A stretch of DNA of 64,000 bases, from NCBI RefSeq assembly GCF_022678645.1, contig NZ_JALBWV010000003.1, positions 1 to 64,000 of the forward strand, in the 5' to 3' direction. The translations under genes were made by a program, and so were the position numbers. The notes under the pieces were generated by a model. That model was not told the DNA's origin and did no database searches. It saw only the letters and a program-made list of their open reading frames with translations. Position 1 is the stretch's first letter. Every line of letters starts with the position of its first letter. Below, in pieces: positions 1 to 64,000 of this stretch. Source of the DNA: Saccharopolyspora soli (GTDB lineage Bacteria; Actinomycetota; Actinomycetes; Mycobacteriales; Pseudonocardiaceae).

Positions 1-76
1 TTGGTACCGCCGCCCCGGCCTGCTCGCCGGTATCGCCCTCATCCTCATCATCGCCCTCAACATCATCTTCGGCTGA
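1..76 (+). CDS. C-terminal end of a small membrane protein (partial)
   Basis: An open frame enters from the left edge (reading from base 2) and stops at TGA 74-76. The visible residues end in GLLAGIALILIIALNIIFG, a hydrophobic stretch that looks like a final transmembrane helix with almost no tail. The next gene starts 12 bases downstream on the same strand, so the two are probably co-transcribed. Too little is visible to name a family. Confidence 0.55.
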   Translation, partial: WYRRPGLLAGIALILIIALNIIFG

Positions 77-88
77 CAAGGAAGCGAC

Positions 89-340
89 ATGGCCAAGAAC
101 CGGGGCACCGCGGGTGCCTTCGACATCCGATCGATAATCGGGCTGCTGTTCGGCATCTACGGTCTGGTGCTCATCGCGGTCGGCATCACGGATGGTGCGG
201 CGGAGATCGAGAAGTCCAGCGGCATCAACATCAATCTCTATTCCGGCATCGGAATGCTCGCCTTCGCCGTGGTGCTCGTTCTTTGGGCCCGGCTGCGTCC
301 CATCGCCGTCCCAGCCGCGGACGAGACGTCGGAATCCTGA
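89..340 (+). CDS. Small two-helix membrane protein, function unknown
   Basis: An 83-residue protein starting at ATG 89 with a purine-rich site (AAGGAAG) just upstream. Two hydrophobic segments are visible, about residues 15-35 (IIGLLFGIYGLVLIAVGI) and 51-70 (YSGIGMLAFAVVLVLWARL). They are separated by a short polar loop and followed by an acidic tail. It follows the partial membrane protein by 12 bases. I do not recognise a characterised family. The layout suggests a small integral membrane protein of the actinomycete inner membrane. Confidence 0.6.
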   Translation: MAKNRGTAGAFDIRSIIGLLFGIYGLVLIAVGITDGAAEIEKSSGININLYSGIGMLAFAVVLVLWARLRPIAVPAADETSES

Positions 341-514
341 TCCGACGTTCGATGTGGACGCCTCGCAGGCGAGGCGTGACCGATGCCAGCCGGGAGAGTT
401 CGCCGAACCCCGAACGGCCGAACTCTCCCGGCCACCATCCGCGGCGACCGGGAGGGAGGACGAATTCCTACCAGCTGCTCCAACCCCGAAAGAGTGCGGT
501 AAGGAAAGGATTTG

Positions 515-1966
515 ATGATGAGCCGAAAACCTTCGGCCAAGAAGCGAACGGCGCTGATCGCGGCCTCGACCGTGCTGCTCACCGCGGCCACCACCACCGG
601 CGTGCTCGCGCAACAGGGGCTTGCCGCGCCGACCGTCGGTGTCTGGGTCACCACTGGTGATCAGAGCAAGCTCCTGCAGCAGGAGCCCAATGTGGAATTC
701 GGTCCGGACGACGGCTCGGAGACCACTGTGGACGTCGACGACACCGTCACCCACCAGACGATGGACGGGTTCGGCGCCTCGTTCACCGACTCCTCGGCCT
801 GGCTGGTCGCCAACGAGCTCGACCAGGCCCGCCGCGACGAACTGATGGCCAAGCTGTTCGCCCCGGACACCGGGATCGGGCTGAACATGGTCCGCCAGCC
901 GATGGGCGCCAGCGACTTCGCGGTCAACGGCGACTACACCTACGACGACACCTGCTGCGACCTGGGTGACTTCTCCATCGCGCACGACCAGGAATACATC
1001 ATCCCCGTGCTGCAGCAGGCCAAATCGCTCAACCCGGAGCTGAAGATCATGGGCACCCCGTGGAGCCCACCGGCCTGGATGAAGACCGGTGACTCGCTGC
1101 ACGGCGGTAGCCTGAAACCGGAGAGCCACGGCGTGTTCGCCGACTACTTCGTCAAGTACGTCCAGGCATACGCTGCCGAGGGACTGCCGATCGACGCGAT
1201 CACCCTGCAGAACGAGCCGCACCACGAGACGACCGGTTATCCGTCGATGCGGATGGACTCCGGCGAGCAGGCCGACGTGCTCAAGAACGAGGTGGGGCCG
1301 AAGTTCGCGGAGAACGGCATCAACACCAAGATCCTCGCCTGGGACCACAACTGGAGCGAGTCGAACTACCCGATCGAAGTGCTCAACGACCCGGCGGCCA
1401 AGCAGTACGCGGCGGGCTCGGCGTTCCACTGCTACGAAGGTGACGTCGGCGCGCAGAACGAGGTCCAGCAGGCGCACCCGGACAAGGGGCTCTGGTTCAC
1501 CGAGTGCTCCGGCGGTGAGTGGTCGCCGGACTTCGCGGAGAACCTGAAGTGGCAGACCCAGAACCTGGTCATCGGCACCACCCGGAACTGGGCCAAGGGC
1601 GTCACCTTCTGGAACATGGCGCTGGACCAGAACCACGGGCCGACCAACGGCGGCTGCGCCGACTGCCGCGGCGTCGTGACCGTGGACACCAACAGCGGCG
1701 ACGTGGCCTACAACGTGGAGTACTACGTGCTGGGCCATGCGAGCAAGTTCGTCCGCCCCGGTGCGCAACGCATCGACTCCAGCAGCTTCAGCAACGACAT
1801 CGAGTCGGTCGCGTTCAAGAACCCGGACGGTTCGATCGCGGTCGTCGCGCTCAACGCTAGCGCGCAGGAGAAGACGTTCAAGGTGCGGCACAACGGGCAG
1901 TCGTTCCGCTACACGCTACCGGCCGGTGCGGTGGCGACGTTCACCTGGAGCGCCGCAGCGAGCTGA
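515..1966 (+). CDS. Secreted GH30-family glycoside hydrolase (glucosylceramidase / endo-beta-1,6-glucanase type)
   Basis: About 483 residues. TTG 512, ATG 515 and ATG 518 lie in tandem behind an AAGGAAAGG site at 501-509; ATG 515 is taken. A signal peptide spans roughly residues 1-38 (KKR, then a hydrophobic ALIAASTVLLTAATTTG). The catalytic pair of retaining clan-A GH30 enzymes is visible: the acid/base Glu in TLQNEPHH (about residue 234) and the nucleophile Glu in WFTECSGGEW (about residue 330). The opening motif MDGFGASFTDSSAW and a C-terminal beta-sandwich region are typical of GH30. It should hydrolyse beta-linked glucans or glucosylceramide-like glycosides outside the cell; the exact linkage cannot be read from sequence. 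A strong hairpin follows the stop. Confidence 0.88.
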   Translation: MMSRKPSAKKRTALIAASTVLLTAATTTGVLAQQGLAAPTVGVWVTTGDQSKLLQQEPNVEFGPDDGSETTVDVDDTVTHQTMDGFGASFTDSSAWLVANELDQARRDELMAKLFAPDTGIGLNMVRQPMGASDFAVNGDYTYDDTCCDLGDFSIAHDQEYIIPVLQQAKSLNPELKIMGTPWSPPAWMKTGDSLHGGSLKPESHGVFADYFVKYVQAYAAEGLPIDAITLQNEPHHETTGYPSMRMDSGEQADVLKNEVGPKFAENGINTKILAWDHNWSESNYPIEVLNDPAAKQYAAGSAFHCYEGDVGAQNEVQQAHPDKGLWFTECSGGEWSPDFAENLKWQTQNLVIGTTRNWAKGVTFWNMALDQNHGPTNGGCADCRGVVTVDTNSGDVAYNVEYYVLGHASKFVRPGAQRIDSSSFSNDIESVAFKNPDGSIAVVALNASAQEKTFKVRHNGQSFRYTLPAGAVATFTWSAAAS

Positions 1967-1980
1967 AACCGTGCCAGCAC

Positions 1981-2023
1981 CTGGAAGGCTCCGGTGGACC
2001 GTCGGTTCACCGGAGCCTTCCAG
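1981..2023 (+). terminator. Strong hairpin terminator after the GH30 gene
   Basis: A perfect 16-bp inverted repeat, CTGGAAGGCTCCGGTG (1981-1996) and CACCGGAGCCTTCCAG (2008-2023), with an 11-base loop, starts 14 bases after the GH30 stop. A T-rich stretch (tgcttttggtcttgttcttg) follows at 2031-2050. It sits between convergent genes and probably stops the GH30 transcript. Confidence 0.8.
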
Positions 2024-2050
2024 GCGTTAGTGCTTTTGGTCTTGTTCTTG

Positions 2051-2263
2051 AAGCGGCGAAGCCGCTTAGCCCACCCTCGCCACTTGCACCGCCGCGGGTT
2101 CTCAGGCGGTGCCGTGCGGGGACACCCCGCACCCCGAGTTATCTCGGGAGGACAGCCTCGACGTGGTGCATTTGGACATACATGATGTCGGGGATCCCGG
2201 ACCGAGAAGGCTTCTGAGGTTCCGCCACCCGCACCGCCATGCAGGACGAGTTCGAAGACAGGC
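2051..2263. repeat. Dispersed convergent-intergenic repeat, copy A (full)
   Basis: This stretch shares blocks with 41781-41971 and shorter parts with 6934-6985 and 13579-13613. Blocks include a small hairpin (AAGCGGC-GAA-GCCGCTT, 2051-2067), GCACCGCCGCGGGTTCTCAG (2086-2105), TACATGATGTCGGGGATCCC (2179-2198), and TCTGAGGTTCCGC with a tail ending GAGTTCGAAGACAGG (2213-2262). The tail ends directly beside the stop codon of the minus-strand P450 gene. No protein-coding signal is convincing: one minus frame carries a conserved peptide, but it may only mirror the DNA conservation. Confidence 0.75.
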
Positions 2264-2265
2264 TC

Positions 2266-3459
2266 TTACGACTTCGGTACCGCCACGACCATGTCGCGCA
2301 GTTCGTAGCCGCCGATCGCGTCGTTGAACGACACGCGTGGTGGTGTTTGCATCCGGACGTCCGGGAGGGCGAACAGCTTCTTGAGGAAGATCGCGGTCTC
2401 CATGATCGCGATGTTCGAACCGGGACACTTGTGCGCACCGTCGCCGAAGGACAGTCCGGGCGCGGATGCGTCGTTGAGCGGGCGCGCCGGGCACACCGCG
2501 AGCGGCTGGTCGCCCATCGCGTTCGGATCGGTGTTGGTCGCGCTGACCTGGATGTCGATGATCTCGCCGGTCGGGACCGTGACCGTTTCGCCATCCTCCG
2601 TCGGGAGTTCGACGGGCGCGGTGGTGCGACGCCGGAGATGCCCGACGACCGGTTCCAGCCGCAGCAGTTCGTGCAGGATCGCGAGCTGTTCGGGCTCCTC
2701 GGCCGCGCGGTAGCGGTCGAGCAGCGCGCTGTCGGTGAACAGGTGCCACGCGGCGAGGTTGACGAATTCGCGGGTGGTGACCATGCCCGCGGCGGCGAAG
2801 GTGATGCACTCGCCGAGGATTTCCGCCGACGAGCAACCCTCGTCGAGCAGGTGCGAGATCAGGTCGTCGCGCCGTTGCGCGCGACGCGCGCGGACGGCGG
2901 GCCGGACGTCCTTGAAGTAGATGCCGGACCAGTTGGTGGCCTGCCGCCAGATCCAGTAGAGACCGTTGAGGCTGGTGAAGCCCGGCTCGCCGAACTCCTC
3001 CGGGAAGAACCGCTCCAGCCGGTGGTCGAGGCCGGGACGGCTTTCGGTCAACCCGATCACCGCGCACGCCACCTCGATGGCCAGGTTGAAGCTCAGCTCC
3101 GACAGCTGCGCCTGCCCGGCGCCGCGGAGCTTGTCCAGCTGCTCCTCGGCGACGCGCTCCATGATCTCGCGGTAGCTCTCGTCGACGCGACGCGGTGTGA
3201 AGTACTTGGCGGTCTGCCGACGGTGCTCGCGGTGCTCCGGCCCGTCCCGGTACAGCACCGGACGTCGGATCTTGGCGGGCATCTTCTCGACCGTTTCCAC
3301 CCCGAGCCCGGCTTGCACGGTGTCGGTGCTGCGCAGCGCGGTACGCGCGGCGGCGTAGCTGCGGACCGCCCAGACCCCGTCGGAACCTCGGCTGACCGGG
3401 CAACCGTCCTCGGCTTCGCCACGATCGATCTTGCGTGCGTTCGTCGCGTCGGTCGACAT
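2266..3459 (-). CDS. Cytochrome P450
   Basis: A 397-residue soluble bacterial P450. The haem-binding loop FGDGAHKCPG is clear, with the thiolate Cys at about residue 345, and the ExxR motif appears as HELLRLEP (about 264-267). The oxygen-binding I-helix reads AAAGMVTTRE (about 222-231): the AGxxTT frame is kept, but the usual acidic residue before the Thr pair is Val. That alters the standard proton-relay position. The start at ATG 3459 is preferred to the upstream in-frame ATG 3498 because a GGAAAGGA site lies just before it. It is monocistronic and divergent from the kinase gene. No ferredoxin or reductase partner is adjacent, and the substrate cannot be inferred. Confidence 0.88.
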   Translation of the reverse strand: MSTDATNARKIDRGEAEDGCPVSRGSDGVWAVRSYAAARTALRSTDTVQAGLGVETVEKMPAKIRRPVLYRDGPEHREHRRQTAKYFTPRRVDESYREIMERVAEEQLDKLRGAGQAQLSELSFNLAIEVACAVIGLTESRPGLDHRLERFFPEEFGEPGFTSLNGLYWIWRQATNWSGIYFKDVRPAVRARRAQRRDDLISHLLDEGCSSAEILGECITFAAAGMVTTREFVNLAAWHLFTDSALLDRYRAAEEPEQLAILHELLRLEPVVGHLRRRTTAPVELPTEDGETVTVPTGEIIDIQVSATNTDPNAMGDQPLAVCPARPLNDASAPGLSFGDGAHKCPGSNIAIMETAIFLKKLFALPDVRMQTPPRVSFNDAIGGYELRDMVVAVPKS

Positions 3460-3696
3460 CTGCGGACCGGTCCTTTCCACAGCCGGGTGGTGGAGCATGA
3501 TCCACTTCTTCTAGCAGGTCGGGTGCTCCCGGCGCAGCAGTCGGTACCGGTTCGTAGCGGAAAGTTCACCAGTGACGGCTGGTGGTCGGGCGAATTCGGA
3601 CGGTCACCGCCAAACCCGCAGCGCTCGGGCCGTGCCGTGCCGCTGTGAGTCACCCAATAGTATGACGGCGATGTCGGTGCTGAGGAGTTGGGCACG

Positions 3697-5184
3697 GTGA
3701 AGTGGCAGTTCGGTCCATACCGGGTGGACGGGGTGATCGCGCGCGGCGGCATGGGTGAGATCCTCCGCGCGTACGACACCCGCCACGACCGCGTGGTAGC
3801 CCTGAAACTGCTCGCCCAGCACCTCGCCGCCGACGAGGAGTTCCGGGACCGGTTCAAGCGCGAGGCGCACGCCGCTGGACGGCTGCGCGAACCGCACGTC
3901 ATCCCGATCCACGCCTACGGCGAGATCGACGGTCGGCTCTACCTGGACATGCGGCTGGTCGAGGGCAGCGACGTCGGCTCGCTGCTGGCCGCCAGTGGCC
4001 CGATGCGCCCGGCGGACGCGGTGGCCGTGCTGGAGCAGGTCGCGCAGGCGCTGGACGCCGCGCACGAAGAGGGTCTGGTGCACCGGGACGTCAAACCGTC
4101 CAACATCCTGGTCAGCAACAGCGGATTCGCCTATCTCGTCGACTTCGGCATCGCCGCCTCGGTGCGCGCCACCGCCACGCTGACCTCCACCGGCTACACC
4201 GTCGGGACGCTCGCCTACATGGCACCGGAGCGGTTCGACGACAGCCCGATCGACCACCGCGTGGACGTGTACTCCCTGGCCTGCGTGCTGTACCAGTGCC
4301 TGACCGGTGCGAAGCCGTTCGCCGCGGACACCGCGGCGTCGCTGATCAACGCGCACCTCAACCACCCGCCACCGGTGCCGACCGCGGTGCGCGGCGACAT
4401 CCCGCGCGAGTTCGACCAGATCGTGGCGCGGGGTATGGCGAAGGCTCCCGCCGACCGCTTCGCCAGCGCTGGTGAATTGGCCAGGGCGGCACGGCAGGCG
4501 TTGACCAGTGTCACCCCAGTCCCGGCGCAGTTCGCGCCGACGCCGCAGGAGCCCAAGCGCGAGGGCAAGGCCGCCTGGGTGTACGTGCTGGCCGGGGTGG
4601 GCGTGGTCGGGGCAGTTGCCGGCGTGGTGGCCTTGGCCAGCACGATGAGCACGGAGCAGGGCCGCGCGATCCCGGCCGACGTGCCGTCGTCGTTGCAGGA
4701 GGCGCCAGGGTCGGTGTTGGCGCCACCCACTTCGCTGCCACCCACCATTGCGCCGCCGCCCCCACCGCCGAGCTCCGCGCCAGCGCCGCCGCCTGCCGAG
4801 GACACCGTCACGACGCCGAAGCCCGAACCCTCGGAACCAGCGGAGGATCCGGAGACACCGCCGCCGACGCCGGTGCAGACCAAGTGGTGCCAGTCGATCA
4901 CCTACGACAACGCCAGTCGCGGCACCGGTTGTTTCGAAGCGGTCGGCGACCACATCTTCGCGCACGACTCCAAGGCCGACGGGATGTGGATCAAGACCGT
5001 GACGCAGACCGACTACGGCCGAGCGGACGAGTGCCAGGACCTCAACAGCGAGGGCGGCCCGATCGACTGCAACCTGGACCTCAGCGAAAAGGGCCGAATC
5101 CGCTTCAAGGTCGAGCTCTGGGACTCGAAGACCAAGATCAGCGAAACGTCCTGGTCCAATTACGTCCCGATCAGCCAGACCTGA
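3697..5184 (+). CDS. Receptor-type Ser/Thr protein kinase (PknB-like) with C-terminal extracellular domain
   Basis: A 495-residue Hanks-type kinase. Visible motifs are the glycine-rich loop GVIARGGMGEIL (about 12-23), Lys in VVALKLL (about 37), catalytic HRDVKPSNIL (Asp about 131), DFGIA (about 149) and GTLAYMAPER. After the kinase domain comes one transmembrane helix (about 291-316, rich in Val, Ala and Gly), a Pro-rich linker (about 345-395), and a roughly 100-residue outer domain with spaced cysteines (WCQS, GTGCFE, DECQD, IDCNL) that looks disulfide-bonded. It lacks PASTA repeats, so the ligand is unknown. GTG 3697 was chosen over TTG 3688 because GAGGAG lies 9 bases before GTG. Confidence 0.88.
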   Translation: MKWQFGPYRVDGVIARGGMGEILRAYDTRHDRVVALKLLAQHLAADEEFRDRFKREAHAAGRLREPHVIPIHAYGEIDGRLYLDMRLVEGSDVGSLLAASGPMRPADAVAVLEQVAQALDAAHEEGLVHRDVKPSNILVSNSGFAYLVDFGIAASVRATATLTSTGYTVGTLAYMAPERFDDSPIDHRVDVYSLACVLYQCLTGAKPFAADTAASLINAHLNHPPPVPTAVRGDIPREFDQIVARGMAKAPADRFASAGELARAARQALTSVTPVPAQFAPTPQEPKREGKAAWVYVLAGVGVVGAVAGVVALASTMSTEQGRAIPADVPSSLQEAPGSVLAPPTSLPPTIAPPPPPPSSAPAPPPAEDTVTTPKPEPSEPAEDPETPPPTPVQTKWCQSITYDNASRGTGCFEAVGDHIFAHDSKADGMWIKTVTQTDYGRADECQDLNSEGGPIDCNLDLSEKGRIRFKVELWDSKTKISETSWSNYVPISQT

Positions 5185-5272
5185 CCAGCCTGGCATTGGT
5201 CGCGCGCCCAGCACGCGGATCTGCTCGGCGCCCGTTCGGCGCTGGCCAAGTCGTCGTCGGTCCCGTTAACCT

Positions 5273-5286
5273 ACCAAGCACTTGCT
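5273..5286. promoter_or_regulatory. KstR2-type operator upstream of fadD3
   Basis: ACCAAGCACTTGCT matches the published 14-bp KstR2 consensus AnCAAGnnCTTGnT at every fixed position. It lies directly before the Shine-Dalgarno site (GGAGGTGA, 5288-5295) of a FadD3-like gene, which belongs to the KstR2 regulon in mycobacteria. A TetR-family repressor bound here would block transcription until a ring C/D cholesterol catabolite CoA thioester appears. The regulator itself is not in the window. Confidence 0.75.
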
Positions 5287-5299
5287 TGGAGGTGATCGC

Positions 5300-6898
5300 G
5301 TGCCCGAGTACCAGCCGCTTACCATCCCCGCCGCCGTCCTCGCTGCCGCACAACGATTTCCGGCCAGGGATGCAGTTGTCGACGGCTCGGTGCGGATCAG
5401 TTTCGCCGAGCTGCTAGAACGGGTTCGGACCGTGGCGCGGGCCTTCATCGGCGTGGGCATCGGACCCGGTGACCGGGTTGCGCTGTGCGCACCGAACACC
5501 CACCACTGGGTCGTCGCCGCGCTCGGCGCGTTGTACGCGGGTGCGACGATCGTCCCGGTCAACACCCGGTTCACCGGCGCGGAAACCCTCGATGTGCTCC
5601 ATCGATCCGGTGCGCGTGCACTGGTGATCGCTGGGGAATTCCTCGGTGTCGACCGGCTCGCCGCGCTTCGTGCGGCTGCCGGGGAAAGCGGCCAGTCGCT
5701 CGACGAGTTGCGCACGATCATCCGCGTGCCGGTCGAAGGCGAAGTGCCGCCGGAAAGCGGTGTGTGGCGGTGGGATGACCTGGACTCGCTGGCGGCCGGG
5801 GTTTCGGCGCCGGAGGCCGATGCGCGGGCCGCGTCGGTCGGCCCGGACGATGTCAGCGACATCCTGTTCACCTCGGGCACGACCGGGCGCAGCAAAGGGG
5901 CGATGAGCGCGCACCGGCAGGCGATCGGGGTGGCTAGGTCCTGGGCCGAGCACGGCGGGTTGAGCAGCTCCGACCGGTACCTGGTGATCAACCCGTTCTT
6001 CCACAGCTTCGGCTACAAGGCCGGGATCCTGGCCTGCCTGCTGCGCGGCGCGACCATCCTGCCGCAGCGCACCTTCGACGTCCGCGAGGTGCTGCGGGTC
6101 GTCGAGTCCGCCGAGGTCACCGTGCTGCCGGGACCGCCCACGATCTACCAGGCCATGCTCGACCACCCGGAGCGCGCGAAGCGCGACCTGTCCAGCCTCC
6201 GGCTCGCGGTCACCGGCGCAGCGATCGTCCCGGTCGTGCTCGTCGAGCGGATGCAGCGGGAGCTCAGCTTCGACGCGGTGCTCACCGCCTACGGCCTGAC
6301 CGAAGCCGTGGTGGTGACGATGTGCAGTCCGGACGACGACGCCGAGACGGTCGCGCACACCTGCGGCCGGGCCGCAGCGGGCCTCGAGGTCCGCGTCAGT
6401 CGGGAGGACGACACCCCGCTGCCCGCGGGCGAACCGGGGGAGGTGCAGGTGCGCGGGCCGAACGTGATGCTGGGCTACCTCGACGACGAGACCGCGACCC
6501 GGCAGGCGATCGGAGCGGACGGCTGGCTGCACACCGGCGACATCGGCACCCTGGACGCCCGCGGCTACCTCACGATCACCGACCGGCTCAAGGACATGTA
6601 CATCTGCGGCGGCTTCAACGTCTACCCGGCCGAGGTCGAGCAGGTGCTCGCCCGGCTGCCAGGGGTAGCCGAGGTGGCGGTGGTCGGCGTGCCCGACGAA
6701 CGGCTGGGCGAGGTGGGCAAGGCATACGTCGTCGGTGCCCCGGATCTGTCCACTGAGGACGTGATGGCGCACTGCCGGGACCGGCTGGCGAACTACAAGC
6801 TGCCGCGCCACATCGAGTTCCGCGCGGAACTCCCGCACAACCCAGCCGGGAAGATCCTGAAACGCCTGCTGCGCGAAACCGGCCCCGGACATGCCTGA
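5300..6898 (+). CDS. fadD3: FadD3-like acyl-CoA synthetase (HIP-CoA ligase, steroid ring C/D degradation)
   Basis: A 532-residue AMP-forming ligase. The P-loop reads ILFTSGTTGRSKG, followed by INPFFHSFGYKAGILACL, TAYGLTEA, WLHTGDIG, DRLKDMYICGGFNVYPAE and a C-terminal NPAGKILKR with the catalytic Lys. From memory, stretches such as PNTHHWVVA, FGYKAGILAC, TVLPGPPTIYQ and VTGAAIVPVVLVERMQ match mycobacterial FadD3, which activates the indane-propionate left after removal of steroid rings A and B and the side chain. A KstR2-like operator sits just upstream, which supports that role. GTG 5300 follows GGAGGTGA by 4 bases. No other ring C/D genes (ipdAB, echA20) are nearby. Confidence 0.82.
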   Translation: MPEYQPLTIPAAVLAAAQRFPARDAVVDGSVRISFAELLERVRTVARAFIGVGIGPGDRVALCAPNTHHWVVAALGALYAGATIVPVNTRFTGAETLDVLHRSGARALVIAGEFLGVDRLAALRAAAGESGQSLDELRTIIRVPVEGEVPPESGVWRWDDLDSLAAGVSAPEADARAASVGPDDVSDILFTSGTTGRSKGAMSAHRQAIGVARSWAEHGGLSSSDRYLVINPFFHSFGYKAGILACLLRGATILPQRTFDVREVLRVVESAEVTVLPGPPTIYQAMLDHPERAKRDLSSLRLAVTGAAIVPVVLVERMQRELSFDAVLTAYGLTEAVVVTMCSPDDDAETVAHTCGRAAAGLEVRVSREDDTPLPAGEPGEVQVRGPNVMLGYLDDETATRQAIGADGWLHTGDIGTLDARGYLTITDRLKDMYICGGFNVYPAEVEQVLARLPGVAEVAVVGVPDERLGEVGKAYVVGAPDLSTEDVMAHCRDRLANYKLPRHIEFRAELPHNPAGKILKRLLRETGPGHA

Positions 6899-6933
6899 TG
6901 CCGGAGGACGGCGGCGCAACCGACACCGCCGCA

Positions 6934-6985
6934 GGTTGAGGTTCCGCCACTCGCACCGCCACGCAAAACGAGTTCGAAGACAGGA
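6934..6985. repeat. Dispersed convergent-intergenic repeat, copy C (partial)
   Basis: TTGAGGTTCCGCCACTCGCACCGCC followed by ACGCAAAACGAGTTCGAAGACAGG matches the last 50 bases of copy A at 2213-2262. It lies between the fadD3 stop and the Pnkp stop, in the same orientation relative to the minus-strand gene as the other copies, ending 8 bases from that stop codon. Confidence 0.7.
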
Positions 6986-6992
6986 CAAGGCG

Positions 6993-9539
6993 CTACAGCC
7001 GGGGGTCGACGGGTTCGGATTCCAGGGCCAGTACGGCGAAGACGCATTCGTGCACCCGCCACAGCGGTTCACCGCGCGCTACTCGCTCCAACCCTTCGAT
7101 GCCGAGCGCGTATTCGCGGGTGGCCAGCCCGCGTTTGCGGCCGAGTCCCCGCTGGCGCAGCCGGTCGAGGTGCATCGGCTCGGTGTAGTCGGGCCCGTAG
7201 ATGATCCGCAGGTATTCGCGACCGCGCACCTTCACACCCGGCTGCGCCAAACCGCGCTGCGCCTTGGTCAGGTTCGCGGCTGGTTTGACGACCATTCCTT
7301 CGCCACCGCCCTCGGTCAACTCCGTCCACCAGGCGGTTCCCGCCGCTGTCGAGGTCGGATCCGCGGTGTCCACCGCCAGCCGACGAGTCGTGGTGAACAG
7401 TTCCGGGTCGACGGCTACCAGCCGGTCCGCCAGTGCGAGGTGCCAGCTGTGTTCCTGGTCGTGGTAGGTCCGTCCCTCGGTGGCGAGCACCTGGAACGGC
7501 GCCAGGCGTACGCCAGCCAGCCCGTCGGTCGGCCAGCAGTAGCGGCGGTAAGCCTCGCGGTACGCGTCGGCGTTGGCGATGCGCGCACCGGTCTTGTCCC
7601 GCAGTTCGGCGACGTCGACCCCGCGTTGCGCTGCGGCTGTCAACGCGTCGAACGCGACTGGCAACGCCGCGCCTGCCGCCGCACCCACTGATGCGTACTG
7701 GTTCACGATCAGACCGCCTGCCTTCGCGCTCCACGGCATCAGCTCGGCGTCCAGCAACAACCAGTCGGTCGACAGTTCTTCCCACAACCCGGCCGAAGTC
7801 GCCGCGGCCCGGACGTGGGACAGCAACTCCTCGGTCTGGTCGGGGGCGAAGAACGGTCGGCCGGTGCGGGTGTGCACCGAACCAGAACCGTCGATGCCGA
7901 ACCTGGCTGCCGAAGAGTCCCGGCACACCAGCACGACCGCGCGGGAACCCATGTGCTTCTCCTCGCACAGCACGTGTTGCACGCCGACAGCGCGGTACCC
8001 GGCGAACGCCTCCTCTGGATGCTCCAGCACATCGGGCCGGTCCGAGGTGGCAACCGGCGCCATCGTCGGTGGCAGGTACAGCAACCACCTGGGGTCGATC
8101 GCGAAGCGGCTCATCACCTCCAGTGCCGCGGCGGCCCGCTCGGGTTGGACGGCAATTCGTCCGTGGTAACGGGTTTCGACGGCGCGGTGGCCGGTGACGT
8201 CGTCGAGGTTGAGCACGTGCGGCTCCCGCCGCGACACCGTGTCAGCTGGCTGTTCGTTGCCCAGTCGCAGTGGCTTCGACGACTCGTACCAGACGCGGTG
8301 CGCCTGCACGGAGACGACCTCGCGCTCCGGGTAGCGCAGCGCGGTGAGCTTGCCGCCGAACACGCAACCGGTGTCCAGGCACATCGTGCCGTTGACCCAT
8401 TCCGCCTCGGGCATCGGCGTGTGGCCGTAGAGCACCATCGCCTTGCCCCGGTAGTCGTTGGCCCACGGGTACCGCACCGGTAGGCCGTACTCGTCGATCT
8501 CGCCGGTGGTCTCGCCGAACAGCGCGAAACCGCGCACCGCCCCGGACGCCCGACCGTGGTAGCGCTCGGGCAGACCGGCATGCGCCACCACGAGGTCGCC
8601 GCCGTCGAGCACGTAATGCGCGATCAAGCCGTCGCAGAACTCCTCGGCCTGCTTGCGGAATTCCGGCGACTCGGCGGAAAGCTGCGCGAGCGAATCGGCA
8701 AGGCCGTGGCTGATCTTGACGTTCCGCCCGCGCAGTGCGCGAACGAGCTTCTGCTCGTGGTTGCCGCACACCACCAGGGCGGTCCCGGCCGCGACCATGC
8801 CCATGACCAGCCGAAGCACGCCAGGGGTGTCCGGCCCGCGATCGACCAGGTCACCGACGAACACCGCACGCCGACCCGCCGGATGTGCGGCGCCGATCGC
8901 CCGTTGCTCGGCGTCGCGCTCGATCACGTAGCCGAGCTCGCCGAGCAGTTCCTCCAGTTCGGCGCGGCATCCGTGCACGTCGCCGAGCACGTCGAACGGC
9001 CCGGTCTCGTCGCGCTTGTCGTTGAGCAACGGCTCGACCTCGATGGTGGCTGCCGCGACCTCCTCGACGCTGCGCAGCACGTGGACGCGGCGAAAACCCT
9101 CGCGTTGCAACGACTTCAACGAGCGCCGGAGCTCGGCGCGGTGACGACGGACGACATGTGCACCGAAGTCGCGGTCCGGGCGCCCTGCGTTGCGCTCCAG
9201 GCACAGCGCCTCGGGCATGTCCAGCACGATCGCCACCGGCAGGACGTTGTGGTCCTTGGCCAGCTGGACCAATGTGGACCGGGCGTTGCGCTGCACGTTG
9301 GTCGCATCGATCACGGTGATCCGACCGGCCGCCAGCCGCTTCCCGGCGATGTAGTGCAACGCGTCGAAGGCGTCCGCGCTGGCCGCCTGGTCGGTTTCGT
9401 CGTCGGCGACGAGGCCGCGGAAGTAGTCGCTGGACAACACCTGGGTCGGCGCGAAGTGCTGGCGCGCGAAGGTGGATTTCCCCGCGCCGGAAGCGCCGAT
9501 CAGCACCACCAGCGACATGTCCGGAATGGACAGCCGCAT
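6993..9539 (-). CDS. pnkp: Polynucleotide kinase-phosphatase (bacterial Pnkp), RNA-repair enzyme
   Basis: An 848-residue three-domain protein with the order of Clostridium thermocellum Pnkp. The N-terminal 5'-OH kinase has P-loop GASGAGKST (residues 15-23). The central metallophosphoesterase has DVLGDVHG (Asp187, His189), FVGDLVDRGP (Asp230, Asp233) and VCGNHE (Asn260, His261). The C-terminal ligase/adenylyltransferase carries EEKHMGSR with the nucleotidyl Lys near 529. In the known pathway it heals both ends of a cleaved RNA and, with Hen1, seals and 3'-methylates it against renewed cleavage. ATG 9539 overlaps the hen1 stop by one base (TGATG), indicating translational coupling. Confidence 0.93.
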   Translation of the reverse strand: MRLSIPDMSLVVLIGASGAGKSTFARQHFAPTQVLSSDYFRGLVADDETDQAASADAFDALHYIAGKRLAAGRITVIDATNVQRNARSTLVQLAKDHNVLPVAIVLDMPEALCLERNAGRPDRDFGAHVVRRHRAELRRSLKSLQREGFRRVHVLRSVEEVAAATIEVEPLLNDKRDETGPFDVLGDVHGCRAELEELLGELGYVIERDAEQRAIGAAHPAGRRAVFVGDLVDRGPDTPGVLRLVMGMVAAGTALVVCGNHEQKLVRALRGRNVKISHGLADSLAQLSAESPEFRKQAEEFCDGLIAHYVLDGGDLVVAHAGLPERYHGRASGAVRGFALFGETTGEIDEYGLPVRYPWANDYRGKAMVLYGHTPMPEAEWVNGTMCLDTGCVFGGKLTALRYPEREVVSVQAHRVWYESSKPLRLGNEQPADTVSRREPHVLNLDDVTGHRAVETRYHGRIAVQPERAAAALEVMSRFAIDPRWLLYLPPTMAPVATSDRPDVLEHPEEAFAGYRAVGVQHVLCEEKHMGSRAVVLVCRDSSAARFGIDGSGSVHTRTGRPFFAPDQTEELLSHVRAAATSAGLWEELSTDWLLLDAELMPWSAKAGGLIVNQYASVGAAAGAALPVAFDALTAAAQRGVDVAELRDKTGARIANADAYREAYRRYCWPTDGLAGVRLAPFQVLATEGRTYHDQEHSWHLALADRLVAVDPELFTTTRRLAVDTADPTSTAAGTAWWTELTEGGGEGMVVKPAANLTKAQRGLAQPGVKVRGREYLRIIYGPDYTEPMHLDRLRQRGLGRKRGLATREYALGIEGLERVARGEPLWRVHECVFAVLALESEPVDPRL

Positions 9540-10933
9540 CACGCCACCGCCGTCCTGGTGAACACCGCCAGCTGGGTCGGCGGCCCCACTTCGGGGTCTT
9601 CCTGGCCGACCGGAAGGTACTCGACGGCGTAGCCGTGCTGGTCGGCGGTCCCGTCCGCCCACTGCCGGAACTGCGCCCGCGTCCATTCGAAGCGGTGGTC
9701 GGCGTGCCGGAGGGTTCCGGTCGGCAGGTTCTCGAAACGCACGTTGTACTCCACGTTCGGGGTGGTGACCACGATCGATTTCGGTCGGGCAGCGGCGAAC
9801 ACAGCGTGCTCCAGCGCGGGCAGCCGCGTCAGATCCACGTGCTCGATGACCTCCATCAGCACTGCCGCGTCGTAACCGGCGAGCTCGGCATCGACGTAGG
9901 TGAGCGCGGACTGGCGAAGCACGAGCCGAGACCGCTGGTGCTCCGATAGCCGTTCGAAGCGGAGTGCGGCGACTTCGAGCGCCCGTGCCGACACATCGAC
10001 ACCGACGATCTCGGTGAACGACGGGTCCTTGACCAGCTCGCTCAGCAGCGCCCCACCGCCGCAGCCGAGGTCGAGCACGCGACGCGCACCACTGGTCTTG
10101 AGCACGGCGAGCACGCTTTCGCTGCGCTGCACGGCAAGCGGCACTTCGCGCTCGCTCGCCACTACCGGCTCGGTCAACGCATTGTCGAGTTCGCCTTCGG
10201 CATCATCGGATTCGGCCAGTTGTGCCAACGCCGAGCGGACGTATGCCTTGCGGTGCGCCAAATACCGGTTGCTGATCAGCTCCCGTTCGGGATGCTCGGC
10301 CAGCCAACCGTCGCCCACCCGCAGCAGCTTGTCCACTTCGTCCCCGCTGACCCAGTAGTGCTTCGCGTTGTCCAGCACCGGAATCAGCACGTAGAGGTGC
10401 TTGAGCGCCTCGGACACCCGCAGATCCCCGGACAACTTCAGGTCCACGTAGCGGGAATCGCCCCAGTCCGGGACTTGCGGATCCAGCGCTACGGGTTCGG
10501 CCTCGACCTGCCAGCCCAGCGGCTCGAACAGCCGCGCCGCCAACTCGTGCCCGCCCCGGCAGGGCAACGCGGGCACCCTGATCCGCAGCGGGATCGGCGT
10601 GTCCGCCAGCTCCGGCCGCGCATCGCAACGCCCGTTGATCGCAGTCCGGAACACCGATCCCAACGCGACAGCGAGCAGCGACCCCGCCGCGTACGGTCGA
10701 TCGTTGACGTATTGGCCCAGCGCGAAGGCGTCGTTGTGCTTGCCGCGCACCAACCTGATCGGATCGACCTCCAGCAGCAGCGCCGCAGTGCACTCGTCTT
10801 GCTCGGCGACCGGGTAGAAGACGTGCGCTGTCCCGGCGGCCACCGGGAATGCCTGCGCTTTCTCCGGATGCTTGTGCAGCAGGAAGCCGAGATCGGTAGC
10901 CGGTCGATGCGTGGTGGTCAGGCTGACGAACAC
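9539..10933 (-). CDS. hen1: Hen1, 3'-terminal RNA ribose 2'-O-methyltransferase
   Basis: 464 residues. The N-terminal half (from FVSLTTTHRPATDLGFLLHK) matches the bacterial Hen1 region that assists Pnkp ligase. The C-terminal half is a SAM methyltransferase with VLDLGCGGG (286-294). It has the Hen1 metal site EVIEH (Glu361, Glu364, His365) and HADHRFEW (His413). The enzyme methylates the 2'-OH at the 3' end of broken RNA before ligation. GTG 10933 aligns with the usual Hen1 start; GTG 10954 is possible. It is followed by pnkp with a one-base overlap and preceded by a metallophosphoesterase gene 55 bases upstream. Confidence 0.93.
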   Translation of the reverse strand: MFVSLTTTHRPATDLGFLLHKHPEKAQAFPVAAGTAHVFYPVAEQDECTAALLLEVDPIRLVRGKHNDAFALGQYVNDRPYAAGSLLAVALGSVFRTAINGRCDARPELADTPIPLRIRVPALPCRGGHELAARLFEPLGWQVEAEPVALDPQVPDWGDSRYVDLKLSGDLRVSEALKHLYVLIPVLDNAKHYWVSGDEVDKLLRVGDGWLAEHPERELISNRYLAHRKAYVRSALAQLAESDDAEGELDNALTEPVVASEREVPLAVQRSESVLAVLKTSGARRVLDLGCGGGALLSELVKDPSFTEIVGVDVSARALEVAALRFERLSEHQRSRLVLRQSALTYVDAELAGYDAAVLMEVIEHVDLTRLPALEHAVFAAARPKSIVVTTPNVEYNVRFENLPTGTLRHADHRFEWTRAQFRQWADGTADQHGYAVEYLPVGQEDPEVGPPTQLAVFTRTAVA

Positions 10934-10988
10934 GGGCCCAGTCTGACCGATCACCTGGTCGCGGCGAAGCCGTTTTCCTCGTGTCCGA

Positions 10989-11837
10989 TCATTTCGCGGT
11001 GCCGCGTGGCAGGATCTGCCGGAGGAGGCCGCGCGGGTGACCGCGCTTTCCCCACTCACGCGGGTAGCCGATGGACACTTCCTCGAACGGGACGCCATCG
11101 TGGTGCGTGGTTCGGGGGATGTGCAGGTGGCCGTACACGACGGTGTCGGCGCGGAAGCGCACGTGCCAATCCTTCGTGCTGGTGGTGCCGCACCACTGCG
11201 CGAACTCCGGGTAGTACAGCACGTCGGTGGGCTCGCGCACGAGCGGGTAGTGGTTGACCAGCACAGTTGGCATGTCGTCGAGTTCCGCGAGCCGCTTCTC
11301 GGTGGCGGCGATCCGAGCCTCGCACCACGCTTGCCTGCTCGGGTACGGGTCCGGGTGCAGCAAGTACTCGTCGTTGCACACCACGCCTTTCTGGTAGGCC
11401 ACCCGCAGACCTTCCTCGGTGTCGGAGGTGCCGGGCGGCAGGAAGGAGTAGTCGTAGAGCAGGAACAGCGGAGCGATCGTGACCGGCCCGCCGTCGCCCG
11501 TCCACACCGGATAGGGGTCCTCCGGGGTGATCACGCCCAGCCCGCGGCACACCTCGACCAAGTGGTGGTAGCGGTGCTCGCCGCGGAGCTGCACGGTGTC
11601 CCGATTGGACGTCCACAGCTCGTGGTTGCCGGGAACCCACACGACCTTGGCGAACCGGCTGCTCAGCAGTCCCAAGGCCCACTCGACGTCGGCGACGACC
11701 TCGCCGACATCACCGGCCACGAGCAACCAGTCGTCCGCCGATTCCGGTCGCAGGTCCTCGACGATCGCCCGGTTCTCCGGATACGAGACGTGCAGATCGC
11801 TGGTGGCGAGCAGTCGTCCACCGGTAGCACCATTCAC
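10989..11837 (-). CDS. Metallophosphoesterase, first gene of the Hen1-Pnkp operon
   Basis: About 282 residues of the calcineurin-like metallophosphoesterase fold. Metal-binding motifs are visible: ATSDLHVSY (D-x-H), LLVAGDVGEVV (GD), VPGNHELW (GNHE), VLVNHYPL and VYGHLHIPR (GHxH). It runs in the same direction as hen1 and pnkp with a 55-base gap, so it is probably the promoter-proximal gene of the same transcript. Its substrate is unknown. A role in trimming or opening damaged RNA ends (for example 2',3'-cyclic phosphates) is only an inference from position. GTG 11837 is the best in-frame start; no strong Shine-Dalgarno site is visible. Confidence 0.78.
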   Translation of the reverse strand: MNGATGGRLLATSDLHVSYPENRAIVEDLRPESADDWLLVAGDVGEVVADVEWALGLLSSRFAKVVWVPGNHELWTSNRDTVQLRGEHRYHHLVEVCRGLGVITPEDPYPVWTGDGGPVTIAPLFLLYDYSFLPPGTSDTEEGLRVAYQKGVVCNDEYLLHPDPYPSRQAWCEARIAATEKRLAELDDMPTVLVNHYPLVREPTDVLYYPEFAQWCGTTSTKDWHVRFRADTVVYGHLHIPRTTHHDGVPFEEVSIGYPREWGKRGHPRGLLRQILPRGTAK

Positions 11838-11942
11838 CGGATCGACACTACCAACGCTGCGCTGCGATCTTGGCCGCGTAGCGGGCGACAGCTCCACCGG
11901 CATGGCGAACGGGCTCAAGGAACCTCCAATACGCTGGCGGTC

Positions 11943-12872
11943 GTGGCTCATCGGACTGCTGGTGGCTCGGATGTCCCGGCCGGAGGACCGTTGGACCTGG
12001 GCTTGCTGCGGACGTTCCTGGCCGTGCACCGGGCCGGGTCGGTCACCGCTGCCGCGCGGATGCTGGGGATGTCGCAACCGACGGTGACCGGCCAGATCCG
12101 TTCGCTGGAGCGGCAGTTGGGACGGCAGCTCTTCGAACGGTTGCCGCGCGGTGTGGCGGCAACGGCGGTGGCTGACGTGCTCGCCGCCGAGGTCGCCGGT
12201 CCGCTGGACGCACTCGCCATCGTCGCCGAGCGCGGGCGTCCCGGCGTTGCCGCCACAGCCGAGCCGGTGCACCTGGGCGGCCCTGCCGAGTTGCTGTGCG
12301 AGCGGGTGCTTCCGACGCTGGCGCCGTTGGTCGAGCAGGGGGTGCGGCTGCGGGTCACCACCGGGCTCGCCGACGAGCTGCTCGACGGTCTGCGCGCCGG
12401 GCGCTTCGACCTGGTCGTGTCCACCATCCGACCGCGGGGCCGGACCATCACCGCGGTGCCGTTGACGGACGAAGAATTCGTGCTGGTGGCCGCGCCGGGC
12501 TGGGTCGAGCGCATCGGTGTGGTGACTGCGCACGCTCTGCGGGAAGTGCCGCTGGTCACCTACGCCGAAGACCTGCCCATCGCCCGCCGCTACTGGCGGC
12601 ACGTGTTCGGCATCCGGCTGACCACGCAGGCGGCGCTGGTCGTACCCGACCTGCGCGGCGTGCTCGCCGCCGTGGTCGCCGGGGCGGGCGTCACCGTGCT
12701 GCCCCGCTACCTCTGCTTGGACGAACTGGCCACCGGCGAGCTGGTTGCGCTGCTCGAACCGGACGATCCGCCGATCAACACCGCCTATCTCGCCGAGCGC
12801 GCGGGCGCGGCGGAACGTCCGCACGTGCGGCAGCTGCGCGAACTCCTGCTGCACGCGGCCCGCTCCTGGTAG
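11943..12872 (+). CDS. LysR-family transcriptional regulator
   Basis: About 309 residues. The N-terminal winged helix-turn-helix (LLRTFLAVHRAGSVTAAARM, then SQPTVTGQIRSLERQLGRQLF) is standard for LysR. A substrate-binding domain follows, with a typical end region VVAGAGVTVLPRYLC. GTG 11943 is the plausible start before the HTH; the AAGGA at 11918 is rather far upstream. It is divergent from the RNA-repair operon and precedes the membrane-protein gene at 13002 on the same strand. Target genes are not evident. Confidence 0.85.
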   Translation: MAHRTAGGSDVPAGGPLDLGLLRTFLAVHRAGSVTAAARMLGMSQPTVTGQIRSLERQLGRQLFERLPRGVAATAVADVLAAEVAGPLDALAIVAERGRPGVAATAEPVHLGGPAELLCERVLPTLAPLVEQGVRLRVTTGLADELLDGLRAGRFDLVVSTIRPRGRTITAVPLTDEEFVLVAAPGWVERIGVVTAHALREVPLVTYAEDLPIARRYWRHVFGIRLTTQAALVVPDLRGVLAAVVAGAGVTVLPRYLCLDELATGELVALLEPDDPPINTAYLAERAGAAERPHVRQLRELLLHAARSW

Positions 12873-13001
12873 CTGAGTACGCCCAGCTGCGTAGGCGCGG
12901 AGTCGTTCGTGGCCGGATGTGGTGATCACGTGGTTCGGCGACTGTTGGGGCTGCGGCGTCCGGAAGTCCCGGCGTCGATCCGAGCCTTTCGGGAGGCCAC
13001 C

Positions 13002-13574
13002 GTGTCGAACCGGCCAGCAGCGACCAAGCGCGGCGCACGTCGGCTTTCGCCGCGCGCCTACAAATTGCTCAGCGTTGTCCACCTCGTCGTCGCGGTCGGA
13101 TGGCTGGGCGTCACCCTGGGCAAGCTGGTGCTCGGTCTGGCCGCCGTGCTGACGGGCGCACCGCCTCGCGCGCAAAGCCTCTACCTGGCGATGGACGCGA
13201 TCGACATCGCGTTCCCACCGCTGGCCATCGCCACGCTCGTGTCCGGCATCGTGCTCTCGCTGGGCACCAAATGGGGCCTGCTGCGGCACTACTGGGTGGT
13301 GACGAAGTTGGTGCTGACCTTGGCGGTGATCGTGACGGCGGTGCAGATCGAGGACCGGTACGTGCGCCGCGCCGTGCCCAGCCTGCAATGGCGCGACGAC
13401 GGCACGTTCTTCGGCGCCCAGCCCCTCTCGGCGACCCTGCTGCTCGCCCTGCCGGTGATCCACCTGCTGGTGCTGCTGGTGGCGACCGTGCTGTCGGTGT
13501 ACAAGCCGTGGGGCAAGATCCGGCGGACCAAGCCGCCGGTCCGCGCCGAAGAACCGGTCGCGGCGAGGCGCTAG
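13002..13574 (+). CDS. Four-helix integral membrane protein (DUF2269-like)
   Basis: A 190-residue protein. GTG 13002 follows GGGAGG by five bases. Four hydrophobic stretches are visible: near residues 22-45 (LLSVVHLVVAVGWLGVTLGK), 62-84 (DIAFPPLAIATLVSGIVLSL), 92-112 (YWVVTKLVLTLAVIVTAVQI) and 140-165 (LLLALPVIHLLVLLVATVL). The tail is basic. The layout resembles DUF2269-type predicted membrane proteins, but I cannot assign a function. It lies 129 bases after the LysR gene and may depend on it. Confidence 0.6.
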   Translation: MSNRPAATKRGARRLSPRAYKLLSVVHLVVAVGWLGVTLGKLVLGLAAVLTGAPPRAQSLYLAMDAIDIAFPPLAIATLVSGIVLSLGTKWGLLRHYWVVTKLVLTLAVIVTAVQIEDRYVRRAVPSLQWRDDGTFFGAQPLSATLLLALPVIHLLVLLVATVLSVYKPWGKIRRTKPPVRAEEPVAARR

Positions 13575-13578
13575 CACC

Positions 13579-13613
13579 CCGCACGGCCACGTAAAACGAG
13601 CTTGGAAACAGGT
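13579..13613. repeat. Dispersed convergent-intergenic repeat, copy D (short)
   Basis: CCGCACGGCCACGTAAAACG and AGCTTGGAAACAGG resemble the tail of copies A and C (GCACCGCCACGCAAAACGAGTTCGAAGACAGG). It fills the gap between the convergent stops at 13574 and 13616 and ends three bases from the response-regulator stop. Confidence 0.6.
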
Positions 13614-13615
13614 TC

Positions 13616-14269
13616 TCAATCCGCCAGGCCGGATTGGTAGGCGAAGACGACGAGTTGGGCGCGATCCCGCGCGCCCAACTTGATCATCGCCCGGCTGACG
13701 TGGGTTCGCGCGGTCGCCGGGCTGACGACCAGCCGCTCGGCGATCTCCTCGTTGTTCAACCCCTCCGCGACCAGGCCGAGCACCTCCCGCTCCCGTTCGG
13801 TGAGGGTGTGCAGCTGCGGGTGCGGTCGCCGCGAGCGCGGTGCCATCGAAACGAACTCGCGGACCAGTTGCCGGGTCGCCGACGGCGCCAGCAGCGCCTC
13901 ACCACCGGCCACCAGCCGGATCGCCCGGAGCAGGTCGACCGGCTTGGTGTCCTTGAGCAGGAATCCGCTGGCCCCGCCGCGCAGCGCGGTGAAGACGTAC
14001 TCGTCGACCTCGAAGGTGGTCAGCACGATCACCTTGGTGTCCGGGAGATCGGGATCCGCGGTGATCCGCCGGGTCGCCTCCAGCCCGTCGACACCGGCCA
14101 TCCGCACGTCCATCAGAACGACATCCGGCCGGTGCTCGCGCGCCGCGGCCACCGCGGCCAACCCGTCCGCGGCTTCGCCGACGCAGGTCAGGTCGTCCTC
14201 GCTGTCGATGAGGGTGCGCAGTCCGATGCGGACCAGGTCCTGGTCGTCGACGATCAGCACGGTGATCAT
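13616..14269 (-). CDS. NarL/FixJ-family response regulator
   Basis: 217 residues. The receiver domain has the acidic pair DD (residues 8-9), phospho-acceptor Asp54 in VVLMDVRM, Thr in IVLTTFE and Lys in FLLKDTKP. The C-terminal LuxR-type helix-turn-helix reads LTEREREVLGLVAEGLNNEE, then TARTHVSRAMIKLGARDR. ATG 14269 overlaps the kinase stop by four bases (ATGA), so the pair is translationally coupled. It should bind DNA as a phosphorylated dimer. No target genes flank it, so the signal and regulon are unknown. Confidence 0.9.
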   Translation of the reverse strand: MITVLIVDDQDLVRIGLRTLIDSEDDLTCVGEAADGLAAVAAAREHRPDVVLMDVRMAGVDGLEATRRITADPDLPDTKVIVLTTFEVDEYVFTALRGGASGFLLKDTKPVDLLRAIRLVAGGEALLAPSATRQLVREFVSMAPRSRRPHPQLHTLTEREREVLGLVAEGLNNEEIAERLVVSPATARTHVSRAMIKLGARDRAQLVVFAYQSGLAD

Positions 14270-15372
14270 GAGCGTCCTTCGATGGGCAGCCGGGCGTGCA
14301 CTTCGAACCGTCCGTCGCCGGTCGGACCGGCAGTGAACTCGCCACCCAGCGACTCGACGCGCTGCCGCATGCCGGGGATGCCGAGCCCACCGCTGTCGCC
14401 CGGCGGGCCGGTGAGCGGATTGGCGACGGTGATGACCACGGCGTCGGTCGCGTAGTCGACCGTGACCGTAGCGCGTTTGTCGCCGCTGTGGCGCAGCACG
14501 TTGGTCAACGACTCCTGCAAGATCCGGTAACCGGTCAGGTCGACCACGGCGGGCAGTTCGCGCGGCTCACCGGTGGTGATCACCTGCACCTGGACACCGG
14601 CTTCGCCCATTCGTTGCCGCAGGTCGTCCAGCCTGGCCAGGCCGGGAGCCTGGGCTTGCGACGAACTGCGCACCACGCGCAGCGTCGCGCGCAGTTCGTC
14701 CAGCGCATCGCTGCTGGTGCGGCTGATCGCCTCCAGCGCGACCTCCGCCTGCTCCGGCTTCTTCGGCAGCACGTGCAGCGCCACATCTGCCTGCATCTTG
14801 ATCGCGGCCAGGCCGTGTCCCACGACGTCGTGCACTTCCTGGGCGATCCGCAGCCGCTCGTCGTCGACGCGTTGGCGCAGCACTTCCGCCCTGGCACGAG
14901 ATGCCGCCTCGCGTTGCAGCCGGACGACGCTGCCCACCGCGAACGGCACCACGACCCACGCTGACCCCGGAATCACCCCGAGCAGGCCGGGCAGCGCCGT
15001 GCTGTTGGTGAAGATGTGGACCAGCAGCATCACCAGTGCGCCCAACGCGGTCGGCACGGAAGTGGCCGGTGGTCGGTGCCGAGCGACGGTGTAGACCGCG
15101 ACGACGAGCGCCAGCAGGATCGGGCCGTAGGGGTAGCCGACCACGAGGTAAGTCGAGGTGAGCGCGGCAACCGCGATCAGCGTGAGGACTGGATGGTAGC
15201 GCCGCAGCACCAGGGTCAAACCGGCGGCGGCCACGAGCGCGAAGCCCAGGGCGTCCGGTGTTCGGCCCGTGACGGTGGCCCAGTGGTCGGCGGCCGACGT
15301 GCCAACCAGGCCGACCAGCGTGACCAGGACGGCGAGGACGACGTTCCCGATCAGCGACCTCATCGCGCGCAT
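14266..15372 (-). CDS. DesK/NarX-type (HisKA_3) sensor histidine kinase
   Basis: 368 residues. The N-terminal half has about five hydrophobic segments (residues 8-140) and no large extracellular domain, so the sensor is membrane-embedded. A coiled region leads to the dimerisation box AQEVHDVVGHGLAAIKMQ with phospho-acceptor His181. The HATPase domain carries LTNVLRHSGDKR (N-box) and GGLGIPGMRQRV (G-box). It pairs with the downstream response regulator. Two in-frame ATGs (15372 and 15363) are possible. An AGGAGC-N6-GCTCCT dyad near 15412-15429 lies just upstream and could be a binding site for its regulator. Confidence 0.9.
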   Translation of the reverse strand: MRAMRSLIGNVVLAVLVTLVGLVGTSAADHWATVTGRTPDALGFALVAAAGLTLVLRRYHPVLTLIAVAALTSTYLVVGYPYGPILLALVVAVYTVARHRPPATSVPTALGALVMLLVHIFTNSTALPGLLGVIPGSAWVVVPFAVGSVVRLQREAASRARAEVLRQRVDDERLRIAQEVHDVVGHGLAAIKMQADVALHVLPKKPEQAEVALEAISRTSSDALDELRATLRVVRSSSQAQAPGLARLDDLRQRMGEAGVQVQVITTGEPRELPAVVDLTGYRILQESLTNVLRHSGDKRATVTVDYATDAVVITVANPLTGPPGDSGGLGIPGMRQRVESLGGEFTAGPTGDGRFEVHARLPIEGRS

Positions 15373-15470
15373 GCTCGCAGTCTCAGCGATGCGAGAGCAG
15401 CGGGAGTCGGCCCAGGAGCGAACATGCTCCTACTCTCCTCGACGTAGCCACCGGTGTCACCCCGGCCCAG

Positions 15471-15517
15471 GTGAGGGGCACCCGTGACCAAGTAACTGGG
15501 TCACGGGTGCCCCTCAC
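15471..15517. repeat. Palindromic repeat, GTGAGGGGCACC family, copy 1
   Basis: Perfect 19-bp arms GTGAGGGGCACCCGTGACC (15471-15489) and GGTCACGGGTGCCCCTCAC (15499-15517) flank the loop AAGTAACTG. The loop is the reverse complement of the loop in the copies at 27620 and 52952. It lies downstream of the PfkB gene and upstream of the histidine-kinase gene and could end the PfkB transcript. Confidence 0.8.
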
Positions 15518-15589
15518 CCAGTTCCCGCACGAGGTGGGGGAGGTTGCGCGGCCGTTGTCCACAATGGATTCCCGTGGATCGGCTGGCGT

Positions 15590-16480
15590 TCATCGGCGAC
15601 GGTTGGACAGGAGCTCCGGGAGTCGCTGGAGCCAGGCTCGGGGGCCTGGGGTTTCGGATTTGAGCGCGGCGACCGCTGCGGCGTGCTCGATCCTGGTCGG
15701 GACCGTGGAGCCGGGCTGGCAGGCGAAGTAGCAGTAGGCGCCGTGGAAGACGTCGCCCGCACCGAGGGTGTCGACCGCCTGGATGCTGGGTGGGAGCACG
15801 GTTCCGTGGTCGGCCTGGTGCCACCAGCGCACCGGCTCGCCGCCGTGCGTCGTGATCACGGTCGGCACGCCTTGGTCGAGCAGGGCGTGCGCAGTCGTCT
15901 CGGAGCTCGTCGAGCCCGGCACCCGGAAGTCGGCCGAGGCGATGACCGTCTCGGCGCGCGGTAGCAGTGCCCGCATGGTCGGCTTCCACCGTCCGGCATC
16001 GACCACCACCGGCGCGGATGCCGCGTTGATGGCAGCGTCGGCGAGCACCGGGTGGTGACCGTCGACCAGGACCACGTCGGCATCGCCGACGAGTTCGGAC
16101 AGTTCCGGCGCGTGCTGGACCTGCAGCGCGGTGGTGTCCATCCCGACGACCGAGCGCGCACCGGTGCTTCGGGTGACCGCCACGGCGGACACCGGGGCGT
16201 CGGCGGTCAGGTCCTCCGCGGCGTCGACGATGGTGACCGCGTGGGACTCCAGGTCGGCTCGGATGACCGCGGCGATCGGACTGCGACCGATCGCGGTGAC
16301 CAGCACGGCCCGGCCGCCGAGGCCGGCGAAGGTGACCGCCGCGTTCGCCGCCGGTCCACCGGCCGCGACGAACTGGGCCGTCGCGGTGGTCTTCTGGTTG
16401 GCCGCCGGGCGGGCATCGACGTGGTGCACGACGTCCAAGGTGCTCAGGCCGACGAAAATGCCGCACGGGGGAACAGCCAT
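15590..16480 (-). CDS. PfkB-family carbohydrate kinase
   Basis: 296 residues of the ribokinase/PfkB fold. The N-terminal Gly-Gly motif (VAAGGPAANAAV, about 39-50) contacts sugar, and the C-terminal signature DTLGAGDVFHGAY (237-249) holds the anion hole and catalytic base Asp243. It phosphorylates a sugar hydroxyl with ATP, probably at position 1 or 6 of a ketose or pentose. It is divergent from a fructose/ribose-type ABC transporter 203 bases away, so the imported sugar is its likely substrate. The start is ATG 16480. A palindromic repeat follows the stop. Confidence 0.85.
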   Translation of the reverse strand: MAVPPCGIFVGLSTLDVVHHVDARPAANQKTTATAQFVAAGGPAANAAVTFAGLGGRAVLVTAIGRSPIAAVIRADLESHAVTIVDAAEDLTADAPVSAVAVTRSTGARSVVGMDTTALQVQHAPELSELVGDADVVLVDGHHPVLADAAINAASAPVVVDAGRWKPTMRALLPRAETVIASADFRVPGSTSSETTAHALLDQGVPTVITTHGGEPVRWWHQADHGTVLPPSIQAVDTLGAGDVFHGAYCYFACQPGSTVPTRIEHAAAVAALKSETPGPRAWLQRLPELLSNRRR

Positions 16481-16594
16481 GCTGCCAGTCTAGTCGGCCG
16501 AAATCCCAGTGCTGGTCGGGAAAACCGCTACATGTCCTCAGTGGCCCGGTTCCGGAGTGCGTGGCGCTGCGCCGGAAGGCGTGCTGGGAAGACC

Positions 16595-16623
16595 TTGTCC
16601 GGGTACGGCGCGATTCCTACGAT
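16595..16623 (+). promoter_or_regulatory. Candidate promoter of the sugar ABC operon
   Basis: TTGTCC (16595-16600) and TACGAT (16618-16623) are separated by 17 bases, a good match to SigA-type -35/-10 spacing. The start codon of the binding protein lies 60 bases downstream. This is motif matching only. Confidence 0.35.
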
Positions 16624-16682
16624 GCCGGTGTTGATCGGTTCTGCCGAGAAGGCTTCGCGCCGCCCTCAATGTGGAGGACACC

Positions 16683-17690
16683 ATGTTCAAACGTGGCCTG
16701 ACGATCGTGGTCACCCTGCTGGCGCTGACCGCCGCGGGGTGTTCGGCCGAACGGGAATGGGGCGGCGGTCCGGCGACCGCGAACGGCACGGCCAAGATCG
16801 GCCTGATCACCAAGACCGACACCAACCCGTACTTCGTGGACCTCCGCGCGTCCGCGCAGGCCGCCGCAACCGCGAAGGGCGCCGAGTTCATCGCGCTGGC
16901 CGGGCAGTTCGACGGCGACAACGACGGTCAGGTGCGGGCCATCGAGAACTTCATGCAGCAGGGCGTGAACACCATCCTGATCACGCCGAACTCGTCCACC
17001 GGCGTGCTGGACGCCATCGCCCGCGCCCGGCAGGCCGGGATCATGGTCATCGCCCTGGACACCGCGACCGAACCGGCCGAGGCGGTGGACGCCACCTTCG
17101 CCACCGACAACTTCGAGGCCGGTCGGCAGCAGGGCGCCTACGCCAAAGCCGCCCTCGGGAGCGCACCGCCGAAGCTGCTGATGATCGACGGCACCGCAGG
17201 CGCCTCCGTCAACACTCAGCGGCACAACGGATTCCTCGCTGGGATGGGCTTGCCCGAAGGTGCACCGGAAATCCTCGGCACCCAGAACGCCAACGGCGAC
17301 CAGAACCTGGCCCAGCAGGGCATGGAGAACCTGCTGGCCCGCACCAGCGACATCAACGTCGTCTACACGATGAACGAGCCGACCGCGCGCGGCGCGCACG
17401 CGGCGTTGCAGGCGCGCGGGTTGGCCGGGTCGGTGGTGATGGCGTCCATCGACGGCGGTTGCGAGGGCGTGGCGAACGTGGCCGCCGGGCAGATCCGGGC
17501 GACCGTGATGCAGTTCCCGGACAAGATGGCGCAGCTGGGCGTCGACGCCGCCGTCGAATACGCCAAGACGCAGCGCAAGCCCACCGGTTTCCACGACACC
17601 GGCTCGGTGTTGATCAGCAACCAGCCGATGCCCGGCGTGCGCAGTGAAACGGTGGCCTGGGGCGAGCAGAACTGCTGGGGAGACAAGTGA
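16683..17690 (+). CDS. Sugar ABC transporter substrate-binding lipoprotein (FrcB-like)
   Basis: 335 residues. ATG 16683 follows GGAGG by five bases. A lipoprotein signal ends in LTAAGC with the lipidated Cys at residue 20. The mature part is a type-I periplasmic binding fold: KIGLITKTDTNPYFVDLR, then QGVNTILITPNSS and VIALDTATEP. The sequence and the order binding protein, permease, ATPase resemble FrcBCA fructose systems. The next gene overlaps its stop (GTGA). It captures the sugar on the outer face of the membrane for the permease at 17687. Confidence 0.85.
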   Translation: MFKRGLTIVVTLLALTAAGCSAEREWGGGPATANGTAKIGLITKTDTNPYFVDLRASAQAAATAKGAEFIALAGQFDGDNDGQVRAIENFMQQGVNTILITPNSSTGVLDAIARARQAGIMVIALDTATEPAEAVDATFATDNFEAGRQQGAYAKAALGSAPPKLLMIDGTAGASVNTQRHNGFLAGMGLPEGAPEILGTQNANGDQNLAQQGMENLLARTSDINVVYTMNEPTARGAHAALQARGLAGSVVMASIDGGCEGVANVAAGQIRATVMQFPDKMAQLGVDAAVEYAKTQRKPTGFHDTGSVLISNQPMPGVRSETVAWGEQNCWGDK

Positions 17691-18679
17691 CGACAACGCT
17701 TCCCGAGTCGGAGGTCGACGAGCGACCGGGCGTTCGCGAGTTCCTGTTGCGCGCACCGGCAGTCGGTCCCGCCTTGGCCCTGGTCGTGGCCATCGCGGTG
17801 TTCTCGGTGTTCACCGACACCTTCCTGAACCCGGACAACCTGTCACTGGTGGTGCAGCAGTCGTTGGTGATCGGCACACTCGCGCTCGGGCAGACACTGA
17901 TCATCCTCACCGGCGGCATCGACCTCGCCAACGCCTCCGCCGCGGTGTTGGCCACGCTGATCATGGCCAAGCTGGCCCTCGGCGCAACGCCCGGTTTCGT
18001 CGCGCTGCTGCTGGGAATCGCGGTGACCGCGGTCATCGGCGCGGTGGTCGGTTCGCTGGTGACGCAGGTGCGGCTGCCGCCGTTCATCGTCACGTTGGGC
18101 ATGCTCACGATGCTCACCGCGGTGGCCAAGCTGTTCGCCGATGGCGAGGCGGTACCGACCACCGATCCGCTGCTGACCTGGCTCGGCACCCGCCGCTACC
18201 TCTTCGGCGGCATCGAGATCACCTACGGCATGACGCTGGCACTGCTGATGTACCTCGTGGTCTGGTACGCGCTGACCAAGACCGCCTGGGGCAAGCACGT
18301 CTACGCCGTCGGAAACGCGCCGGAGGCGGCCCGGCTGTCCGGCATCAAGGTCAACCGCACCCTGCTGTCGGTTTACCTCGTCGCCGGGGTGATCTTCGGC
18401 CTGGCCGCGTGGCAGGCGCTCGGTCGGGTGCCCAACGCCGACCCGAACGCCTACCAGCTGGGCAACCTCGACTCGATCACCGCGGTGGTGCTCGGCGGGA
18501 CGAGCCTGTTCGGCGGCCGGGGTTCGGTGCTGGGGACGATGATGGGGGCGCTGATCGTGGCGGTGCTGCGCTCCGGGCTGACCCAACTCGGCGTCGACGC
18601 GCTCTACCAGGACGTCGCGACCGGGGCGCTGGTGATCGCCGCGGTGGTGGTGGACCGGGTGGCGAGGAGGAAGAGCTGA
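17687..18679 (+). CDS. Sugar ABC transporter permease (FrcC-like)
   Basis: 330 residues, GTG 17687 overlapping the previous stop by four bases. It shows 8-10 hydrophobic segments typical of the RbsC/FrcC branch. Motifs seen are LALGQTLIILTGGIDLANAS (TGGIDLS-like signature) and LGGTSLFGGRGSVLGTMMGA near the C-terminus. It forms the membrane channel for the sugar bound by the upstream lipoprotein. The ATPase gene overlaps its stop codon. Confidence 0.88.
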   Translation: MTTTLPESEVDERPGVREFLLRAPAVGPALALVVAIAVFSVFTDTFLNPDNLSLVVQQSLVIGTLALGQTLIILTGGIDLANASAAVLATLIMAKLALGATPGFVALLLGIAVTAVIGAVVGSLVTQVRLPPFIVTLGMLTMLTAVAKLFADGEAVPTTDPLLTWLGTRRYLFGGIEITYGMTLALLMYLVVWYALTKTAWGKHVYAVGNAPEAARLSGIKVNRTLLSVYLVAGVIFGLAAWQALGRVPNADPNAYQLGNLDSITAVVLGGTSLFGGRGSVLGTMMGALIVAVLRSGLTQLGVDALYQDVATGALVIAAVVVDRVARRKS

Positions 18680-19488
18680 TGGTGCCAACACTTTCCGCCC
18701 GCGGCCTGGTCAAGCACTACGGCCGGGTGACCGCCATCGACGGTGCCGACTTCGAGGTTTACCCCGGCGAGGTGCTGGCGGTCGTGGGGGACAACGGGGC
18801 GGGCAAGTCGAGCCTGATCAAGGCGCTGTCCGGTGCCTTGCTCCCGGAGGCGGGCGAGATCGCGGTGGACGGCGAGGTGGTCCACTTCCGCGGCCCGCTG
18901 GACGCTCGCCGCTACGGCATCGAGACCGTGTACCAGGACCTGGCGCTCGCACCGGCGCAGGACATCGCCTCGAACATGTTCCTGGCCAGGGAGAAACGGC
19001 ATCCGGGCCTGCTGGGACGGGTGTTCCGCAAGGTCGACCAGGCGGGCATGCGGGCCGAGGCGCAACGGGTGCTCGACGAGCTCGGCATCGCGGTGAAGTC
19101 GATCAGCCAGCCGGTGGAGACGTTGTCCGGTGGGCAGCGGCAGGGCGTGGCGGTCGCGCGAGCGGCGGCGTTCGGCACCAAAGCGGTGATCATGGACGAG
19201 CCGACCGCGGCGCTCGGGGTCGCCGAGTCGGGCAAGGTGCTGGCGCTGATCGACCGGATCCGGCAGCGCGGGCTGCCGGTGGTGCTGATCAGCCACAACA
19301 TGCCGCAGGTGTTCGAGATCGCGGACCGGATCCACGTGCACCGGCTCGGGCGGCGGGTCGGGGTGGTGACGCCCCGCAGCCACACCATGAACCAGGTGGT
19401 GGGGTTGATCACGGGCGCGCTGCGCATCGGTGCTGACGGCGAGCTGGAGGAGGTTCCGGCGGCAGTCCGGACCGGTCTGGGGGAATAG
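18679..19488 (+). CDS. Sugar ABC transporter ATPase, single-domain (FrcA-like)
   Basis: 269 residues. Walker A GDNGAGKSS, Q-loop TVYQDLALAP, signature LSGGQRQGVAVARA, Walker B VIMDEPTAALG and H-loop LISHNM are all present. It has a single nucleotide-binding domain, unlike RbsA/XylG, which are tandem; FrcA-type ATPases share this short form and work as homodimers. ATG 18679 overlaps the permease stop. A convergent LysR gene ends nine bases downstream. Confidence 0.88.
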   Translation: MVPTLSARGLVKHYGRVTAIDGADFEVYPGEVLAVVGDNGAGKSSLIKALSGALLPEAGEIAVDGEVVHFRGPLDARRYGIETVYQDLALAPAQDIASNMFLAREKRHPGLLGRVFRKVDQAGMRAEAQRVLDELGIAVKSISQPVETLSGGQRQGVAVARAAAFGTKAVIMDEPTAALGVAESGKVLALIDRIRQRGLPVVLISHNMPQVFEIADRIHVHRLGRRVGVVTPRSHTMNQVVGLITGALRIGADGELEEVPAAVRTGLGE

Positions 19489-19497
19489 CCCGCCGCG

Positions 19498-20403
19498 TCA
19501 CCGGGACTGCGGCGCGGCGGACTTGAGCGCGGTCAGGAAGTTCGCGACAGCTGGCCGGGTTTCGGTACCCCGGCGGATCGCGGCGTGGATGCGTCGCTGC
19601 ACCGGATGTCCGGTGGTGGCGACGGTGGTCACCGCCTCCGTGGCCGGTAGGCGCGCGGAGCGCGGCACCAGCGCAACCCCCAACCCCGCTTCGACCAGCG
19701 CGATCACCGCGGCCCAGTCGCTGGCGCGGTGCCGCACGGTGGGTTGGAAGCCAGCGGCTGCGCACGCCGAATGCAGCAGTTGGTCGCAGGTGTCGCCAGC
19801 CAACGTGCTGATCCAGTCCTGATCGGCCAGCAGCGCCAGGTCGGCGGCTCCGCGCTGCGCGATGGGATGGTCCGCGGGAACGGCCAGGCAGCACTCCTCG
19901 GTGCCGAGCTCGACGCGGGTGCATCGCGGATCGTCGTCGGCGAGCGCGACGTTCGCCGTCACCGAGACGATGACGTCCAGTTCGCCGTTGCAGAGCCGAT
20001 CGAGGCAGTCGGGCATGGTGATCTCGTGGATGCCGACCCGCAGCCGTGGATACTGCTCGCGGACCGCTCGCGCCGCCGGGATCAGCAGGGTCGGGATCAG
20101 CGACGGGACGGCGCCGACGCAGAGCTGCCCCAACGCGCCGTTGGCGGCCGCCTGCACGTCGCCGAGCGCGCGTTCCATGTGGGCGAGCAGCGCGTAGGCG
20201 TGGTCGACCAGGACGCGGCCGGATTCGGTCAGGCGCAGGCGTCGCCCGTCGACTTCGGTCAGCGGCGCGCCCGCCTCTTTCGTGAGCGTGGCCAGCTGTT
20301 GGGAAGCAGCGGACGGCGAAATGTGCAACGCCGACGCGGCTGCGTGCAACGTGCCTCGTTCGTGCAGCGCCACCAGCAGGCTCAGCCGGGTCGGATCAAT
20401 CAT
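19498..20403 (-). CDS. LysR-family transcriptional regulator
   Basis: 301 residues, ATG 20403. The HTH reads LSLLVALHERGTLHAAASAL, then SPSAASQQLATLTKEAGAPL. The effector domain carries GLGVALVPRSARLP near the C-terminus. It is divergent from the SDR gene at 20573, with 169 bases between the starts. The usual LysR arrangement suggests it controls that gene. Confidence 0.85.
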   Translation of the reverse strand: MIDPTRLSLLVALHERGTLHAAASALHISPSAASQQLATLTKEAGAPLTEVDGRRLRLTESGRVLVDHAYALLAHMERALGDVQAAANGALGQLCVGAVPSLIPTLLIPAARAVREQYPRLRVGIHEITMPDCLDRLCNGELDVIVSVTANVALADDDPRCTRVELGTEECCLAVPADHPIAQRGAADLALLADQDWISTLAGDTCDQLLHSACAAAGFQPTVRHRASDWAAVIALVEAGLGVALVPRSARLPATEAVTTVATTGHPVQRRIHAAIRRGTETRPAVANFLTALKSAAPQSR

Positions 20404-20572
20404 GCACGAAATCTTACCGTTATCAGAGAAAGTGTCCCACCTGTGTTGACGTTTTCCCCGGACGGCGGGGGAGCCTGGCGAATCCCGCTCGGGGTCCGCT
20501 GACGCGCGGTCGGCGGGCCATCCCGGCTGGAGTATCAATGTGACGGTTGAGCAGTCACGGATGGGAGGGCTG

Positions 20573-21316
20573 ATGGGCGACATGCGAGTCGCGGTGGTGA
20601 CCGGCGCCGGATCGGGCGTGGGGCGGGAGATCGCGCAGGCGCTGCTCGGCGCGGGATACCACGTGGCGCTGGCGGGTCGGCGGCCCGAGCCGCTGCGGGA
20701 GACCGCACGGGGTTCCACCGCAGCCAGCGTTATCCCGACCGATGTCGGTTCGCCCGATTCGGTCGCCGCGCTGTTCGACGGGGTGCGCGACGAGTGGGGG
20801 CGGCTGGACCTGCTGGTCAACAACGCGGGCTCGTTCGGTGCGCCCGGCTCGGTGGGCGAGCTGTCCCCCGACGACTGGCAGGCGACCGTGCAGGTCAACC
20901 TGACCGGTTCGTTCCTGTGCGCGCACCACGCGTTCCGGATCATGCGGGACCAGGACCCGCAGGGCGGCCGGATCATCAACAACGGCTCGATCTCCGCGCA
21001 CAGCCCGCGACCCCGCAGCGTCGCCTACACCGCGACCAAGCACGCCATCACGGGCCTGACCAAGTCGATTTCGCTGGACGGCCGGGCCTACGGCATCGCC
21101 TGCGGGCAGATCGACATCGGCAACGCCGCCACCGAGATGACTGCGGGCATCGCAACCGGCGCGGTCCAGGCGGACGGATCGGTGCGCCCCGAGCCGACCT
21201 TCGACGCCCACCACGTGGCGGAGGCGGTGCTCTACATGGCGAGCCTGCCGCTGACGGCCAACGTCCAGTTCCTGACCATCACCGCCACCGCCATGCCGTT
21301 CATCGGCCGCGGCTAG
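20573..21316 (+). CDS. Short-chain dehydrogenase/reductase
   Basis: About 247 residues. The cofactor loop [34 protein letters not shown] (catalytic Ser) and [11 protein letters not shown] (Tyr-x3-Lys) are all present, so the classical SDR tetrad is intact. AGRRPE after beta-2 suggests NADP(H) preference. Four in-frame starts exist (GTG 20540, ATG 20561, 20573, 20582); ATG 20573 is preferred because GGGAGG sits four bases upstream. It is divergent from a LysR gene that probably controls it. The substrate is unknown. Confidence 0.85.
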
Positions 21317-21322
21317 GCGTGT

Positions 21323-21370
21323 GGTCGTGAGTGCCCAACCGGGCTCCAACCCGGTTGCGCACTCACGACC
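21323..21370. repeat. Palindromic repeat, GGTCGTGAGTGC family, copy 1
   Basis: Arms of 21 bp, GGTCGTGAGTGCCCAACCGGG (21323-21343) and its complement (21350-21370), have one mismatch and a six-base loop CTCCAA. It fills the whole gap between the convergent SDR and LLM genes, and its right end touches the LLM stop codon. It could act as a bidirectional terminator. A second full copy is at 27559-27606 and a half copy at 27709-27734. Confidence 0.8.
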
Positions 21371-22512
21371 TATGCGGCTTCCCAAGCTTTGGCGAGGAGT
21401 TCGTAGGAGCGGACTCGGTCGGCGTGGTCGTGGGTGATCGTGGTGATCACGAGTTCGTCGGCATCCGTGGCGTCGCGCAGCGTCGTCAGCTTGCGCACCA
21501 CGGCCTCCGGGGTGCCGACGAATTGCGTGTCGACCCGGTCGGCGACGATTTCGCGTGCCTGGTCGGTCCAGTCGAATTCGGCGGCTTCCGCCGGGCTGGG
21601 GAACCGGATCGCGCCGTCGCCAGCGCGGATGCTGTGCACCCACGGCGCGTAGGGCGCGGCCAGTTCGCGGGCCTTCGCGTCGGTGTCGGCGACCACCACG
21701 TCCGCCGACACCACCACGTACGGCCGCTCCAGCCTGGCGGAGGCGGTGAAGTCCTGCCGGTAGGCGGCCACCGCTTCGAGCACCGTGGACGGGCTGACGT
21801 GGTAGTTCGCCGCGAACGGCAGGCCCAGCGAGCCCGCGGTGGCCGAGCTCTCCCCGGCGCTGGAGCCGAGGATCCAGACGTCGAGGTCGGCGCCCTCAGC
21901 GGGCACGGCTTGTACGGATCTGCCGCTGGCGGTCCGGAAATCGCCGCGGATGAACCGGATGACGTGCTCCACCTGGCTGCGGTAATCCAGGGTCGATTCG
22001 CCGCGCTCGCCGACCCTGAGCAGGTGTTGCTGCTCCTCGATGCGGGTCAGGAAGCTCTTCGACTTGGCCAGCGCGCGGGGTTTGGGCGGGATCAGCAGTC
22101 CGTCGACCACTTTCGATTCGGGTGCCGGACCGTCACCGGGATCGACGAACCGGCGCACTATGTCGCGGGCCCGGCCGGGCCCGGACCGGCCCAGCCCGAG
22201 GTCGATGCGGCCGGGGTGCAGCTGCGCGATCGTGCCGAACTGCTCGGCGACCACCAGCGGCGCGTGCTGGCCCAGCAGCACGGCGGCGGAGCCCACCCGG
22301 ATCCGGCTGGTCGCGCCGGCGACCAGCGCGATCAGCACCGCCGGTGCCGCCGAGGCGACGCCCGGCGTCAGGTGGTGCTCGGCCACCCAGTACCGGTGGT
22401 AGCCGAGGTGTTCGGTTCGCTGCGCGAGGTCGATGGTGTTGCGCAGGGCGTCGGCCGCGGTGCCTGTGGACACGATGGGCGACAGGTCGAGGATCGACAG
22501 CGGTGTGGGCAT
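21370..22512 (-). CDS. LLM-class flavin-dependent oxidoreductase (MsnO8-like)
   Basis: 380 residues of the bacterial luciferase-like fold. It opens with LSILDLSPI and carries [11 protein letters not shown] and [22 protein letters not shown], typical of the MsnO8/YhbW branch of FMNH2- or F420-using enzymes. ATG 22512 has GGAGGT eight bases upstream; GTG/ATG alternatives upstream are less likely. It is the last gene of a same-strand run with two NtaA/SnaA-type monooxygenases and a sulfonate-type binding protein, so it may help release sulfur from an organosulfur compound. Confidence 0.8.
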
Positions 22513-22537
22513 CAGCGCGACCTCCAAGCTGGCCTGG

Positions 22538-23905
22538 TCATGACGCGGTTCTCGTGCTGCGCCGGGGGTTTTGCAGCGGTGCCAGCCCGAGGTTGTCGCG
22601 CAGCGTGGAGCCGGGGTATTCGGTGCGGTACACGCCGCGTTCCTGCAGCAGCGGTACCACGGTGTCGGCGAACTCGTCGAGACCGCCGGGAGTCAGGTGC
22701 GGGACGAGGATGAAGCCGTCGGCGGCGTCTTCCTGCACGAACCGGTTCATCGTCTCGGCCACGGTCGCCGGGCTGCCGATGAACGACTGCCGTGCTGTCA
22801 CCTCGATGATCAGTTCGCGGATGGACAGCTTCTTGGCTTCGGCCAGTTCCCGCCACTGCCGGGCGGTGTCGAGCGGATCTCGGAAGCGGCGGGTGCTCGC
22901 CCGGCCCTTGGTGATGGTGTCGGTGCCGACCTGGGGGTCGAAGGCGGGCAGCGGCCCGTCCGGGTCGAACTCGCTGAGATCGCGGTTCCACAGCTGTTCC
23001 AGGAAGCGGATGGCGGTCTGCGGGCTGACCTGCTGGTGCCGGATGTGGTCGGCGCGTTCCTGGGCCTCCGCGTCGGTGTCGCCGAGCACGACGGAAGTTC
23101 CCGGGAACACCAGCAGTTCGTCGCGCGACCGGCCGTGCCGGGCGAGTCGGCCCTTGACGTCGGCGTAGAAGTCCTTGCCCGCCTGGAAGGTGGCGTGCCC
23201 GGTGAAGATCGCGTCGGCGGATGAGGCGGCGAATTCGCGACCCGCGTCGGAATCACCGGCCTGGAAGATCACCGGTCGGCCCTGCGGGCTGCGCGGCACG
23301 TTGAACCGACCCGCGATGTCGAAGTGCGAGTCGTGGTGCTCGAAGCTGCCCGCTAGCGGATCGGTGAGGAAGGTTCCGGTGGCCTTGTCGGCGACGATCT
23401 CATCGCCGTGCCACGAGTCGAAGAGTTCCTGCGCGGTGCGCAGGAACAGTTGGGCGCGCTCGTAGCGCTGGTCCTCGGGCAGGAAGCCGCCGCGCCGGAA
23501 GTTCTCCCCGGTGAACGCATCCCACGAGGTGACCACGTTCCAGGCCGCCCGGCCGCCGGAGAGGTGGTCGAGGCTGGCGAACTGCCGGGCCACTTCGTAG
23601 GGCTCGTTGAACGTCGAGTTGATCGTGCCCGCCAGTCCGAGGTGCTCGGTGACCGCGGCCAGCCCGGCCAGCACGGTGAACGTGTCCGGGCGGCCCACCA
23701 CGTCCAGGTCGTAGATCTGCCCGGCGTGCTCCCGCAATCGCAATCCTTCGGCGAGGAACAGGAAATCGAACTTCGCGCGTTCGGCGGTGCTGGCCATGTG
23801 CTGGAACGAGGAGAACTCGATCTGGCTCAGCGAAGCCGGATCGCTCCACACCGTGGTGTTGTTCACGCCCGGGAAGTGCGCGGCCAGATGAATCTGCTTG
23901 CTCAC
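22538..23905 (-). CDS. NtaA/SnaA/DszA-family FMN-dependent monooxygenase
   Basis: 455 residues. [68 protein letters not shown] and [17 protein letters not shown] are hallmarks of the NtaA/SnaA/DszA branch of luciferase-like monooxygenases, which use FMNH2 from a separate reductase. GTG 23905 overlaps the stop of the upstream paralogue. Family members cleave C-S or C-N bonds (dibenzothiophene sulfone, sulfonates, nitrilotriacetate). Its place after a sulfonate-type binding protein points to sulfur scavenging. No flavin reductase gene is present. Confidence 0.85.
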
Positions 23906-25065
23906 TGGTGTCCTCCGGCGGTGACGGCGTAGCGGCTGGCGGGACGCGGCAGGCCGAACCGCTCGCGCAGCGTGTGGGCTTCGTAGGCGGTGCGGAACAC
24001 CCCGCGCCGCTGGAACTCCGGGACGAGGTCTCGGGTGATCGCGGTCAGGTCGTGCGCAATGGTGCCGGGCCGCAACCGGAATCCGGTCAGACCGGCCTCG
24101 GCCCAGGACAGCAGCCGGTCGGCGAGTTCGGCTGCGGTCCCGGTGAACACCGGTGCGTCCGAGGTGTACTCGGCGCCGTCGAGCTCGTCCAGCCGGGCCT
24201 TCCGGTCGGCCGCGTGCTCGCCGAGGAACACGACGAGGTCGCCGAAGACGTGCAGGGTGTCCGCCGCCCGCCTGGCGTCCAGTTGCTCGGCGCGGATGCG
24301 GCTTTCGATGATCCGCGCTTGTTCGGCGTCGTGCGGGGTGATGAACGCGATGTCGGCGGAGCCTGCCACGAACCGGTGCCCGGCGGAGTCGGTGGCCAGG
24401 GCGGTCACCAGCGGTTGCCCCTGCGGCGGTCGAGGCGTGATGGACGGTCCCTTGACGTTGAACCACTTCCCGGCGAAATCGATGTAGTGCAGCTTGTCGC
24501 GGTCGATGAACCGGCCGGTCGCGACATCGCGGATCTCCGCGTCGTCGTCCCAGCTGTCCCACAACCGCCGCACCACTTCGACGTAGTCGGCCGCTTCGTC
24601 GAAGAGCTCAGCCGCGTGCACGTCACGGCGGCCGAAGTGCGCGGCATCGCTGCGGCGGCCGGACACCTGCGCCTGCCACCCGGCCCGGCCCGTGCTGATG
24701 TAGTCGAGGCTGGCGACGGCTTTCGAGACGTGGAACGGCTCGGTGTGGGTGACCACCGCGCTGGGCACCAGGCCGATGTGCTCGGTGCGGGGCGCGACGC
24801 GGGCGGCGATCAGCCCCGCGTCGAGTCGGCCGCGCACCTGGTCGGTCCGGTCGTCCGGTCCGTCCGCCCGGCTGGACTGCGGCCCGAGCGCGTCTTCGAA
24901 GGTGACGAAGTCGAGCAGCCCGCGTTCGGCCTCCTGCACCAGATCGACCCAGTACCCGGCGGTGAACAGTTCGCCGGGCCGCGCGTCTTCGGCCCGCCAT
25001 GCGGCGGGATGCCAACCGGCGCCGTCCAGCGCCACCGCGAGGTGCAACTTCTGCTGTGCTGCCAT
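23902..25065 (-). CDS. LLM-class flavin-dependent monooxygenase (NtaA/SnaA-related)
   Basis: 387 residues. KLHLAVALDGAGWHPAAWR, ERGLLDFVTFEDALG, VVTHTEPFHVSKAVASLDYI and SGRRSDAAHFG place it near the previous gene but in a shorter subfamily. ATG 25065 follows GGAAGGA closely. Its end overlaps the next gene start by four bases, so the two are coupled. It is probably a second specificity in the same organosulfur pathway; the substrate is not known. Confidence 0.82.
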   Translation of the reverse strand: MAAQQKLHLAVALDGAGWHPAAWRAEDARPGELFTAGYWVDLVQEAERGLLDFVTFEDALGPQSSRADGPDDRTDQVRGRLDAGLIAARVAPRTEHIGLVPSAVVTHTEPFHVSKAVASLDYISTGRAGWQAQVSGRRSDAAHFGRRDVHAAELFDEAADYVEVVRRLWDSWDDDAEIRDVATGRFIDRDKLHYIDFAGKWFNVKGPSITPRPPQGQPLVTALATDSAGHRFVAGSADIAFITPHDAEQARIIESRIRAEQLDARRAADTLHVFGDLVVFLGEHAADRKARLDELDGAEYTSDAPVFTGTAAELADRLLSWAEAGLTGFRLRPGTIAHDLTAITRDLVPEFQRRGVFRTAYEAHTLRERFGLPRPASRYAVTAGGHQ

Positions 25066-25122
25066 GGGCAGGTCCTTCCGGCCAGCGGTGGGCACTGGGA
25101 CGGCGGTGTCCACAGTGTTGGG

Positions 25123-26088
25123 TCAAGCCAACGATCGTTCGAACAGCGGGTCGACGTTGACCTCCTGCGGGAGGAAACCGGCCCGGCGGTAGTCCGCGGC
25201 CACCGCTTGCAGTGCCGCGACAACGGAATCGTCGATCGGGACGGCGGTGAACGGGCTGCGGTTCTGGATCAGTTCGGACGCCGCCGGGGAGATCCCGGTG
25301 TTCTCGGCGTAGATCTTCGCGTAGGCGTCGCGATTGGCGTTGGTCCAATCCCACGCCTGCTTGTAGCGGCCCACCAGGTCGGCCAGCGCCGCGCGCTTCG
25401 CCTGGTCTTCGAGCGCTTCTTCGGCCGCGACGAGGTAGGTGTGCCCAGCGCTCAACCCCTCGGCGGTGGTGAGCACCCTGGCACCGCTGACCTGCGCGGC
25501 AGCGGTGTAGGGATCCCAGGTCGACCAAGCCGTGATGTTGCCGCTTTCGAACGCGGTGCGCGCTTCGGTCGGCTGGAGGAAGTTGAAGGTCACCGAATCC
25601 GGCGCGAGTCGATCGCGTTCCAGCGCCTTGAGCACGAGGTAGTGGCCGATGCTGCCGCGCGTGGTCGGGCTGATCGACTTGCCGCGGAGGTCCGTGACGC
25701 TGGCCACCGGGGAGTTCGCGGGCACCAGGATCGCGGTGCCGGTCGGATTGCGGTGCAGCACCCCGATGACCTTGATCGGGGCCTTGGCGGCGAATGCGGT
25801 CAAGGTCGGCGCGTCACCGGCGATCCCGACGTCGCAGGCGCCCGCCCGGATCGCTTCCAGGAGGGGCTGCGCGGCGGGGAAGTCCGACCACTGCACCTGG
25901 TACGACGTCCCGTTCAGCGCCTGCGACGCGGTGAGCTGGGACCGGTAGCCGCCGTTCTGGTCGGCGACCCGCAGGTTCGCGGGCTGCCCGGTCTGTTCGG
26001 AGGCGCCTGGCGCGCAGGCCAGCAAGGGGAGTGCGGATGCCGCGAGCAGGCCACCGCGGAGAACTTGCCTGCGGGACAGCGTGGTCAT
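25123..26088 (-). CDS. Sulfonate-type ABC substrate-binding lipoprotein (SsuA-like)
   Basis: 321 residues. The signal has a twin-arginine motif (SRRQVLRGG) and a lipobox LLAC with Cys25, so it is probably Tat-exported and lipidated. The mature domain resembles SsuA/TauA/NrtA proteins: FPAAQPLLEAIRAGACDVGIAGDAP, then FNFLQPTEARTAFESGNITAWSTWDPY. It should bind aliphatic sulfonates or a related anion. No permease or ATPase gene is present in the operon, so it must borrow a transporter from elsewhere. It is the first full gene after a short leader ORF and an attenuator-like hairpin. Confidence 0.83.
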   Translation of the reverse strand: MTTLSRRQVLRGGLLAASALPLLACAPGASEQTGQPANLRVADQNGGYRSQLTASQALNGTSYQVQWSDFPAAQPLLEAIRAGACDVGIAGDAPTLTAFAAKAPIKVIGVLHRNPTGTAILVPANSPVASVTDLRGKSISPTTRGSIGHYLVLKALERDRLAPDSVTFNFLQPTEARTAFESGNITAWSTWDPYTAAAQVSGARVLTTAEGLSAGHTYLVAAEEALEDQAKRAALADLVGRYKQAWDWTNANRDAYAKIYAENTGISPAASELIQNRSPFTAVPIDDSVVAALQAVAADYRRAGFLPQEVNVDPLFERSLA

Positions 26089-26132
26089 GTGGTTCGGGTG
26101 CTCCTAGTTCGGAAAAAGTGCGCACGTGGAAC

Positions 26133-26179
26133 AAAAACGGCACGGCCGGGTGAGAGGAACGATTCGGCGAACGGTGCCG
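26133..26179 (-). terminator. Attenuator-like hairpins with a T tract between leader and SBP gene
   Basis: Read on the minus strand, CGGC-CGT-GCCG is followed at once by TTTTT (26148-26133). The GTGCCG half can also pair with CGGCAC further upstream (minus strand 26179-26174), giving two exclusive folds. It lies between the leader ORF stop (26192) and the SBP start (26088), the usual place for a Rho-independent attenuator. U-tract terminators are uncommon in this GC-rich window. Confidence 0.55.
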
Positions 26180-26191
26180 GACTGCGTATGC

Positions 26192-26272
26192 TCAGCGCCG
26201 CGGACAGGCGGCGGCGATGACCCGGAGGAGGTCGACGTGGTCCCTGGTGACCAACTGCACCGACTGAGCCAT
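26192..26272 (-). CDS. Short leader peptide of a sulfur-acquisition operon (cysteine attenuator type)
   Basis: A 26-residue ORF from ATG 26272. Its core LVTRDHVDLLRVIAAACPRR matches the short 'putative leader peptide' family (consensus near SRRHVDLLRVxxxLC) found before sulfate, sulfonate and cysteine genes in actinobacteria. Polycysteine or Cys-ending leaders of this kind act as cysteine-responsive attenuators in mycobacteria. A Cys codon sits near the 3' end, followed by Pro-Arg-Arg and the stop. No Shine-Dalgarno site is visible before the ATG, consistent with a leaderless transcript. The downstream SBP starts 103 bases later, with a hairpin plus T tract between. Confidence 0.72.
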   Translation of the reverse strand: MAQSVQLVTRDHVDLLRVIAAACPRR

Positions 26273-26349
26273 GACTAGCACGCTAGAAGCGCTACCAGCG
26301 AGCGTCAACGGATCACCGCGGCTGCCCACGATGTGGGCGCGCCGTCGGA

Positions 26350-27360
26350 TCAGCGCAGCGAGATCGTTGCCGGGCCCGCGGGTAGCACTCGGCCGATCAC
26401 CGGTGCGCCGGGAACTTCGCCGACCACGAGCAGCCCACCAGAAGTTTGCGCGTCGGCGAGCAGCAGCAGGTCTTCCTCCGACGCCAAGCCGGGATCGAGG
26501 TGGTCGCGGACCCAGGCGAGGTTCCGACGGGTTCCGCCGCTGACGAAGCCCGCGCGCACCGCATCCCGCGCGCCGTCGAGGTACGGCACGGCGGCGATGT
26601 CGATCTCGGCGGCGGCGCCGGACGCGCGCATCGTCTTGAACAGGTGGCCGAGCAGGCCGAACCCGGTGACGTCGGTGGCGCACACCGCGCCCGCCCGCAA
26701 GGCCGCCAGCGCCGCGTCGTGGTTGAGCGTCGTCATCGCCTCGATCGCCTGCTCGAAGCGCTGCCCGGTGCTCTTGTGCCGGGTGTTGAGCACGCCGATG
26801 CCCAGCGGTTTCGTCAGTGACAGCGGTAGTCCCGGCTGCGCGGTGTCGTTGCGCAGCAGCCGATCCGGATCGACCAGCCCGGTGACCGCCAGGCCGTACT
26901 TGGGTTCGGGGTCGTCGACGCTGTGCCCACCGCCGACGTGGCAACCCGCCAGCGCGGCGACGTCGAGGCCACCGCGAAGCACCTCGGCGGCCAGTTCGAA
27001 CGGCAGCACGTCGCGCGGCCAGCCGAGCAGGTTGACCGCGAGGATCGGAACGCCGCCCATCGCGTACACATCGGACAGCGCGTTCGTGGCGGCGATGCGG
27101 CCCCAGTCGTAGGGATCATCCACCACGGGGGTGAAGAAATCCGTGGTGGCGACGATTCCCGGTCCGCCATCGGCGCGCACCACGGCCGCGTCGTCGCCGG
27201 TGTCCAAGCCCACGAGCAGCTCAGCGTTCGGCCGCGCGATGGCGGCGGCCAGCCCGTCGACGACGGATTCCAGCTCGCCGGGCGGAATCTTGCAGGCACA
27301 CCCGCCGCCGTGCGCGTACTGGGTCAGACGAATCGATTCGGACCCGGCCATGCCCTGCAT
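26350..27360 (-). CDS. selD: Selenide, water dikinase (selenophosphate synthetase)
   Basis: 336 residues. The N-terminus carries GGGCACKIPPGEL, the SelD active-site motif with Cys and Lys; the active-site residue is Cys, not selenocysteine. Further motifs are VGLDTGDDAAVV (ATP/Mg binding), ATTDFFTPVVDDPYDWG, GGVPILAVNLLGWP and CATDVTGFGLLGHL. It makes selenophosphate from selenide and ATP for tRNA-Sec charging. The tRNA-Sec gene lies about 50 bases upstream on the same strand. ATG 27360 is the likely start; ATG 27351 is in frame. Confidence 0.92.
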   Translation of the reverse strand: MQGMAGSESIRLTQYAHGGGCACKIPPGELESVVDGLAAAIARPNAELLVGLDTGDDAAVVRADGGPGIVATTDFFTPVVDDPYDWGRIAATNALSDVYAMGGVPILAVNLLGWPRDVLPFELAAEVLRGGLDVAALAGCHVGGGHSVDDPEPKYGLAVTGLVDPDRLLRNDTAQPGLPLSLTKPLGIGVLNTRHKSTGQRFEQAIEAMTTLNHDAALAALRAGAVCATDVTGFGLLGHLFKTMRASGAAAEIDIAAVPYLDGARDAVRAGFVSGGTRRNLAWVRDHLDPGLASEEDLLLLADAQTSGGLLVVGEVPGAPVIGRVLPAGPATISLR

Positions 27361-27408
27361 TACAGCACCGCGACCCCGCTGCGGCAGGGGAGCCGGGTGC
27401 TGGTCCAG

Positions 27409-27501
27409 CGGAGACGGACGGGAATCGAACCCGCCGCACCGAGGTGCTCGGTGCCATCGGCTTTGAAGGCCGTGGGGGCCACCAGGCGCCCAAACGTCTC
27501 C
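27409..27501 (-). tRNA. selC: tRNA-Sec (anticodon UCA)
   Basis: The minus strand from 27501 folds as a long tRNA of about 92-93 bases. The acceptor 5' arm GGAGACG pairs with CGTCTCC before the discriminator. The anticodon loop CTTCAAA (anticodon TCA) is closed by CGGC/GCCG. A long variable arm GCACCGAG-CAC-CTCGGTGC and a T arm with GGTTCGATTCC follow. Length, UCA anticodon and extended variable arm are the marks of selenocysteine tRNA. CCA is not encoded. It sits just upstream of selD; selA and selB are not in the window. Confidence 0.93.
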
Positions 27502-27558
27502 GACGACCACTCTAGTTCCGACCAAACCGAGGCACGCGACGACGAGCACCCGACGGCT

Positions 27559-27606
27559 GGTCGTGAGTGCGCAACCGGGCTCCAGCCCGGCTATCCACTC
27601 ACGACC
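27559..27606. repeat. Palindromic repeat, GGTCGTGAGTGC family, copy 2
   Basis: GGTCGTGAGTGCGCAACCGGG (27559-27579), loop CTCCAG, and CCCGGCTATCCACTCACGACC (27586-27606) match copy 1 at 21323-21370. A third, half copy (CTCCAGCCCGGTTGTGCACT onward) lies at 27709-27734. The 396-base gap between tRNA-Sec and the LysR gene at 27898 holds these and the 27620 palindrome, with no gene. Confidence 0.78.
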
Positions 27607-27619
27607 CCAGGCGGGTGAG

Positions 27620-27670
27620 GAGTGAAGGGCACCTTTTACCCAGTTACTTGGTAGGAGGTGCCCTTCACTC
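27620..27670. repeat. Palindromic repeat, GTGAGGGGCACC family, copy 2
   Basis: Arms GAGTGAAGGGCACCT (27620-27634) and AGGTGCCCTTCACTC (27656-27670) are perfect over 15 bp. Inside them ACC-CAGTTACTT-GGT repeats the loop of the 52952 copy exactly. Arm bases differ from the other copies, but the differences are matched on both sides, so pairing is kept. It lies in the gap between tRNA-Sec and the divergent LysR gene. Confidence 0.75.
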
Positions 27671-27708
27671 CGTTCCCGTCACGCTGTGGTGCCACAAGAT
27701 GCGGTTCG

Positions 27709-27734
27709 CTCCAGCCCGGTTGTGCACTCACGAC
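27709..27734. repeat. Half copy of the GGTCGTGAGTGC palindrome
   Basis: CTCCAGCCCGGTTGTGCACT followed by CACGAC reproduces only the loop and right arm of the family seen at 21323 and 27559. The left arm is missing, so it cannot form the long hairpin. Confidence 0.6.
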
Positions 27735-27897
27735 TGCTTGCGGGCCGCATGGCAAGTGGTGTTTCGCGTGCGGGGCTCTGATTCCCTTGGGGAATCACGG
27801 CGGATGGCAAGATGTCATGGCGGAAACAGCGGCGTGAACGTAATTTCGCACGTGCGATCACGTCGCACCGGCAACGGGGCCCGGAGAGGGGCAGGCA

Positions 27898-28836
27898 ATG
27901 GAGCTACGTCATCTTCGCTATTTCGTGTCGGTTGCCGAAGAACTCCACTTCCGCCGGGCGGCGGAGAAGCTGCACATCGTGCAACCCGCGTTGAGCAAGC
28001 AGATCACCGCATTGGAGCGGGAACTGGGCATCGAGCTGTTGCAACGGGACCGGCGGCACGTCGCCCTGACCGAGGCCGGGGAGAGCTTCCTCCAGGAAGC
28101 GATCGAGATCCTCGCGCACACCAACGGCGCGATGCAGCGGGCGCAAGCGATCAGCCGGGGCGAGGTGGGGCGGCTGAACATCGGGTTCATCCACCCCGCA
28201 CTGGCGGACCTGCTGCCCCGCTCGCTGCGCCGGTTCCGGCAGCACTATCCCGCGGTCAAGATCACCTTGAGCGAGGCCACCAGCCGGGCCGCGATCGAAA
28301 AGGTCGCCAGCAGGAGCATGCATTTCGCCTTCACCCGGCTGCCCGTCGCCGAGCGGCCCGACCTGTTGACGGAACCGGTCTCCGAGGAACCGGTGCTGCT
28401 GGTCGTGCCCCGCGGGCATCGCCTGGCGACGGCCGCCACCGTGATGTTGGGCGACCTGGCCGACGAGGACCTGATCTTCGTCGCCAGGCAGGTCGAGCCG
28501 GAGTTGCACGACTACTACGTCACCACCTGCGTGAACGCCGGATTCAGCCCGCGACTGGCTCAGGAGGTCAACAGCACGTCGGTGGCCATCGGCCTGACCG
28601 CCGCCGGGCTCGGCATCACCTTCGCGCCCGCGTCGGCCAGGATCACGGCGCAGCGCAACGTGGTCTACCGCGACATCACGGGCCCGGCACCGACGCTGAC
28701 GATGGGCGCGCTTTACCACGCGGGACGCAAACCGGCGATCCTGGAGAATTTCCTGGCCCTGCGTCCCTGGGAACCAGCGGCGCCCGGCTCGGCCACCGGC
28801 GCGACGGGGCGCTTGCCGGAAGTTGGTTGCCGTTGA
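27898..28836 (+). CDS. LysR-family transcriptional regulator (BenM/CatM-like)
   Basis: 312 residues, ATG 27898 with GAGAGGGG upstream. The HTH (MELRHLRYFVSVAEELHFRR, then QPALSKQITALERELGIELL) is of the group that often controls aromatic-acid catabolism. The effector domain includes NIGFIHPALADLLP. Its stop is ten bases from the convergent stop of an aromatic-acid MFS porter gene. Together with the flavin monooxygenase at 30532, this suggests a locus for an aromatic acid, though the LysR targets are not proven. Confidence 0.85.
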   Translation: MELRHLRYFVSVAEELHFRRAAEKLHIVQPALSKQITALERELGIELLQRDRRHVALTEAGESFLQEAIEILAHTNGAMQRAQAISRGEVGRLNIGFIHPALADLLPRSLRRFRQHYPAVKITLSEATSRAAIEKVASRSMHFAFTRLPVAERPDLLTEPVSEEPVLLVVPRGHRLATAATVMLGDLADEDLIFVARQVEPELHDYYVTTCVNAGFSPRLAQEVNSTSVAIGLTAAGLGITFAPASARITAQRNVVYRDITGPAPTLTMGALYHAGRKPAILENFLALRPWEPAAPGSATGATGRLPEVGCR

Positions 28837-28846
28837 TGCCAGCGGC

Positions 28847-30214
28847 TCAGTCCGGGACGTGACCTGTCGCCACGGCGGTTTCCGGCACCGTGTCGATGCG
28901 CTGGCCCGTCCGCTCCTCGTGTCCGTAGAACACCATGCTGGCCGCGGCCAGGAACCCGGCGATCGTGGTGGCGATGAACACCACGGACGCTCCCGGCAAC
29001 GCACCGCAGATGTACGGCCCCAGGATGCCTCCCAACCGGCCGACCCCGAGCATGTATCCCACGCCGGTGCTGCGCGCGTTGACGGGATAGCTCATCGCGG
29101 TCACGTTGTTCAGCGGGTAGAGCACGGCGGCGATGAAGAATCCGGTGGCACTGACCGAAATCAGGGAGATGAGCGGGTCGGTCACGGTCACCAGGACCAC
29201 CGCGCTCAGCGAACCGAGGACCAGCCAGACGATCATCGAGATCCGCTGCGGCAACCACTTGTCGGCGACGTAACCGCATGCGAACCCGCCGACGATGGAG
29301 CACAGCTCGAAGGAGATGGCGAAGAACAGGCTGCCGGTGAAGCCGTAACCGCGCGCCAGCATGATGTTCGGTGCCCAGGTGATGAGCCCGTAATTGTCGA
29401 ACAGGACGAAGAACGACGTTGCCCACAGGGCGAGTGTGGTGACGAGGTAGCCGCGGCCCAGCGGAATCAGCCAGGCGCGTCGCGTTCGCTGTTCACCTGC
29501 CGTCCGAATGCCGCCGCCCGCTTGCGCGTACGCGGCGGCCCGGTCCGGTCGAAGCCGGGACAGCAGGCTGATCGCCTCGCGATTCCTCCCGCGCGCTGCG
29601 AGGTATTCCACCGATTCCGGGAACACGGCGAGGTAACCGATGCCCAGGAGCACCGAAAGACCGCCGATGTGCAGCAGAATCCGCCAGCCGAGGTCCTGGG
29701 CGAGCACGATGCCGAGCACCGGCGCGATGATCCCGCCGACGGCGAATCCGGCCAGCGAGATCGTCGCGATGCGGTGCCGGAGGTTGCGGGGCAGGAACTC
29801 GTTGATGTAGGCCGCGCACAACGGCATGATCACGCCGAGACCGATACCGGTCAGGAACCGGAGTGCGACGAAACCGGCGAGCGAATCGACGAGCAGTGCG
29901 GTGAGCACGCTGAACCCGCCGGAGATGACGAGCCCGGCGATGAGGGTGGGTTTGCGTCCGATCCGGTCGGCGATCACCCCTTGGCCCAGCGAGCCGACCA
30001 TCACCCCGACCAGCGCCGAGGACACCAGCAGCCCGCTTTCGGCGCCGCTGAGTTCCCAGGTCCGCTGGACGAACGGAATGACGTACGGCGTGACCATCGT
30101 GTTGTAGCCGTCGATGGTGATCGCGAGCAGCGCCAGCACGACCACCCACCAGTGCAGCGGCCGCATGCTGGCCTGGTCGAGCTCCTCGCGAACGTCGATT
30201 TCCGCCTGGGGCAT
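28847..30214 (-). CDS. MFS transporter, aromatic acid:H+ symporter (AAHS) family
   Basis: 455 residues with 12 predicted hydrophobic segments. The TM1 motif ITIDGYNTMVTPYV, the TM2-3 loop GQGVIADRIGRKPTLIAG, and RHRIATISLAGFAVGGIIAP fit the AAHS group (PcaK/BenK-like). It imports a benzoate-like acid with protons. ATG 30214 follows AAGGAG by six bases. It is divergent from the flavin monooxygenase gene (30532), its likely metabolic partner. Confidence 0.85.
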   Translation of the reverse strand: MPQAEIDVREELDQASMRPLHWWVVVLALLAITIDGYNTMVTPYVIPFVQRTWELSGAESGLLVSSALVGVMVGSLGQGVIADRIGRKPTLIAGLVISGGFSVLTALLVDSLAGFVALRFLTGIGLGVIMPLCAAYINEFLPRNLRHRIATISLAGFAVGGIIAPVLGIVLAQDLGWRILLHIGGLSVLLGIGYLAVFPESVEYLAARGRNREAISLLSRLRPDRAAAYAQAGGGIRTAGEQRTRRAWLIPLGRGYLVTTLALWATSFFVLFDNYGLITWAPNIMLARGYGFTGSLFFAISFELCSIVGGFACGYVADKWLPQRISMIVWLVLGSLSAVVLVTVTDPLISLISVSATGFFIAAVLYPLNNVTAMSYPVNARSTGVGYMLGVGRLGGILGPYICGALPGASVVFIATTIAGFLAAASMVFYGHEERTGQRIDTVPETAVATGHVPD

Positions 30215-30531
30215 TCGAACTCCTTTGTCCGCTCATCGCCCACCTGCTTCCCGTGCACCGCTGCGGTTCGCGGGCGCTGCGATGCGTCTCAGATTCGGTG
30301 GCGGGCCCGACGTAGTCCAATAACTGTTGGATTCGATTGAGCACCTGCGGGAATAACCGCGGGCCTGATCACCGTCGGCCATCAGTGCGCACGAACAACC
30401 ATCAGCGATGACGCTGGCGCACCTTGCTGGTCCGGGGAAATCGCGCCTAATTTCTGGCTGCACCACGTTGTCGAATCCAGCACGCCGCGTCACCTTCGCA
30501 CGGCGGTCCGGGGCAGATCAGGGGAGTGTGA
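30215..30531. other. Divergent promoter region between MFS porter and flavin monooxygenase
   Basis: This 317-base gap holds no convincing ORF. A weak dyad CCAATAACTGTTGG (30316-30329) is the clearest short inverted repeat and could be a regulator site. I see no obvious -10/-35 pair. Confidence 0.3.
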
Positions 30532-31716
30532 ATGAACGAGGTCTTGTCGCGTTCCGGTACCGGTGACGCCGGTTCGGCCATCGACCCGGACGAGATCGTC
30601 CGCACCGCGGAAAGCCTGTACGGCCTCTTGGACAAATATGCCGCGAGCAGCGACGAGCAAGGCGTGCTGCACGACGCGGTCGTGTCGGCTTTGCACGATG
30701 TAGGCGCGGTGAAGATGTTCCTGCCGAGAGAGCTCGGCGGACTGGAGTTGCGACCCACCGACGCCATGCGACTCATCCGCGCGCTGTCCTATGCCGACCC
30801 GTCAGCGGGCTGGGCGGGCATGGCCCTGGCGACCGCGACCGGCCTCGCGGGTGCGTTCTTCCCCGCGGACACCGCGCGCGAGCTGTTCGCCGAGGGTTCC
30901 CGAACGGCGATCGCCGGGCAGGGCACCAAACCCGGTCGTGCGGTGCCGGTCGACGGCGGGCACCTGGTCAGCGGGGAGTGGAGCTTCGCGTCGGGCATCA
31001 AGCACGCCACGCACGTGCACACCGCCGCGATCGACGCGGTGACCGGGCAGTCGCGCTTCTTCGTGCTGCCCATCGCGGAGGCGACCATCATCGACAACTG
31101 GGAAGTGCTGGGACTGCGTGCGACCGGAAGCCTCGACTACGTGCTGGACGAGGTGTTCGTACCCATCGGATACAGCTACCCGTCGCTGAGCCGGGAACCG
31201 GTCACCGGCGGCGACCTGTACCGGCTCGGCATCGGGAACCTGGCCAGCATCAACCACGGTTCGTGGGCGCTCGGCGTCGGCAGGCGGATGCTCGACGAAC
31301 TCGCGGCCTTCGTCAGGAGCACTGGCCGGGGGTTGGGTGACGCGTTCCACGGCGAGTACGCGACAGCGGAAGCCACCTTGCGCAGTGCCGAAGCACTTCT
31401 CTTCGATGCCTGGCGCGATATCGAACGCACCCAGGACCGCGGTGACCACCCCAGCGTCCGGCAGGAGACGCTCAACCGCCTCGCGCTCAACAACGCGACC
31501 TGGTCGATGCAGGCGGTCGCGGAGTTCGCGTACCGGTCAGCGGGCACCATCGCACTGCGGTCCGGGGTGATCCAACGGCTGTTCCGGGATGTGCACGCGG
31601 GTACGCAGCACATCAGCTCCTCGGCGACCATCCGGCAGTCCTGCGGCCGTGAATTGGCTGGCTTGGCCGAGAAGGAGCGGTGGGTCCACTTCCGCCTCGT
31701 CCGCGAGGACGGTTGA
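30532..31716 (+). CDS. Acyl-CoA-dehydrogenase-fold flavin monooxygenase (group D, HsaA/HpaB-like)
   Basis: 394 residues. The fold is acyl-CoA dehydrogenase-like (LRPTDAMRLIRALSYADPSAGW, GEWSFASGIKHATHVH, NWEVLGLRATGSLDYVLDEV). The C-terminal FRDVHAGTQHISSS is the motif of two-component flavin hydroxylases rather than of true dehydrogenases, and the dehydrogenase catalytic Glu region (YEGxxE) is absent. It likely hydroxylates an aromatic ring using reduced flavin from a separate reductase, which is not adjacent. ATG 30532 follows GGGGAGTG. Divergent from an aromatic-acid porter and followed by an alpha/beta hydrolase gene. Confidence 0.75.
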   Translation: MNEVLSRSGTGDAGSAIDPDEIVRTAESLYGLLDKYAASSDEQGVLHDAVVSALHDVGAVKMFLPRELGGLELRPTDAMRLIRALSYADPSAGWAGMALATATGLAGAFFPADTARELFAEGSRTAIAGQGTKPGRAVPVDGGHLVSGEWSFASGIKHATHVHTAAIDAVTGQSRFFVLPIAEATIIDNWEVLGLRATGSLDYVLDEVFVPIGYSYPSLSREPVTGGDLYRLGIGNLASINHGSWALGVGRRMLDELAAFVRSTGRGLGDAFHGEYATAEATLRSAEALLFDAWRDIERTQDRGDHPSVRQETLNRLALNNATWSMQAVAEFAYRSAGTIALRSGVIQRLFRDVHAGTQHISSSATIRQSCGRELAGLAEKERWVHFRLVREDG

Positions 31717-31803
31717 CCGATCCGTCCGCTGTGGACTCGGCCCGTTGTGATCGGGGCGACTTTCGGCCACCTGGCGCCGCTTCGGCGGTCGTAGGATGTT
31801 GGC

Positions 31804-32592
31804 GTGCCGTTCGCGACGAGTACCGATGAAGCCAAGATCTACTACCAGGTGCGCGGTTCGGGCGAACCATTGGTGCTGCTCAGCGGACAGGCGAACACCC
31901 ATCACTGGTGGGACAACGTGCACGCCGATTTCGAGCACAGCTACCAGACCGTCGTGCTGGACTACCTCGGCACCGGGCACAGCGACAAGCCCGAGGACGC
32001 GGAGTACAGCGTCCGCCGCTTCGCCGCGGACGTGATCAGCATCCTCGACGAACTCGACATCGCCCGCGCGCACGTCTACGGCGCTTCGATGGGCGGCAAG
32101 GTCGCGCAGTGGGTGGCTGTGGATCACCCTGGCAGAGTCGGTGCGCTGGTCCTCGGCTGCACCTCGGTCGGCGGCGCGCACGGGCTGCGCGCGGACGCCG
32201 AGGTGACCCGCTCGCTGGCGCAGCCGTCGGCGGAGGCCGCGCGCGAGGCCCTGATCGACCTGATGTACACGCCGGGCTGGGTGCGGACCCATCCCGGTCC
32301 GTACGTGACGCTCGGCGGACCGATGCCCGGCCACGCCCGCCGCGGGCACCTGCGGGCCAGCAACGACCACGACAGCTGGGCGGTGCTGGATAGGTTCACC
32401 GCTGCGACGCTGGTGCTGCACGGCACCGACGACATCTTCAGCCCGGTGGGCAACGCCGCGATCATCGCCGACCGAATCCCCGGTGCCGAGCTGCGCTACA
32501 TCGACGGCGCCAGGCACGCGTACTTCGAGGAGAAGCAGGCCGAGGCCTCCGGTGCGGTGCTGCGGTTCCTAGCCGAGCACCCGCTCCGCTAG
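31804..32592 (+). CDS. Alpha/beta-fold hydrolase
   Basis: 262 residues. The nucleophile elbow GASMGG gives Ser at residue 95; the acid is probably Asp in HGTDDIFS and the base His in DGARHAYF. The oxyanion region LLSGQANTHHWWD and LDYLGTGHSDKP match esterase/ring-cleavage-product hydrolases. It starts at GTG 31804, 87 bases after the monooxygenase on the same strand, and may act after it in the same pathway. The convergent sigma-factor gene ends 16 bases beyond its stop. Confidence 0.82.
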   Translation: MPFATSTDEAKIYYQVRGSGEPLVLLSGQANTHHWWDNVHADFEHSYQTVVLDYLGTGHSDKPEDAEYSVRRFAADVISILDELDIARAHVYGASMGGKVAQWVAVDHPGRVGALVLGCTSVGGAHGLRADAEVTRSLAQPSAEAAREALIDLMYTPGWVRTHPGPYVTLGGPMPGHARRGHLRASNDHDSWAVLDRFTAATLVLHGTDDIFSPVGNAAIIADRIPGAELRYIDGARHAYFEEKQAEASGAVLRFLAEHPLR

Positions 32593-32608
32593 CCGCATCC
32601 GGTGCCGC

Positions 32609-33589
32609 TCATCGCGGGTAGATGTCGGGCAGGCCGAAGGCCGGGAACAGGCTGACGTCGAAGAACGCGACGGTGTGCTTGATCGCGGCACCTTCGAAGT
32701 CCAGCACTTGCAGGTGGAACGGCCGGAATTCGCCGTCGGGTTCGCGCATGTAGACGCCGAAGGCGAGCTGGCCGTTGGCGTGGGCGGGCAGCAGCCGCAT
32801 GTCGTCCGGCCCGGCCGGGCACTGCGCGTCGACCAGGCGACCGATCTGCTCGGCACCGCGCACCCAGGTGAGGAACGGCGGCATCTCCCAGACCGCGTCC
32901 GCGGTGAACAGCTGCACGATGGCTTGGATGTCCTTGGCCTCGAAGGCCGCCACGTAGCGGTCCAGCAACTGCTGCTGCTCGGCGGTCAGCGATTCGGCGG
33001 TGTCCGCTTCCGACGGCTTGACCTGGTCGAGCTGGGTGCGGGCGCGTTGCAGGATGCTGTTGACCGCTGTCGTGCTGGTGCCGAGTGCGTCAGCCACCTC
33101 GGATGCCTTCCACTTCAGCACCTCGCGCAGGATCAGCACCGCGCGCTGCCGGGCGGGCAGGTGTTGCAGGGCCGCGACGAACGCCAGCCGGGTGCTCTCC
33201 CGCACGCCGACGATCGTCGCCGGATCGGTGTGGTCGTCGACGATCATGGCGTCCGGGATCGGCTCCAGCCACGGCACCTCGGACGACTCGACCAGTTCGC
33301 CGCCGGCGTCGTCGGCGGGTCCGCCCAGGCCGGTCGGCAGCGGTCGGCGCTTGCGGTTCTCCAACGCCGTCAGGCAGGTGGTGGTGGCGATCCGGTACAG
33401 CCAGGTGCGCAGCGACGACCGGCCCTCGAACCGGTCGTAAGCGCGCCAGGCCCGCAGGTAGGTCTCCTGCACCAGGTCCTCGGCGTCGTGCAGCGAGCCG
33501 AGCATCCGGTAGCAGTGCGCCAGCAGTTCCCGTCGAAACGGGTCGGCCTGCGCGACGAAATCGTCGTCGACCATCGTTGAGGTGGTCAT
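32609..33589 (-). CDS. ECF sigma factor with C-terminal SnoaL-like domain
   Basis: 326 residues. Region 2 (ELLAHCYRMLGSLHDAEDLVQETYLRAW...RTWLYRIATTTCLTALE) and region 4 (LPARQRAVLILREVLKWKASEVADALGTSTTAVNSILQRA) are clear. About 130 further residues (DRYVAAFEAKDIQAIVQLFTADAVWEMPP...) form a SnoaL/NTF2-like domain. This matches the SigG/SigJ-type extended ECF group, where the extra domain controls activity in place of a separate anti-sigma factor. No anti-sigma gene is adjacent, which fits. ATG 33589. Its regulon is unknown. Confidence 0.85.
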   Translation of the reverse strand: MTTSTMVDDDFVAQADPFRRELLAHCYRMLGSLHDAEDLVQETYLRAWRAYDRFEGRSSLRTWLYRIATTTCLTALENRKRRPLPTGLGGPADDAGGELVESSEVPWLEPIPDAMIVDDHTDPATIVGVRESTRLAFVAALQHLPARQRAVLILREVLKWKASEVADALGTSTTAVNSILQRARTQLDQVKPSEADTAESLTAEQQQLLDRYVAAFEAKDIQAIVQLFTADAVWEMPPFLTWVRGAEQIGRLVDAQCPAGPDDMRLLPAHANGQLAFGVYMREPDGEFRPFHLQVLDFEGAAIKHTVAFFDVSLFPAFGLPDIYPR

Positions 33590-33840
33590 AGCTGTGCCCT
33601 TCCGGCTGCCATACCTGTGATTTTGGGACTCCGCTCAGTGCACGAGCCAGCCGAACGGGTCAATCTCGACAGTAGTCGAACCCACCGACAGAACCGGTGT
33701 CATCGGACCTGGATCCAGCACCGGAATGCGAGCTCTGCTGAGCGGCGTCGGCGAGGCTGGTGCGACAGCGCGGGCGGCTGGGGCAGGATCACCGGGCAGC
33801 GGTTGGATCTTCTCGATCCGGATGTCCGAGGAGGGGTGGG

Positions 33841-35082
33841 ATGTACTCTCGCGCGCTCGCGCCGCGTCGTGCCGTGGTGGTCGGGGCCGGGATGGTCGGG
33901 TTGTCCACGGCATGGTTCTTGCAGGAGCACGGCTTGGAGGTGGTGGGGCTCGACCGCAGCGGGGTCGCGGCGGGCGCGTCGTGGGGCAATGCGGGATGGC
34001 TGACGCCGTGCATGGCGGTACCGCTGGCCGAGCCCGGTGTGCTGTCCTCGGCGGTGCGGTCGCTGGGCGATCCGAACGCGCCGCTGCACGTGCCGTTGCG
34101 CCCGGACCCCGCGGTGCTGACCTTCCTGGCGAAGTTCGCGGCCCGCTGCACGCCGCGGGCATGGCGGCGTTCGATGGCGGCGTTGGTGCCGGTCAACCGG
34201 TTGGCGTTGGAGACCTTCGACGAGCTGACGGCGGGCGGCGTCGCGGCGAGCACGCGCAACGGTCCGATCGTCGTCGGTTTCGCGGGATCGGCGCACAGCG
34301 TGGAGCTGTTGCACGAACTGGACGAAGTGCGCAGCGCCGGATTCGACGTGCACTACGAGCGGATCGAGGAACCGCACGTTCCGCAGTTGTCCGGGCAGAT
34401 CACCGAGGTCCTGCGCATCGATGGCCAGCGGCACTTCGAGCCCGGTCCGTTCGTGCAGGCGCTCGCTGATTCGGTGCGGGAGCGCGGCGGGCGGATCGTG
34501 TCCGGCGCCGAGGTGCGGGCCCTGCGGCACGGGCCGGGTGGCATCGCCGTGGAGACGTTCACCGGACCGCCGGAAAGGGCCGATGTCGTGGTGGTGGCGA
34601 CCGGGGCGTGGCTGCCGGAACTGGCGCGGCGGCTGGGCGTGCGCCCGCAGGTGCAGGCAGGTCGTGGGTACTCGTTCAGCGTCGCGACCGAAGAACCGGC
34701 CGAGACTCCGATATACCTACCGGCCGCGCGGGTGGCATGCACCCCGTACCAGGGACGGCTGCGCATCGCCGGAACGATGGAGTTCCGCAACCCGGACGAC
34801 CCGCTGCAACCCGCGCGGGTCGCAGCGATCGTGCGATCGGTGCGGCCGCTGCTGTCCGGTGTGGACTGGTCGGATCTGCGGGACGTGTGGGTGGGGCCGC
34901 GTCCGATGACGCCGGACGGGCTGCCGGTGCTCGGGCCGACGAGACTGCCGGGCGTCTACGTCGCGGGCGGGCACGGGATGTGGGGTGCCACGCTCGGCCC
35001 GATCAGCGGGAAGCTGCTGGCCGAACGGATCGTCACCGGTAGCACGCCCGCGCAGCTGCGGCCCTTCGATCCGCTGCGCTGA
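33841..35082 (+). CDS. FAD-dependent oxidoreductase (DadA-like D-amino-acid dehydrogenase family)
   Basis: 413 residues. The dinucleotide-binding motif VVVGAGMVGLSTAWFLQ starts at about residue 12, followed by LDRSGVAAGASWGNAGWL, typical of DadA and related amine oxidases. The C-terminal DVWVGPRPMTPDGLPVLGP and YVAGGHGMWGATLGPISGKL close the FAD site. It probably oxidises a D-amino acid or secondary amine, passing electrons to quinone or oxygen. ATG 33841 follows GAGGAGGGG. It is convergent with the siderophore-interacting protein (three bases between stops) and divergent from the sigma factor. Confidence 0.85.
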   Translation: MYSRALAPRRAVVVGAGMVGLSTAWFLQEHGLEVVGLDRSGVAAGASWGNAGWLTPCMAVPLAEPGVLSSAVRSLGDPNAPLHVPLRPDPAVLTFLAKFAARCTPRAWRRSMAALVPVNRLALETFDELTAGGVAASTRNGPIVVGFAGSAHSVELLHELDEVRSAGFDVHYERIEEPHVPQLSGQITEVLRIDGQRHFEPGPFVQALADSVRERGGRIVSGAEVRALRHGPGGIAVETFTGPPERADVVVVATGAWLPELARRLGVRPQVQAGRGYSFSVATEEPAETPIYLPAARVACTPYQGRLRIAGTMEFRNPDDPLQPARVAAIVRSVRPLLSGVDWSDLRDVWVGPRPMTPDGLPVLGPTRLPGVYVAGGHGMWGATLGPISGKLLAERIVTGSTPAQLRPFDPLR

Positions 35083-35085
35083 CCG

Positions 35086-36006
35086 TCAGCTGTGGCCGTG
35101 GCGCCAGTAGCCCATGAACGCGACGGCCTGCTTCGGAATGCCGTAGTCGCGGACCAGCAGTTGGCGCAGCCGCTTGATGACGGCAGCCTCGCCCGCCAGC
35201 CAGCCGTAGAACTGGCCGGGTGCGGCATCGTCCGCGGGCACGTCCCACAATGTCGCGGCATCCACGTCGACCTCGTCGAGGTCCGCCACGCCACCACGCG
35301 ACCGGGGGTGCAACTCGTCGAGCGCCGCGGCGACGCCTTCCTCCAGCAACTTGCCGTGCGGTGCGCTCGCGCAGCGTGGGAACCAGCGCACCTCGACCCC
35401 GTCGGGCACGGCCCACTCCTGCCGGTCGTGCTCCTCGGGCACCTCCAGGCAGACGATGCCCCGAGCGCACGGCGGCAAGGTCTCGACGATGGAGGCGACC
35501 GCGGGCACCGCGGTCTCGTCACCGGCCAGCACCAGGTGGCTGGCCGATGCGGGCGGCGCCCACTCGCAGCCCCACATGCGTCCGGTGCCCGGCCGGTCCG
35601 GGCCGAGCACGCCGATTTCGTCGCCGGGGCGGGCCGTCGCGGCCCACGTGGCGGCAGGCCCGCTGTGCCCACCCGGACCGCCGTGCAGCACGAAGTCGAT
35701 GTCGAGTTCGGCGGGTTCGGGCCGGTAGGAGCGGACGGTGTAGGTGCGCAGGACGGGACGGATCTCGTCGGGCAGCGCCAACCACTGCTGGTACCAGTCC
35801 GGTCCGTTCGGGAAGTCCGCCAGGGTGCGGCCGGGCTGCGCGAGCACCAGCTTGATCCGCTGGTCGACGCCGCCCGCGCCGAAATCGCTCAGGCACTCGG
35901 CGGTGAAGGTGAGCCGGACGAAGCTGGGGCCGAGTCGCCGCACCCGCGCCACTTCGACGGGGAACAACCGGTATACGGGCTTGTGCCCGGTCCGCGTACC
36001 TGCCAT
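35086..36006 (-). CDS. Siderophore-interacting protein (NAD(P)H-dependent ferric-siderophore reductase)
   Basis: 306 residues. RLTFTAECLSDFG, RTYTVRSYRPEPAELDIDFVLHG and GPAATWAATARPGDEIGVLGP form the FAD-binding part. HLVLAGDETAVPAVASIVETL, then a C-terminal FYGWLAGEAAVIKRLRQLL and FMGYWRHGHS, complete the SIP domain. It reduces Fe(III) in an imported siderophore to release iron in the cytoplasm. The start (ATG 36006) is 24 bases from an IdeR/DmdR1-type iron box shared with the divergent binding-protein gene. Confidence 0.9.
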   Translation of the reverse strand: MAGTRTGHKPVYRLFPVEVARVRRLGPSFVRLTFTAECLSDFGAGGVDQRIKLVLAQPGRTLADFPNGPDWYQQWLALPDEIRPVLRTYTVRSYRPEPAELDIDFVLHGGPGGHSGPAATWAATARPGDEIGVLGPDRPGTGRMWGCEWAPPASASHLVLAGDETAVPAVASIVETLPPCARGIVCLEVPEEHDRQEWAVPDGVEVRWFPRCASAPHGKLLEEGVAAALDELHPRSRGGVADLDEVDVDAATLWDVPADDAAPGQFYGWLAGEAAVIKRLRQLLVRDYGIPKQAVAFMGYWRHGHS

Positions 36007-36029
36007 CGGAAACCTCCCGAGATCAGGTG

Positions 36030-36048
36030 CTAGGTTAGCCTAGCCTTA
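36030..36048. promoter_or_regulatory. Iron box (IdeR/DmdR1 operator)
   Basis: CTAGGTTAGCCTAGCCTTA matches 16 of 19 positions of the actinobacterial IdeR/DmdR1 consensus TTAGGTTAGSCTAACCTAA. It lies between the divergent siderophore-interacting-protein and siderophore-binding lipoprotein genes, so iron-loaded repressor would shut both off. Confidence 0.85.
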
Positions 36049-36066
36049 CGAAAATGGGAGGTTGGT

Positions 36067-37068
36067 GTGCGTCACAAAATCCGAGCCGCTGCCGCGTCGC
36101 TCGTCGTCGCCGGTGCGTTATCGGCATGCGCCTCGCCTGGTCAGGGCGACCAGGGTGGCACCGGTTGGTCCTACACCGATGATCGGGGGATCACCGTCAA
36201 CGCGGCTGGGCGCCCGGAGCGGATCGTCGCGCAGGTCTCGGCGGCCGGTGCGCTCAAGGACTTCGGTGTCAACGTGGTCGGCACCTTCGGCCCGCTGGTG
36301 CGCGACGACGGCTCGACCGAGCCGGAAGCGGGCAGCATCGATCCCCGCCAGGTCACCGACGTCACCGGGCCCGGCTACGGCGAGGTGAACCTGGAACGGC
36401 TGACCGCACTGCACCCCGACCTGCTGGTCAGCGGCAAGTACGCGGAGTTCGCCGGGCTGTGGCACCTGGTCCAGGACCAGGAGGAGATGGTCAAGCGGAT
36501 CGTGCCGACGGTCGGCGTCCAGCAGTCCGGCATCGCGCTGCCCGAAGCCATCGCCAAGTACAAGGAACTGGCTCGCGCGCTCGGCGGCGACGTCGACTCG
36601 GCGCGGGTCAAGGACGACGAGGACAGGTTCAACGCCGCGGCGCAACGGCTGCGCGACATCGGGGCGCGGATGCGGGCCGAGGGCAAGTCGATCCTGGCCG
36701 TGGGCGGTACCAAGGACGAGTACTTCGTGGTGGTTCCGGCGCGCAACCCCGATCTGGACTACTACGTCAAGGAACTGGGCCTGCCGATCACCACGCCGCA
36801 GCACCCGGACGTCGCCGGTGGCGGTTACTTCGAGCGGCTGTCGTGGGAGAAGGCCAACGCCTACCCCGGCGACGTCCTGCTGTGGGATGCCCGGCCCGCG
36901 TCGATGAAACCGGAGCAGATGAAGCAGAACCCGGTGTTCGCGTCGCATCCGGCGGCTGCCGCGAACCGCTTCGTGGCGTGGGACGCCGTCGCGCCGATGA
37001 GTTACGCGAGCTATGCCGGGATCATGACCGAATTGGCCGATCAGCTGGAGGCCCAGTTGGCCCGCTGA
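36067..37068 (+). CDS. Iron-siderophore ABC transporter substrate-binding lipoprotein
   Basis: About 333 residues. A lipoprotein signal ends in LSAC with Cys21. The mature domain is a class III binding protein (WSYTDDRGITVNAAGRPERI, then LTALHPDLLVSGKYAEF and AVGGTKDEYFVV). It binds ferric siderophore outside the membrane. GTG 36067 lies just after GGGAGG. No permease or ATPase follows, so it must use a siderophore transporter encoded elsewhere. It shares the iron box with the reductase gene. The 206 bases after it hold no recognisable gene. Confidence 0.87.
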   Translation: MRHKIRAAAASLVVAGALSACASPGQGDQGGTGWSYTDDRGITVNAAGRPERIVAQVSAAGALKDFGVNVVGTFGPLVRDDGSTEPEAGSIDPRQVTDVTGPGYGEVNLERLTALHPDLLVSGKYAEFAGLWHLVQDQEEMVKRIVPTVGVQQSGIALPEAIAKYKELARALGGDVDSARVKDDEDRFNAAAQRLRDIGARMRAEGKSILAVGGTKDEYFVVVPARNPDLDYYVKELGLPITTPQHPDVAGGGYFERLSWEKANAYPGDVLLWDARPASMKPEQMKQNPVFASHPAAAANRFVAWDAVAPMSYASYAGIMTELADQLEAQLAR

Positions 37069-37274
37069 CCCACAGCGGAGTCCGATGTGGACGGTGGCAT
37101 CGGCGGCACGTCCGCTCGGTTCGGTCGTTGGCGGAGGTATCCTCACGGATCGGTCGCCTTCCCGCTGGGCGCCCGGAAGCACGGACTGGCTCAGTTGCAC
37201 GACCTCGCGCAGCTGTCGAGGATCGTCGTCGGGTCGGGCCCGCACATGGGTGCGACCTCGACGGAGGGAACTGG

Positions 37275-38918
37275 ATGTACGTGCGCGAAGCAATCGGCCA
37301 GGTACTGCACCAGCTCGGGGTGCGAACTGCGTTCGGCGTGGTGGGCAGCGCGAACTTCCACTACACCAACGCGCTCATCACGGCTGGTGTCAAGTTCGTC
37401 GCAGCGCGCCACGAAGGCGGTGCCGCGGTGATGGCGGATGCGTATGCGCGTCTCACGGGCGAGGTCAGCGTGCTGTCCGTGCACCAGGGCTGCGGATACA
37501 CCAACTCGTTGACCGGGGTGGCGGAAGCCGCCAAGAGCGGCACCCCGCTCCTCGTGCTCGCTCCGGAGGCCACCGAACCCACCTCCAACTTCTTCGTCGA
37601 ACAGGGCGAGATCGCCAGGGCGCTGGGCGCCGTTCCGCTGCGCGTGCGGTCCGCTGCCACAGCCGTCGCCGACGTCACGCGAGCCTACGAGGTATGCACC
37701 CAGCAACGCCGCACCGTCGTGCTGAACGTGCCGATCGACATCCAGGACCAGGAACTTCCGGACCAGCCGATCCCGACCGACAGGCGGGTGGTCGTCGGGC
37801 CGACCAGCCCGGCCGACGCCGAGGTCGAGCGGTTCGCGACGTTGCTCGAAGAGGCTCGACGGCCGGTTTTCGTGGCAGGTCGGGGCGCGAGGTCTCCGGA
37901 GGCTCGTGCCGCGCTGCTGGCGCTGGCCGAGCAAGCGGGCGCTGTGTTGGCGACGTCGGCGGTCGCTCGGGGACTGTTCAACGGCGAGCCCTGGAACATC
38001 GACGTGGCTGGCGGCTTCTCCACACCACTCGCCGCGGAGCTGATCTCCGGTGCCGACCTCATCGTTGGCTGGGGATGCGGACTCAACATGTGGACGATGC
38101 GGCACGGCCGGTTGATCGGTGCGGACTGCGCCGTCGTCCAAGTGGACATCGACCGAACCGCCATTGGTCGGCACCGCCAGGTCGACCTCGGACTTTGGGG
38201 TGACGTGGCAGAAACCGCGCGGGTGGTGACCACGTCGCTCGCGGGGCGCGGTGCTCTGCGGGCGGGATATCGGACCGCCGACGTCCGGGCCCGCATCGAG
38301 CGACAGGGCCGGTGGGAGCAGGTCCCCTTCGACGATGAAAGCGCCGACGGCCGCATTGATCCCAGAACCCTGACCGTGGAGATCAACAGGATTCTCCCGC
38401 GAGAGCGCACAGTCTCGGTGGACTCCGGCAACTTCATGGGCTATCCGAGCATGTACCTCGACGTCCCGGACGAGAACGGCTTCTGCTTCACCCAGGCGTT
38501 CCAATCGGTGGGCCTAGGGCTGTCCACGGCCATCGGCGCTGCCCTGGCCCGTCCGGATCGGCTGCCGGTCGCGGCCTGCGGTGATGGCGGGTTCCTGATG
38601 GGCATTGCCGAGTTGGAGACGGTCGGTCGACTGGGGCTGCCGATGCTGGTGATCGTCTACAACGACGCCATGTACGGCGCGGAAGTCCACCACTTCGCGG
38701 ACAGCGGCGCGCCGCTTGGCGCAGTGCGCTTCCCGGACAGCGATCTGGCGGCGATCGCCAGGGGGTACGGATACCAGGCGCTGACCGTGACCCGCCGCGA
38801 AGACCTCGCCCCGCTCAACGACTGGGTGGACGATCCCGGCCGGTGCCCGATGGTCATCGACGCCAAGGTCACCACCAACTCCGGCTCCTGGTGGCTCGCG
38901 GAAGCCTTCGGGCACTGA
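37275..38918 (+). CDS. Thiamine-diphosphate-dependent enzyme (acetolactate synthase large-subunit-like)
   Basis: 547 residues with the three-domain order of the POX/AHAS family. The catalytic Glu47 is in ARHEGGAAVMADAYARLTG. The middle domain has PVFVAGRGARSPEARAALL. The TPP/Mg motif CGDGGFLMGIAELETV (about 435-450) is followed by YNDAMYGAEVHHF. ATG 37275 follows GGAGGG. The substrate is uncertain: it is not the biosynthetic IlvB (no ilvN nearby) and could be a decarboxylase or carboligase of a catabolic or secondary pathway. An FGE gene starts 54 bases downstream on the same strand. Confidence 0.85.
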   Translation: MYVREAIGQVLHQLGVRTAFGVVGSANFHYTNALITAGVKFVAARHEGGAAVMADAYARLTGEVSVLSVHQGCGYTNSLTGVAEAAKSGTPLLVLAPEATEPTSNFFVEQGEIARALGAVPLRVRSAATAVADVTRAYEVCTQQRRTVVLNVPIDIQDQELPDQPIPTDRRVVVGPTSPADAEVERFATLLEEARRPVFVAGRGARSPEARAALLALAEQAGAVLATSAVARGLFNGEPWNIDVAGGFSTPLAAELISGADLIVGWGCGLNMWTMRHGRLIGADCAVVQVDIDRTAIGRHRQVDLGLWGDVAETARVVTTSLAGRGALRAGYRTADVRARIERQGRWEQVPFDDESADGRIDPRTLTVEINRILPRERTVSVDSGNFMGYPSMYLDVPDENGFCFTQAFQSVGLGLSTAIGAALARPDRLPVAACGDGGFLMGIAELETVGRLGLPMLVIVYNDAMYGAEVHHFADSGAPLGAVRFPDSDLAAIARGYGYQALTVTRREDLAPLNDWVDDPGRCPMVIDAKVTTNSGSWWLAEAFGH

Positions 38919-38972
38919 GAGCGGTTCCGGCAAGTCGCCTACTTTGGACCGTGGAGTAGGAGGTGTCCCAGC

Positions 38973-39860
38973 GTGTCCCAGTGTTGTCCGCCGTCTCGTT
39001 CCGCCGCGCACTCCGGCCCAGCTCAGGACGTGCGTCCGGCTCGCGCCGCCGACTCCGAGGGCTTGGTCGTGCTGCCCGGCGGGACGTTCCGGATGGGAAC
39101 AGTCGACAAAGACGGCTTCCCCGAGGACCACGAGGGGCCGGTGCGTGCGGTGACCGTCGCGCCGTTCGCGATCGACGCCTGCTGCGTCTCGAACGCGCGG
39201 TTCGCCGAGTTCGTGGACGCGACCGGGTTTCGCACCGAGGCGGAGACGTTCGGCTGGACCTACGTGTTCGCCAAGTTCGTGCCGGGTCAGCTGCGGAAGA
39301 GTTCACCGCGACCGCAGCAGACACCGTGGTGGTGCGGCGTGTCCGGGGCGTACTGGCGTGCGCCGGAAGGGCCCGGCAGCACCGTCGAAGACCGGTGGGA
39401 CCACCCCGTCGTGCACATCTCGTGGCATGACGCGATGGCCTACTGCAGGTGGGCGGGTCGGCGGTTGCCGACCGAGGTCGAGTGGGAGTACGCCGCCCGA
39501 GGTGGGCTGGACCAGGCGCGGTACCCCTGGGGCGACGAGCTCACCCCCGGCGGGGAGCACCGGTGCAACATCTGGCAGGGGAACTTCCCGGTGCGCAATA
39601 CCGCGGAAGACGGCTACCTCGGTACCGCGCCCGCGGACGCCTACCAACCGAACGGCTTCGGCCTGTACAACGTGTCGGGCAACGTGTGGGAATGGTGTGC
39701 CGACTGGTTCGATCCAGGGCAGACCGGCCGGGCGATGCGCGGCGGGTCGTACCTGTGCCACGACTCGTACTGCAACCGCTACCGGGTCGCCGCCCGCACC
39801 GCGAACACGCCCGACAGCTCCAGCGGAAACCTGGGTTTCCGCACCGCCGCCGACGTCTGA
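38973..39860 (+). CDS. Formylglycine-generating enzyme (FGE/SUMF1 family)
   Basis: 295 residues. VVLPGGTFRMGTVDKDGFPEDHEGP opens the domain. PVVHISWHDAMAYCRWAGRRLPTEVEWEYAARGG and GNVWEWCADWF follow. GGSYLCHDSYCNRYR carries the Cys262/Cys267 pair that binds copper in aerobic FGE, so this is a true FGE rather than a catalytically different paralogue. It oxidises Cys to formylglycine in type-I sulfatases (CxPxR motif). GTG 38973 follows AGGAGGT by eight bases. No sulfatase gene is in the window; its substrate must be encoded elsewhere. Confidence 0.9.
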   Translation: MSQCCPPSRSAAHSGPAQDVRPARAADSEGLVVLPGGTFRMGTVDKDGFPEDHEGPVRAVTVAPFAIDACCVSNARFAEFVDATGFRTEAETFGWTYVFAKFVPGQLRKSSPRPQQTPWWCGVSGAYWRAPEGPGSTVEDRWDHPVVHISWHDAMAYCRWAGRRLPTEVEWEYAARGGLDQARYPWGDELTPGGEHRCNIWQGNFPVRNTAEDGYLGTAPADAYQPNGFGLYNVSGNVWEWCADWFDPGQTGRAMRGGSYLCHDSYCNRYRVAARTANTPDSSSGNLGFRTAADV

Positions 39861-39866
39861 CCGCGG

Positions 39867-40442
39867 CTACTGGACCAGGGAGTCGACGAGGGTCTTGGCG
39901 ATGTTCGCCAGTTGCTCGCGGTCGTGGTGCACGCGCTCCATCACGGCGATGCCCCTGGTCGTGGTGACCACCAACCGGGCGGCGTCGCGCGGGTCGACGG
40001 CGAGCGCCGCTTGGTCGTCGATCGTGGTCAGCGCGTGGTGGACGGTTTCCTCTAGGGCGTCGAGCAATTTGCGGACCACGGCTTCGACCTGCGGCGCCTC
40101 GATGCTGGCGTCGATGGCCGTGCGAGTCGACAGGCATCCCCTGGAGGGGCGTCCGAGGGTGATCGACCGGATGCAGTAGTCGAAGAAGGCCAGCAGCGCG
40201 CTCCGCTTGTCGGGCTCGCGCAACGATTCCGCGGCACCGGCGAGGAACTGGTCGGCGTAGCTGCGGAAGGCGCGGAGGAAGATCTCCTCCTTGCCGCCGT
40301 ACGCGTGGTAGAGCGACCCGCGCTGCACGCCGGTCGCCGCCGCCAGGTCGAGCATCGACGTCGCGCGGAAACCGCGTGTCCCGAAAACTTCCAGAGCGCG
40401 GCCGAGGGCCTGTTGCTCGTCGAAACGACGCACTCCCGCCAT
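39867..40442 (-). CDS. TetR/AcrR-family transcriptional regulator
   Basis: 191 residues, ATG 40442. The N-terminal HTH reads ALEVFGTRGFRATSMLDLAAATGVQRGSLYHAYGGKEEIFLRAF, a standard TetR DNA-binding domain; the rest is an all-helical ligand domain. The SnoaL-like gene lies upstream on the same strand (96-base gap), so the two are probably co-transcribed from a promoter with a TTTGACA/TGTCAAA palindrome. It is most likely an autorepressor that controls the SnoaL-like protein. Confidence 0.85.
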   Translation of the reverse strand: MAGVRRFDEQQALGRALEVFGTRGFRATSMLDLAAATGVQRGSLYHAYGGKEEIFLRAFRSYADQFLAGAAESLREPDKRSALLAFFDYCIRSITLGRPSRGCLSTRTAIDASIEAPQVEAVVRKLLDALEETVHHALTTIDDQAALAVDPRDAARLVVTTTRGIAVMERVHHDREQLANIAKTLVDSLVQ

Positions 40443-40538
40443 CTGTCCCCATCCACCTCGACCGGAGATGTGCGACTCGTCGATCCGCACATCGCAATGT
40501 TCGATCCCGCGTCGCGCGCAGCCCGAGGCGGGGTCCGG

Positions 40539-40952
40539 CTACGCCGAGGTCAGCTTCTGGAACAACTCCCACGAGGCGCGTTCGACCCAGTTGTGCAGCA
40601 ACTTGCCGTCCTCGCGCACCGCCCAGACCGCGGTGCCGGTGACGGCGATCTGCTGCCCGTCGGGTTCGGTGCCGAGCACGCCGTTGTTCTTGCCGTGCAG
40701 CCGCCACCTGGATGCGACCCGGCTTCCGTCCTCGTTCTGGAAGGTTTCGATGACCTCAAGTTCGAGATCGTGGACCTTGTCGAGGAAGGCGGCGATCCAC
40801 GTCTTGAAGTTCTCCCTGCCGACGATGTCCTCGCCAGCGTTGGTGATCACGAAGTCCTCGACCACGAACCGGTCGACCGCGTCGGGGTCGTGGCCGTTCC
40901 AGACCGCCTCCCAGAACGCCTCCACGATCTCGACCGAATTCCGGTGCCCCAC
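40539..40952 (-). CDS. SnoaL-like/NTF2-fold protein
   Basis: 137 residues. EIVEAFWEAVWNGHDPDAVDRFVVEDFVITNAGEDIVGRENF, then AVTGTAVWAVREDGKLLHNWVERASWELFQ, is the cone-shaped SnoaL/ester cyclase-like fold. Many members have unknown ligands; some are cyclases or epoxide hydrolases. GTG 40952 follows GGGAGAGA. It is the first gene of a unit with a TetR repressor behind a palindromic operator, so an inducible role in detoxification or metabolism of a small ligand is plausible but unproven. Confidence 0.78.
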   Translation of the reverse strand: MGHRNSVEIVEAFWEAVWNGHDPDAVDRFVVEDFVITNAGEDIVGRENFKTWIAAFLDKVHDLELEVIETFQNEDGSRVASRWRLHGKNNGVLGTEPDGQQIAVTGTAVWAVREDGKLLHNWVERASWELFQKLTSA

Positions 40953-40970
40953 TCGATCTCTCCCGAGCTT

Positions 40971-40990
40971 GTTTGACACTACTGTCAAAC
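40971..40990 (-). promoter_or_regulatory. TetR-type operator overlapping the SnoaL/TetR promoter
   Basis: GTTTGACACTACTGTCAAAC is a perfect palindrome of 8-bp half-sites with a four-base spacer. It lies 19 bases upstream of the SnoaL-like start and includes TTGACA (-35-like) on the minus strand. A TetR gene is downstream in the same unit, so autoregulation is the simplest reading. Confidence 0.7.
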
Positions 40991-41170
40991 ATACTTGCCG
41001 CCGCAACTCCCGTCCAGCGCCCCACCTGCGCTGTTGCGGTTGTTACAGAACGCGCACGTCTTCCGCGCGGGGCCAGGACATGACAGCGGCACCGTTGCTG
41101 GTGTTCGAGATTGGCGGCGTTGAGAGGACGGCCGGGATTGACAACGGGGACCAGGCAGGCTGGTGGCGGG

Positions 41171-41695
41171 GTGCGGTGGTTGTTGATGCCCCTCGCCGGT
41201 GCGCTGACCGCGGCGTTGGCGGCGTGCGCCGGTGTCTCGGTCACGGCGACGGCGTCGGAGCACGACGACGGCAGCCTTCCGGAGGACCGGAAGGTCACTC
41301 CGTTCGACACCGGGTACGCGGCCGTCGGCAGGCTCGACCCCGCGCTGCTGAAAGCGGTGCAGGAGGCCGCCGAGGATGCGCGGGCGGACGGTGTCGAGTT
41401 CGTCGTCGCGTCCGGCTGGCGGAGCAAGCAGTACCAGCAGCGCTTGCTCGACGAGGCCGTTGAGAAGTACGGCAGCTTGGCGGAAGCCAGGAAATACGTC
41501 AACGACCCGGAGAAGTCCACCCACGTGTCCGGCAAGGCGGTGGACATCAACCCGACCGACGCGGACGACTGGCTCATCCAACACGGTTCCGACTACGGGC
41601 TCTGCCAGGCGTACGCCAACGAGATGTGGCATTTCGAGCTGCTGACCAGTCCGGGCGGGCAGTGCCCGGCTCAGCGCTCCGACGCAGCGGGCTGA
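41171..41695 (+). CDS. VanY-like D-alanyl-D-alanine carboxypeptidase, lipoprotein
   Basis: 174 residues from GTG 41171 (TTG 41111 in frame is possible). A signal of hydrophobic LLMPLAGALTAALAAC ends in a lipobox-like LAAC. The peptidase M15B/VanY motifs are intact: STHVSGKAVDI (His and Asp zinc ligands) and EMWHFE (catalytic Glu and zinc His). It should trim D-Ala from peptidoglycan stem peptides outside the membrane. No vanHAX or vanRS genes are nearby, so resistance is not implied. A strong hairpin follows. Confidence 0.82.
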   Translation: MRWLLMPLAGALTAALAACAGVSVTATASEHDDGSLPEDRKVTPFDTGYAAVGRLDPALLKAVQEAAEDARADGVEFVVASGWRSKQYQQRLLDEAVEKYGSLAEARKYVNDPEKSTHVSGKAVDINPTDADDWLIQHGSDYGLCQAYANEMWHFELLTSPGGQCPAQRSDAAG

Positions 41696-41702
41696 AACGC
41701 CG

Positions 41703-41738
41703 GTGCTGCCAACAAGCCCGCAGGCTTGTTGGCAGCAC
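41703..41738 (+). terminator. Strong hairpin terminator after the VanY-like gene
   Basis: Perfect 16-bp arms GTGCTGCCAACAAGCC (41703-41718) and GGCTTGTTGGCAGCAC (41723-41738) with loop CGCA, seven bases after the stop. Confidence 0.85.
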
Positions 41739-41780
41739 TCGCAGACGTCACTTCAAGACAGCCTTTATCGTCTGTTTTTG

Positions 41781-41971
41781 AGCGGCGTAGCCGCTTGCGG
41801 TGTGGGACTCAGCTCGCACCGCCGCGGGTTCTCAGGAGTCGTCTCGCGAGGACAGCCACGACAGTGCAGTGAAACTGCGAATTGGAAGTACATGATGTCG
41901 GGGATCCCACAGCGAGGCGGCGTCTGAGGTTCCGCTACCCGCGCCGCTACGCAAACCACTTCTGGAAATAG
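41781..41971. repeat. Dispersed convergent-intergenic repeat, copy B (full)
   Basis: It shares with copy A a hairpin AGCGGC-GTA-GCCGCT (41781-41795), GCACCGCCGCGGGTTCTCAG (41816-41835), TACATGATGTCGGGGATCCC (41889-41908) and TCTGAGGTTCCGC (41923-41935). The tail ends beside the stop codon of the minus-strand molybdenum-hydroxylase gene. Sequence between the blocks is diverged, so the element is composite. Confidence 0.75.
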
Positions 41972-41974
41972 TTT

Positions 41975-44146
41975 CTAGTCCAGGAGGTCCTCGATCACGA
42001 TCGGGATGTTGCGGACCCGGATTCCGGTGGCGTTGTAGACGGCATTGGCGACGGCTGCCGCCATGCCGACTGTGCCGATTTCGCCCAGTCCTCTTGCGCC
42101 GACAGCGTTGTGCAGCGTGTCCGGGTACTGGACGAAGTGGACGCCGACGTCGGGGATGTCCGCGTTCACCGGGAGCAGGTAGCCCGCGAAATCGCCGTTT
42201 GCCAGGCGACCGTTCTCCTCGATCTCCAGGCCCTCGTGCAGCGCCGCCGACACGCCCCAGATCATGCCGCCGATGATCTGGCTGCGAGCCGCTTTGTCGT
42301 TGATGATCCGGCCCGCGTCGAACACGCCGAGCATCCGGGACACCCGTGCTTCGCGCGTCCACCGGTGCACGCGGACCTCGCAGAACTGGGCACCGAACGA
42401 ACTGAACGAGTGCTTGGTCATCTCCTCGCCGGGGGCCGACGAGCCAGTCGCGGACAGCGACGAGCGGTTCACCGCCCGCAGCACCTCGCCGAACGTCATG
42501 CTCTGGCCCTCGGCCAGCACGCGACCGTCCGCGTATGAGACCTCCATGCCGTCGAACGGCGCGCCTGGAGAGGACGCCAAGGCCAGCAGATCGTCGATCG
42601 CCGTCGCCGCGGCGATCATGATGGCCGTGCCCGCGCTCGCCGTACCGGTCGAGCCGCCCGACATGCCGCCGGGTGGGAACGCCGAGTCGCCCAACCGCGG
42701 CGTGATCTTCTCCGGCGAGATGTCCAGCGATTCCGCACCCACCAGGGAAAGCACGGTCAGCAGGCCGGTTCCCGGATCAGCCCCGCTGGTCGAGACCACG
42801 GCCGTGTCGTCCGCCTGCAAAACGACCTCGACCGTGGCCGGGAATCGCAGGGCGGGGAACATCGCGGTGGCTGTGCCGAGCCCGACGAGCCAGTCGCCGT
42901 CGGTGTGACCTTGCGGCGAGCGGTTCGCCCAGCCGAAGCGCTCCGCACCGATGCGGAAGCACTCGTCGAGGTGTTTGCTGGACCACTGGAGGTCCTTGCC
43001 GGGCGGCGCGGTCGAGTTGTTCCGCATGCGCAGCTCGATCGGATCCATGTTCAGCCGGACCGCCAGCTCGTCGATCGCGCTCTCCAGCGCGAAGGATCCG
43101 GGCGCCTCACCCGGCGCTCGCATGAACGTGGTCGGCGGGATGTTCAGCGGCACCATCTTCTGGCTGATGGCCAGGTTCTGGGTGGCGTACCACTCCCGCG
43201 AGGTGCCGTGCGAGGTCGGTTCGACGAACGACCGGTCCGCTGCCGTGCTGCACCACGAGTCGTGGCGCAGTGCGATCAGCGTGCCGTCGGTGTCCGCGCC
43301 CAACAAGATCTTCTGCAACGTCGCGGCGCGGCCCGCGGTCGCGCTGAAGACCTGTTCGCGGGTGAGCGCGGCCTTGACCGGCCGGTCGAGGGCCTTGGCC
43401 GCAGCCGCTGCCAGGAACGCTGGCGCGGAGGTGCGGGCTTTGCCGCCGAAAGCCCCGCCCACGAAGGGATTCACCGAGTGGACCGAGGCCGGGTCCACGT
43501 CCAGCGCCGCGGCCAGCTCCGCAGCCTGGAGGTTCGCCCCTTGGTTTCCGCTGTAGACGGTCAGGCCGTCGGCGTCCCACACCGCGACCGCGGAATGCGG
43601 CTCCATCGCGGCGTGGTTCTGGGTAGCGGTGGTGTAGGTCGCCTCGACGACCACCGGACTCGCCGCCAGCGCGTCCTCAATGGACTCGACACCGTCCGCG
43701 AGGACTTCCAGGGACGGGGGTTCTTCCCGAGCCACGGGCGGCGCGTCCTCGGCCGAGGCGAGACCGTCCTCCAGGGAGGTCAAAGCTGGCCGTTGGTGGT
43801 ACGCGACCTCGATGAGCATGGCCGCGTCCCGTGCCTGTTCGAAGGTCTCCGCCACTACGAACCCGATCGGCTGGCCGTAGTAGGTGACTTCCTTGTCCTG
43901 CAGGGGAACCCACGTTTCACCGAAGAGCGGGGAACTCGGCCTGCGCAGCTCCAGCGGGTCGAACGGCGAGTACACGCCGATCACACCGGGAGCGCTGTTC
44001 GCCGCTGTGACGTCCATGGCTGCGATCTCGCCGTGGGCGATCGTGCTGAGCACGACGTACCCGTAGGCCATACCGGGGAAGTTGTTGTCCGCCCCGTACT
44101 TCGCCTGTCCGGTGACTTTCAGCGGGCCGTCCAGCCTGCTCGTCAT
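41975..44146 (-). CDS. Molybdenum hydroxylase, large (molybdopterin-binding) subunit, PaoC-like
   Basis: 723 residues. LKVTGQAKYGADNNFPGMAYGYVV opens the xanthine-dehydrogenase fold. NPFVGGAFGGKARTSAPAF, TTFMRAPGEAPGSFALESAIDELA and the C-terminal GARGLGEIGTVGMAAAVANA (catalytic Glu) line the molybdenum site. It oxidises an aldehyde or N-heterocycle with water as oxygen source. ATG 44146 overlaps the FAD-subunit stop by four bases. It is the third gene of a 2Fe-2S, FAD, Mo operon. The FAD subunit carries the extra Cys cluster of PaoB, favouring the aldehyde oxidoreductase PaoABC type. Confidence 0.9.
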   Translation of the reverse strand: MTSRLDGPLKVTGQAKYGADNNFPGMAYGYVVLSTIAHGEIAAMDVTAANSAPGVIGVYSPFDPLELRRPSSPLFGETWVPLQDKEVTYYGQPIGFVVAETFEQARDAAMLIEVAYHQRPALTSLEDGLASAEDAPPVAREEPPSLEVLADGVESIEDALAASPVVVEATYTTATQNHAAMEPHSAVAVWDADGLTVYSGNQGANLQAAELAAALDVDPASVHSVNPFVGGAFGGKARTSAPAFLAAAAAKALDRPVKAALTREQVFSATAGRAATLQKILLGADTDGTLIALRHDSWCSTAADRSFVEPTSHGTSREWYATQNLAISQKMVPLNIPPTTFMRAPGEAPGSFALESAIDELAVRLNMDPIELRMRNNSTAPPGKDLQWSSKHLDECFRIGAERFGWANRSPQGHTDGDWLVGLGTATAMFPALRFPATVEVVLQADDTAVVSTSGADPGTGLLTVLSLVGAESLDISPEKITPRLGDSAFPPGGMSGGSTGTASAGTAIMIAAATAIDDLLALASSPGAPFDGMEVSYADGRVLAEGQSMTFGEVLRAVNRSSLSATGSSAPGEEMTKHSFSSFGAQFCEVRVHRWTREARVSRMLGVFDAGRIINDKAARSQIIGGMIWGVSAALHEGLEIEENGRLANGDFAGYLLPVNADIPDVGVHFVQYPDTLHNAVGARGLGEIGTVGMAAAVANAVYNATGIRVRNIPIVIEDLLD

Positions 44147-45105
44147 GAATGGCTCCCCTCGGTCAGTTCGAGCAGTGCGCGGACAACGGTCCGCTTCAGC
44201 AGGGACACCTTGAAACCGTTCGCGGACAACGGCCTGGCGCCATCGGCCGCCGCGGACGCGGCCTCCTCGAAGGACTCCAGGGTCGCTGGCGCACCGCGCA
44301 AGGCGTCCTCGACCGCTGCCAGCCGCCACGGCACGGTGGCCACGCCACCAACCGCCACCCGAGCGTCGACGATGCGCGAGTCCTGGATGTGCAGCGCGAC
44401 CGCGGCCGAGCACAACGCGAACTCGTAGGACTGCCGATCCCGCACCTTGACGTAGGTGGAGTTCGACGCCCAGTCCAGCCGTGGGACCCGCACCTCGGTG
44501 ATCAGCTCGCCGGGGCGCAGGTCGTTCTCCACCTCGGGAGTGCCACCCGGCAGGCGGTAGAAGTCGGCCAGCTTGACGGTGCGGCTTCCTGGCGCGCTGA
44601 GCAGTTCGATCTCCGCGTCGAGTGCGGTGAGGGCGACAGCCACGTCACTGGCGTGCGTCGCCACGCACGAGTCGCTCGTGCCCAGCACGGCGTGCATCCG
44701 GTTGGCCCCCGAGATCGCGGAGCAGCCGCTGCCGGGTTCCCGCTTGTTGCACGGCATGGCGACATCGCGGAAATACGTGCAGCGGGTGCGCTGCAACAGG
44801 TTCCCGCCGATGCTGGCCATGTTCCGCAGCTGCTGGGAAGCGCTCAGCAGCAAGGCGCGCGAGATCGCCGGGTACACACCGGGGTGCTCCGCGATGTCGC
44901 CCATCCGCTCCAACGCGCCGATCCGCAGCCCGTCGCTGGTGTCGATGCCGCGCAACGGCAGCCCGTTGATGTCCAGGACGTGTTGCGGCGTCAGGACATT
45001 GAGCTTCATCAGGTCTACCAGGGTGGTCCCGCCAGCCAGGAAGGAGCCGGGGGAGGCGAGTGCCGCTTCGACGGTCGCGGGTGCCGTTAGTTCAAAGGGA
45101 CGCAT
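44143..45105 (-). CDS. Molybdenum hydroxylase FAD subunit with extra Fe-S insertion (PaoB-like)
   Basis: 320 residues. SFLAGGTTLVDLMKLNV and MASIGGNLLQRTRCTYFRDVAMPCNKREPGSGC mark the CO-dehydrogenase-flavoprotein family. The insertion with Cys109, Cys119, Cys128 (and Cys147) matches the 4Fe-4S segment of E. coli PaoB (YagS). It moves electrons from the molybdenum site to FAD. It overlaps both neighbours (14 bases with the 2Fe-2S gene, four with the Mo gene), so the three subunits are made together. Confidence 0.9.
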   Translation of the reverse strand: MRPFELTAPATVEAALASPGSFLAGGTTLVDLMKLNVLTPQHVLDINGLPLRGIDTSDGLRIGALERMGDIAEHPGVYPAISRALLLSASQQLRNMASIGGNLLQRTRCTYFRDVAMPCNKREPGSGCSAISGANRMHAVLGTSDSCVATHASDVAVALTALDAEIELLSAPGSRTVKLADFYRLPGGTPEVENDLRPGELITEVRVPRLDWASNSTYVKVRDRQSYEFALCSAAVALHIQDSRIVDARVAVGGVATVPWRLAAVEDALRGAPATLESFEEAASAAADGARPLSANGFKVSLLKRTVVRALLELTEGSHS

Positions 45106-45544
45106 CGACCCGCCTCGCTTGTTCGACTGCCGCGACGATGTTCGGATAGGCCGCGCAGCGGCAGATGTTGCCGGACATGAACTCCCGGACGTCCTCGACG
45201 CCCTGTTCGACCGCGGCGACCGCCGACATGACCTGCCCGGACGTGCAGAACCCGCACTGCAGGGCGTCCTGGTCGACGAACGCCTGCTGGACCGGGTGCA
45301 ACTGGTCGTCCGCGGACAGTCCTTCCACCGTGGTCACCGGCTGCTGCACGGTGGCGGCCAGAGTGAGGCACGAAAGCACGGGCCTGCCGCCGACGTGCAC
45401 GGTGCAGGCGCCGCACTGGCCCCGGTCGCAGCCCTTCTTCGGGCCGGTGATGGCGAGCTGTTCCCGCAACGCGTCGAGCAGCGTCACACCGGGATCGACA
45501 CTCAGCTGTTCTGTCCTACCATTGATTTCGAGTGAGATGTCCAC
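45092..45544 (-). CDS. Molybdenum hydroxylase 2Fe-2S subunit (PaoA-like)
   Basis: 150 residues. The plant-type cluster is Cys39, Cys44, Cys47 and Cys59 (KKGCDRGQCGACTVHVGG...SC), and the second cluster Cys97, Cys100, Cys128 and Cys130 (LQCGFCTSGQ, GNICRC). It starts at GTG 45544 without a Tat signal, unlike E. coli PaoA, so the complex should be cytoplasmic. It is the first gene of the operon and faces a TetR gene across 229 bases that hold twin palindromes. Confidence 0.9.
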   Translation of the reverse strand: MDISLEINGRTEQLSVDPGVTLLDALREQLAITGPKKGCDRGQCGACTVHVGGRPVLSCLTLAATVQQPVTTVEGLSADDQLHPVQQAFVDQDALQCGFCTSGQVMSAVAAVEQGVEDVREFMSGNICRCAAYPNIVAAVEQARRVDASL

Positions 45545-45632
45545 TGGATCTCTTCCCCGCCGATCGTCCTCTGGAACGGCCTGGCGGCATGGTTGTCGTG
45601 GTGGGATTACGTCGAGTCCGCCGCAGAGCGGT

Positions 45633-45679
45633 ACCGGATATTCATCCGCTTGGCCGAGGCTAGCGGATTCTTATCCGCT
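45633..45679. promoter_or_regulatory. Twin TetR-type operators between paoABC-like operon and tetR
   Basis: ACCGGAT-ATTC-ATCCGCT (45633-45650) and AGCGGAT-TCTT-ATCCGCT (45662-45679) are two copies of the same 18-bp dyad, with centres 29 bp apart. The second is a perfect palindrome of its half-sites. They lie between divergent 2Fe-2S and TetR genes and are the likely binding sites of that TetR. Confidence 0.75.
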
Positions 45680-45773
45680 TCGCAATGAATGTTCTCACCC
45701 CCGGGGTTGCTCCAGGTCCAGCCGGTTTTGCATTACATTTCACCAAGGTCGACGCGGACAACCGGGAGGGACG

Positions 45774-46361
45774 ATGACGACGGGATCGGTGAGCCCTCGA
45801 CGCGCGGACACCCGGCGCAACCACGAGCGCATCCTCGTCGCGGCGGCGGAGTCGCTGGCCACGTCGGGCCAGGTCTCGTTCAACGCCATCGCGAAGCAGG
45901 CCGGGGTGGGGGTCGGCACGGTCTACCGGCACTTCCCCACTCCAGAAGCGCTGATCCTGGCGGTGTACCAGCGTGAGGTGCGACACCTCGTCGATGTCGT
46001 GCCGAGCCTGCTCAAGGCGCACACCCCGGAACGGGCTTTCCGGATCTGGACGACCGATCACCTAGCTCGCTACATGATGACCAAGCGCGGGCTCGCCAAC
46101 GCCCTCAGCGCTGCGACGGCGTCCCGCGGGGAACTGCCCGCGAGCGCCTACCAGGCCATGATCGGCGCGGTCGCCGCGCTGCTGGACGCCAACGTCGAGG
46201 CCGGAACGGTCCGTGCTGGCCTGGAACCGGAGACGGTGCTGCGTGGGCTGGGCGGCCTGTTGTACCTCGACCCGAACGGCGACTGGCGGAGCCAGACCGC
46301 GAGCCTCACCGACCTGCTGTGGCAAGGCATGTGCACGGAGAAGTGCTGCCCGAAAAGCTGA
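45774..46361 (+). CDS. TetR-family regulator of the molybdenum-hydroxylase operon
   Basis: 195 residues, ATG 45774 with GGGAGGGACG upstream. The HTH RRNHERILVAAAESLATSGQ, then FNAIAKQAGVGVGTVYRHFPTPEALILAVY, is a typical TetR domain. It is divergent from the three-gene molybdenum-hydroxylase operon, with two 18-bp dyads between them, so it most likely represses both. The inducer would be the substrate of that enzyme. Confidence 0.87.
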   Translation: MTTGSVSPRRADTRRNHERILVAAAESLATSGQVSFNAIAKQAGVGVGTVYRHFPTPEALILAVYQREVRHLVDVVPSLLKAHTPERAFRIWTTDHLARYMMTKRGLANALSAATASRGELPASAYQAMIGAVAALLDANVEAGTVRAGLEPETVLRGLGGLLYLDPNGDWRSQTASLTDLLWQGMCTEKCCPKS

Positions 46362-46409
46362 GCCGGTCGACCGTTCGAGCTGAACGGCAAGATCGACGCC
46401 GAAGCGGCG

Positions 46410-47186
46410 TCAGTCCTGTTCGACTAGGGCCAGAACCCTGGTGGGGCTGCCCGAGCCGCCCGCGATCGGCAGCGGGGAGGCGATCAGCACCGCACCGGTG
46501 GGCGGCAGCAGGGCCAGGTTCTGCAGCTGGGTCAGGCCGTACTTGCCAGCGCCGAGCAGCAGCGAATGGCACGGGAAGGCCGGTTCGAAGGTGGGCGCCA
46601 GTCCGGCGTCGGTGCCGACGGTCTCCACCCCGATGCCCAGCAGCGAGGTCTCCTCGGCCAGCCAGCGGGCGCATTCCGGTGCGATTCCCGGTGTGTGGGA
46701 GCCGTTCTCGTCGGCGTTGAGGAACTCGTCCTGGTCGCCGCTGCGGGTGTCCCAGCCGGTGCGCAGCAGCAGCCAACCGTCCGCGGGCAGCGGGCCGTGG
46801 GTTCGCTCCCAGTCGCGGATGTGGTCGATCTCCAGCAGGAAGTCGGGATCGTCGGCGACCTGCGCGGCGAAGTCCAGGACGACCGCCGGACCGATGAGCT
46901 GGCGCGGCGGGACCGAGGCGATGTCGAGCCCGTCGCGTCCGGTGATCCAGTGCACCGGCGCGTCGAAGTGGGTTCCGGTGTGCTCGCCGGTGTGGATGTT
47001 GTTCCAGTACCAGGCAGGTCCGCGGTCGTCGAACCGGCTGATCTCCTCCAACTGGAAGCCGATGGTGTTCGCGAACGGCTCCGGCAGTTGCAGCACGGGC
47101 ACTTCGGGGGTCAGGCGCGCGGTGAGGTCGATGACGCTGATGCGCCCGGACGTCAGAGCCCGCAGGAGTTCGGTGAGGACGGCCAC
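46410..47186 (-). CDS. Cyclase-family (KynB-like) metal-dependent hydrolase
   Basis: 258 residues. The HTGEHTGTHFDAPVHW motif gives the zinc-binding HxGTHxD signature of the cyclase/kynurenine formamidase family. DLTARLTPEVPVLQLPEP and LLLRTGWDTRSG fit as well. GTG 47186 follows GGGAGG by seven bases. It faces a PaaX regulator. In an anthranilate context it could hydrolyse formylkynurenine to feed anthranilate, or open a ring intermediate. Closer assignment needs a tree with characterised KynB. Confidence 0.8.
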   Translation of the reverse strand: MAVLTELLRALTSGRISVIDLTARLTPEVPVLQLPEPFANTIGFQLEEISRFDDRGPAWYWNNIHTGEHTGTHFDAPVHWITGRDGLDIASVPPRQLIGPAVVLDFAAQVADDPDFLLEIDHIRDWERTHGPLPADGWLLLRTGWDTRSGDQDEFLNADENGSHTPGIAPECARWLAEETSLLGIGVETVGTDAGLAPTFEPAFPCHSLLLGAGKYGLTQLQNLALLPPTGAVLIASPLPIAGGSGSPTRVLALVEQD

Positions 47187-47278
47187 CTTGGTGCCTCCCA
47201 GGTCCGGATGGTGGAAACGTGCGGATCCTACTTGGCCGTCGTGGGCCTGCCAACGTACGACGATTTCGGCTGCACAGC

Positions 47279-47310
47279 ACCAGATCAGGCGACGCCAATG
47301 TGGATCTGGT
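47279..47310. promoter_or_regulatory. Inverted repeat upstream of the PaaX-family gene
   Basis: ACCAGATC (47279-47286) and GATCTGGT (47303-47310) are perfect 8-bp arms with a 16-base spacer, about 38 bases before the PaaX start and between divergent genes. A possible operator for PaaX itself. Confidence 0.4.
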
Positions 47311-47347
47311 CGGGGCCGCGCGGTCCGGCCGCTGTTATCGTGCTCGC

Positions 47348-48211
47348 GTGACGACGGACATGATGACGGATGACGCGGTGGTCGGTGAGCTGACCGGACG
47401 CGGCGTGCAGCCCCGGCAGCTGATCGTGACCGTCTACGGCCTGTACGCGCGGGAGTCCGGTGGCTGGCTGTCGGTGGCGTCGCTGGTGCGGCTGCTCGCG
47501 GACCTCGGCGTGGACGAGCCAGCGGTCCGCTCGTCGATCTCCCGGCTGAAGCGGCGCGGCATCCTGCTCGCTGAGCGGCGCGGCGGTGCGGCGGGTTACG
47601 AATTGTCCGGTGCGGCGCTGGAGATCTTGCGGGAGGGCGACGAGCGGATCTTCCGCCGGGAGCGCGCCACGCTGGCCGACGGGTGGGTGCTGGCGGTGTT
47701 CTCGGTGCCGGAGTCCGAACGGCAGAAGCGGCACGTGCTGCGCACCCAGCTGACCCGGCTCGGATTCGGCACCGCCGCGCCGGGCGTGTGGATCGCACCG
47801 GCGAACCTGCGGGACGCGGCCTCCAGCGTCCTGCGGCGCTACGAGCTGGACGGCTACGCCGACCTGTTCCACGCCGAGCACCTCGCTTTCGGCGATCTGC
47901 GGACCAAGGTGTCGCAGTGGTGGGACCTCGATCAGTTGCAGGCGCTCTACGGCGAATTCATCGGGGTGCACCGGCCGGTTGCGCAGCGGTGGCGCCGCCG
48001 CCGCGCGCCGCGCGGTCCGGAGGCGTTCGCCGACTACGTGCGGGTGCTGACCGACTGGCGGCAGCTGCCCTACCTGGACCCCGGTCTACCCGCCGAACTG
48101 CTGCCCGCGGACTGGAACGGGGCGGTGGCCGCGGAGTTGTTCTTCACCCTCAAGTCCTGTCTGGAGCAGCAGGCCCACGACCACGTCGAGACCGTCACCT
48201 CGCGGTCGTGA
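47348..48211 (+). CDS. PaaX-family transcriptional regulator
   Basis: 287 residues, GTG 47348. The N-terminal winged helix (QPRQLIVTVYGLYARESGGWLSVASLVRLLADLGVDEPAVRSSISR) and the following DGWVLAVFSVPESERQKRHVLRTQLTRLGFG match PaaX, the repressor that senses aryl-CoA thioesters such as phenylacetyl-CoA. In this cluster the ligand is more likely anthraniloyl-CoA or a related aryl-CoA. It is convergent with the RidA/SDR pair (three bases between stops). Confidence 0.87.
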   Translation: MTTDMMTDDAVVGELTGRGVQPRQLIVTVYGLYARESGGWLSVASLVRLLADLGVDEPAVRSSISRLKRRGILLAERRGGAAGYELSGAALEILREGDERIFRRERATLADGWVLAVFSVPESERQKRHVLRTQLTRLGFGTAAPGVWIAPANLRDAASSVLRRYELDGYADLFHAEHLAFGDLRTKVSQWWDLDQLQALYGEFIGVHRPVAQRWRRRRAPRGPEAFADYVRVLTDWRQLPYLDPGLPAELLPADWNGAVAAELFFTLKSCLEQQAHDHVETVTSRS

Positions 48212-48214
48212 CGC

Positions 48215-48619
48215 TCACGACTTCGGGATCGCCGCGGTGCCCTTGACCTCGACCAGCGCATCGGCGTCCCAGAGGCGGGTGACACCGATAGCGGCCATCG
48301 CCGGGTAGTGCCGACCGATGAGCTTGCGCCACACCGCGCCGATTTCCCCGGCGTGCTCGCGGTAGGCGTCCACGTCCACGAGGTAGATCGTCAGCTCGGT
48401 AAACTGCTCCGGGCTGCCGCCAGCGGCGCGTAGTGCGCTGAGGATGTTGCCCAGGGCCTGTTCGAATTGCGCGACGATGCCGTCGCCGACGATCTTCCCG
48501 GCTGAATCGAGCGCGGTTTGCCCGGCGAGGAACACCAGGCGGCAGTCGTCGGCGACGACAGCGTGGGCGAAGCCCGCCGGTCGGGCGAGCCCTTCGGGGT
48601 TGATCCGTTGGATGGTCAC
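48215..48619 (-). CDS. RidA/YjgF-family protein
   Basis: 134 residues. RINPEGLARPAGFAHAVVADD, LVFLAGQTALDSAGKIVG, and QFEQALGNILSALRAAGGSPEQFTELTIYLVD are characteristic of the Rid family trimer. Members hydrolyse reactive enamines or imines. That fits the aminated ring intermediates of 2-aminobenzoyl-CoA breakdown. GTG 48619 overlaps the SDR stop by four bases, so the genes are coupled. Confidence 0.87.
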   Translation of the reverse strand: MTIQRINPEGLARPAGFAHAVVADDCRLVFLAGQTALDSAGKIVGDGIVAQFEQALGNILSALRAAGGSPEQFTELTIYLVDVDAYREHAGEIGAVWRKLIGRHYPAMAAIGVTRLWDADALVEVKGTAAIPKS

Positions 48620-49371
48620 GATTGAACCGCTCCTCCGTCCACAGTGATCCCTTGTCCGCTGATCGCCGCGTTGCGCAGGCAGAGCTCCACGACGTCGGCG
48701 ACCTCCTCCGGGCTGATCAACCGGCCGATCGGCTGCCGGTTCCGCAATGCGCTGCGGGCTTGCTCCGCGCTGCGTCCGGTCTTGGCGGCGATGTTGTCGA
48801 TGCTGCGCTCGGTCATCGGTGTGTCGACGAAACCAGGGCACACGGCGTTGACCGTGACGCCGGTCCTGGCCAACTCCGCGGCGGCTGATCGCACCAACCC
48901 GAGCACGCCGTGCTTGCTCGCGGTGTAGGCGCTGACGTACGGGTCGCCGCGCTTGGCGGCCATCGAGGCGATCACCACGATTCGACCGAAGCCGCGCTCG
49001 ACCATCGCTGGAACCGCGCGGCGCAGGAAGCGGAACGGCGCGGTCAGGTTGATCTCCAGCGCACGGTCCCAGTCGTCATCGGTGGTCGCGACCAGCGGCG
49101 CCGAGGTGGCCGTGCCCGCGTTGAGCACGAGCACCTCGACCGGCCCCCACTGACGTTCCACGGCGCCGAAAACCCAGTCCGGAGCGTGCTCATCGGCCAG
49201 GTCGGCGGGCAGGTCGAGGGTCGCCGCGGGCAGTTCCGCGGCGACCGCGGCGAGTGCCTCGGCATTGCGCGCGGTGAGGGCGACCCGGTTGCCGGATTCG
49301 GAAAGCCGCTGCGCGATGGCGCGCCCGATGCCGCGACTGGCTCCGGTGACCAGGCAGTTTCTCGTCGTCAC
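48616..49371 (-). CDS. SDR-family 3-hydroxyacyl-CoA-type dehydrogenase
   Basis: 251 residues. CLVTGASRGIGRAIA, LVLNAGTATSAPL, VVIASMAAKRG and AYTASKHGVLGLV give an intact classical SDR. LTARNAEAL suggests NADP(H) use, though NAD is possible. In this cluster it would oxidise a hydroxyl made after hydration of the CoA-bound ring. It is coupled to RidA downstream and divergent from the fused monooxygenase gene. Confidence 0.83.
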   Translation of the reverse strand: MTTRNCLVTGASRGIGRAIAQRLSESGNRVALTARNAEALAAVAAELPAATLDLPADLADEHAPDWVFGAVERQWGPVEVLVLNAGTATSAPLVATTDDDWDRALEINLTAPFRFLRRAVPAMVERGFGRIVVIASMAAKRGDPYVSAYTASKHGVLGLVRSAAAELARTGVTVNAVCPGFVDTPMTERSIDNIAAKTGRSAEQARSALRNRQPIGRLISPEEVADVVELCLRNAAISGQGITVDGGAVQS

Positions 49372-49385
49372 GCGGCGATATTACG

Positions 49386-49391
49386 TATAAT
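49386..49391 (+). promoter_or_regulatory. Candidate -10 element of the monooxygenase operon
   Basis: TATAAT in an AT-rich island (attacgtataattg, 49379-49393) between divergent starts. It lies 62 bases before GTG 49454. No clear -35 is seen, so this is tentative. Confidence 0.35.
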
Positions 49392-49453
49392 TGACGGTCG
49401 TGCGCAATGCGGCATACCCTGCCGAGGGTGGGAGGCGACGGAAGGAGTGCGCG

Positions 49454-51817
49454 GTGCGCGTCGCGGTCATCGGTGGCGGTCCAGGCGGTTTGTACTTCTC
49501 CGCACTGCTGCGGCAGCTCGGCCCGGAGCACGAGATCACGTTGTGGGAGCGCAACTCCCCGGACGACGCCTTCGGGTTCGGCGTGGTTTTCTCCGACGAG
49601 ACACTGGGCGGGATCGAACATGCCGATGTCGGGATCTTCCAAGCCATGCAACGGGATTTCGCCAGGTGGGACGACATCGACGTGCACCACCGGGGCACCG
49701 TGTTCACCTCCGGTGGGCACGGCTTCGCCGCGATGAGCCGCAAGCGGTTGCTGCGCATCCTGCAGGACAGGTGCCGCGAGTTGGGCGTGGCACTGCACTT
49801 CCGCGTCGAGGCGCCGGACGTCGAGGAACTGGCCGCCGACCACGACCTGGTGGTCGTCGCGGACGGCGTGAACTCGCCGGTCCGCGACCGGTATCCGGAA
49901 ACGTTCGGTCCCGGCGTGGAAACCGGGCGGTGCAAGTACATCTGGCTTGGGACCGACCTGGTCTTCGACGCGTTCAAATTCGTCGTCCAGGACACGCCGT
50001 ACGGCATCATGCAGCTGCACGGCTACCCCTACAGCCGGGATGCCAGCACCTTCATCATCGAGCTGCACGAGGACGTCTGGCAGCGGGCCGGATTCGCGGA
50101 CTTCGCCGCCTCGGCGTCAACCCGGCCCGGCGACAGCGACGAGAAGTCGATCGAATTGATCCGCGAGCTGTTCGCCGACGCGCTCGCCGGGCACGAGGTC
50201 GTCGGCAACAACTCGAAGTGGCTGAACTTCCGGACGGTGCGCTGCGAGTCGTGGCGGCGCGGCAACGTCGTGCTGCTGGGCGACGCGGCGCACACCGCGC
50301 ACTTCTCCATCGGCTCGGGCACGAAACTGGCGATGGAGGACGCGCTCGCGCTGGCCGCCTGCCTGCACGAGCAGGCCACGATCCACAGAGCGCTGGAATC
50401 CTACGAGACGGAGCGGCGGCCGGTGGTGGCCTCCACCCAACGCGCTGCGCAAGCCAGCCTGGAGTGGTTCGAGAACATCGGCCAGTACGTCCACCAGGAA
50501 CCCGAGCAGTTCGCCTTCAACCTGCTCACCCGCAGCCGCCGGGTCACCTACGACAACCTGCGGCTGCGCGACCCGGAGTTCGTCGCCGGGATCGACACCT
50601 GGTTCGCCGGGCAGGGCGAGGTCCGGCCGCCGATGTTCCAGCCGGTCCGGCTCGGCCCCCTGGAGTTGAACAATCGGGTCGTCGTGTCGCCGATGGACAT
50701 GTACTGCGCCACCGACGGCGTGCCCGGCGAATTCCACCTGGTGCACCTCGGCGGCAAGGCGCTCGGCGGCGCGGGACTGGTGATGACCGAAATGGTGTGC
50801 GTGTCCGAGCAGGGACGCATCACGCCTGGCTGCGCGTGCCTGTGCACCCCGGAGCAGGAAGCCGGGTGGCGTCGGGTGGTGGATTTCGTGCACGGCAACA
50901 GCGCCGCGAAGATCGGCATCCAGCTGGGCCATTCCGGCCGCAAGGGCTCGACGAAGCTGATGTGGGAGGGCATGGACGACCCGCTGGAGGAAGGCAACTG
51001 GGAGGTCGTCGGACCTTCCCCGGTGCCGTACTCGGAGCGCAACCAGACGCCGCGCGAGTTGACCGTGGCGGATCTCACCGAGATCAAGCAGCAGTTCGTC
51101 GCCGCCGCGCAGGCGGCCGCGCGAGTCGGTTTCGACGTGCTGGAACTGCACTGCGCCCACGGCTACCTGCTGTCGTCGTTCATCTCACCGCTGGCCAACC
51201 ACCGAACCGACGACTACGGCGGCTCGTTGGCCAACCGGCTGCGGTTCCCGCTGGAGGTGTTCGACGCGGTCCGCGAGGTGTGGCCGCGTGACCGGCCGCT
51301 GACGGTGCGGATCTCGGCCACCGATTGGCACGAGGGCGGCGTGGACGCGGACGAGGCGGTGCGCGTCGCCCGCGCGTTCGCCGAACACGGCGCGGCCGGG
51401 ATCGACGTTTCCACCGGACAGGTGGTCAAGGCGGAGCGTCCAGCGTTCGGGCGCAGCTACCAGACGCCGTTCGCGGACCGGATCCGCAACGAGGTGGGAC
51501 GCGACTACGACATCGCGGTGATCGCGGTCGGTGCGATTTCCTCCTACGACGACGTCAATTCGCTGATCCTGGCCGGTCGAGCCGATCTGTGCGCGGTCGG
51601 CCGAACCCACCTCTACGATCCACAGTGGACGCTGCACGCGGCGGTGGAACAGGACTACGACGGCCCCGGCGCTGTGTGGCCGAAGCCGTTCCGGGCCGGG
51701 CGGCGCAAGCCGCAGCTCGGGCGCACCGACGGTCCGAAGCCCCGCCTGGAACTCATCCGCAGCGGCGGCTCGGGCACCGCCCACGCGCGTTGGAACCCGT
51801 CGGAAGGGACGAAATGA
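49454..51817 (+). CDS. Fused aryl-CoA monooxygenase / OYE-type reductase (2-aminobenzoyl-CoA or salicylyl-CoA 5-hydroxylase type)
   Basis: 787 residues in two parts. Residues 1-390 are a group A FAD monooxygenase (VAVIGGGPGGLYFSALLRQL, VVADGVNSPVRDRYPE, VVLLGDAAHTAHFSIGSG). Residues from about 395 are an old-yellow-enzyme reductase (FQPVRLGPLELNNRVVVSPM, ELHCAHGYLLSSFISPLAN, RTDDYGGSLANR). The same fusion is known in 2-aminobenzoyl-CoA monooxygenase/reductase of Azoarcus, which hydroxylates and dearomatises anthraniloyl-CoA without ring-cleaving dioxygenase. Databases often label it 'bifunctional salicylyl-CoA 5-hydroxylase/oxidoreductase'. GTG 49454 follows GAAGGAG by six bases. The acyl-CoA dehydrogenase start overlaps its stop. 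Confidence 0.9.
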   Translation: MRVAVIGGGPGGLYFSALLRQLGPEHEITLWERNSPDDAFGFGVVFSDETLGGIEHADVGIFQAMQRDFARWDDIDVHHRGTVFTSGGHGFAAMSRKRLLRILQDRCRELGVALHFRVEAPDVEELAADHDLVVVADGVNSPVRDRYPETFGPGVETGRCKYIWLGTDLVFDAFKFVVQDTPYGIMQLHGYPYSRDASTFIIELHEDVWQRAGFADFAASASTRPGDSDEKSIELIRELFADALAGHEVVGNNSKWLNFRTVRCESWRRGNVVLLGDAAHTAHFSIGSGTKLAMEDALALAACLHEQATIHRALESYETERRPVVASTQRAAQASLEWFENIGQYVHQEPEQFAFNLLTRSRRVTYDNLRLRDPEFVAGIDTWFAGQGEVRPPMFQPVRLGPLELNNRVVVSPMDMYCATDGVPGEFHLVHLGGKALGGAGLVMTEMVCVSEQGRITPGCACLCTPEQEAGWRRVVDFVHGNSAAKIGIQLGHSGRKGSTKLMWEGMDDPLEEGNWEVVGPSPVPYSERNQTPRELTVADLTEIKQQFVAAAQAAARVGFDVLELHCAHGYLLSSFISPLANHRTDDYGGSLANRLRFPLEVFDAVREVWPRDRPLTVRISATDWHEGGVDADEAVRVARAFAEHGAAGIDVSTGQVVKAERPAFGRSYQTPFADRIRNEVGRDYDIAVIAVGAISSYDDVNSLILAGRADLCAVGRTHLYDPQWTLHAAVEQDYDGPGAVWPKPFRAGRRKPQLGRTDGPKPRLELIRSGGSGTAHARWNPSEGTK

Positions 51818-52944
51818 GCACGTTCGCACTCAGCGCGCAGCAGCGCGAGTTCGCCGCATGGGTCGGCCGGGTGGGTGCCGAGCAGCTTCGGCCCGTCGTG
51901 GCGGCCGGTGCGCCGGGCACGGTGAACCGGGAGCTGATCAAGGCGATGGGGGATTTGGGGCTGCTGGCTCGGCTGTTTCCCGGCGGTTCGGTGTCGCGCG
52001 AGGCCGCCTCGTTGGACCTCTGCCTGCTGCGCGAGTCGCTGGCGCGCGTGAGCACCGAAGCCGAAACCGCATTGGCGTTGCAAGGGTTGGGCAGCTACCC
52101 GGTGTTGCAGTCCGGCCAGGACGAACAGGTGCGGCGGTGGATTCCCGCCGTGGCCGCGGGTGACGCGGTCGCGGCGTTCGCGCTGACCGAACCCGAGGCA
52201 GGATCCGACGCGGCAGCGCTGGGGCTGGCCGCCGAACCGGACGGTGACGGCTGGCGCCTGACCGGCGAGAAGATTTGGATCTCCAACGCCCCGGAAGCCG
52301 ACTTCTACACGGTTTTCGCCCGTACCACCGCAGGCGCGGGGGCCAGGGGAGTGAGCGCGTTCGTCGTCCCCGCCGAGCGCGCCGGGCTGTCCGGAGAACA
52401 CCTGGACATGATCAGTCCGCATCCTATCGGCCGGTTGACCTTCGACGGGGTCCAGGTGCACCGGGCGGAGCTGTTGGGGGAGCCGGACCGGGGATTCCGG
52501 GTGGCGATGCGAACCCTCGACCTGTTCCGCCCGAGCGTGGGTGCGTTCGCGGTGGGCATGGCGCAAGCGGCGCTGGACGCTGCGGTCGAACACGCCGCGT
52601 CGCGCCAGGCATTCGGCGGACCGCTGAAAGACCTGCAGGCCGTGTCGCATCCGCTAGCCGAAATGGCCACCCGAACGGAAGCGGCGCGCCTGCTGGTGTA
52701 CTCGGCGGCAGCGGCCTACGACGCCGGAGAGCGGAACCTGGCGGCGCGCTCGGCGATGGCGAAGCTCTTCGCGACGGAAACGGCCCAGTCCGTGGTCGAC
52801 GCGGCGGTCCAGATCCACGGAGCCCTAGCCCTGCGAAAGGGCCACCTCCTGGAACACCTCTACCGAGAAGTCCGAGCCCCCCGAATCTACGAAGGAGCCT
52901 CAGAAGTCCAACGCACCATAATCGCCCGCACTCTCTACGGCTGA
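51814..52944 (+). CDS. Acyl-CoA dehydrogenase
   Basis: 376 residues. AFALTEPEAGSDAAAL, GEKIWISNAPEADFYTVFA, RQAFGGPLKDLQAV and the C-terminal APRIYEGASEVQRTIIARTLYG (catalytic Glu in YEGASE) mark a true acyl-CoA dehydrogenase. ATG 51814 overlaps the fused monooxygenase stop, so it is co-translated. In the anthraniloyl-CoA route it would introduce a double bond into the reduced ring or opened chain, with electrons passed to ETF (not encoded here). Confidence 0.88.
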   Translation: MSTFALSAQQREFAAWVGRVGAEQLRPVVAAGAPGTVNRELIKAMGDLGLLARLFPGGSVSREAASLDLCLLRESLARVSTEAETALALQGLGSYPVLQSGQDEQVRRWIPAVAAGDAVAAFALTEPEAGSDAAALGLAAEPDGDGWRLTGEKIWISNAPEADFYTVFARTTAGAGARGVSAFVVPAERAGLSGEHLDMISPHPIGRLTFDGVQVHRAELLGEPDRGFRVAMRTLDLFRPSVGAFAVGMAQAALDAAVEHAASRQAFGGPLKDLQAVSHPLAEMATRTEAARLLVYSAAAAYDAGERNLAARSAMAKLFATETAQSVVDAAVQIHGALALRKGHLLEHLYREVRAPRIYEGASEVQRTIIARTLYG

Positions 52945-52951
52945 AGCCCCG

Positions 52952-53000
52952 GGTGAGGGGCACCTGTGACCCAGTTACTTGGTCACAGGTGCCCCTCACC
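52952..53000. repeat. Palindromic repeat, GTGAGGGGCACC family, copy 3
   Basis: Perfect 20-bp arms GGTGAGGGGCACCTGTGACC (52952-52971) and GGTCACAGGTGCCCCTCACC (52981-53000) with loop CAGTTACTT. It starts eight bases after the acyl-CoA dehydrogenase stop and could terminate that transcript. Confidence 0.82.
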
Positions 53001-53023
53001 TGCTTCGGCAGTGTCGCTCGCGC

Positions 53024-53242
53024 TCAGCAGGCTGGGGAGTTCTCGCGTGCGGTGTGTACCTCGCGCGGTGCGTCTGCGCCTTCCGCAAGCAAGTTCGCCA
53101 GACCTCGTTCGGTGAAGACGAGATCAACCCCATCGCAACTGTCGCCTGCCCGAAACTCGATCTCATCCCGAAACACCGCGTATTCCAACGGGCAGTCATC
53201 GATCACGATGCAGGTTCTCCCAGCACGCGCTGGCGCGCACAA
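53024..53242 (-). CDS. Doubtful small ORF, function unknown
   Basis: A 72-codon minus-strand frame with an acidic stretch (LEYAVFRDEIEFRAG, then DGVDLVFTERGLANLLAEG) that looks more protein-like than the surrounding shadows. The C-terminal part faintly resembles DUF397-type proteins. There is no clear Shine-Dalgarno site. The rest of the gap 53001-53294 holds only the fragment at 53208-53280. Confidence 0.2.
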   Translation of the reverse strand: MCAPARAGRTCIVIDDCPLEYAVFRDEIEFRAGDSCDGVDLVFTERGLANLLAEGADAPREVHTARENSPAC

Positions 53243-53280
53243 CGTTCCTCGACGCCATCAAGGGCGGCGACTTCGACTGA
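53208..53280 (+). pseudogene. Possible DUF397-like C-terminal remnant
   Basis: The plus-strand frame ending at TGA 53278-53280 reads FSQHALARTTFLDAIKGGDF followed by Asp. It resembles the C-terminal end of DUF397 proteins (F...FLDGVKxGEFD). No upstream start or N-terminal half is visible, so it would be a decayed fragment. The match is short and may be chance. Confidence 0.3.
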
Positions 53281-53294
53281 GTGCCGTGCCGTGG

Positions 53295-54122
53295 TCAGCG
53301 GCCTTGCCAGTTCGGGGGGCGTTTGGCGTTGAAGGCGGCGTGGAATTCCGCGTAGTCCGCCGTTTTCATCAGCAGTGCTTGGGTTACCGCTTCCAGTTCC
53401 AGGGCACCCGACAGGCTCATGTCGAGTTCTCGGGTGAGCAGTTCTTTGGTCTGGGCGTAGCCCTGGAACGGACCTGTTGCTAGGCGGCGGGCGAGGGTGT
53501 GCACCGCTTCGTCGAGTTCGTCGTCTTCGACGAGTTCGCTCACCAAGCCGTAGCGTTCGGCCTTCTCCGCCGTGATGGTGTCGCCGAGCATCAGCAGTTG
53601 GGTGGCTCGGCCGAGGCCGACCAGACGGGGGAGCAGGTAGGCCGCGCCCATGTCGGCACCGGAGAGGCCGACCTTGGTGAACAGGAAGGCGAACTTCGCC
53701 GAGCGGGACGCGATGCGGAAGTCCGCCGCTAGTGCGATGACCGAGCCCGCTCCGGCGGCCATGCCGTGCAGCGCCGCGATGATCGGGATCGGGCACTCCC
53801 GCATCGCCCTGATCACCGCGCCGGTCATTTTGGTGAACTCCAGCAGCCGGTCGGGGCCCATCTTCAGGGTTTCGCCGATGATCTCGTTGACGTCGCCGCC
53901 GGAGCAGAACGCCCGGCCCTCGCCGCGCAGCACGAGCGCTCGGGTGTCATCGCGCTGAGGCAGCTCGGTCAGCAGGTCCCGCAGGTCTGCATATGCCTCG
54001 AAGGTGAGCGCGTTGAGCTTGTCCGGGCGGTCGAAGGTGACCGTGGCGACGCCCTCGGCGTGCGCGAAGCCGAAGTGCTGCCACTCGTCGTTGAGCGGGA
54101 CCGATCCGCGAAACGGGCTCAT
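53295..54122 (-). CDS. Enoyl-CoA hydratase/isomerase-family protein
   Basis: 275 residues. VATVTFDRPDKLNALTFEAYADL, GEGRAFCSGGDVNEIIGE (oxyanion CSGGD) and HGMAAGAGSVIALAADFRIA give the crotonase fold. In place of the usual catalytic Glu region the sequence reads KVGLSGADMGAAYLLPRLVG, so the chemistry may differ from simple hydration. ATG 54122 follows GGGAGG. It is divergent from the CoA ligase and convergent with the monooxygenase/dehydrogenase operon, consistent with one regulated pathway. Confidence 0.85.
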   Translation of the reverse strand: MSPFRGSVPLNDEWQHFGFAHAEGVATVTFDRPDKLNALTFEAYADLRDLLTELPQRDDTRALVLRGEGRAFCSGGDVNEIIGETLKMGPDRLLEFTKMTGAVIRAMRECPIPIIAALHGMAAGAGSVIALAADFRIASRSAKFAFLFTKVGLSGADMGAAYLLPRLVGLGRATQLLMLGDTITAEKAERYGLVSELVEDDELDEAVHTLARRLATGPFQGYAQTKELLTRELDMSLSGALELEAVTQALLMKTADYAEFHAAFNAKRPPNWQGR

Positions 54123-54201
54123 GCCAGCGTCCTCCCTTGCAATGCCGGGTCGAGGCGGAGAGTATCACCGATTTTTGACTGCCGTTATCAAGGCGACATG
54201 C

Positions 54202-54237
54202 TTGACGGACAGTATGGCGAGATGTTGACTGTCGTCA
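54202..54237. promoter_or_regulatory. Possible operator between ECH and CoA-ligase genes
   Basis: TTGACGGACAGT (54203-54214) and ACTGTCGTCA (54228-54237) form an imperfect inverted repeat in the divergent promoter region. The local sequence is AT-richer than average. A PaaX or other regulator site is possible; the match is weak. Confidence 0.3.
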
Positions 54238-54298
54238 CATCAGGCGAATAGTTGGGGCATCATGTCGCCCCTGCCGTCCTTGGAGGGAGTGCTGCTGC

Positions 54299-55924
54299 AT
54301 GCAGCCTTCGTCGCAGTTATCGGTCTCCGGGCATGTCGACACGTTCTCCCGGGACAGCCTGCCACCGCGCGAGCAATGGCCGCAGTTCCGCTTCGATCTA
54401 CCAGAACTGGCCTATCCGGAACGCCTCAACTGCGCGGAGGTGCTGCTGGACGAAGCGGTGGCGCGGTGGGGACCGGACCGGACCTGCTTGATCACGCCCA
54501 CCGAGCGGTGGACTTACGGGGAACTCCAACTACGCGCCAACCAGGTCGCGCAAGTGCTCACCGAGGACTTCGGACTGCAGCCGGGCAACCGCGTCTTGCT
54601 GCGCGGCCCGAACAATCCCTGGCTGGTGGCGACGTGGTTCGGCGTCATCAAGGCGGGTTGCGTCGCGGTGACCACGATGCCGCTGCTGCGCTCCGGCGAA
54701 ATCAGCCAGCTGATCGAACTCACCCGCCCGGCGCTGGCGCTGTGCGACCACCGCTTCGTCGCCGAACTCGACGGCACAGCACTGAAAGTTCCCGCCACGA
54801 CCTACGGCGTCGACGCGGCGGCGAGCCTCGATCGACGTTGCGCGGCCAAGAGCGGCCAGTTCACCGCGGTGCGCACGGCGGCCGATGATGTCGTGTTGCT
54901 GGCGCCGACCTCCGGAACCACCGGAAAACCCAAAGCGACCATGCACTTCCACCGCGACGTGCTGGCCAATGCGGACACCTTCGCCAAGTACGTGCTGAAA
55001 CCGAACGCGGACGACGTGTTCACCGGAACGCCGCCGCTGGGCTTCACCTTCGGACTCGGTGGACTGGTGGTGTTCCCGATGCGCGTCGGCGCGTCGTCGC
55101 TGCTGCTGGAGAAGGCGGGCCTGGACGAGTTGGCGGCTGCCATTGCCAAGCACGGCGTCACGGTCCTGTTCACCGCGCCGACCGCTTACAAGGCACTGTT
55201 GTCGGCGGACCGGGGAAAGGATCTGGTGAGCCTGCGGCGCTGCGTGTCGGCCGGGGAACACCTGCCCAAGGAGGTGTGGGAGGAATTCCACCGCCGGACC
55301 GGCATCAAGATCATCAACGGGATCGGTGGAACCGAGCTGCTGCACATCTACATCTCGGCCGCCGACGACGACATCCGACCAGGCGCCACGGGCAGGGTGG
55401 TGCCCGGATTCGAGGCAGCGGTCATCGATGACGACGGAACGCCGGTACCTGATGGAGCGCCCGGCCGACTAGCGGTGCGTGGGCCGACCGGCTGCCGCTA
55501 CCTCAACGACGCCCGACAGCAGCAGTACGTGCAGCACGGGTGGAACATCACCGGCGACACCTACATTCGGGACGGCGAGGGGTACTTCTGGTACCAAGCG
55601 CGCAACGACGACATGATCATCTCGTCGGGGTACAACATCGCCGGACCCGAGGTGGAGGAAGCACTGCTCGGCCACCCGGATGTGGTCGATGCGGCAGTCG
55701 TGGCCGCACCGGACGAGGAGCGCGGCACGATCGTCAAGGCATACATCGTGCTGCGCGACGGCCTGGTCGGCGACGACGATAAGACGGCGGAACTGCAGGA
55801 CTTCGTCAAGCAGCGGATCGCGCCGTACAAGTACCCGCGCGCGATCGAGTTCCTCGAAGCCCTACCGCGAACCAGCAACGGCAAGCTCCAGCGATTCGTC
55901 CTCCGCGAACGAGCCCGAGCCTGA
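54299..55924 (+). CDS. Aryl-CoA ligase (2-aminobenzoate-CoA ligase type)
   Basis: 541 residues of the benzoate-CoA ligase branch. DTFSRDSLPPREQWPQFRFD opens the family N-terminus. The P-loop is LAPTSGTTGKPKATMHFHRD. GIGGTELLHIYISA, GWNITGDTYIRDGEGYFWYQARNDDMIISSGYNIAGPEVEEAL and the final TSNGKLQRFVLRE (catalytic Lys) complete the ANL enzyme. It activates an aryl acid; with the fused monooxygenase nearby, anthranilate is the best guess and salicylate the alternative. ATG 54299 has GGAGGG 11 bases upstream. Confidence 0.87.
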   Translation: MQPSSQLSVSGHVDTFSRDSLPPREQWPQFRFDLPELAYPERLNCAEVLLDEAVARWGPDRTCLITPTERWTYGELQLRANQVAQVLTEDFGLQPGNRVLLRGPNNPWLVATWFGVIKAGCVAVTTMPLLRSGEISQLIELTRPALALCDHRFVAELDGTALKVPATTYGVDAAASLDRRCAAKSGQFTAVRTAADDVVLLAPTSGTTGKPKATMHFHRDVLANADTFAKYVLKPNADDVFTGTPPLGFTFGLGGLVVFPMRVGASSLLLEKAGLDELAAAIAKHGVTVLFTAPTAYKALLSADRGKDLVSLRRCVSAGEHLPKEVWEEFHRRTGIKIINGIGGTELLHIYISAADDDIRPGATGRVVPGFEAAVIDDDGTPVPDGAPGRLAVRGPTGCRYLNDARQQQYVQHGWNITGDTYIRDGEGYFWYQARNDDMIISSGYNIAGPEVEEALLGHPDVVDAAVVAAPDEERGTIVKAYIVLRDGLVGDDDKTAELQDFVKQRIAPYKYPRAIEFLEALPRTSNGKLQRFVLRERARA

Positions 55925-55957
55925 CCGGCGCAGTCGCCCGGCCTCGCCCCTGGCTCG

Positions 55958-56049
<92 letters not shown>

Positions 56050-56068
56050 ACCCCTCCTCAAACGGTCC

Positions 56069-56701
56069 CTAGCTGTCGAGGGCGGACTGGATCCGGGCCG
56101 CCGCCGCGACGACCTGGGCTCCGAAGCGTTGGCCGGGGCTGGGTTGGAGTCGCTGTATCGGGGCCGAAAGGCACACCGCGGCGATGGTGTCGCCGTGCAG
56201 GCGCACCGGCGCGCTGACCGAGCCGACACCCGGCGCCCGCGCCTGCATGCTCTCCACCCAGTCGTAGCCGTCCGGATTCCGTTCGCCGAGCAGCACTTGG
56301 CCGGACGAGCCGTGCGGGAGCGGGTTGAGGGTGCCCACCGGCTGGCTGGCGCGCAGTTCCTCCGGCGACTCGACGCTCACGACGCACAACCGGTGGTCTG
56401 CGCGCCGCACCCACAGCTGCACCGATTCCCCGGCCGTTGCGCACAGTTCGGCCAGTACCGGGCGCGCCGCTTCGGCGAGGGCCGAGGTCGCGAAGCGCGA
56501 GCCCAGGTGGAAGCAGCCGGAGGCGTCGCGGCGCAGCAGGCCGTGCGCGACCAGGGCGCTCGCCAGCCGGTGCGCGGTGGACACCGTGAGACCGAGCGTT
56601 CTGGCCAGCTCGCTGGTGCCCATCGGCTGTCGCTCGACGCAGTCCAAGATGGCCACCGAGCGGTCCAGCACGCCGACTCCGGTGGTGAACGGTTCCGGCA
56701 T
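56069..56701 (-). CDS. IclR-family transcriptional regulator
   Basis: 210 residues, ATG 56701. The winged HTH (VLDRSVAILDCVERQPMGTSELARTLGLTVSTAHRLASAL) and an effector domain with SSGQVLLGERNPD and GSVSAPVRLHGDTIAAVCLSAP are typical, though the protein is shorter than the usual 250. It starts two bases after the lyase stop, in the same direction as the lyase and CoA-transferase, and probably controls this unit and the divergent permease. Confidence 0.85.
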   Translation of the reverse strand: MPEPFTTGVGVLDRSVAILDCVERQPMGTSELARTLGLTVSTAHRLASALVAHGLLRRDASGCFHLGSRFATSALAEAARPVLAELCATAGESVQLWVRRADHRLCVVSVESPEELRASQPVGTLNPLPHGSSGQVLLGERNPDGYDWVESMQARAPGVGSVSAPVRLHGDTIAAVCLSAPIQRLQPSPGQRFGAQVVAAAARIQSALDS

Positions 56702-56703
56702 GG

Positions 56704-57597
56704 TTATCGCCGGACCGGGGCGGGCGCGGCGGGGACCTTCGCCAGCGCGGACGGCAATGCGTGCCCGACCAGTTCGGCCAGCTGATCGCGCAGCGCGCCG
56801 AGCTTGGTGACGTCGACTCCGGTGTCGACGCCTTCCCGGTGGAACAGGTGGATCAGGTCGTCGGCCGCGATGTTGCCGGTCGCGCCCGGCGCGAACGGGC
56901 AGCCGCCCAGCCCGCCGAGCGCCGCGTCGAAGCGGCGGATGCCGCACCGGTACGCCTCCCAGGCATTCGCGTCGGCCATGCCGTAGGTGCTGTGCAGGTG
57001 CAGACCGATCCGTTCGACCGGGAACACGTCGCGCACGGCAGTGATCGCGCGGTTGATGTCGCGAGGTGAGGCCGCGCCGATGGTGTCGGCGAGGTGCAGG
57101 ACGTCGACGCCGATGTCCGCGTAGTGCCGAGCGACCCGAACCACCCGCTCCACCGGGGTGTCACCGTCGAAGGGGCAGACGAACGCGGTGGCGATGCAGC
57201 CCTCGGTGCGGATTCCCGCATCGTGCAAGATCTCGGCGGCGCGCGCGAGGCGCTGCATCGCATCCGCCGTGCCGACACCGGAATTGGACTGGCTGTGGCC
57301 CTCGCTGGCCGACATCACCAGCCGCACGTGCTTCGCGCCCGCTTCCACCGCCCGCTGCGCACCCCGCTCGTTGAGCACGAGCGTGTGGCAGGTGGCCGGT
57401 TGGTCGGCCAGCCCGGCGACGACCTCGGCGGTGTCGGCCATCGTCGCCACTCGCGCGGGATTGACGAACGAACCGATCTCCAGGTGCTGGAAACCGGCGT
57501 CCACCAGCAACTTCCCAAAGCGCAGCTTGTCGGCGGTCGGCACGATCACCGGCTCGATCTGCAGTCCGTCGCGCAGCGACACCTCGGTGATGAGCAC
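56704..57597 (-). CDS. HMG-CoA lyase-family protein (hydroxymethylglutaryl- or citramalyl-CoA lyase)
   Basis: About 297 residues. ITEVSLRDGLQIEP (catalytic Arg-Asp), EIGSFVNPARVATMAD, HLHSTYGMADANAWEA (metal-binding His pair) and the lyase signature GLGGCPFAPGATGN with the active Cys are all present. It cleaves a branched 3-hydroxy-3-methyl acyl-CoA into acetyl-CoA plus a keto acid. R-citramalyl-CoA lyase of Chloroflexus belongs to this family and pairs with a class III CoA-transferase, as here. GTG 57597 is preferred; TTG 57600 is also possible. Confidence 0.88.
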   Translation of the reverse strand: MLITEVSLRDGLQIEPVIVPTADKLRFGKLLVDAGFQHLEIGSFVNPARVATMADTAEVVAGLADQPATCHTLVLNERGAQRAVEAGAKHVRLVMSASEGHSQSNSGVGTADAMQRLARAAEILHDAGIRTEGCIATAFVCPFDGDTPVERVVRVARHYADIGVDVLHLADTIGAASPRDINRAITAVRDVFPVERIGLHLHSTYGMADANAWEAYRCGIRRFDAALGGLGGCPFAPGATGNIAADDLIHLFHREGVDTGVDVTKLGALRDQLAELVGHALPSALAKVPAAPAPVRR

Positions 57598-57601
57598 CAA
57601 T

Positions 57602-58813
57602 TCAGATCACTCCTCCAGCCCGCAGTTCGGCGGTGTCCGCTGGCGAAAGCCCAAGCTCGGCCAGCACTTCGTCGGTGTGCGCACCCAATTCCGGCCCCAG
57701 CCAACGGGTACCGCCCGGCTCCTCGGTGAGCTTCGGGACGATACCGGGAAACAGCACCTCGCGGGTCTGGTCCCCCTCGATGCGCACCGGATGGCGTTCG
57801 TGCATGCCGCGAGCCGCGAAATGCGGGTCGGCGACGATGTCCGGCACGTCGTAGATCGGCCCGCTGGGCACCGAGGATTCCGCGAGCAGTTCCAGGACAC
57901 GAGAACTGTCCAAGTTCTCGGTCCAGGAACTGATCGCCTCGTCGATCTCGGCACTGCGCGCGACCCGGCCCACGTTCGTCTGCAATGCGGGGTCATCGGC
58001 CAGATCGGCCCGGCCGATCAGCGTCATCAGTCGGGCGTAGATGGCGTTGTTGTTGCCACCGACCACCACATATTTGCCGTCGGCGCAGCGGTAGGTGTTC
58101 GACGGCGCCACGCCGGGCATGGTCGCCCCGGTGGCTTCCCGGGTGACGCCGAAGGCGTCGAAGTCGGGGATCGAGGACTCCATCAGCGAGTAGACCGCCT
58201 CGTAGAGCGCTACGTCCACGGTCTCGCCCGGCTGGCCCGCACGGCGGTGCAACAGCCCCATCAGGGCGCCGATGACCGCGTACAGACCGGCGACCGAATC
58301 AGCGAGGCTGACCCCGGTGCGCACCGGCGGCATGCCCGGATATCCGGTCAGGTGCCGCACCCCGCCGTACGCCTCGGCGACACCACCGAAGCCGGGGCGT
58401 CCCCGGTACGGACCGGTCTGGCCGAAACCGGAGATCCGCACCAGCACGGCCGCCGGGTTGATCTCGCGGATCTCCACCGGGCCGAGGCCCCACTTCTCCA
58501 GCGTGCCGGGCCGGAAGTTCTCCAGCACGACGTCCGCCCCGGCGATCAGCTTCCGCGCGACGTCCTGGCCCTGTTCGGAGCGCAGGTCGAGGGTCACCGA
58601 GCGCTTGTTGCGCGCCATGGTGCGGAACAGCAACGACACGTCGCCGCCGTGCAACCGCCAACTGCGCAGCTCGTCGCCGGTACCGGGGCGTTCGATCTTG
58701 ATGACGTCGGCGCCGAACTCGGCGAGGATCCGACCCGCGGTCGGGGCCGCGATGAAGTTGCCGAGCTCGACGACCCGGACCCCGGTCAGGGGGCCCTGCC
58801 CATTGGGCGCCAT
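57602..58813 (-). CDS. Class III (CaiB/BaiF) CoA-transferase
   Basis: 403 residues. VRVVELGNFIAAPTAGRILAEFGADVIKIERPGTGDELR, NKRSVTLDLRSEQGQDVARKL, ENFRPGTLEKWGL and ISGFGQTGPYRGRPGF define the family; the Asp in VSLADSVAGLYAVIGAL is the likely catalytic residue. It moves CoA between acids, probably from succinyl-CoA or acetyl-CoA to a branched hydroxy acid that the downstream lyase cleaves. ATG 58813 follows AGGAGAGG. It is divergent from a GntP-family permease. Confidence 0.88.
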   Translation of the reverse strand: MAPNGQGPLTGVRVVELGNFIAAPTAGRILAEFGADVIKIERPGTGDELRSWRLHGGDVSLLFRTMARNKRSVTLDLRSEQGQDVARKLIAGADVVLENFRPGTLEKWGLGPVEIREINPAAVLVRISGFGQTGPYRGRPGFGGVAEAYGGVRHLTGYPGMPPVRTGVSLADSVAGLYAVIGALMGLLHRRAGQPGETVDVALYEAVYSLMESSIPDFDAFGVTREATGATMPGVAPSNTYRCADGKYVVVGGNNNAIYARLMTLIGRADLADDPALQTNVGRVARSAEIDEAISSWTENLDSSRVLELLAESSVPSGPIYDVPDIVADPHFAARGMHERHPVRIEGDQTREVLFPGIVPKLTEEPGGTRWLGPELGAHTDEVLAELGLSPADTAELRAGGVI

Positions 58814-59129
58814 CGCAACCTCTCCTGTTGTCACGGGCACTTCCAGTGGTGACGTGGTCACCGGGGGTCCGCAGGTCGATGCGGAGTCCGTCTTCGCAAG
58901 CCCTGCTTTATCAATATTTGGGAAATCTATGCCTCTATTCGGCAAGTCGGTAAAGTATCCGCTCGGACCAGGATTAACAAGATCTTGACCGCGCAACGAT
59001 TACGGGTAGACTTCGCCGGTCCGTCTTCGTCGCCGCCAGGTGGGCACAACCTGCCTGAGCGGAAAAGCGCTGCTGGCAGCAGACCGTGGAGTCGGCGTGC
59101 GCCGACCCCGACGAATCGGACCCATAGTG
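58814..59129. other. Divergent promoter region between CoA-transferase and GntP genes
   Basis: This 316-base gap holds no gene I can support. Bases 58904-58985 are clearly AT-richer than the surroundings (ctttatcaatatttgggaaa, ggattaacaagatcttgac), as expected for promoters and an IclR site. I could not settle on one dyad. Confidence 0.4.
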
Positions 59130-60464
59130 ATGTCGGACATCGTTGTCTTCGCCAACACCGCGATAACCATCATCGGTGTTGTGGTGCTCATCCTCCGGGC
59201 CAAGATCAGCCCGGCGATCGCGCTGGTGGTCGGCGCGATATACCTCGGCCTGGTCTCCGGGCTCGGACCCGAGCAGACCATCAAGTCGATCACCACCGGC
59301 TTCGGTGACCTGATGACCGAGGTGGGCCTGCTCATCGCGTTCGGTGTGCTGCTCGGCTCGCTGATGGCCTCGCTCGGCGCGATCGAGAAACTCGTCGACC
59401 TGCTGGTGCGGACCTTCGGGGCGCGGGCGTTGCCCTACACCTTCGGCACCACGGTCGGCACGCTGCTGCAATCGATCTTCGCCGACGTGCTCCTGGTGAT
59501 CACCGCGCCGCTGGCCAGCCGATTGTCCCGCCAGGTCGGGCCGTACGGCGCGGCGCGGATGTGCGCGACGATGGCGCTGGGCATCGAGGTCGGCCTGGTG
59601 TTCGTGGTGCCCGGTGTCGGGGCGGTCGCGCTGGCCGGGGTGCTGCACCTGCCGTTCGGCAAGATGTTCATCTTCGGTGTCGTCACGGCGGTTTTCACCA
59701 TCGTCACCACGCTGGCGCTGTTCACCGCGCTGGCCAAGCGCGGGCTGTGGAACCCGAAGCTGGACGAGACCGAGGAATTACCGGTCGCCGACGTCGCCGT
59801 GGACAAGTCGGAGCGCAAACTCCCGCCGCTGGGTCTGTCGTTGACCCCGCTGCTGCTGGCGTTGGCGCTGATCGCCTTCGGTGCGATCGCGGAAATGGCG
59901 GGGTTCAGCTCGCCGGTGGTGGCCTTCCTCGGCGACCCGGTGATCGCCCTGCTCATCGGCCTGATCGGGGCTCTGATCATCGCGCGGTGGAAGCTGCCGA
60001 CTGAGCAGACCGCGGCGGCGTTCCGACGTGGTTTCCACGAAAGCGGGCAGATCCTCATCCTCACCGGTGTCGGCGGTTCGCTGGCGCAGACGGTGAAGGA
60101 CATCGGCTTGGGCGAGTTGTTGAAGGGCTACTTCTCCACCAGCACGGTCGTCCCGCTGCTGCTGGTGTGGGTGGTCGCCGCGGTGCTGCACATCGCGATC
60201 GGCTCGGTGACCCTGGCATCGATCACCGCCGCCGGGGTGCTCGGCCCGGTGATGCCGATGCTCGGCATCGACCCGATCTTCGTCGCGTTGGCGGCCGGGG
60301 CGGGGTCGCTGTTCGTCGTCCACGCCACCAGCAACACCTTCTGGCTGCTGCAGACCCTGCTGCCGCAGACGACCCGCGGCGCGCTGAAATCGGTCACCCT
60401 GACGGTCTCGTGCGCCTCGATAATCGCCATGGTCCCCATCCAGCTCATGGCGCTGGTGTTCTGA
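59130..60464 (+). CDS. GntP-family organic-acid permease
   Basis: 444 residues with about 12 hydrophobic segments. ITTGFGDLMTEVGLLIAFGVLLGSLMASLGA and the C-terminal HIAIGSVTLASITAAGVLGP with FVVHATSNTFWLLQTLLP fit GntP-type gluconate/hydroxy-acid transporters. ATG 59130 is the best start (an upstream frame exists but lacks protein character). It is divergent from the CoA-transferase/lyase unit and so is the likely importer of the acid they degrade. Confidence 0.85.
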   Translation: MSDIVVFANTAITIIGVVVLILRAKISPAIALVVGAIYLGLVSGLGPEQTIKSITTGFGDLMTEVGLLIAFGVLLGSLMASLGAIEKLVDLLVRTFGARALPYTFGTTVGTLLQSIFADVLLVITAPLASRLSRQVGPYGAARMCATMALGIEVGLVFVVPGVGAVALAGVLHLPFGKMFIFGVVTAVFTIVTTLALFTALAKRGLWNPKLDETEELPVADVAVDKSERKLPPLGLSLTPLLLALALIAFGAIAEMAGFSSPVVAFLGDPVIALLIGLIGALIIARWKLPTEQTAAAFRRGFHESGQILILTGVGGSLAQTVKDIGLGELLKGYFSTSTVVPLLLVWVVAAVLHIAIGSVTLASITAAGVLGPVMPMLGIDPIFVALAAGAGSLFVVHATSNTFWLLQTLLPQTTRGALKSVTLTVSCASIIAMVPIQLMALVF

Positions 60465-60477
60465 CGCCCTGCGGTGG

Positions 60478-60524
60478 CCGCGCTGGGTTGGACAGCGGAC
60501 CAAACGCTGTCCAACCCAGCGCGG
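60478..60524. terminator. Bidirectional hairpin terminator between GntP and MmgE/PrpD-like genes
   Basis: Perfect 20-bp arms CCGCGCTGGGTTGGACAGCG (60478-60497) and CGCTGTCCAACCCAGCGCGG (60505-60524) with loop GACCAAA. It fills the gap between the convergent stops. Confidence 0.87.
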
Positions 60525-61187
60525 TCAGTTGGTTCGAGCTCCCAGGACTTCCGCGGCGAACCACCGTTTCCCCAGGTCGTGCAACAGGGTCTCGCCGTCG
60601 GCGGAAGGTGCGAGCAGGGCGAGCAGGCCCCGGCGGCCTTCGATCGGCTGGGCCGGTGCGGTGAAACCGCGCTCGCCCAACATCGCGGCCTCGATGCCGT
60701 CGGCGGCAGCGAACGCCGCGCGCAGGGCTGTCGTTTCCGGTTCCTCGGAGCCCGACACGGTAGTCACCTGCGTAGCGGCGAGGCCGAGCGCGTGGCGTGC
60801 GGCGACCGGTTCGGTCGACCCGGCGAGCGCGGCGCCGACGACCGCGAGCGCTTCCGGTCGGGCGCCGAGTGCGGCGGCCAGTCGGCACGCGACCTCGCAG
60901 CCGAGGACGGTCGCCCGATCCGCGTTGGCAGCATGGCGAATTCCGGCCACGGCCGCTGTTGCCGCGACCAAGGTGTGCACACCCGAATAGGCCAGTCCCG
61001 CCGCAGCGTCGAGCGCGCGCATGCGCAGATCGTCTTCCGGATGGGTCGAGCGCAGCGCCGCCAGGTGTTCGTCGTGCTGCGCGGGGTAGGCCATCGCGAA
61101 GTCGGCAACCGCGGTGCGGAGTTCGACTGGTATCGCAGGGTTTTCGGCCAGCACGAACCGAACCAGCGAACCGCTGATGTCCGTCAT
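60525..61187 (-). CDS. MmgE/PrpD-related short protein
   Basis: 220 residues, mostly helical and Ala-rich (RALDAAAGLAYSGVHTLVAATAAVAG, then ADRATVLGCEVACRLAAALG). This resembles only the helical domain of MmgE/PrpD enzymes. It begins right after a full-length MmgE/PrpD gene with overlapping stop/start, so it may be a second subunit or a partner rather than a broken gene. ATG 61187 follows GGGGAGGA. Its function cannot be set from sequence alone. Confidence 0.65.
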   Translation of the reverse strand: MTDISGSLVRFVLAENPAIPVELRTAVADFAMAYPAQHDEHLAALRSTHPEDDLRMRALDAAAGLAYSGVHTLVAATAAVAGIRHAANADRATVLGCEVACRLAAALGARPEALAVVGAALAGSTEPVAARHALGLAATQVTTVSGSEEPETTALRAAFAAADGIEAAMLGERGFTAPAQPIEGRRGLLALLAPSADGETLLHDLGKRWFAAEVLGARTN

Positions 61188-61189
61188 GA

Positions 61190-62506
61190 TCATTCCTCCC
61201 CGGTGCATGCCTTCATGAACTTGGTCAGGTATCCAGGTCCGTCGCCAGCGACCGCCTTGACGACGGCGTCGGCGCCGCCGGGCAGCACCGGTTCGACGAG
61301 TCGGTGGACCTTGGTGTGCAGGTCCGCATCGGTCAGCGGGTTCGCCAAGCTGCCGCGCGCGGTCGGGACGTGCTGCCGCAGCACGTTGCCATCCTCGGTG
61401 GTGACCAAGACCTCGGCTTCCGCTCGCACGCGCTCCGGCTCGGGCACCAGCCGCACTTTCGCGCGCAACTGGGTCGCTGCGGCCGAAGCGACGAAATCGT
61501 CTTCGTAGGCAGCGAGATCGACGGTGCCCAGCAACAGACCCGCCGCAACACCGTGCACAGTGGAGAATCGCGCTTGCAGCCCGTCTCTCGGAGTCGGATT
61601 CCCGGTGAGCTCGGGAACCAGGGGATGGCAGCGGACCTCGACGCTGGCCACCTCGTCCGCCCCACCGGCCGCCTTAAGCGGCGCCGCGAGGTGCTCGGCG
61701 GCCTCGATCGCCGGATGCGTGACGATGCCGCACGGGTAGGGCTTGAACGTGTTGTGCCGCAACTCGAAACGCTCGCCGAGCTCGCCGACGAACTGCTGCT
61801 CGTCGTATTCCCTCGCGAGTCGTGCGGTGAAAGCTTCGAGGGTGTCGCCCGGCGCTGGGCCGTCCGCCGCCGCCAGCCGCGCCGCGAGCATGCCGTTGGC
61901 CGCGGCTTTGCCCGGATGGAACGGCTTCGTCATGGTGCCGAAGCCCTCCCGCATGCCGAGCCCGCGACCGATTCCCCAGAACAGCGCCGAGGCCAGCCGA
62001 CGTCCGCGCAGGCCGAGCAGCAGTGCGGACGTCACGGCCGCACCGAACGCCCCGCAGGTTCCGGTGATGTGCCAGCCCAGGTCGTAGTGCGAGGGCGAAA
62101 CAGCCACGCCGAGGCGCAGTTGCAGTTCGCACCCCCATGCGTAGGCGGTCAGCACGTCGGTGGCCGGTGCGGTCCCGACCTCGGGTTCGAGCGCGGCCAG
62201 CGCGCCGAGGCAAGCGGCGCCCGGGTGGATGACGGTGGCCAGGTGCGTGTCGTCGAAGTCGTCGAGGTGGGCGGCGATTCCGGTGGCGATCGCGGCATCC
62301 ACCGGCGCGACTTCCGCGCGACGTCCAGGAATGCGGGCGGCTCCGCGAGAACCGGCTACGACCGCGTCCACTGCCGCGTGCCCGCTCGCGCCGATCGCGG
62401 TTCCGGCCACGTTGAGCAACGTGCGGCGCGCCATGGCGAGCACGTCCTCGGGCAACGGCCGCGCAACGGCCTCGTCGATCAGCTCGGCGATTCGTTTGGT
62501 GTCCAC
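61190..62506 (-). CDS. MmgE/PrpD-family protein (2-methylcitrate dehydratase / cis-aconitate decarboxylase fold)
   Basis: 438 residues. IATGIAAHLDDFDDTHLATVIHPGAA, SHYDLGWHITGTCGAFGAAV, MTKPFHPGKAAANGMLAARLA and RHNTFKPYPCGIVTHPAIEA are the family's active-site segments. Members dehydrate, isomerise or decarboxylate tricarboxylic acids (PrpD, iminodisuccinate epimerase, cis-aconitate decarboxylase). The substrate is open, though the setting of CoA-transferase, HMGL-type lyase and dicarboxylate porters points to a branched C5-C7 acid. GTG 62506 follows AAGGAG. Confidence 0.87.
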   Translation of the reverse strand: MDTKRIAELIDEAVARPLPEDVLAMARRTLLNVAGTAIGASGHAAVDAVVAGSRGAARIPGRRAEVAPVDAAIATGIAAHLDDFDDTHLATVIHPGAACLGALAALEPEVGTAPATDVLTAYAWGCELQLRLGVAVSPSHYDLGWHITGTCGAFGAAVTSALLLGLRGRRLASALFWGIGRGLGMREGFGTMTKPFHPGKAAANGMLAARLAAADGPAPGDTLEAFTARLAREYDEQQFVGELGERFELRHNTFKPYPCGIVTHPAIEAAEHLAAPLKAAGGADEVASVEVRCHPLVPELTGNPTPRDGLQARFSTVHGVAAGLLLGTVDLAAYEDDFVASAAATQLRAKVRLVPEPERVRAEAEVLVTTEDGNVLRQHVPTARGSLANPLTDADLHTKVHRLVEPVLPGGADAVVKAVAGDGPGYLTKFMKACTGEE

Positions 62507-62531
62507 TGATCTCCTTCGTCGTAGTACTCGA

Positions 62532-64000
62532 TCAAAGTCCGACCACCGGTGCGAGCGTCAGCACGCCGGTCACCAGGATGGCCACGCCCAGCACGTCGAA
62601 CACGAGCCCCGAGCGCACCATGCGGGTGATGGGCACCAGCCCCGAGCCGTAGACGATCGCGTTCGGCGGTGTGGAGACCGGGAGCATGAAGCCGTATCCG
62701 GCGGCCGCGGTGGCCACCAGGCCAGGGATGAGCGGATCCACCCCGAGCGCCTGGGCCATGGGCAGCACGATCGGCAGCACGATGCCAACGCTCGCGGTGT
62801 TGCTGGTGGTCTCGGAGATCAGCAGTGCGGTGATCGCCGCCAGAACGGTCACACCCGTCAGCGACGACACTCCGATCAGTTCGGAGAAACCGGCGCCCAC
62901 CCGTTCCGCGAGCCCGGTCTCGGAACTCAGGCTGCCGAGCACGATTCCGGCCGCGAACAACAGGATCGTGCCCCAGTCGATCTTCGCGGCGTCGGACCAG
63001 TCCAAAGTGGCCTTCCCCGGTTTGCCCGGCAGCGGCAGCACGAACAGCAGCGTGGCCGCGAGGATCGCGGCGACGCCTTCGGTGAGGTGGTCCCTGACCA
63101 GCTCGACGAAACCGTTGTCCTCGCCCAGCACGGGCTGCAGGATGCCGGGACCGGTCCACAGCACGACCGCGAGCGCGAACGCGATTGAGGTGTTCCGCTC
63201 GCCCCGGCTGAACGCGCCGAGCTTGGCGCGCTCGGCCGCGACGTATTCCTCGGCGTGGTCCAGCCGCTTCACCTCCGGTCGGTTCAACAGGAGCAGGACC
63301 AGGCACAGCACCACGAACATGGCGATCACGATCGGCGCGAACAGCCCGACCCACTGCACGAACCCGATGTCGCGGCCGGTCTGGTCCTCGACCAGCTGCC
63401 GCCCGATGAGCTGGTGCGGCGCCCCGATCGGGGTGAACAGCCCGCCGATGCTGGCGCCGTAGGCGATGACCAGCATCAGCGCGGTCGAGGTGCGCGATTG
63501 GCGCGGGGCGTTGCCGGTGCTGATCGAACTGACCGCGGCGATCACCCCGAGCCCGATCGGGAACAGCATGGCAACCGCCGCCGTGTTCGAGATGAACGCC
63601 GAGATCGCCGCCGCGAGGGCGCCGAAGGCGATCACCGTCCGCGCCGGTGAGCGGACCACACCGGGAATGGACAACATGCGCAGCGCGATGCGCCGGTCCA
63701 GCCCGTGCACGGTCATCGCGCGGGCGATCACGAACCCGCCGAGGAACACGAAGATCGTGTCGTTCCCGAACGCGCCGAACACGGTGTCCTCGTCGCCGAC
63801 GCCGAGCAGCACGCACAGCGATACCGCCAGCAGTGCGGTCACCGCGAGCGGGATCGCTTCCGAGATCCACCAGATCATCACCAGCGCGAAGATCGCCGCC
63901 AGGGATCGCTGCGGGCCCGGTAATCCGTCCGCGAACAGCAGCACCGCGGCGAACGCGATGGGGCCGAGCAACAACCCCACGCGGCGGCGGACCAGGTCGA
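62532..64000 (-). CDS. SLC13/DASS-family Na+/dicarboxylate symporter (5' end cut by window)
   Basis: At least 489 residues; the frame stays open to the right edge, so GTG 63980 may not be the true start. Two SNT motifs (AFISNTAAVAMLFPIG and ISETTSNTASVGIVLPIVLP) bind sodium and carboxylate in this family. IGGLFTPIGAPHQLIG and TPPNAIVYGSGLVPITRMVRSG agree. It imports di- or tricarboxylates and is the upstream neighbour (26-base gap) of the MmgE/PrpD gene, so it likely feeds that enzyme. Confidence 0.87.
   Translation of the reverse strand, partial: DLVRRRVGLLLGPIAFAAVLLFADGLPGPQRSLAAIFALVMIWWISEAIPLAVTALLAVSLCVLLGVGDEDTVFGAFGNDTIFVFLGGFVIARAMTVHGLDRRIALRMLSIPGVVRSPARTVIAFGALAAAISAFISNTAAVAMLFPIGLGVIAAVSSISTGNAPRQSRTSTALMLVIAYGASIGGLFTPIGAPHQLIGRQLVEDQTGRDIGFVQWVGLFAPIVIAMFVVLCLVLLLLNRPEVKRLDHAEEYVAAERAKLGAFSRGERNTSIAFALAVVLWTGPGILQPVLGEDNGFVELVRDHLTEGVAAILAATLLFVLPLPGKPGKATLDWSDAAKIDWGTILLFAAGIVLGSLSSETGLAERVGAGFSELIGVSSLTGVTVLAAITALLISETTSNTASVGIVLPIVLPMAQALGVDPLIPGLVATAAAGYGFMLPVSTPPNAIVYGSGLVPITRMVRSGLVFDVLGVAILVTGVLTLAPVVGL

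Follow-up and report, generated by a model that had tools for sequence, protein, structure and literature searches.

A putative leaderless, cysteine-sensing leader peptide ahead of an organosulfur monooxygenase operon in Saccharopolyspora soli

In a window of 64,000 nucleotides from Saccharopolyspora soli (contig NZ_JALBWV010000003.1, positions 1 to 64,000), we found a 26-codon open reading frame on the minus strand (26192..26272, MAQSVQLVTRDHVDLLRVIAAACPRR) that is likely to be a leaderless leader peptide sensing charged tRNA-Cys and raising downstream expression on cysteine shortage. As a prediction from comparative sequence analysis, cysteine-responsive attenuation at this locus is well supported. 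A ribosome would start on the 5′-terminal AUG of a leaderless transcript and, when cysteine is short, would wait at the single UGU codon (26206-26204), probably held in part by the core R..HVDLLR of the growing chain inside the exit tunnel. The footprint of the waiting ribosome would reach the leader stop, and expression of a binding protein and monooxygenases would rise, which together would release sulfur from organosulfur compounds. We infer the transcription start, the stall and the direction of the stall. For the output step, we give an even chance to opening of the downstream translation start, a distinctly smaller one to protection from Rho and a slight one to an intrinsic terminator, with other routes making up the rest. 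The mechanism is favored by leader relatives that precede the homologous gene, by those ahead of the same cassette elsewhere and by sulfur-type genes behind similar leaders in the same genome. Against it stand the one Cys codon in place of a run, scores below cut-off, and modelled stalling that leaves access to the Shine-Dalgarno (SD) sequence at 0.22 to 0.23.

The leader ORF runs from ATG 26272-26270 to TGA 26194-26192 and is followed by a gap of 103 nt before an SsuA-family gene. On reading the sequence upstream of the ATG we saw no SD sequence. Instead, a -35-like hexamer TTGACG (26303..26308, minus strand) lies 17 nt 5′ of a -10-like hexamer TAGCGT of the form TANNNT (26280..26285, minus strand), which in turn lies 7 nt 5′ of the leader ATG, the spacing expected of a leaderless transcript. 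This TTGACG-N17-TAGCGT-N7-ATG arrangement agrees with the E. coli consensus at 8/12 positions and falls below the threshold of the promoter scan, which listed nothing. Across the leader family, TANNNT was found 5-8 nt 5′ of a possible start in 51/143 leaders versus 70/7913 ATG/GTG codons at the same loci, the chance level being somewhat higher for leaders because each has several start candidates. The transcript is probably leaderless, as the first-pass annotation had suggested from the missing SD, and the ORF that it described, of 26 residues with VTRDHVDLLRV and ending in AAACPRR, is indeed present on the minus strand. Upstream and on the same strand, the leader is adjoined by selD (26350-27549, minus strand) and tRNA-Sec (27408-27501, minus strand); as listed, the selD ORF runs into the tRNA, which is why its true start probably lies further in. 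An Rfam search of 25000-28500 returned no known cis-regulatory family at the leader, its matches being tRNA-Sec and chance hits with sub-gathering scores. Chance Rfam matches also arise from a 47-nt palindromic repeat, GTGAGGGGCACC...GGTGCCCCTCAC, present at 15471-15517, 27622-27668 and 52953-52999.

Codon alignment of the family places the conserved core R(-4) D H V D(0) L L R(+3) at 26222..26245 (minus strand), and family comparison places the sensor codon, a TGT for Cys at +9 from the core Asp with C as the next base, at 26204..26206 (minus strand). The window peptide thus contains the core R..[HYA][VI]DL.RV with Cys 9 residues past the Asp (TRDHVDLLRVIAAAC, D to C = 9); it has one TGT and no consecutive Cys codons. 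Profile searches gave 19.6 bits against NF042936 (cut-off 45, E 5e-4) and 18.8 bits against NF042934 (cut-off 27, E 9e-4). Since both scores are below the NCBIfam cut-offs, we call the peptide a divergent relative and not a member by NCBI's rule. In a search of the whole genome with NF042934 it ranked 16th of 31 matches with E 0.086, so that, taken alone, it would not stand out. What makes this ORF convincing is its context, namely relatives at the same place in 6/29 related loci. The family assignment made in the first-pass annotation therefore stands as a resemblance backed by those loci, with a window copy that is weak by itself; the NCBI families do resemble the leader, and peptides of this kind do precede sulfur genes in actinobacteria.

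The gene that follows the leader encodes an SsuA-family (TIGR01728) substrate-binding protein (25123..26088, minus strand; 184.3 bits, cut-off 163.5), with an AGGAG SD sequence (26101..26105, minus strand) 12 nt before its ATG. Behind it on the minus strand lie three luciferase-like monooxygenases. The first (23902..25113) is nearest to the NtaA/DmoA family TIGR03860, at 274.5 bits just under the cut-off of 279.7; the second (22538..23905), whose GTG start overlaps the stop of the first, scores above the cut-off of TIGR03860; and the third (21370..22527) scores above that of the MsnO8 family TIGR03558. The content claimed earlier, a binding protein plus three flavin monooxygenases, was thereby confirmed.

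We compared related binding-protein loci in other genomes and found a clear leader relative ahead of the homologous gene in 6 of 29, whereas the same expression detected no leader in the remaining 23. All six come from one genus (g46), read MP[QH]RPMLTTR[DGE]HVDLSRV...C and lie 88 to 137 nt 5′ of the homologous start; the one such peptide scored reached 32.3 bits, above the NF042934 cut-off. A leader together with the same cassette was found in G392, from another order of the same class and a family that we take for streptomycetes (monooxygenases 1, 2 and 3 at 67, 74 and 54% identity), and in G338 (64, 73 and 55%). In G371 a leader and monooxygenases 1 and 2 were found, the third not being found within the stretch fetched. 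None of these three cassettes has a binding protein between leader and monooxygenases. At E 0.01, NF042934 matched in 22/22 genomes of the genus, with 4 to 16 matches each and 14 in the window's own genome. Family matches were present in 97/100 genomes of the bacterial family and in 0/14 control genomes at those thresholds; phylum-wide they were present in 19/296 genomes, with fewer candidates per genome scored. With the threshold relaxed to E 10, the window's genome yields 31 matches, of which 6 exceed the cut-off; controls match at that level too, in 10/14 cases, so weak matches carry little meaning by themselves.

Besides the window leader, we read 16 further candidates in the same genome. 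The genes behind them encode a nitrite/sulfite reductase-type protein, DUF4395 followed by a rhodanese-like ORF, a dicarboxylate-type symporter, MFS transporters, TauE, a second SsuA, a cysteine dioxygenase-type cupin, two FMN reductases, a luciferase-like monooxygenase, an ABC permease, NMT1-type and family-5 binding proteins and a DNA-binding regulator domain; for one candidate, the downstream gene had no family match. One family member counts against the proposed mechanism, as it precedes a cysteine dioxygenase-like gene, an odd target if a lack of cysteine is what induces the family. At L007:1492-1563, the leader ahead of such a gene contains four Cys codons. Two observations on the distribution of leaders may be added. 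In G338 (G338:C1:1338000-1377800), six leader-like ORFs form a sulfur island of about 21 kb, with core matches in L187 at 16588 and 17877 (both minus) and in L188 at 8136, 10274, 14030 (all minus) and 17409 (plus). In L009 and L010, on different contigs of the window's genome, leader and gap are near-identical and the sequence diverges past the gap.

Codon usage at the sensor position was analyzed in 143 non-redundant leaders, which remained from 158 after 15 duplicates with identical codons were dropped; L016-L018 (weak matches) and L096 and L175 (no leader parsed) had been removed before counting. A Cys lies exactly 9 codons past the core Asp in 138/143 leaders, and the codon counts exclude the other 5. 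The core and the Cys are built into the family model, so the search accounts for part of the conservation seen at single positions, and, as the model ends with Cys, leaders without a +9 Cys are under-sampled; synonymous variation and codon choice are free of this bias. At +9 we counted 115 UGU and 23 UGC, compared with 18 UGU and 183 UGC among the 201 Cys codons of the downstream genes (Fisher P 1e-46, a value that overstates independence because the leaders are related by descent). Counting each lineage and distinct core once, we obtained UGU 71, UGC 7 and no Cys codon 4, of 82, for the first sample. Other Cys positions within the leaders use UGC over UGU at 24/3 (+2), 29/9 (+5 to +8), 8/4 (+10) and 20/9 (later). 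Of the 27 leaders carrying Cys at +2 as well as at +9, 23 have UGC then UGU and 2 have the reverse order.

A second sample consisted of 27 new loci from 100 genomes of other genera. The peptide motif RRY[VI]DL, tried as a marker of sulfite reductase leaders, was given up as a way of splitting the family, for UGU was then found in 115/118 of the first sample and in only 15/25 of the second. Split by downstream gene, a division chosen after the second sample was seen, leaders of genes other than sulfite reductase have UGU in 107/110 and 12/14 cases (119/124 together), and leaders of sulfite reductase have UGC in 20/28 and 10/13 (30/41 together). The base after the sensor codon is likewise biased, being a pyrimidine (C/T) in 131/138 leaders versus 74/201 after Cys codons of downstream genes, and in 24/27 leaders of the second sample. 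The residue that follows varies (R 71, P 24, C 12, L 11, stop 9 and a few others), the first base being what is common; Arg there is CGN in 71/71, while Arg at -4 is AGG in 15/143. UGU is decoded by wobble, and a 3′ pyrimidine weakens decoding. The counts for codon and following base suggest that a UGU-pyrimidine sensor codon is under selection across the leader family. Our searches of open-licence papers turned up no account of the UGU rule or of selection on the core.

The core itself is, judged by its substitution pattern, selected as a peptide. In 84 leaders from 10 ortholog groups, pN/pS was 0.086 for codons -4 to +4, 0.69 for the linker at +5 to +8 and 0.54 for -9 to -5, and Arg -4 is written with five codons, AGG among them. 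A separate branch of leaders, located by way of the gene behind them, precedes a GST-like gene, found in 17/150 genomes of the G392 family at 18 places, whose product matches glutathione transferases by phmmer (best E 4e-9) and has no Pfam match. At 17/18 of these loci (L189:10021-10060 (+), L190:9376 (+), L187:17877 (-) and L191-L207) we found a leader of the form T-R-R-[LR]-H-I-D-[LF]. UGU is at +9 in 0/17 of these leaders; UGC stands at +5 in 11 and at +8 in some, and 3/17 have no Cys at all and a stop codon exactly at +9, such as the Cys-less peptide MPRNGLTRRLHIDLLRVSSAY, which ends in the stop. In this branch pN/pS was 0.14 for -5 to +4 versus 1.02 past the stop. The search expression fixed -4, -1, 0, +1 and +3 (and HID too in a later filter); at the 5 positions left free in it, pN/pS was 0.22 over the 17 UGU-less leaders. 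Within 460 nt the same expression matched at 17/18 GST-like loci and at 0/18 on the opposite strand; it also matched at 4/23 binding-protein loci that have no leader, and those four are not leader-like. The GST-branch leaders do not have the -10 spacing and so may not be leaderless. Because the core survives without a Cys codon and is selected at the amino-acid level, it probably serves a function by itself, and since it is kept without UGU (17/17) and three times without Cys, the peptide may act within the ribosome while still nascent. The first-pass annotation, which took VTRDHVDLLRV as a family label, is for these reasons incomplete.

How a waiting ribosome would raise expression admits several answers. 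The one that survives best, though we hold it to be somewhat short of probable, is translation attenuation of the kind described by Canestrari, in which leader RNA sequesters the SD of the binding-protein gene unless a ribosome stalled at the Cys codon prevents that pairing. Such attenuation is reported for the cysteine operons and leaders of M. smegmatis (Canestrari 2020, as cited in PMC13236596 and PMC9031893). The consensus fold of 5 Streptomyces-like cysA2-type leaders has the SD paired to the tail of the leader directly after UGU, and the folds of 119 leaders with their UTRs were somewhat more stable than those of shuffles (mean z -0.85, with z under -2 in 21%). Modelled stalling raised SD access from 0.273 to 0.302 over 120 leaders (P 0.02), with gains above 0.1 in 23 and losses above 0.1 in 10. 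However, the effect was not better than that of a ribosome at the stop (P 0.12), and complementarity of a leader's own SD beside UGU, compared with swapped SDs, was not significant over 58 collapsed cores (z -1.2 at best). At the window locus, SD access was essentially unchanged by stalling, the stretch folds no better than its own shuffles (z +0.65; +1.03), and in the ensemble fold the SD pairs with nearby UTR bases and not with the leader. In these folding models, then, the stalled ribosome left SD access in the window as it was and raised it weakly on average. The mutually exclusive pairings claimed in the first-pass annotation are not confirmed by the same folds.

A second answer, which we think rather less probable, is Rho-dependent attenuation as in tnaC, where a C-rich gap would load Rho unless the waiting ribosome covers its start. 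Past the stop codon of the leader, the excess of C over G per base has a mean of 0.152 over 124 leaders and is 0.151 in the window, compared with 0.070 in 23 leader-free upstream regions of related genes (P 0.0014), but this control set is small and of one gene type, and composition predicts Rho sites weakly. Rho was proposed for mycobacterial cys leaders by Seliverstov 2005, a prediction that its own authors call weak.

The evidence on core and codon can also be read together, in a form that we regard as doubtful. The leaders would then be arrest peptides with TnaC-like tunnel geometry, in which the exit tunnel reads the core R..H[VI]DL.R and UGU-pyrimidine takes the A-site place that a stop has in TnaC. 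UGU-pyrimidine would be kept slow, by its wobble codon and 3′ pyrimidine, so that a single Cys codon suffices, and the codon would set the threshold, UGC in most sulfite reductase leaders and UGU elsewhere. Cys-less members, one kind with a stop at +9, would sense another signal of sulfur status, perhaps a small molecule bound together with the peptide.

It is unlikely that UGU is kept for RNA folding alone, with the codon held in a hairpin loop and not selected for its decoding. The window does have a local hairpin with TGT in a 6-nt loop (26196..26213, minus strand; arms 26213-26208 / 26201-26196), also present in the minimum-energy fold. When leader halves were swapped among 73 distinct cores, codon-spanning pairs dropped from 7.36 to 6.74 (sd 0.22) and the unpaired state of the codon from 0.74 to 0.68 (sd 0.03). 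Beside a near-fixed UGU codon these effects are small; the real leaders do not fold locally any better than the swapped ones (z +1.2), and replacing U by C would make the fold more stable by a mean of 0.28 kcal/mol (97 leaders). From the half-swap and U-to-C tests, RNA folding is a small part of the cause of UGU at most.

The first-pass annotation placed the output in GC hairpins ending in five T, that is, in intrinsic-terminator attenuation, which we consider improbable. A terminator-like hairpin is present at 26133..26179 (minus strand), with a 6-bp outer stem (arms 26179-26174 / 26143-26138, -12.9 kcal/mol), a 30-nt loop and T5 at 26137-26133, and a 6-bp stem with T5 arises in 1.2% of 3000 UTR shuffles, by a test defined after the hairpin was seen. 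The terminator scan lists nothing there because the loop is too long. T5 in the gap between leader and gene was found in 0/6 closest relatives and in 7/143 family leaders, the window leader included, and the folding models found no competing anti-terminator fold in the window. An intrinsic terminator was therefore rejected as the general mechanism. Hairpin and T5 exist as described, but they are not conserved, and with modelled stalling freeing no SD here, their part in the mechanism is not supported; what holds of the attenuation claimed earlier is, by comparison, a putative Cys-sensing leader before a sulfonate-type operon. That the ORF is a chance frame, the binding protein being made from an ordinary 5′ UTR, would agree with its non-significant whole-genome score, but is very improbable given the agreement in core, spacing, UGU-C, place and leaderless promoter spacing, and given the relatives that precede the homologous gene at 6 loci.

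If the proposed mechanism is true, hungry-codon attenuation and arrest peptides, which are usually kept apart, would be joined in one leader family that serves many operons per genome, and the sensitivity of each operon would be set by one synonymous codon. With the window locus, an organosulfur monooxygenase operon would join the cysteine-controlled set.

Among known systems, attenuators with an intrinsic terminator are marked by a conserved terminator with a competing anti-terminator, a combination that the scans and folds did not show here. The uORFC-8-2 motif before cysS of Rhodobacterales (PMC8632094) is likewise a candidate for ribosome-mediated attenuation at Cys codons; it differs from the window leader in its two tandem Cys codons, mostly UGC, and its intrinsic terminator. 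As in TnaC-type leaders, the core of the leader family is selected as amino acids, at the pN/pS given above. TnaC requires W12, D16, I19 and P24 (PMC8429421 and PMC10941005). When the sensor codon occupies the A site, residue +8 of the leader family is in the P site, and R(-4), D(0) and R(+3) are 12, 8 and 5 residues before it, the same distances at which W12, D16 and I19 stand before P24 in those sources. The family has R for W and R for I, carries a Cys codon in the A site where TnaC has a stop, and is not known to bind a ligand. We treat this match as a coincidence of three spacings and one common Asp, noticed post hoc, and thus as a lead and not as homology. Further sources are PMC1262725, PMC4633059, PMC9094748 and PMC8079986. 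NF042934 (cis_reg_atten, 'putative leader peptide') and NF042936 (leader_Ms4527A) have in common with the window leader the core, the position before sulfur genes, the short length and the C-terminal Cys, and differ in that the window leader scores below both cut-offs.

The polycysteine leaderless short ORFs of mycobacteria, ascribed to Canestrari, are said to sense cysteine. The window leader resembles them (Canestrari 2020) in being probably leaderless, in its putative Cys sensing and in its place before sulfur or cysteine genes, here an SsuA-family protein and monooxygenases. The window leader differs in having a single Cys codon and no run and in showing no SD release on modelled stalling, and its family differs in that the identity of the codon and of the base next to it appears to be selected.
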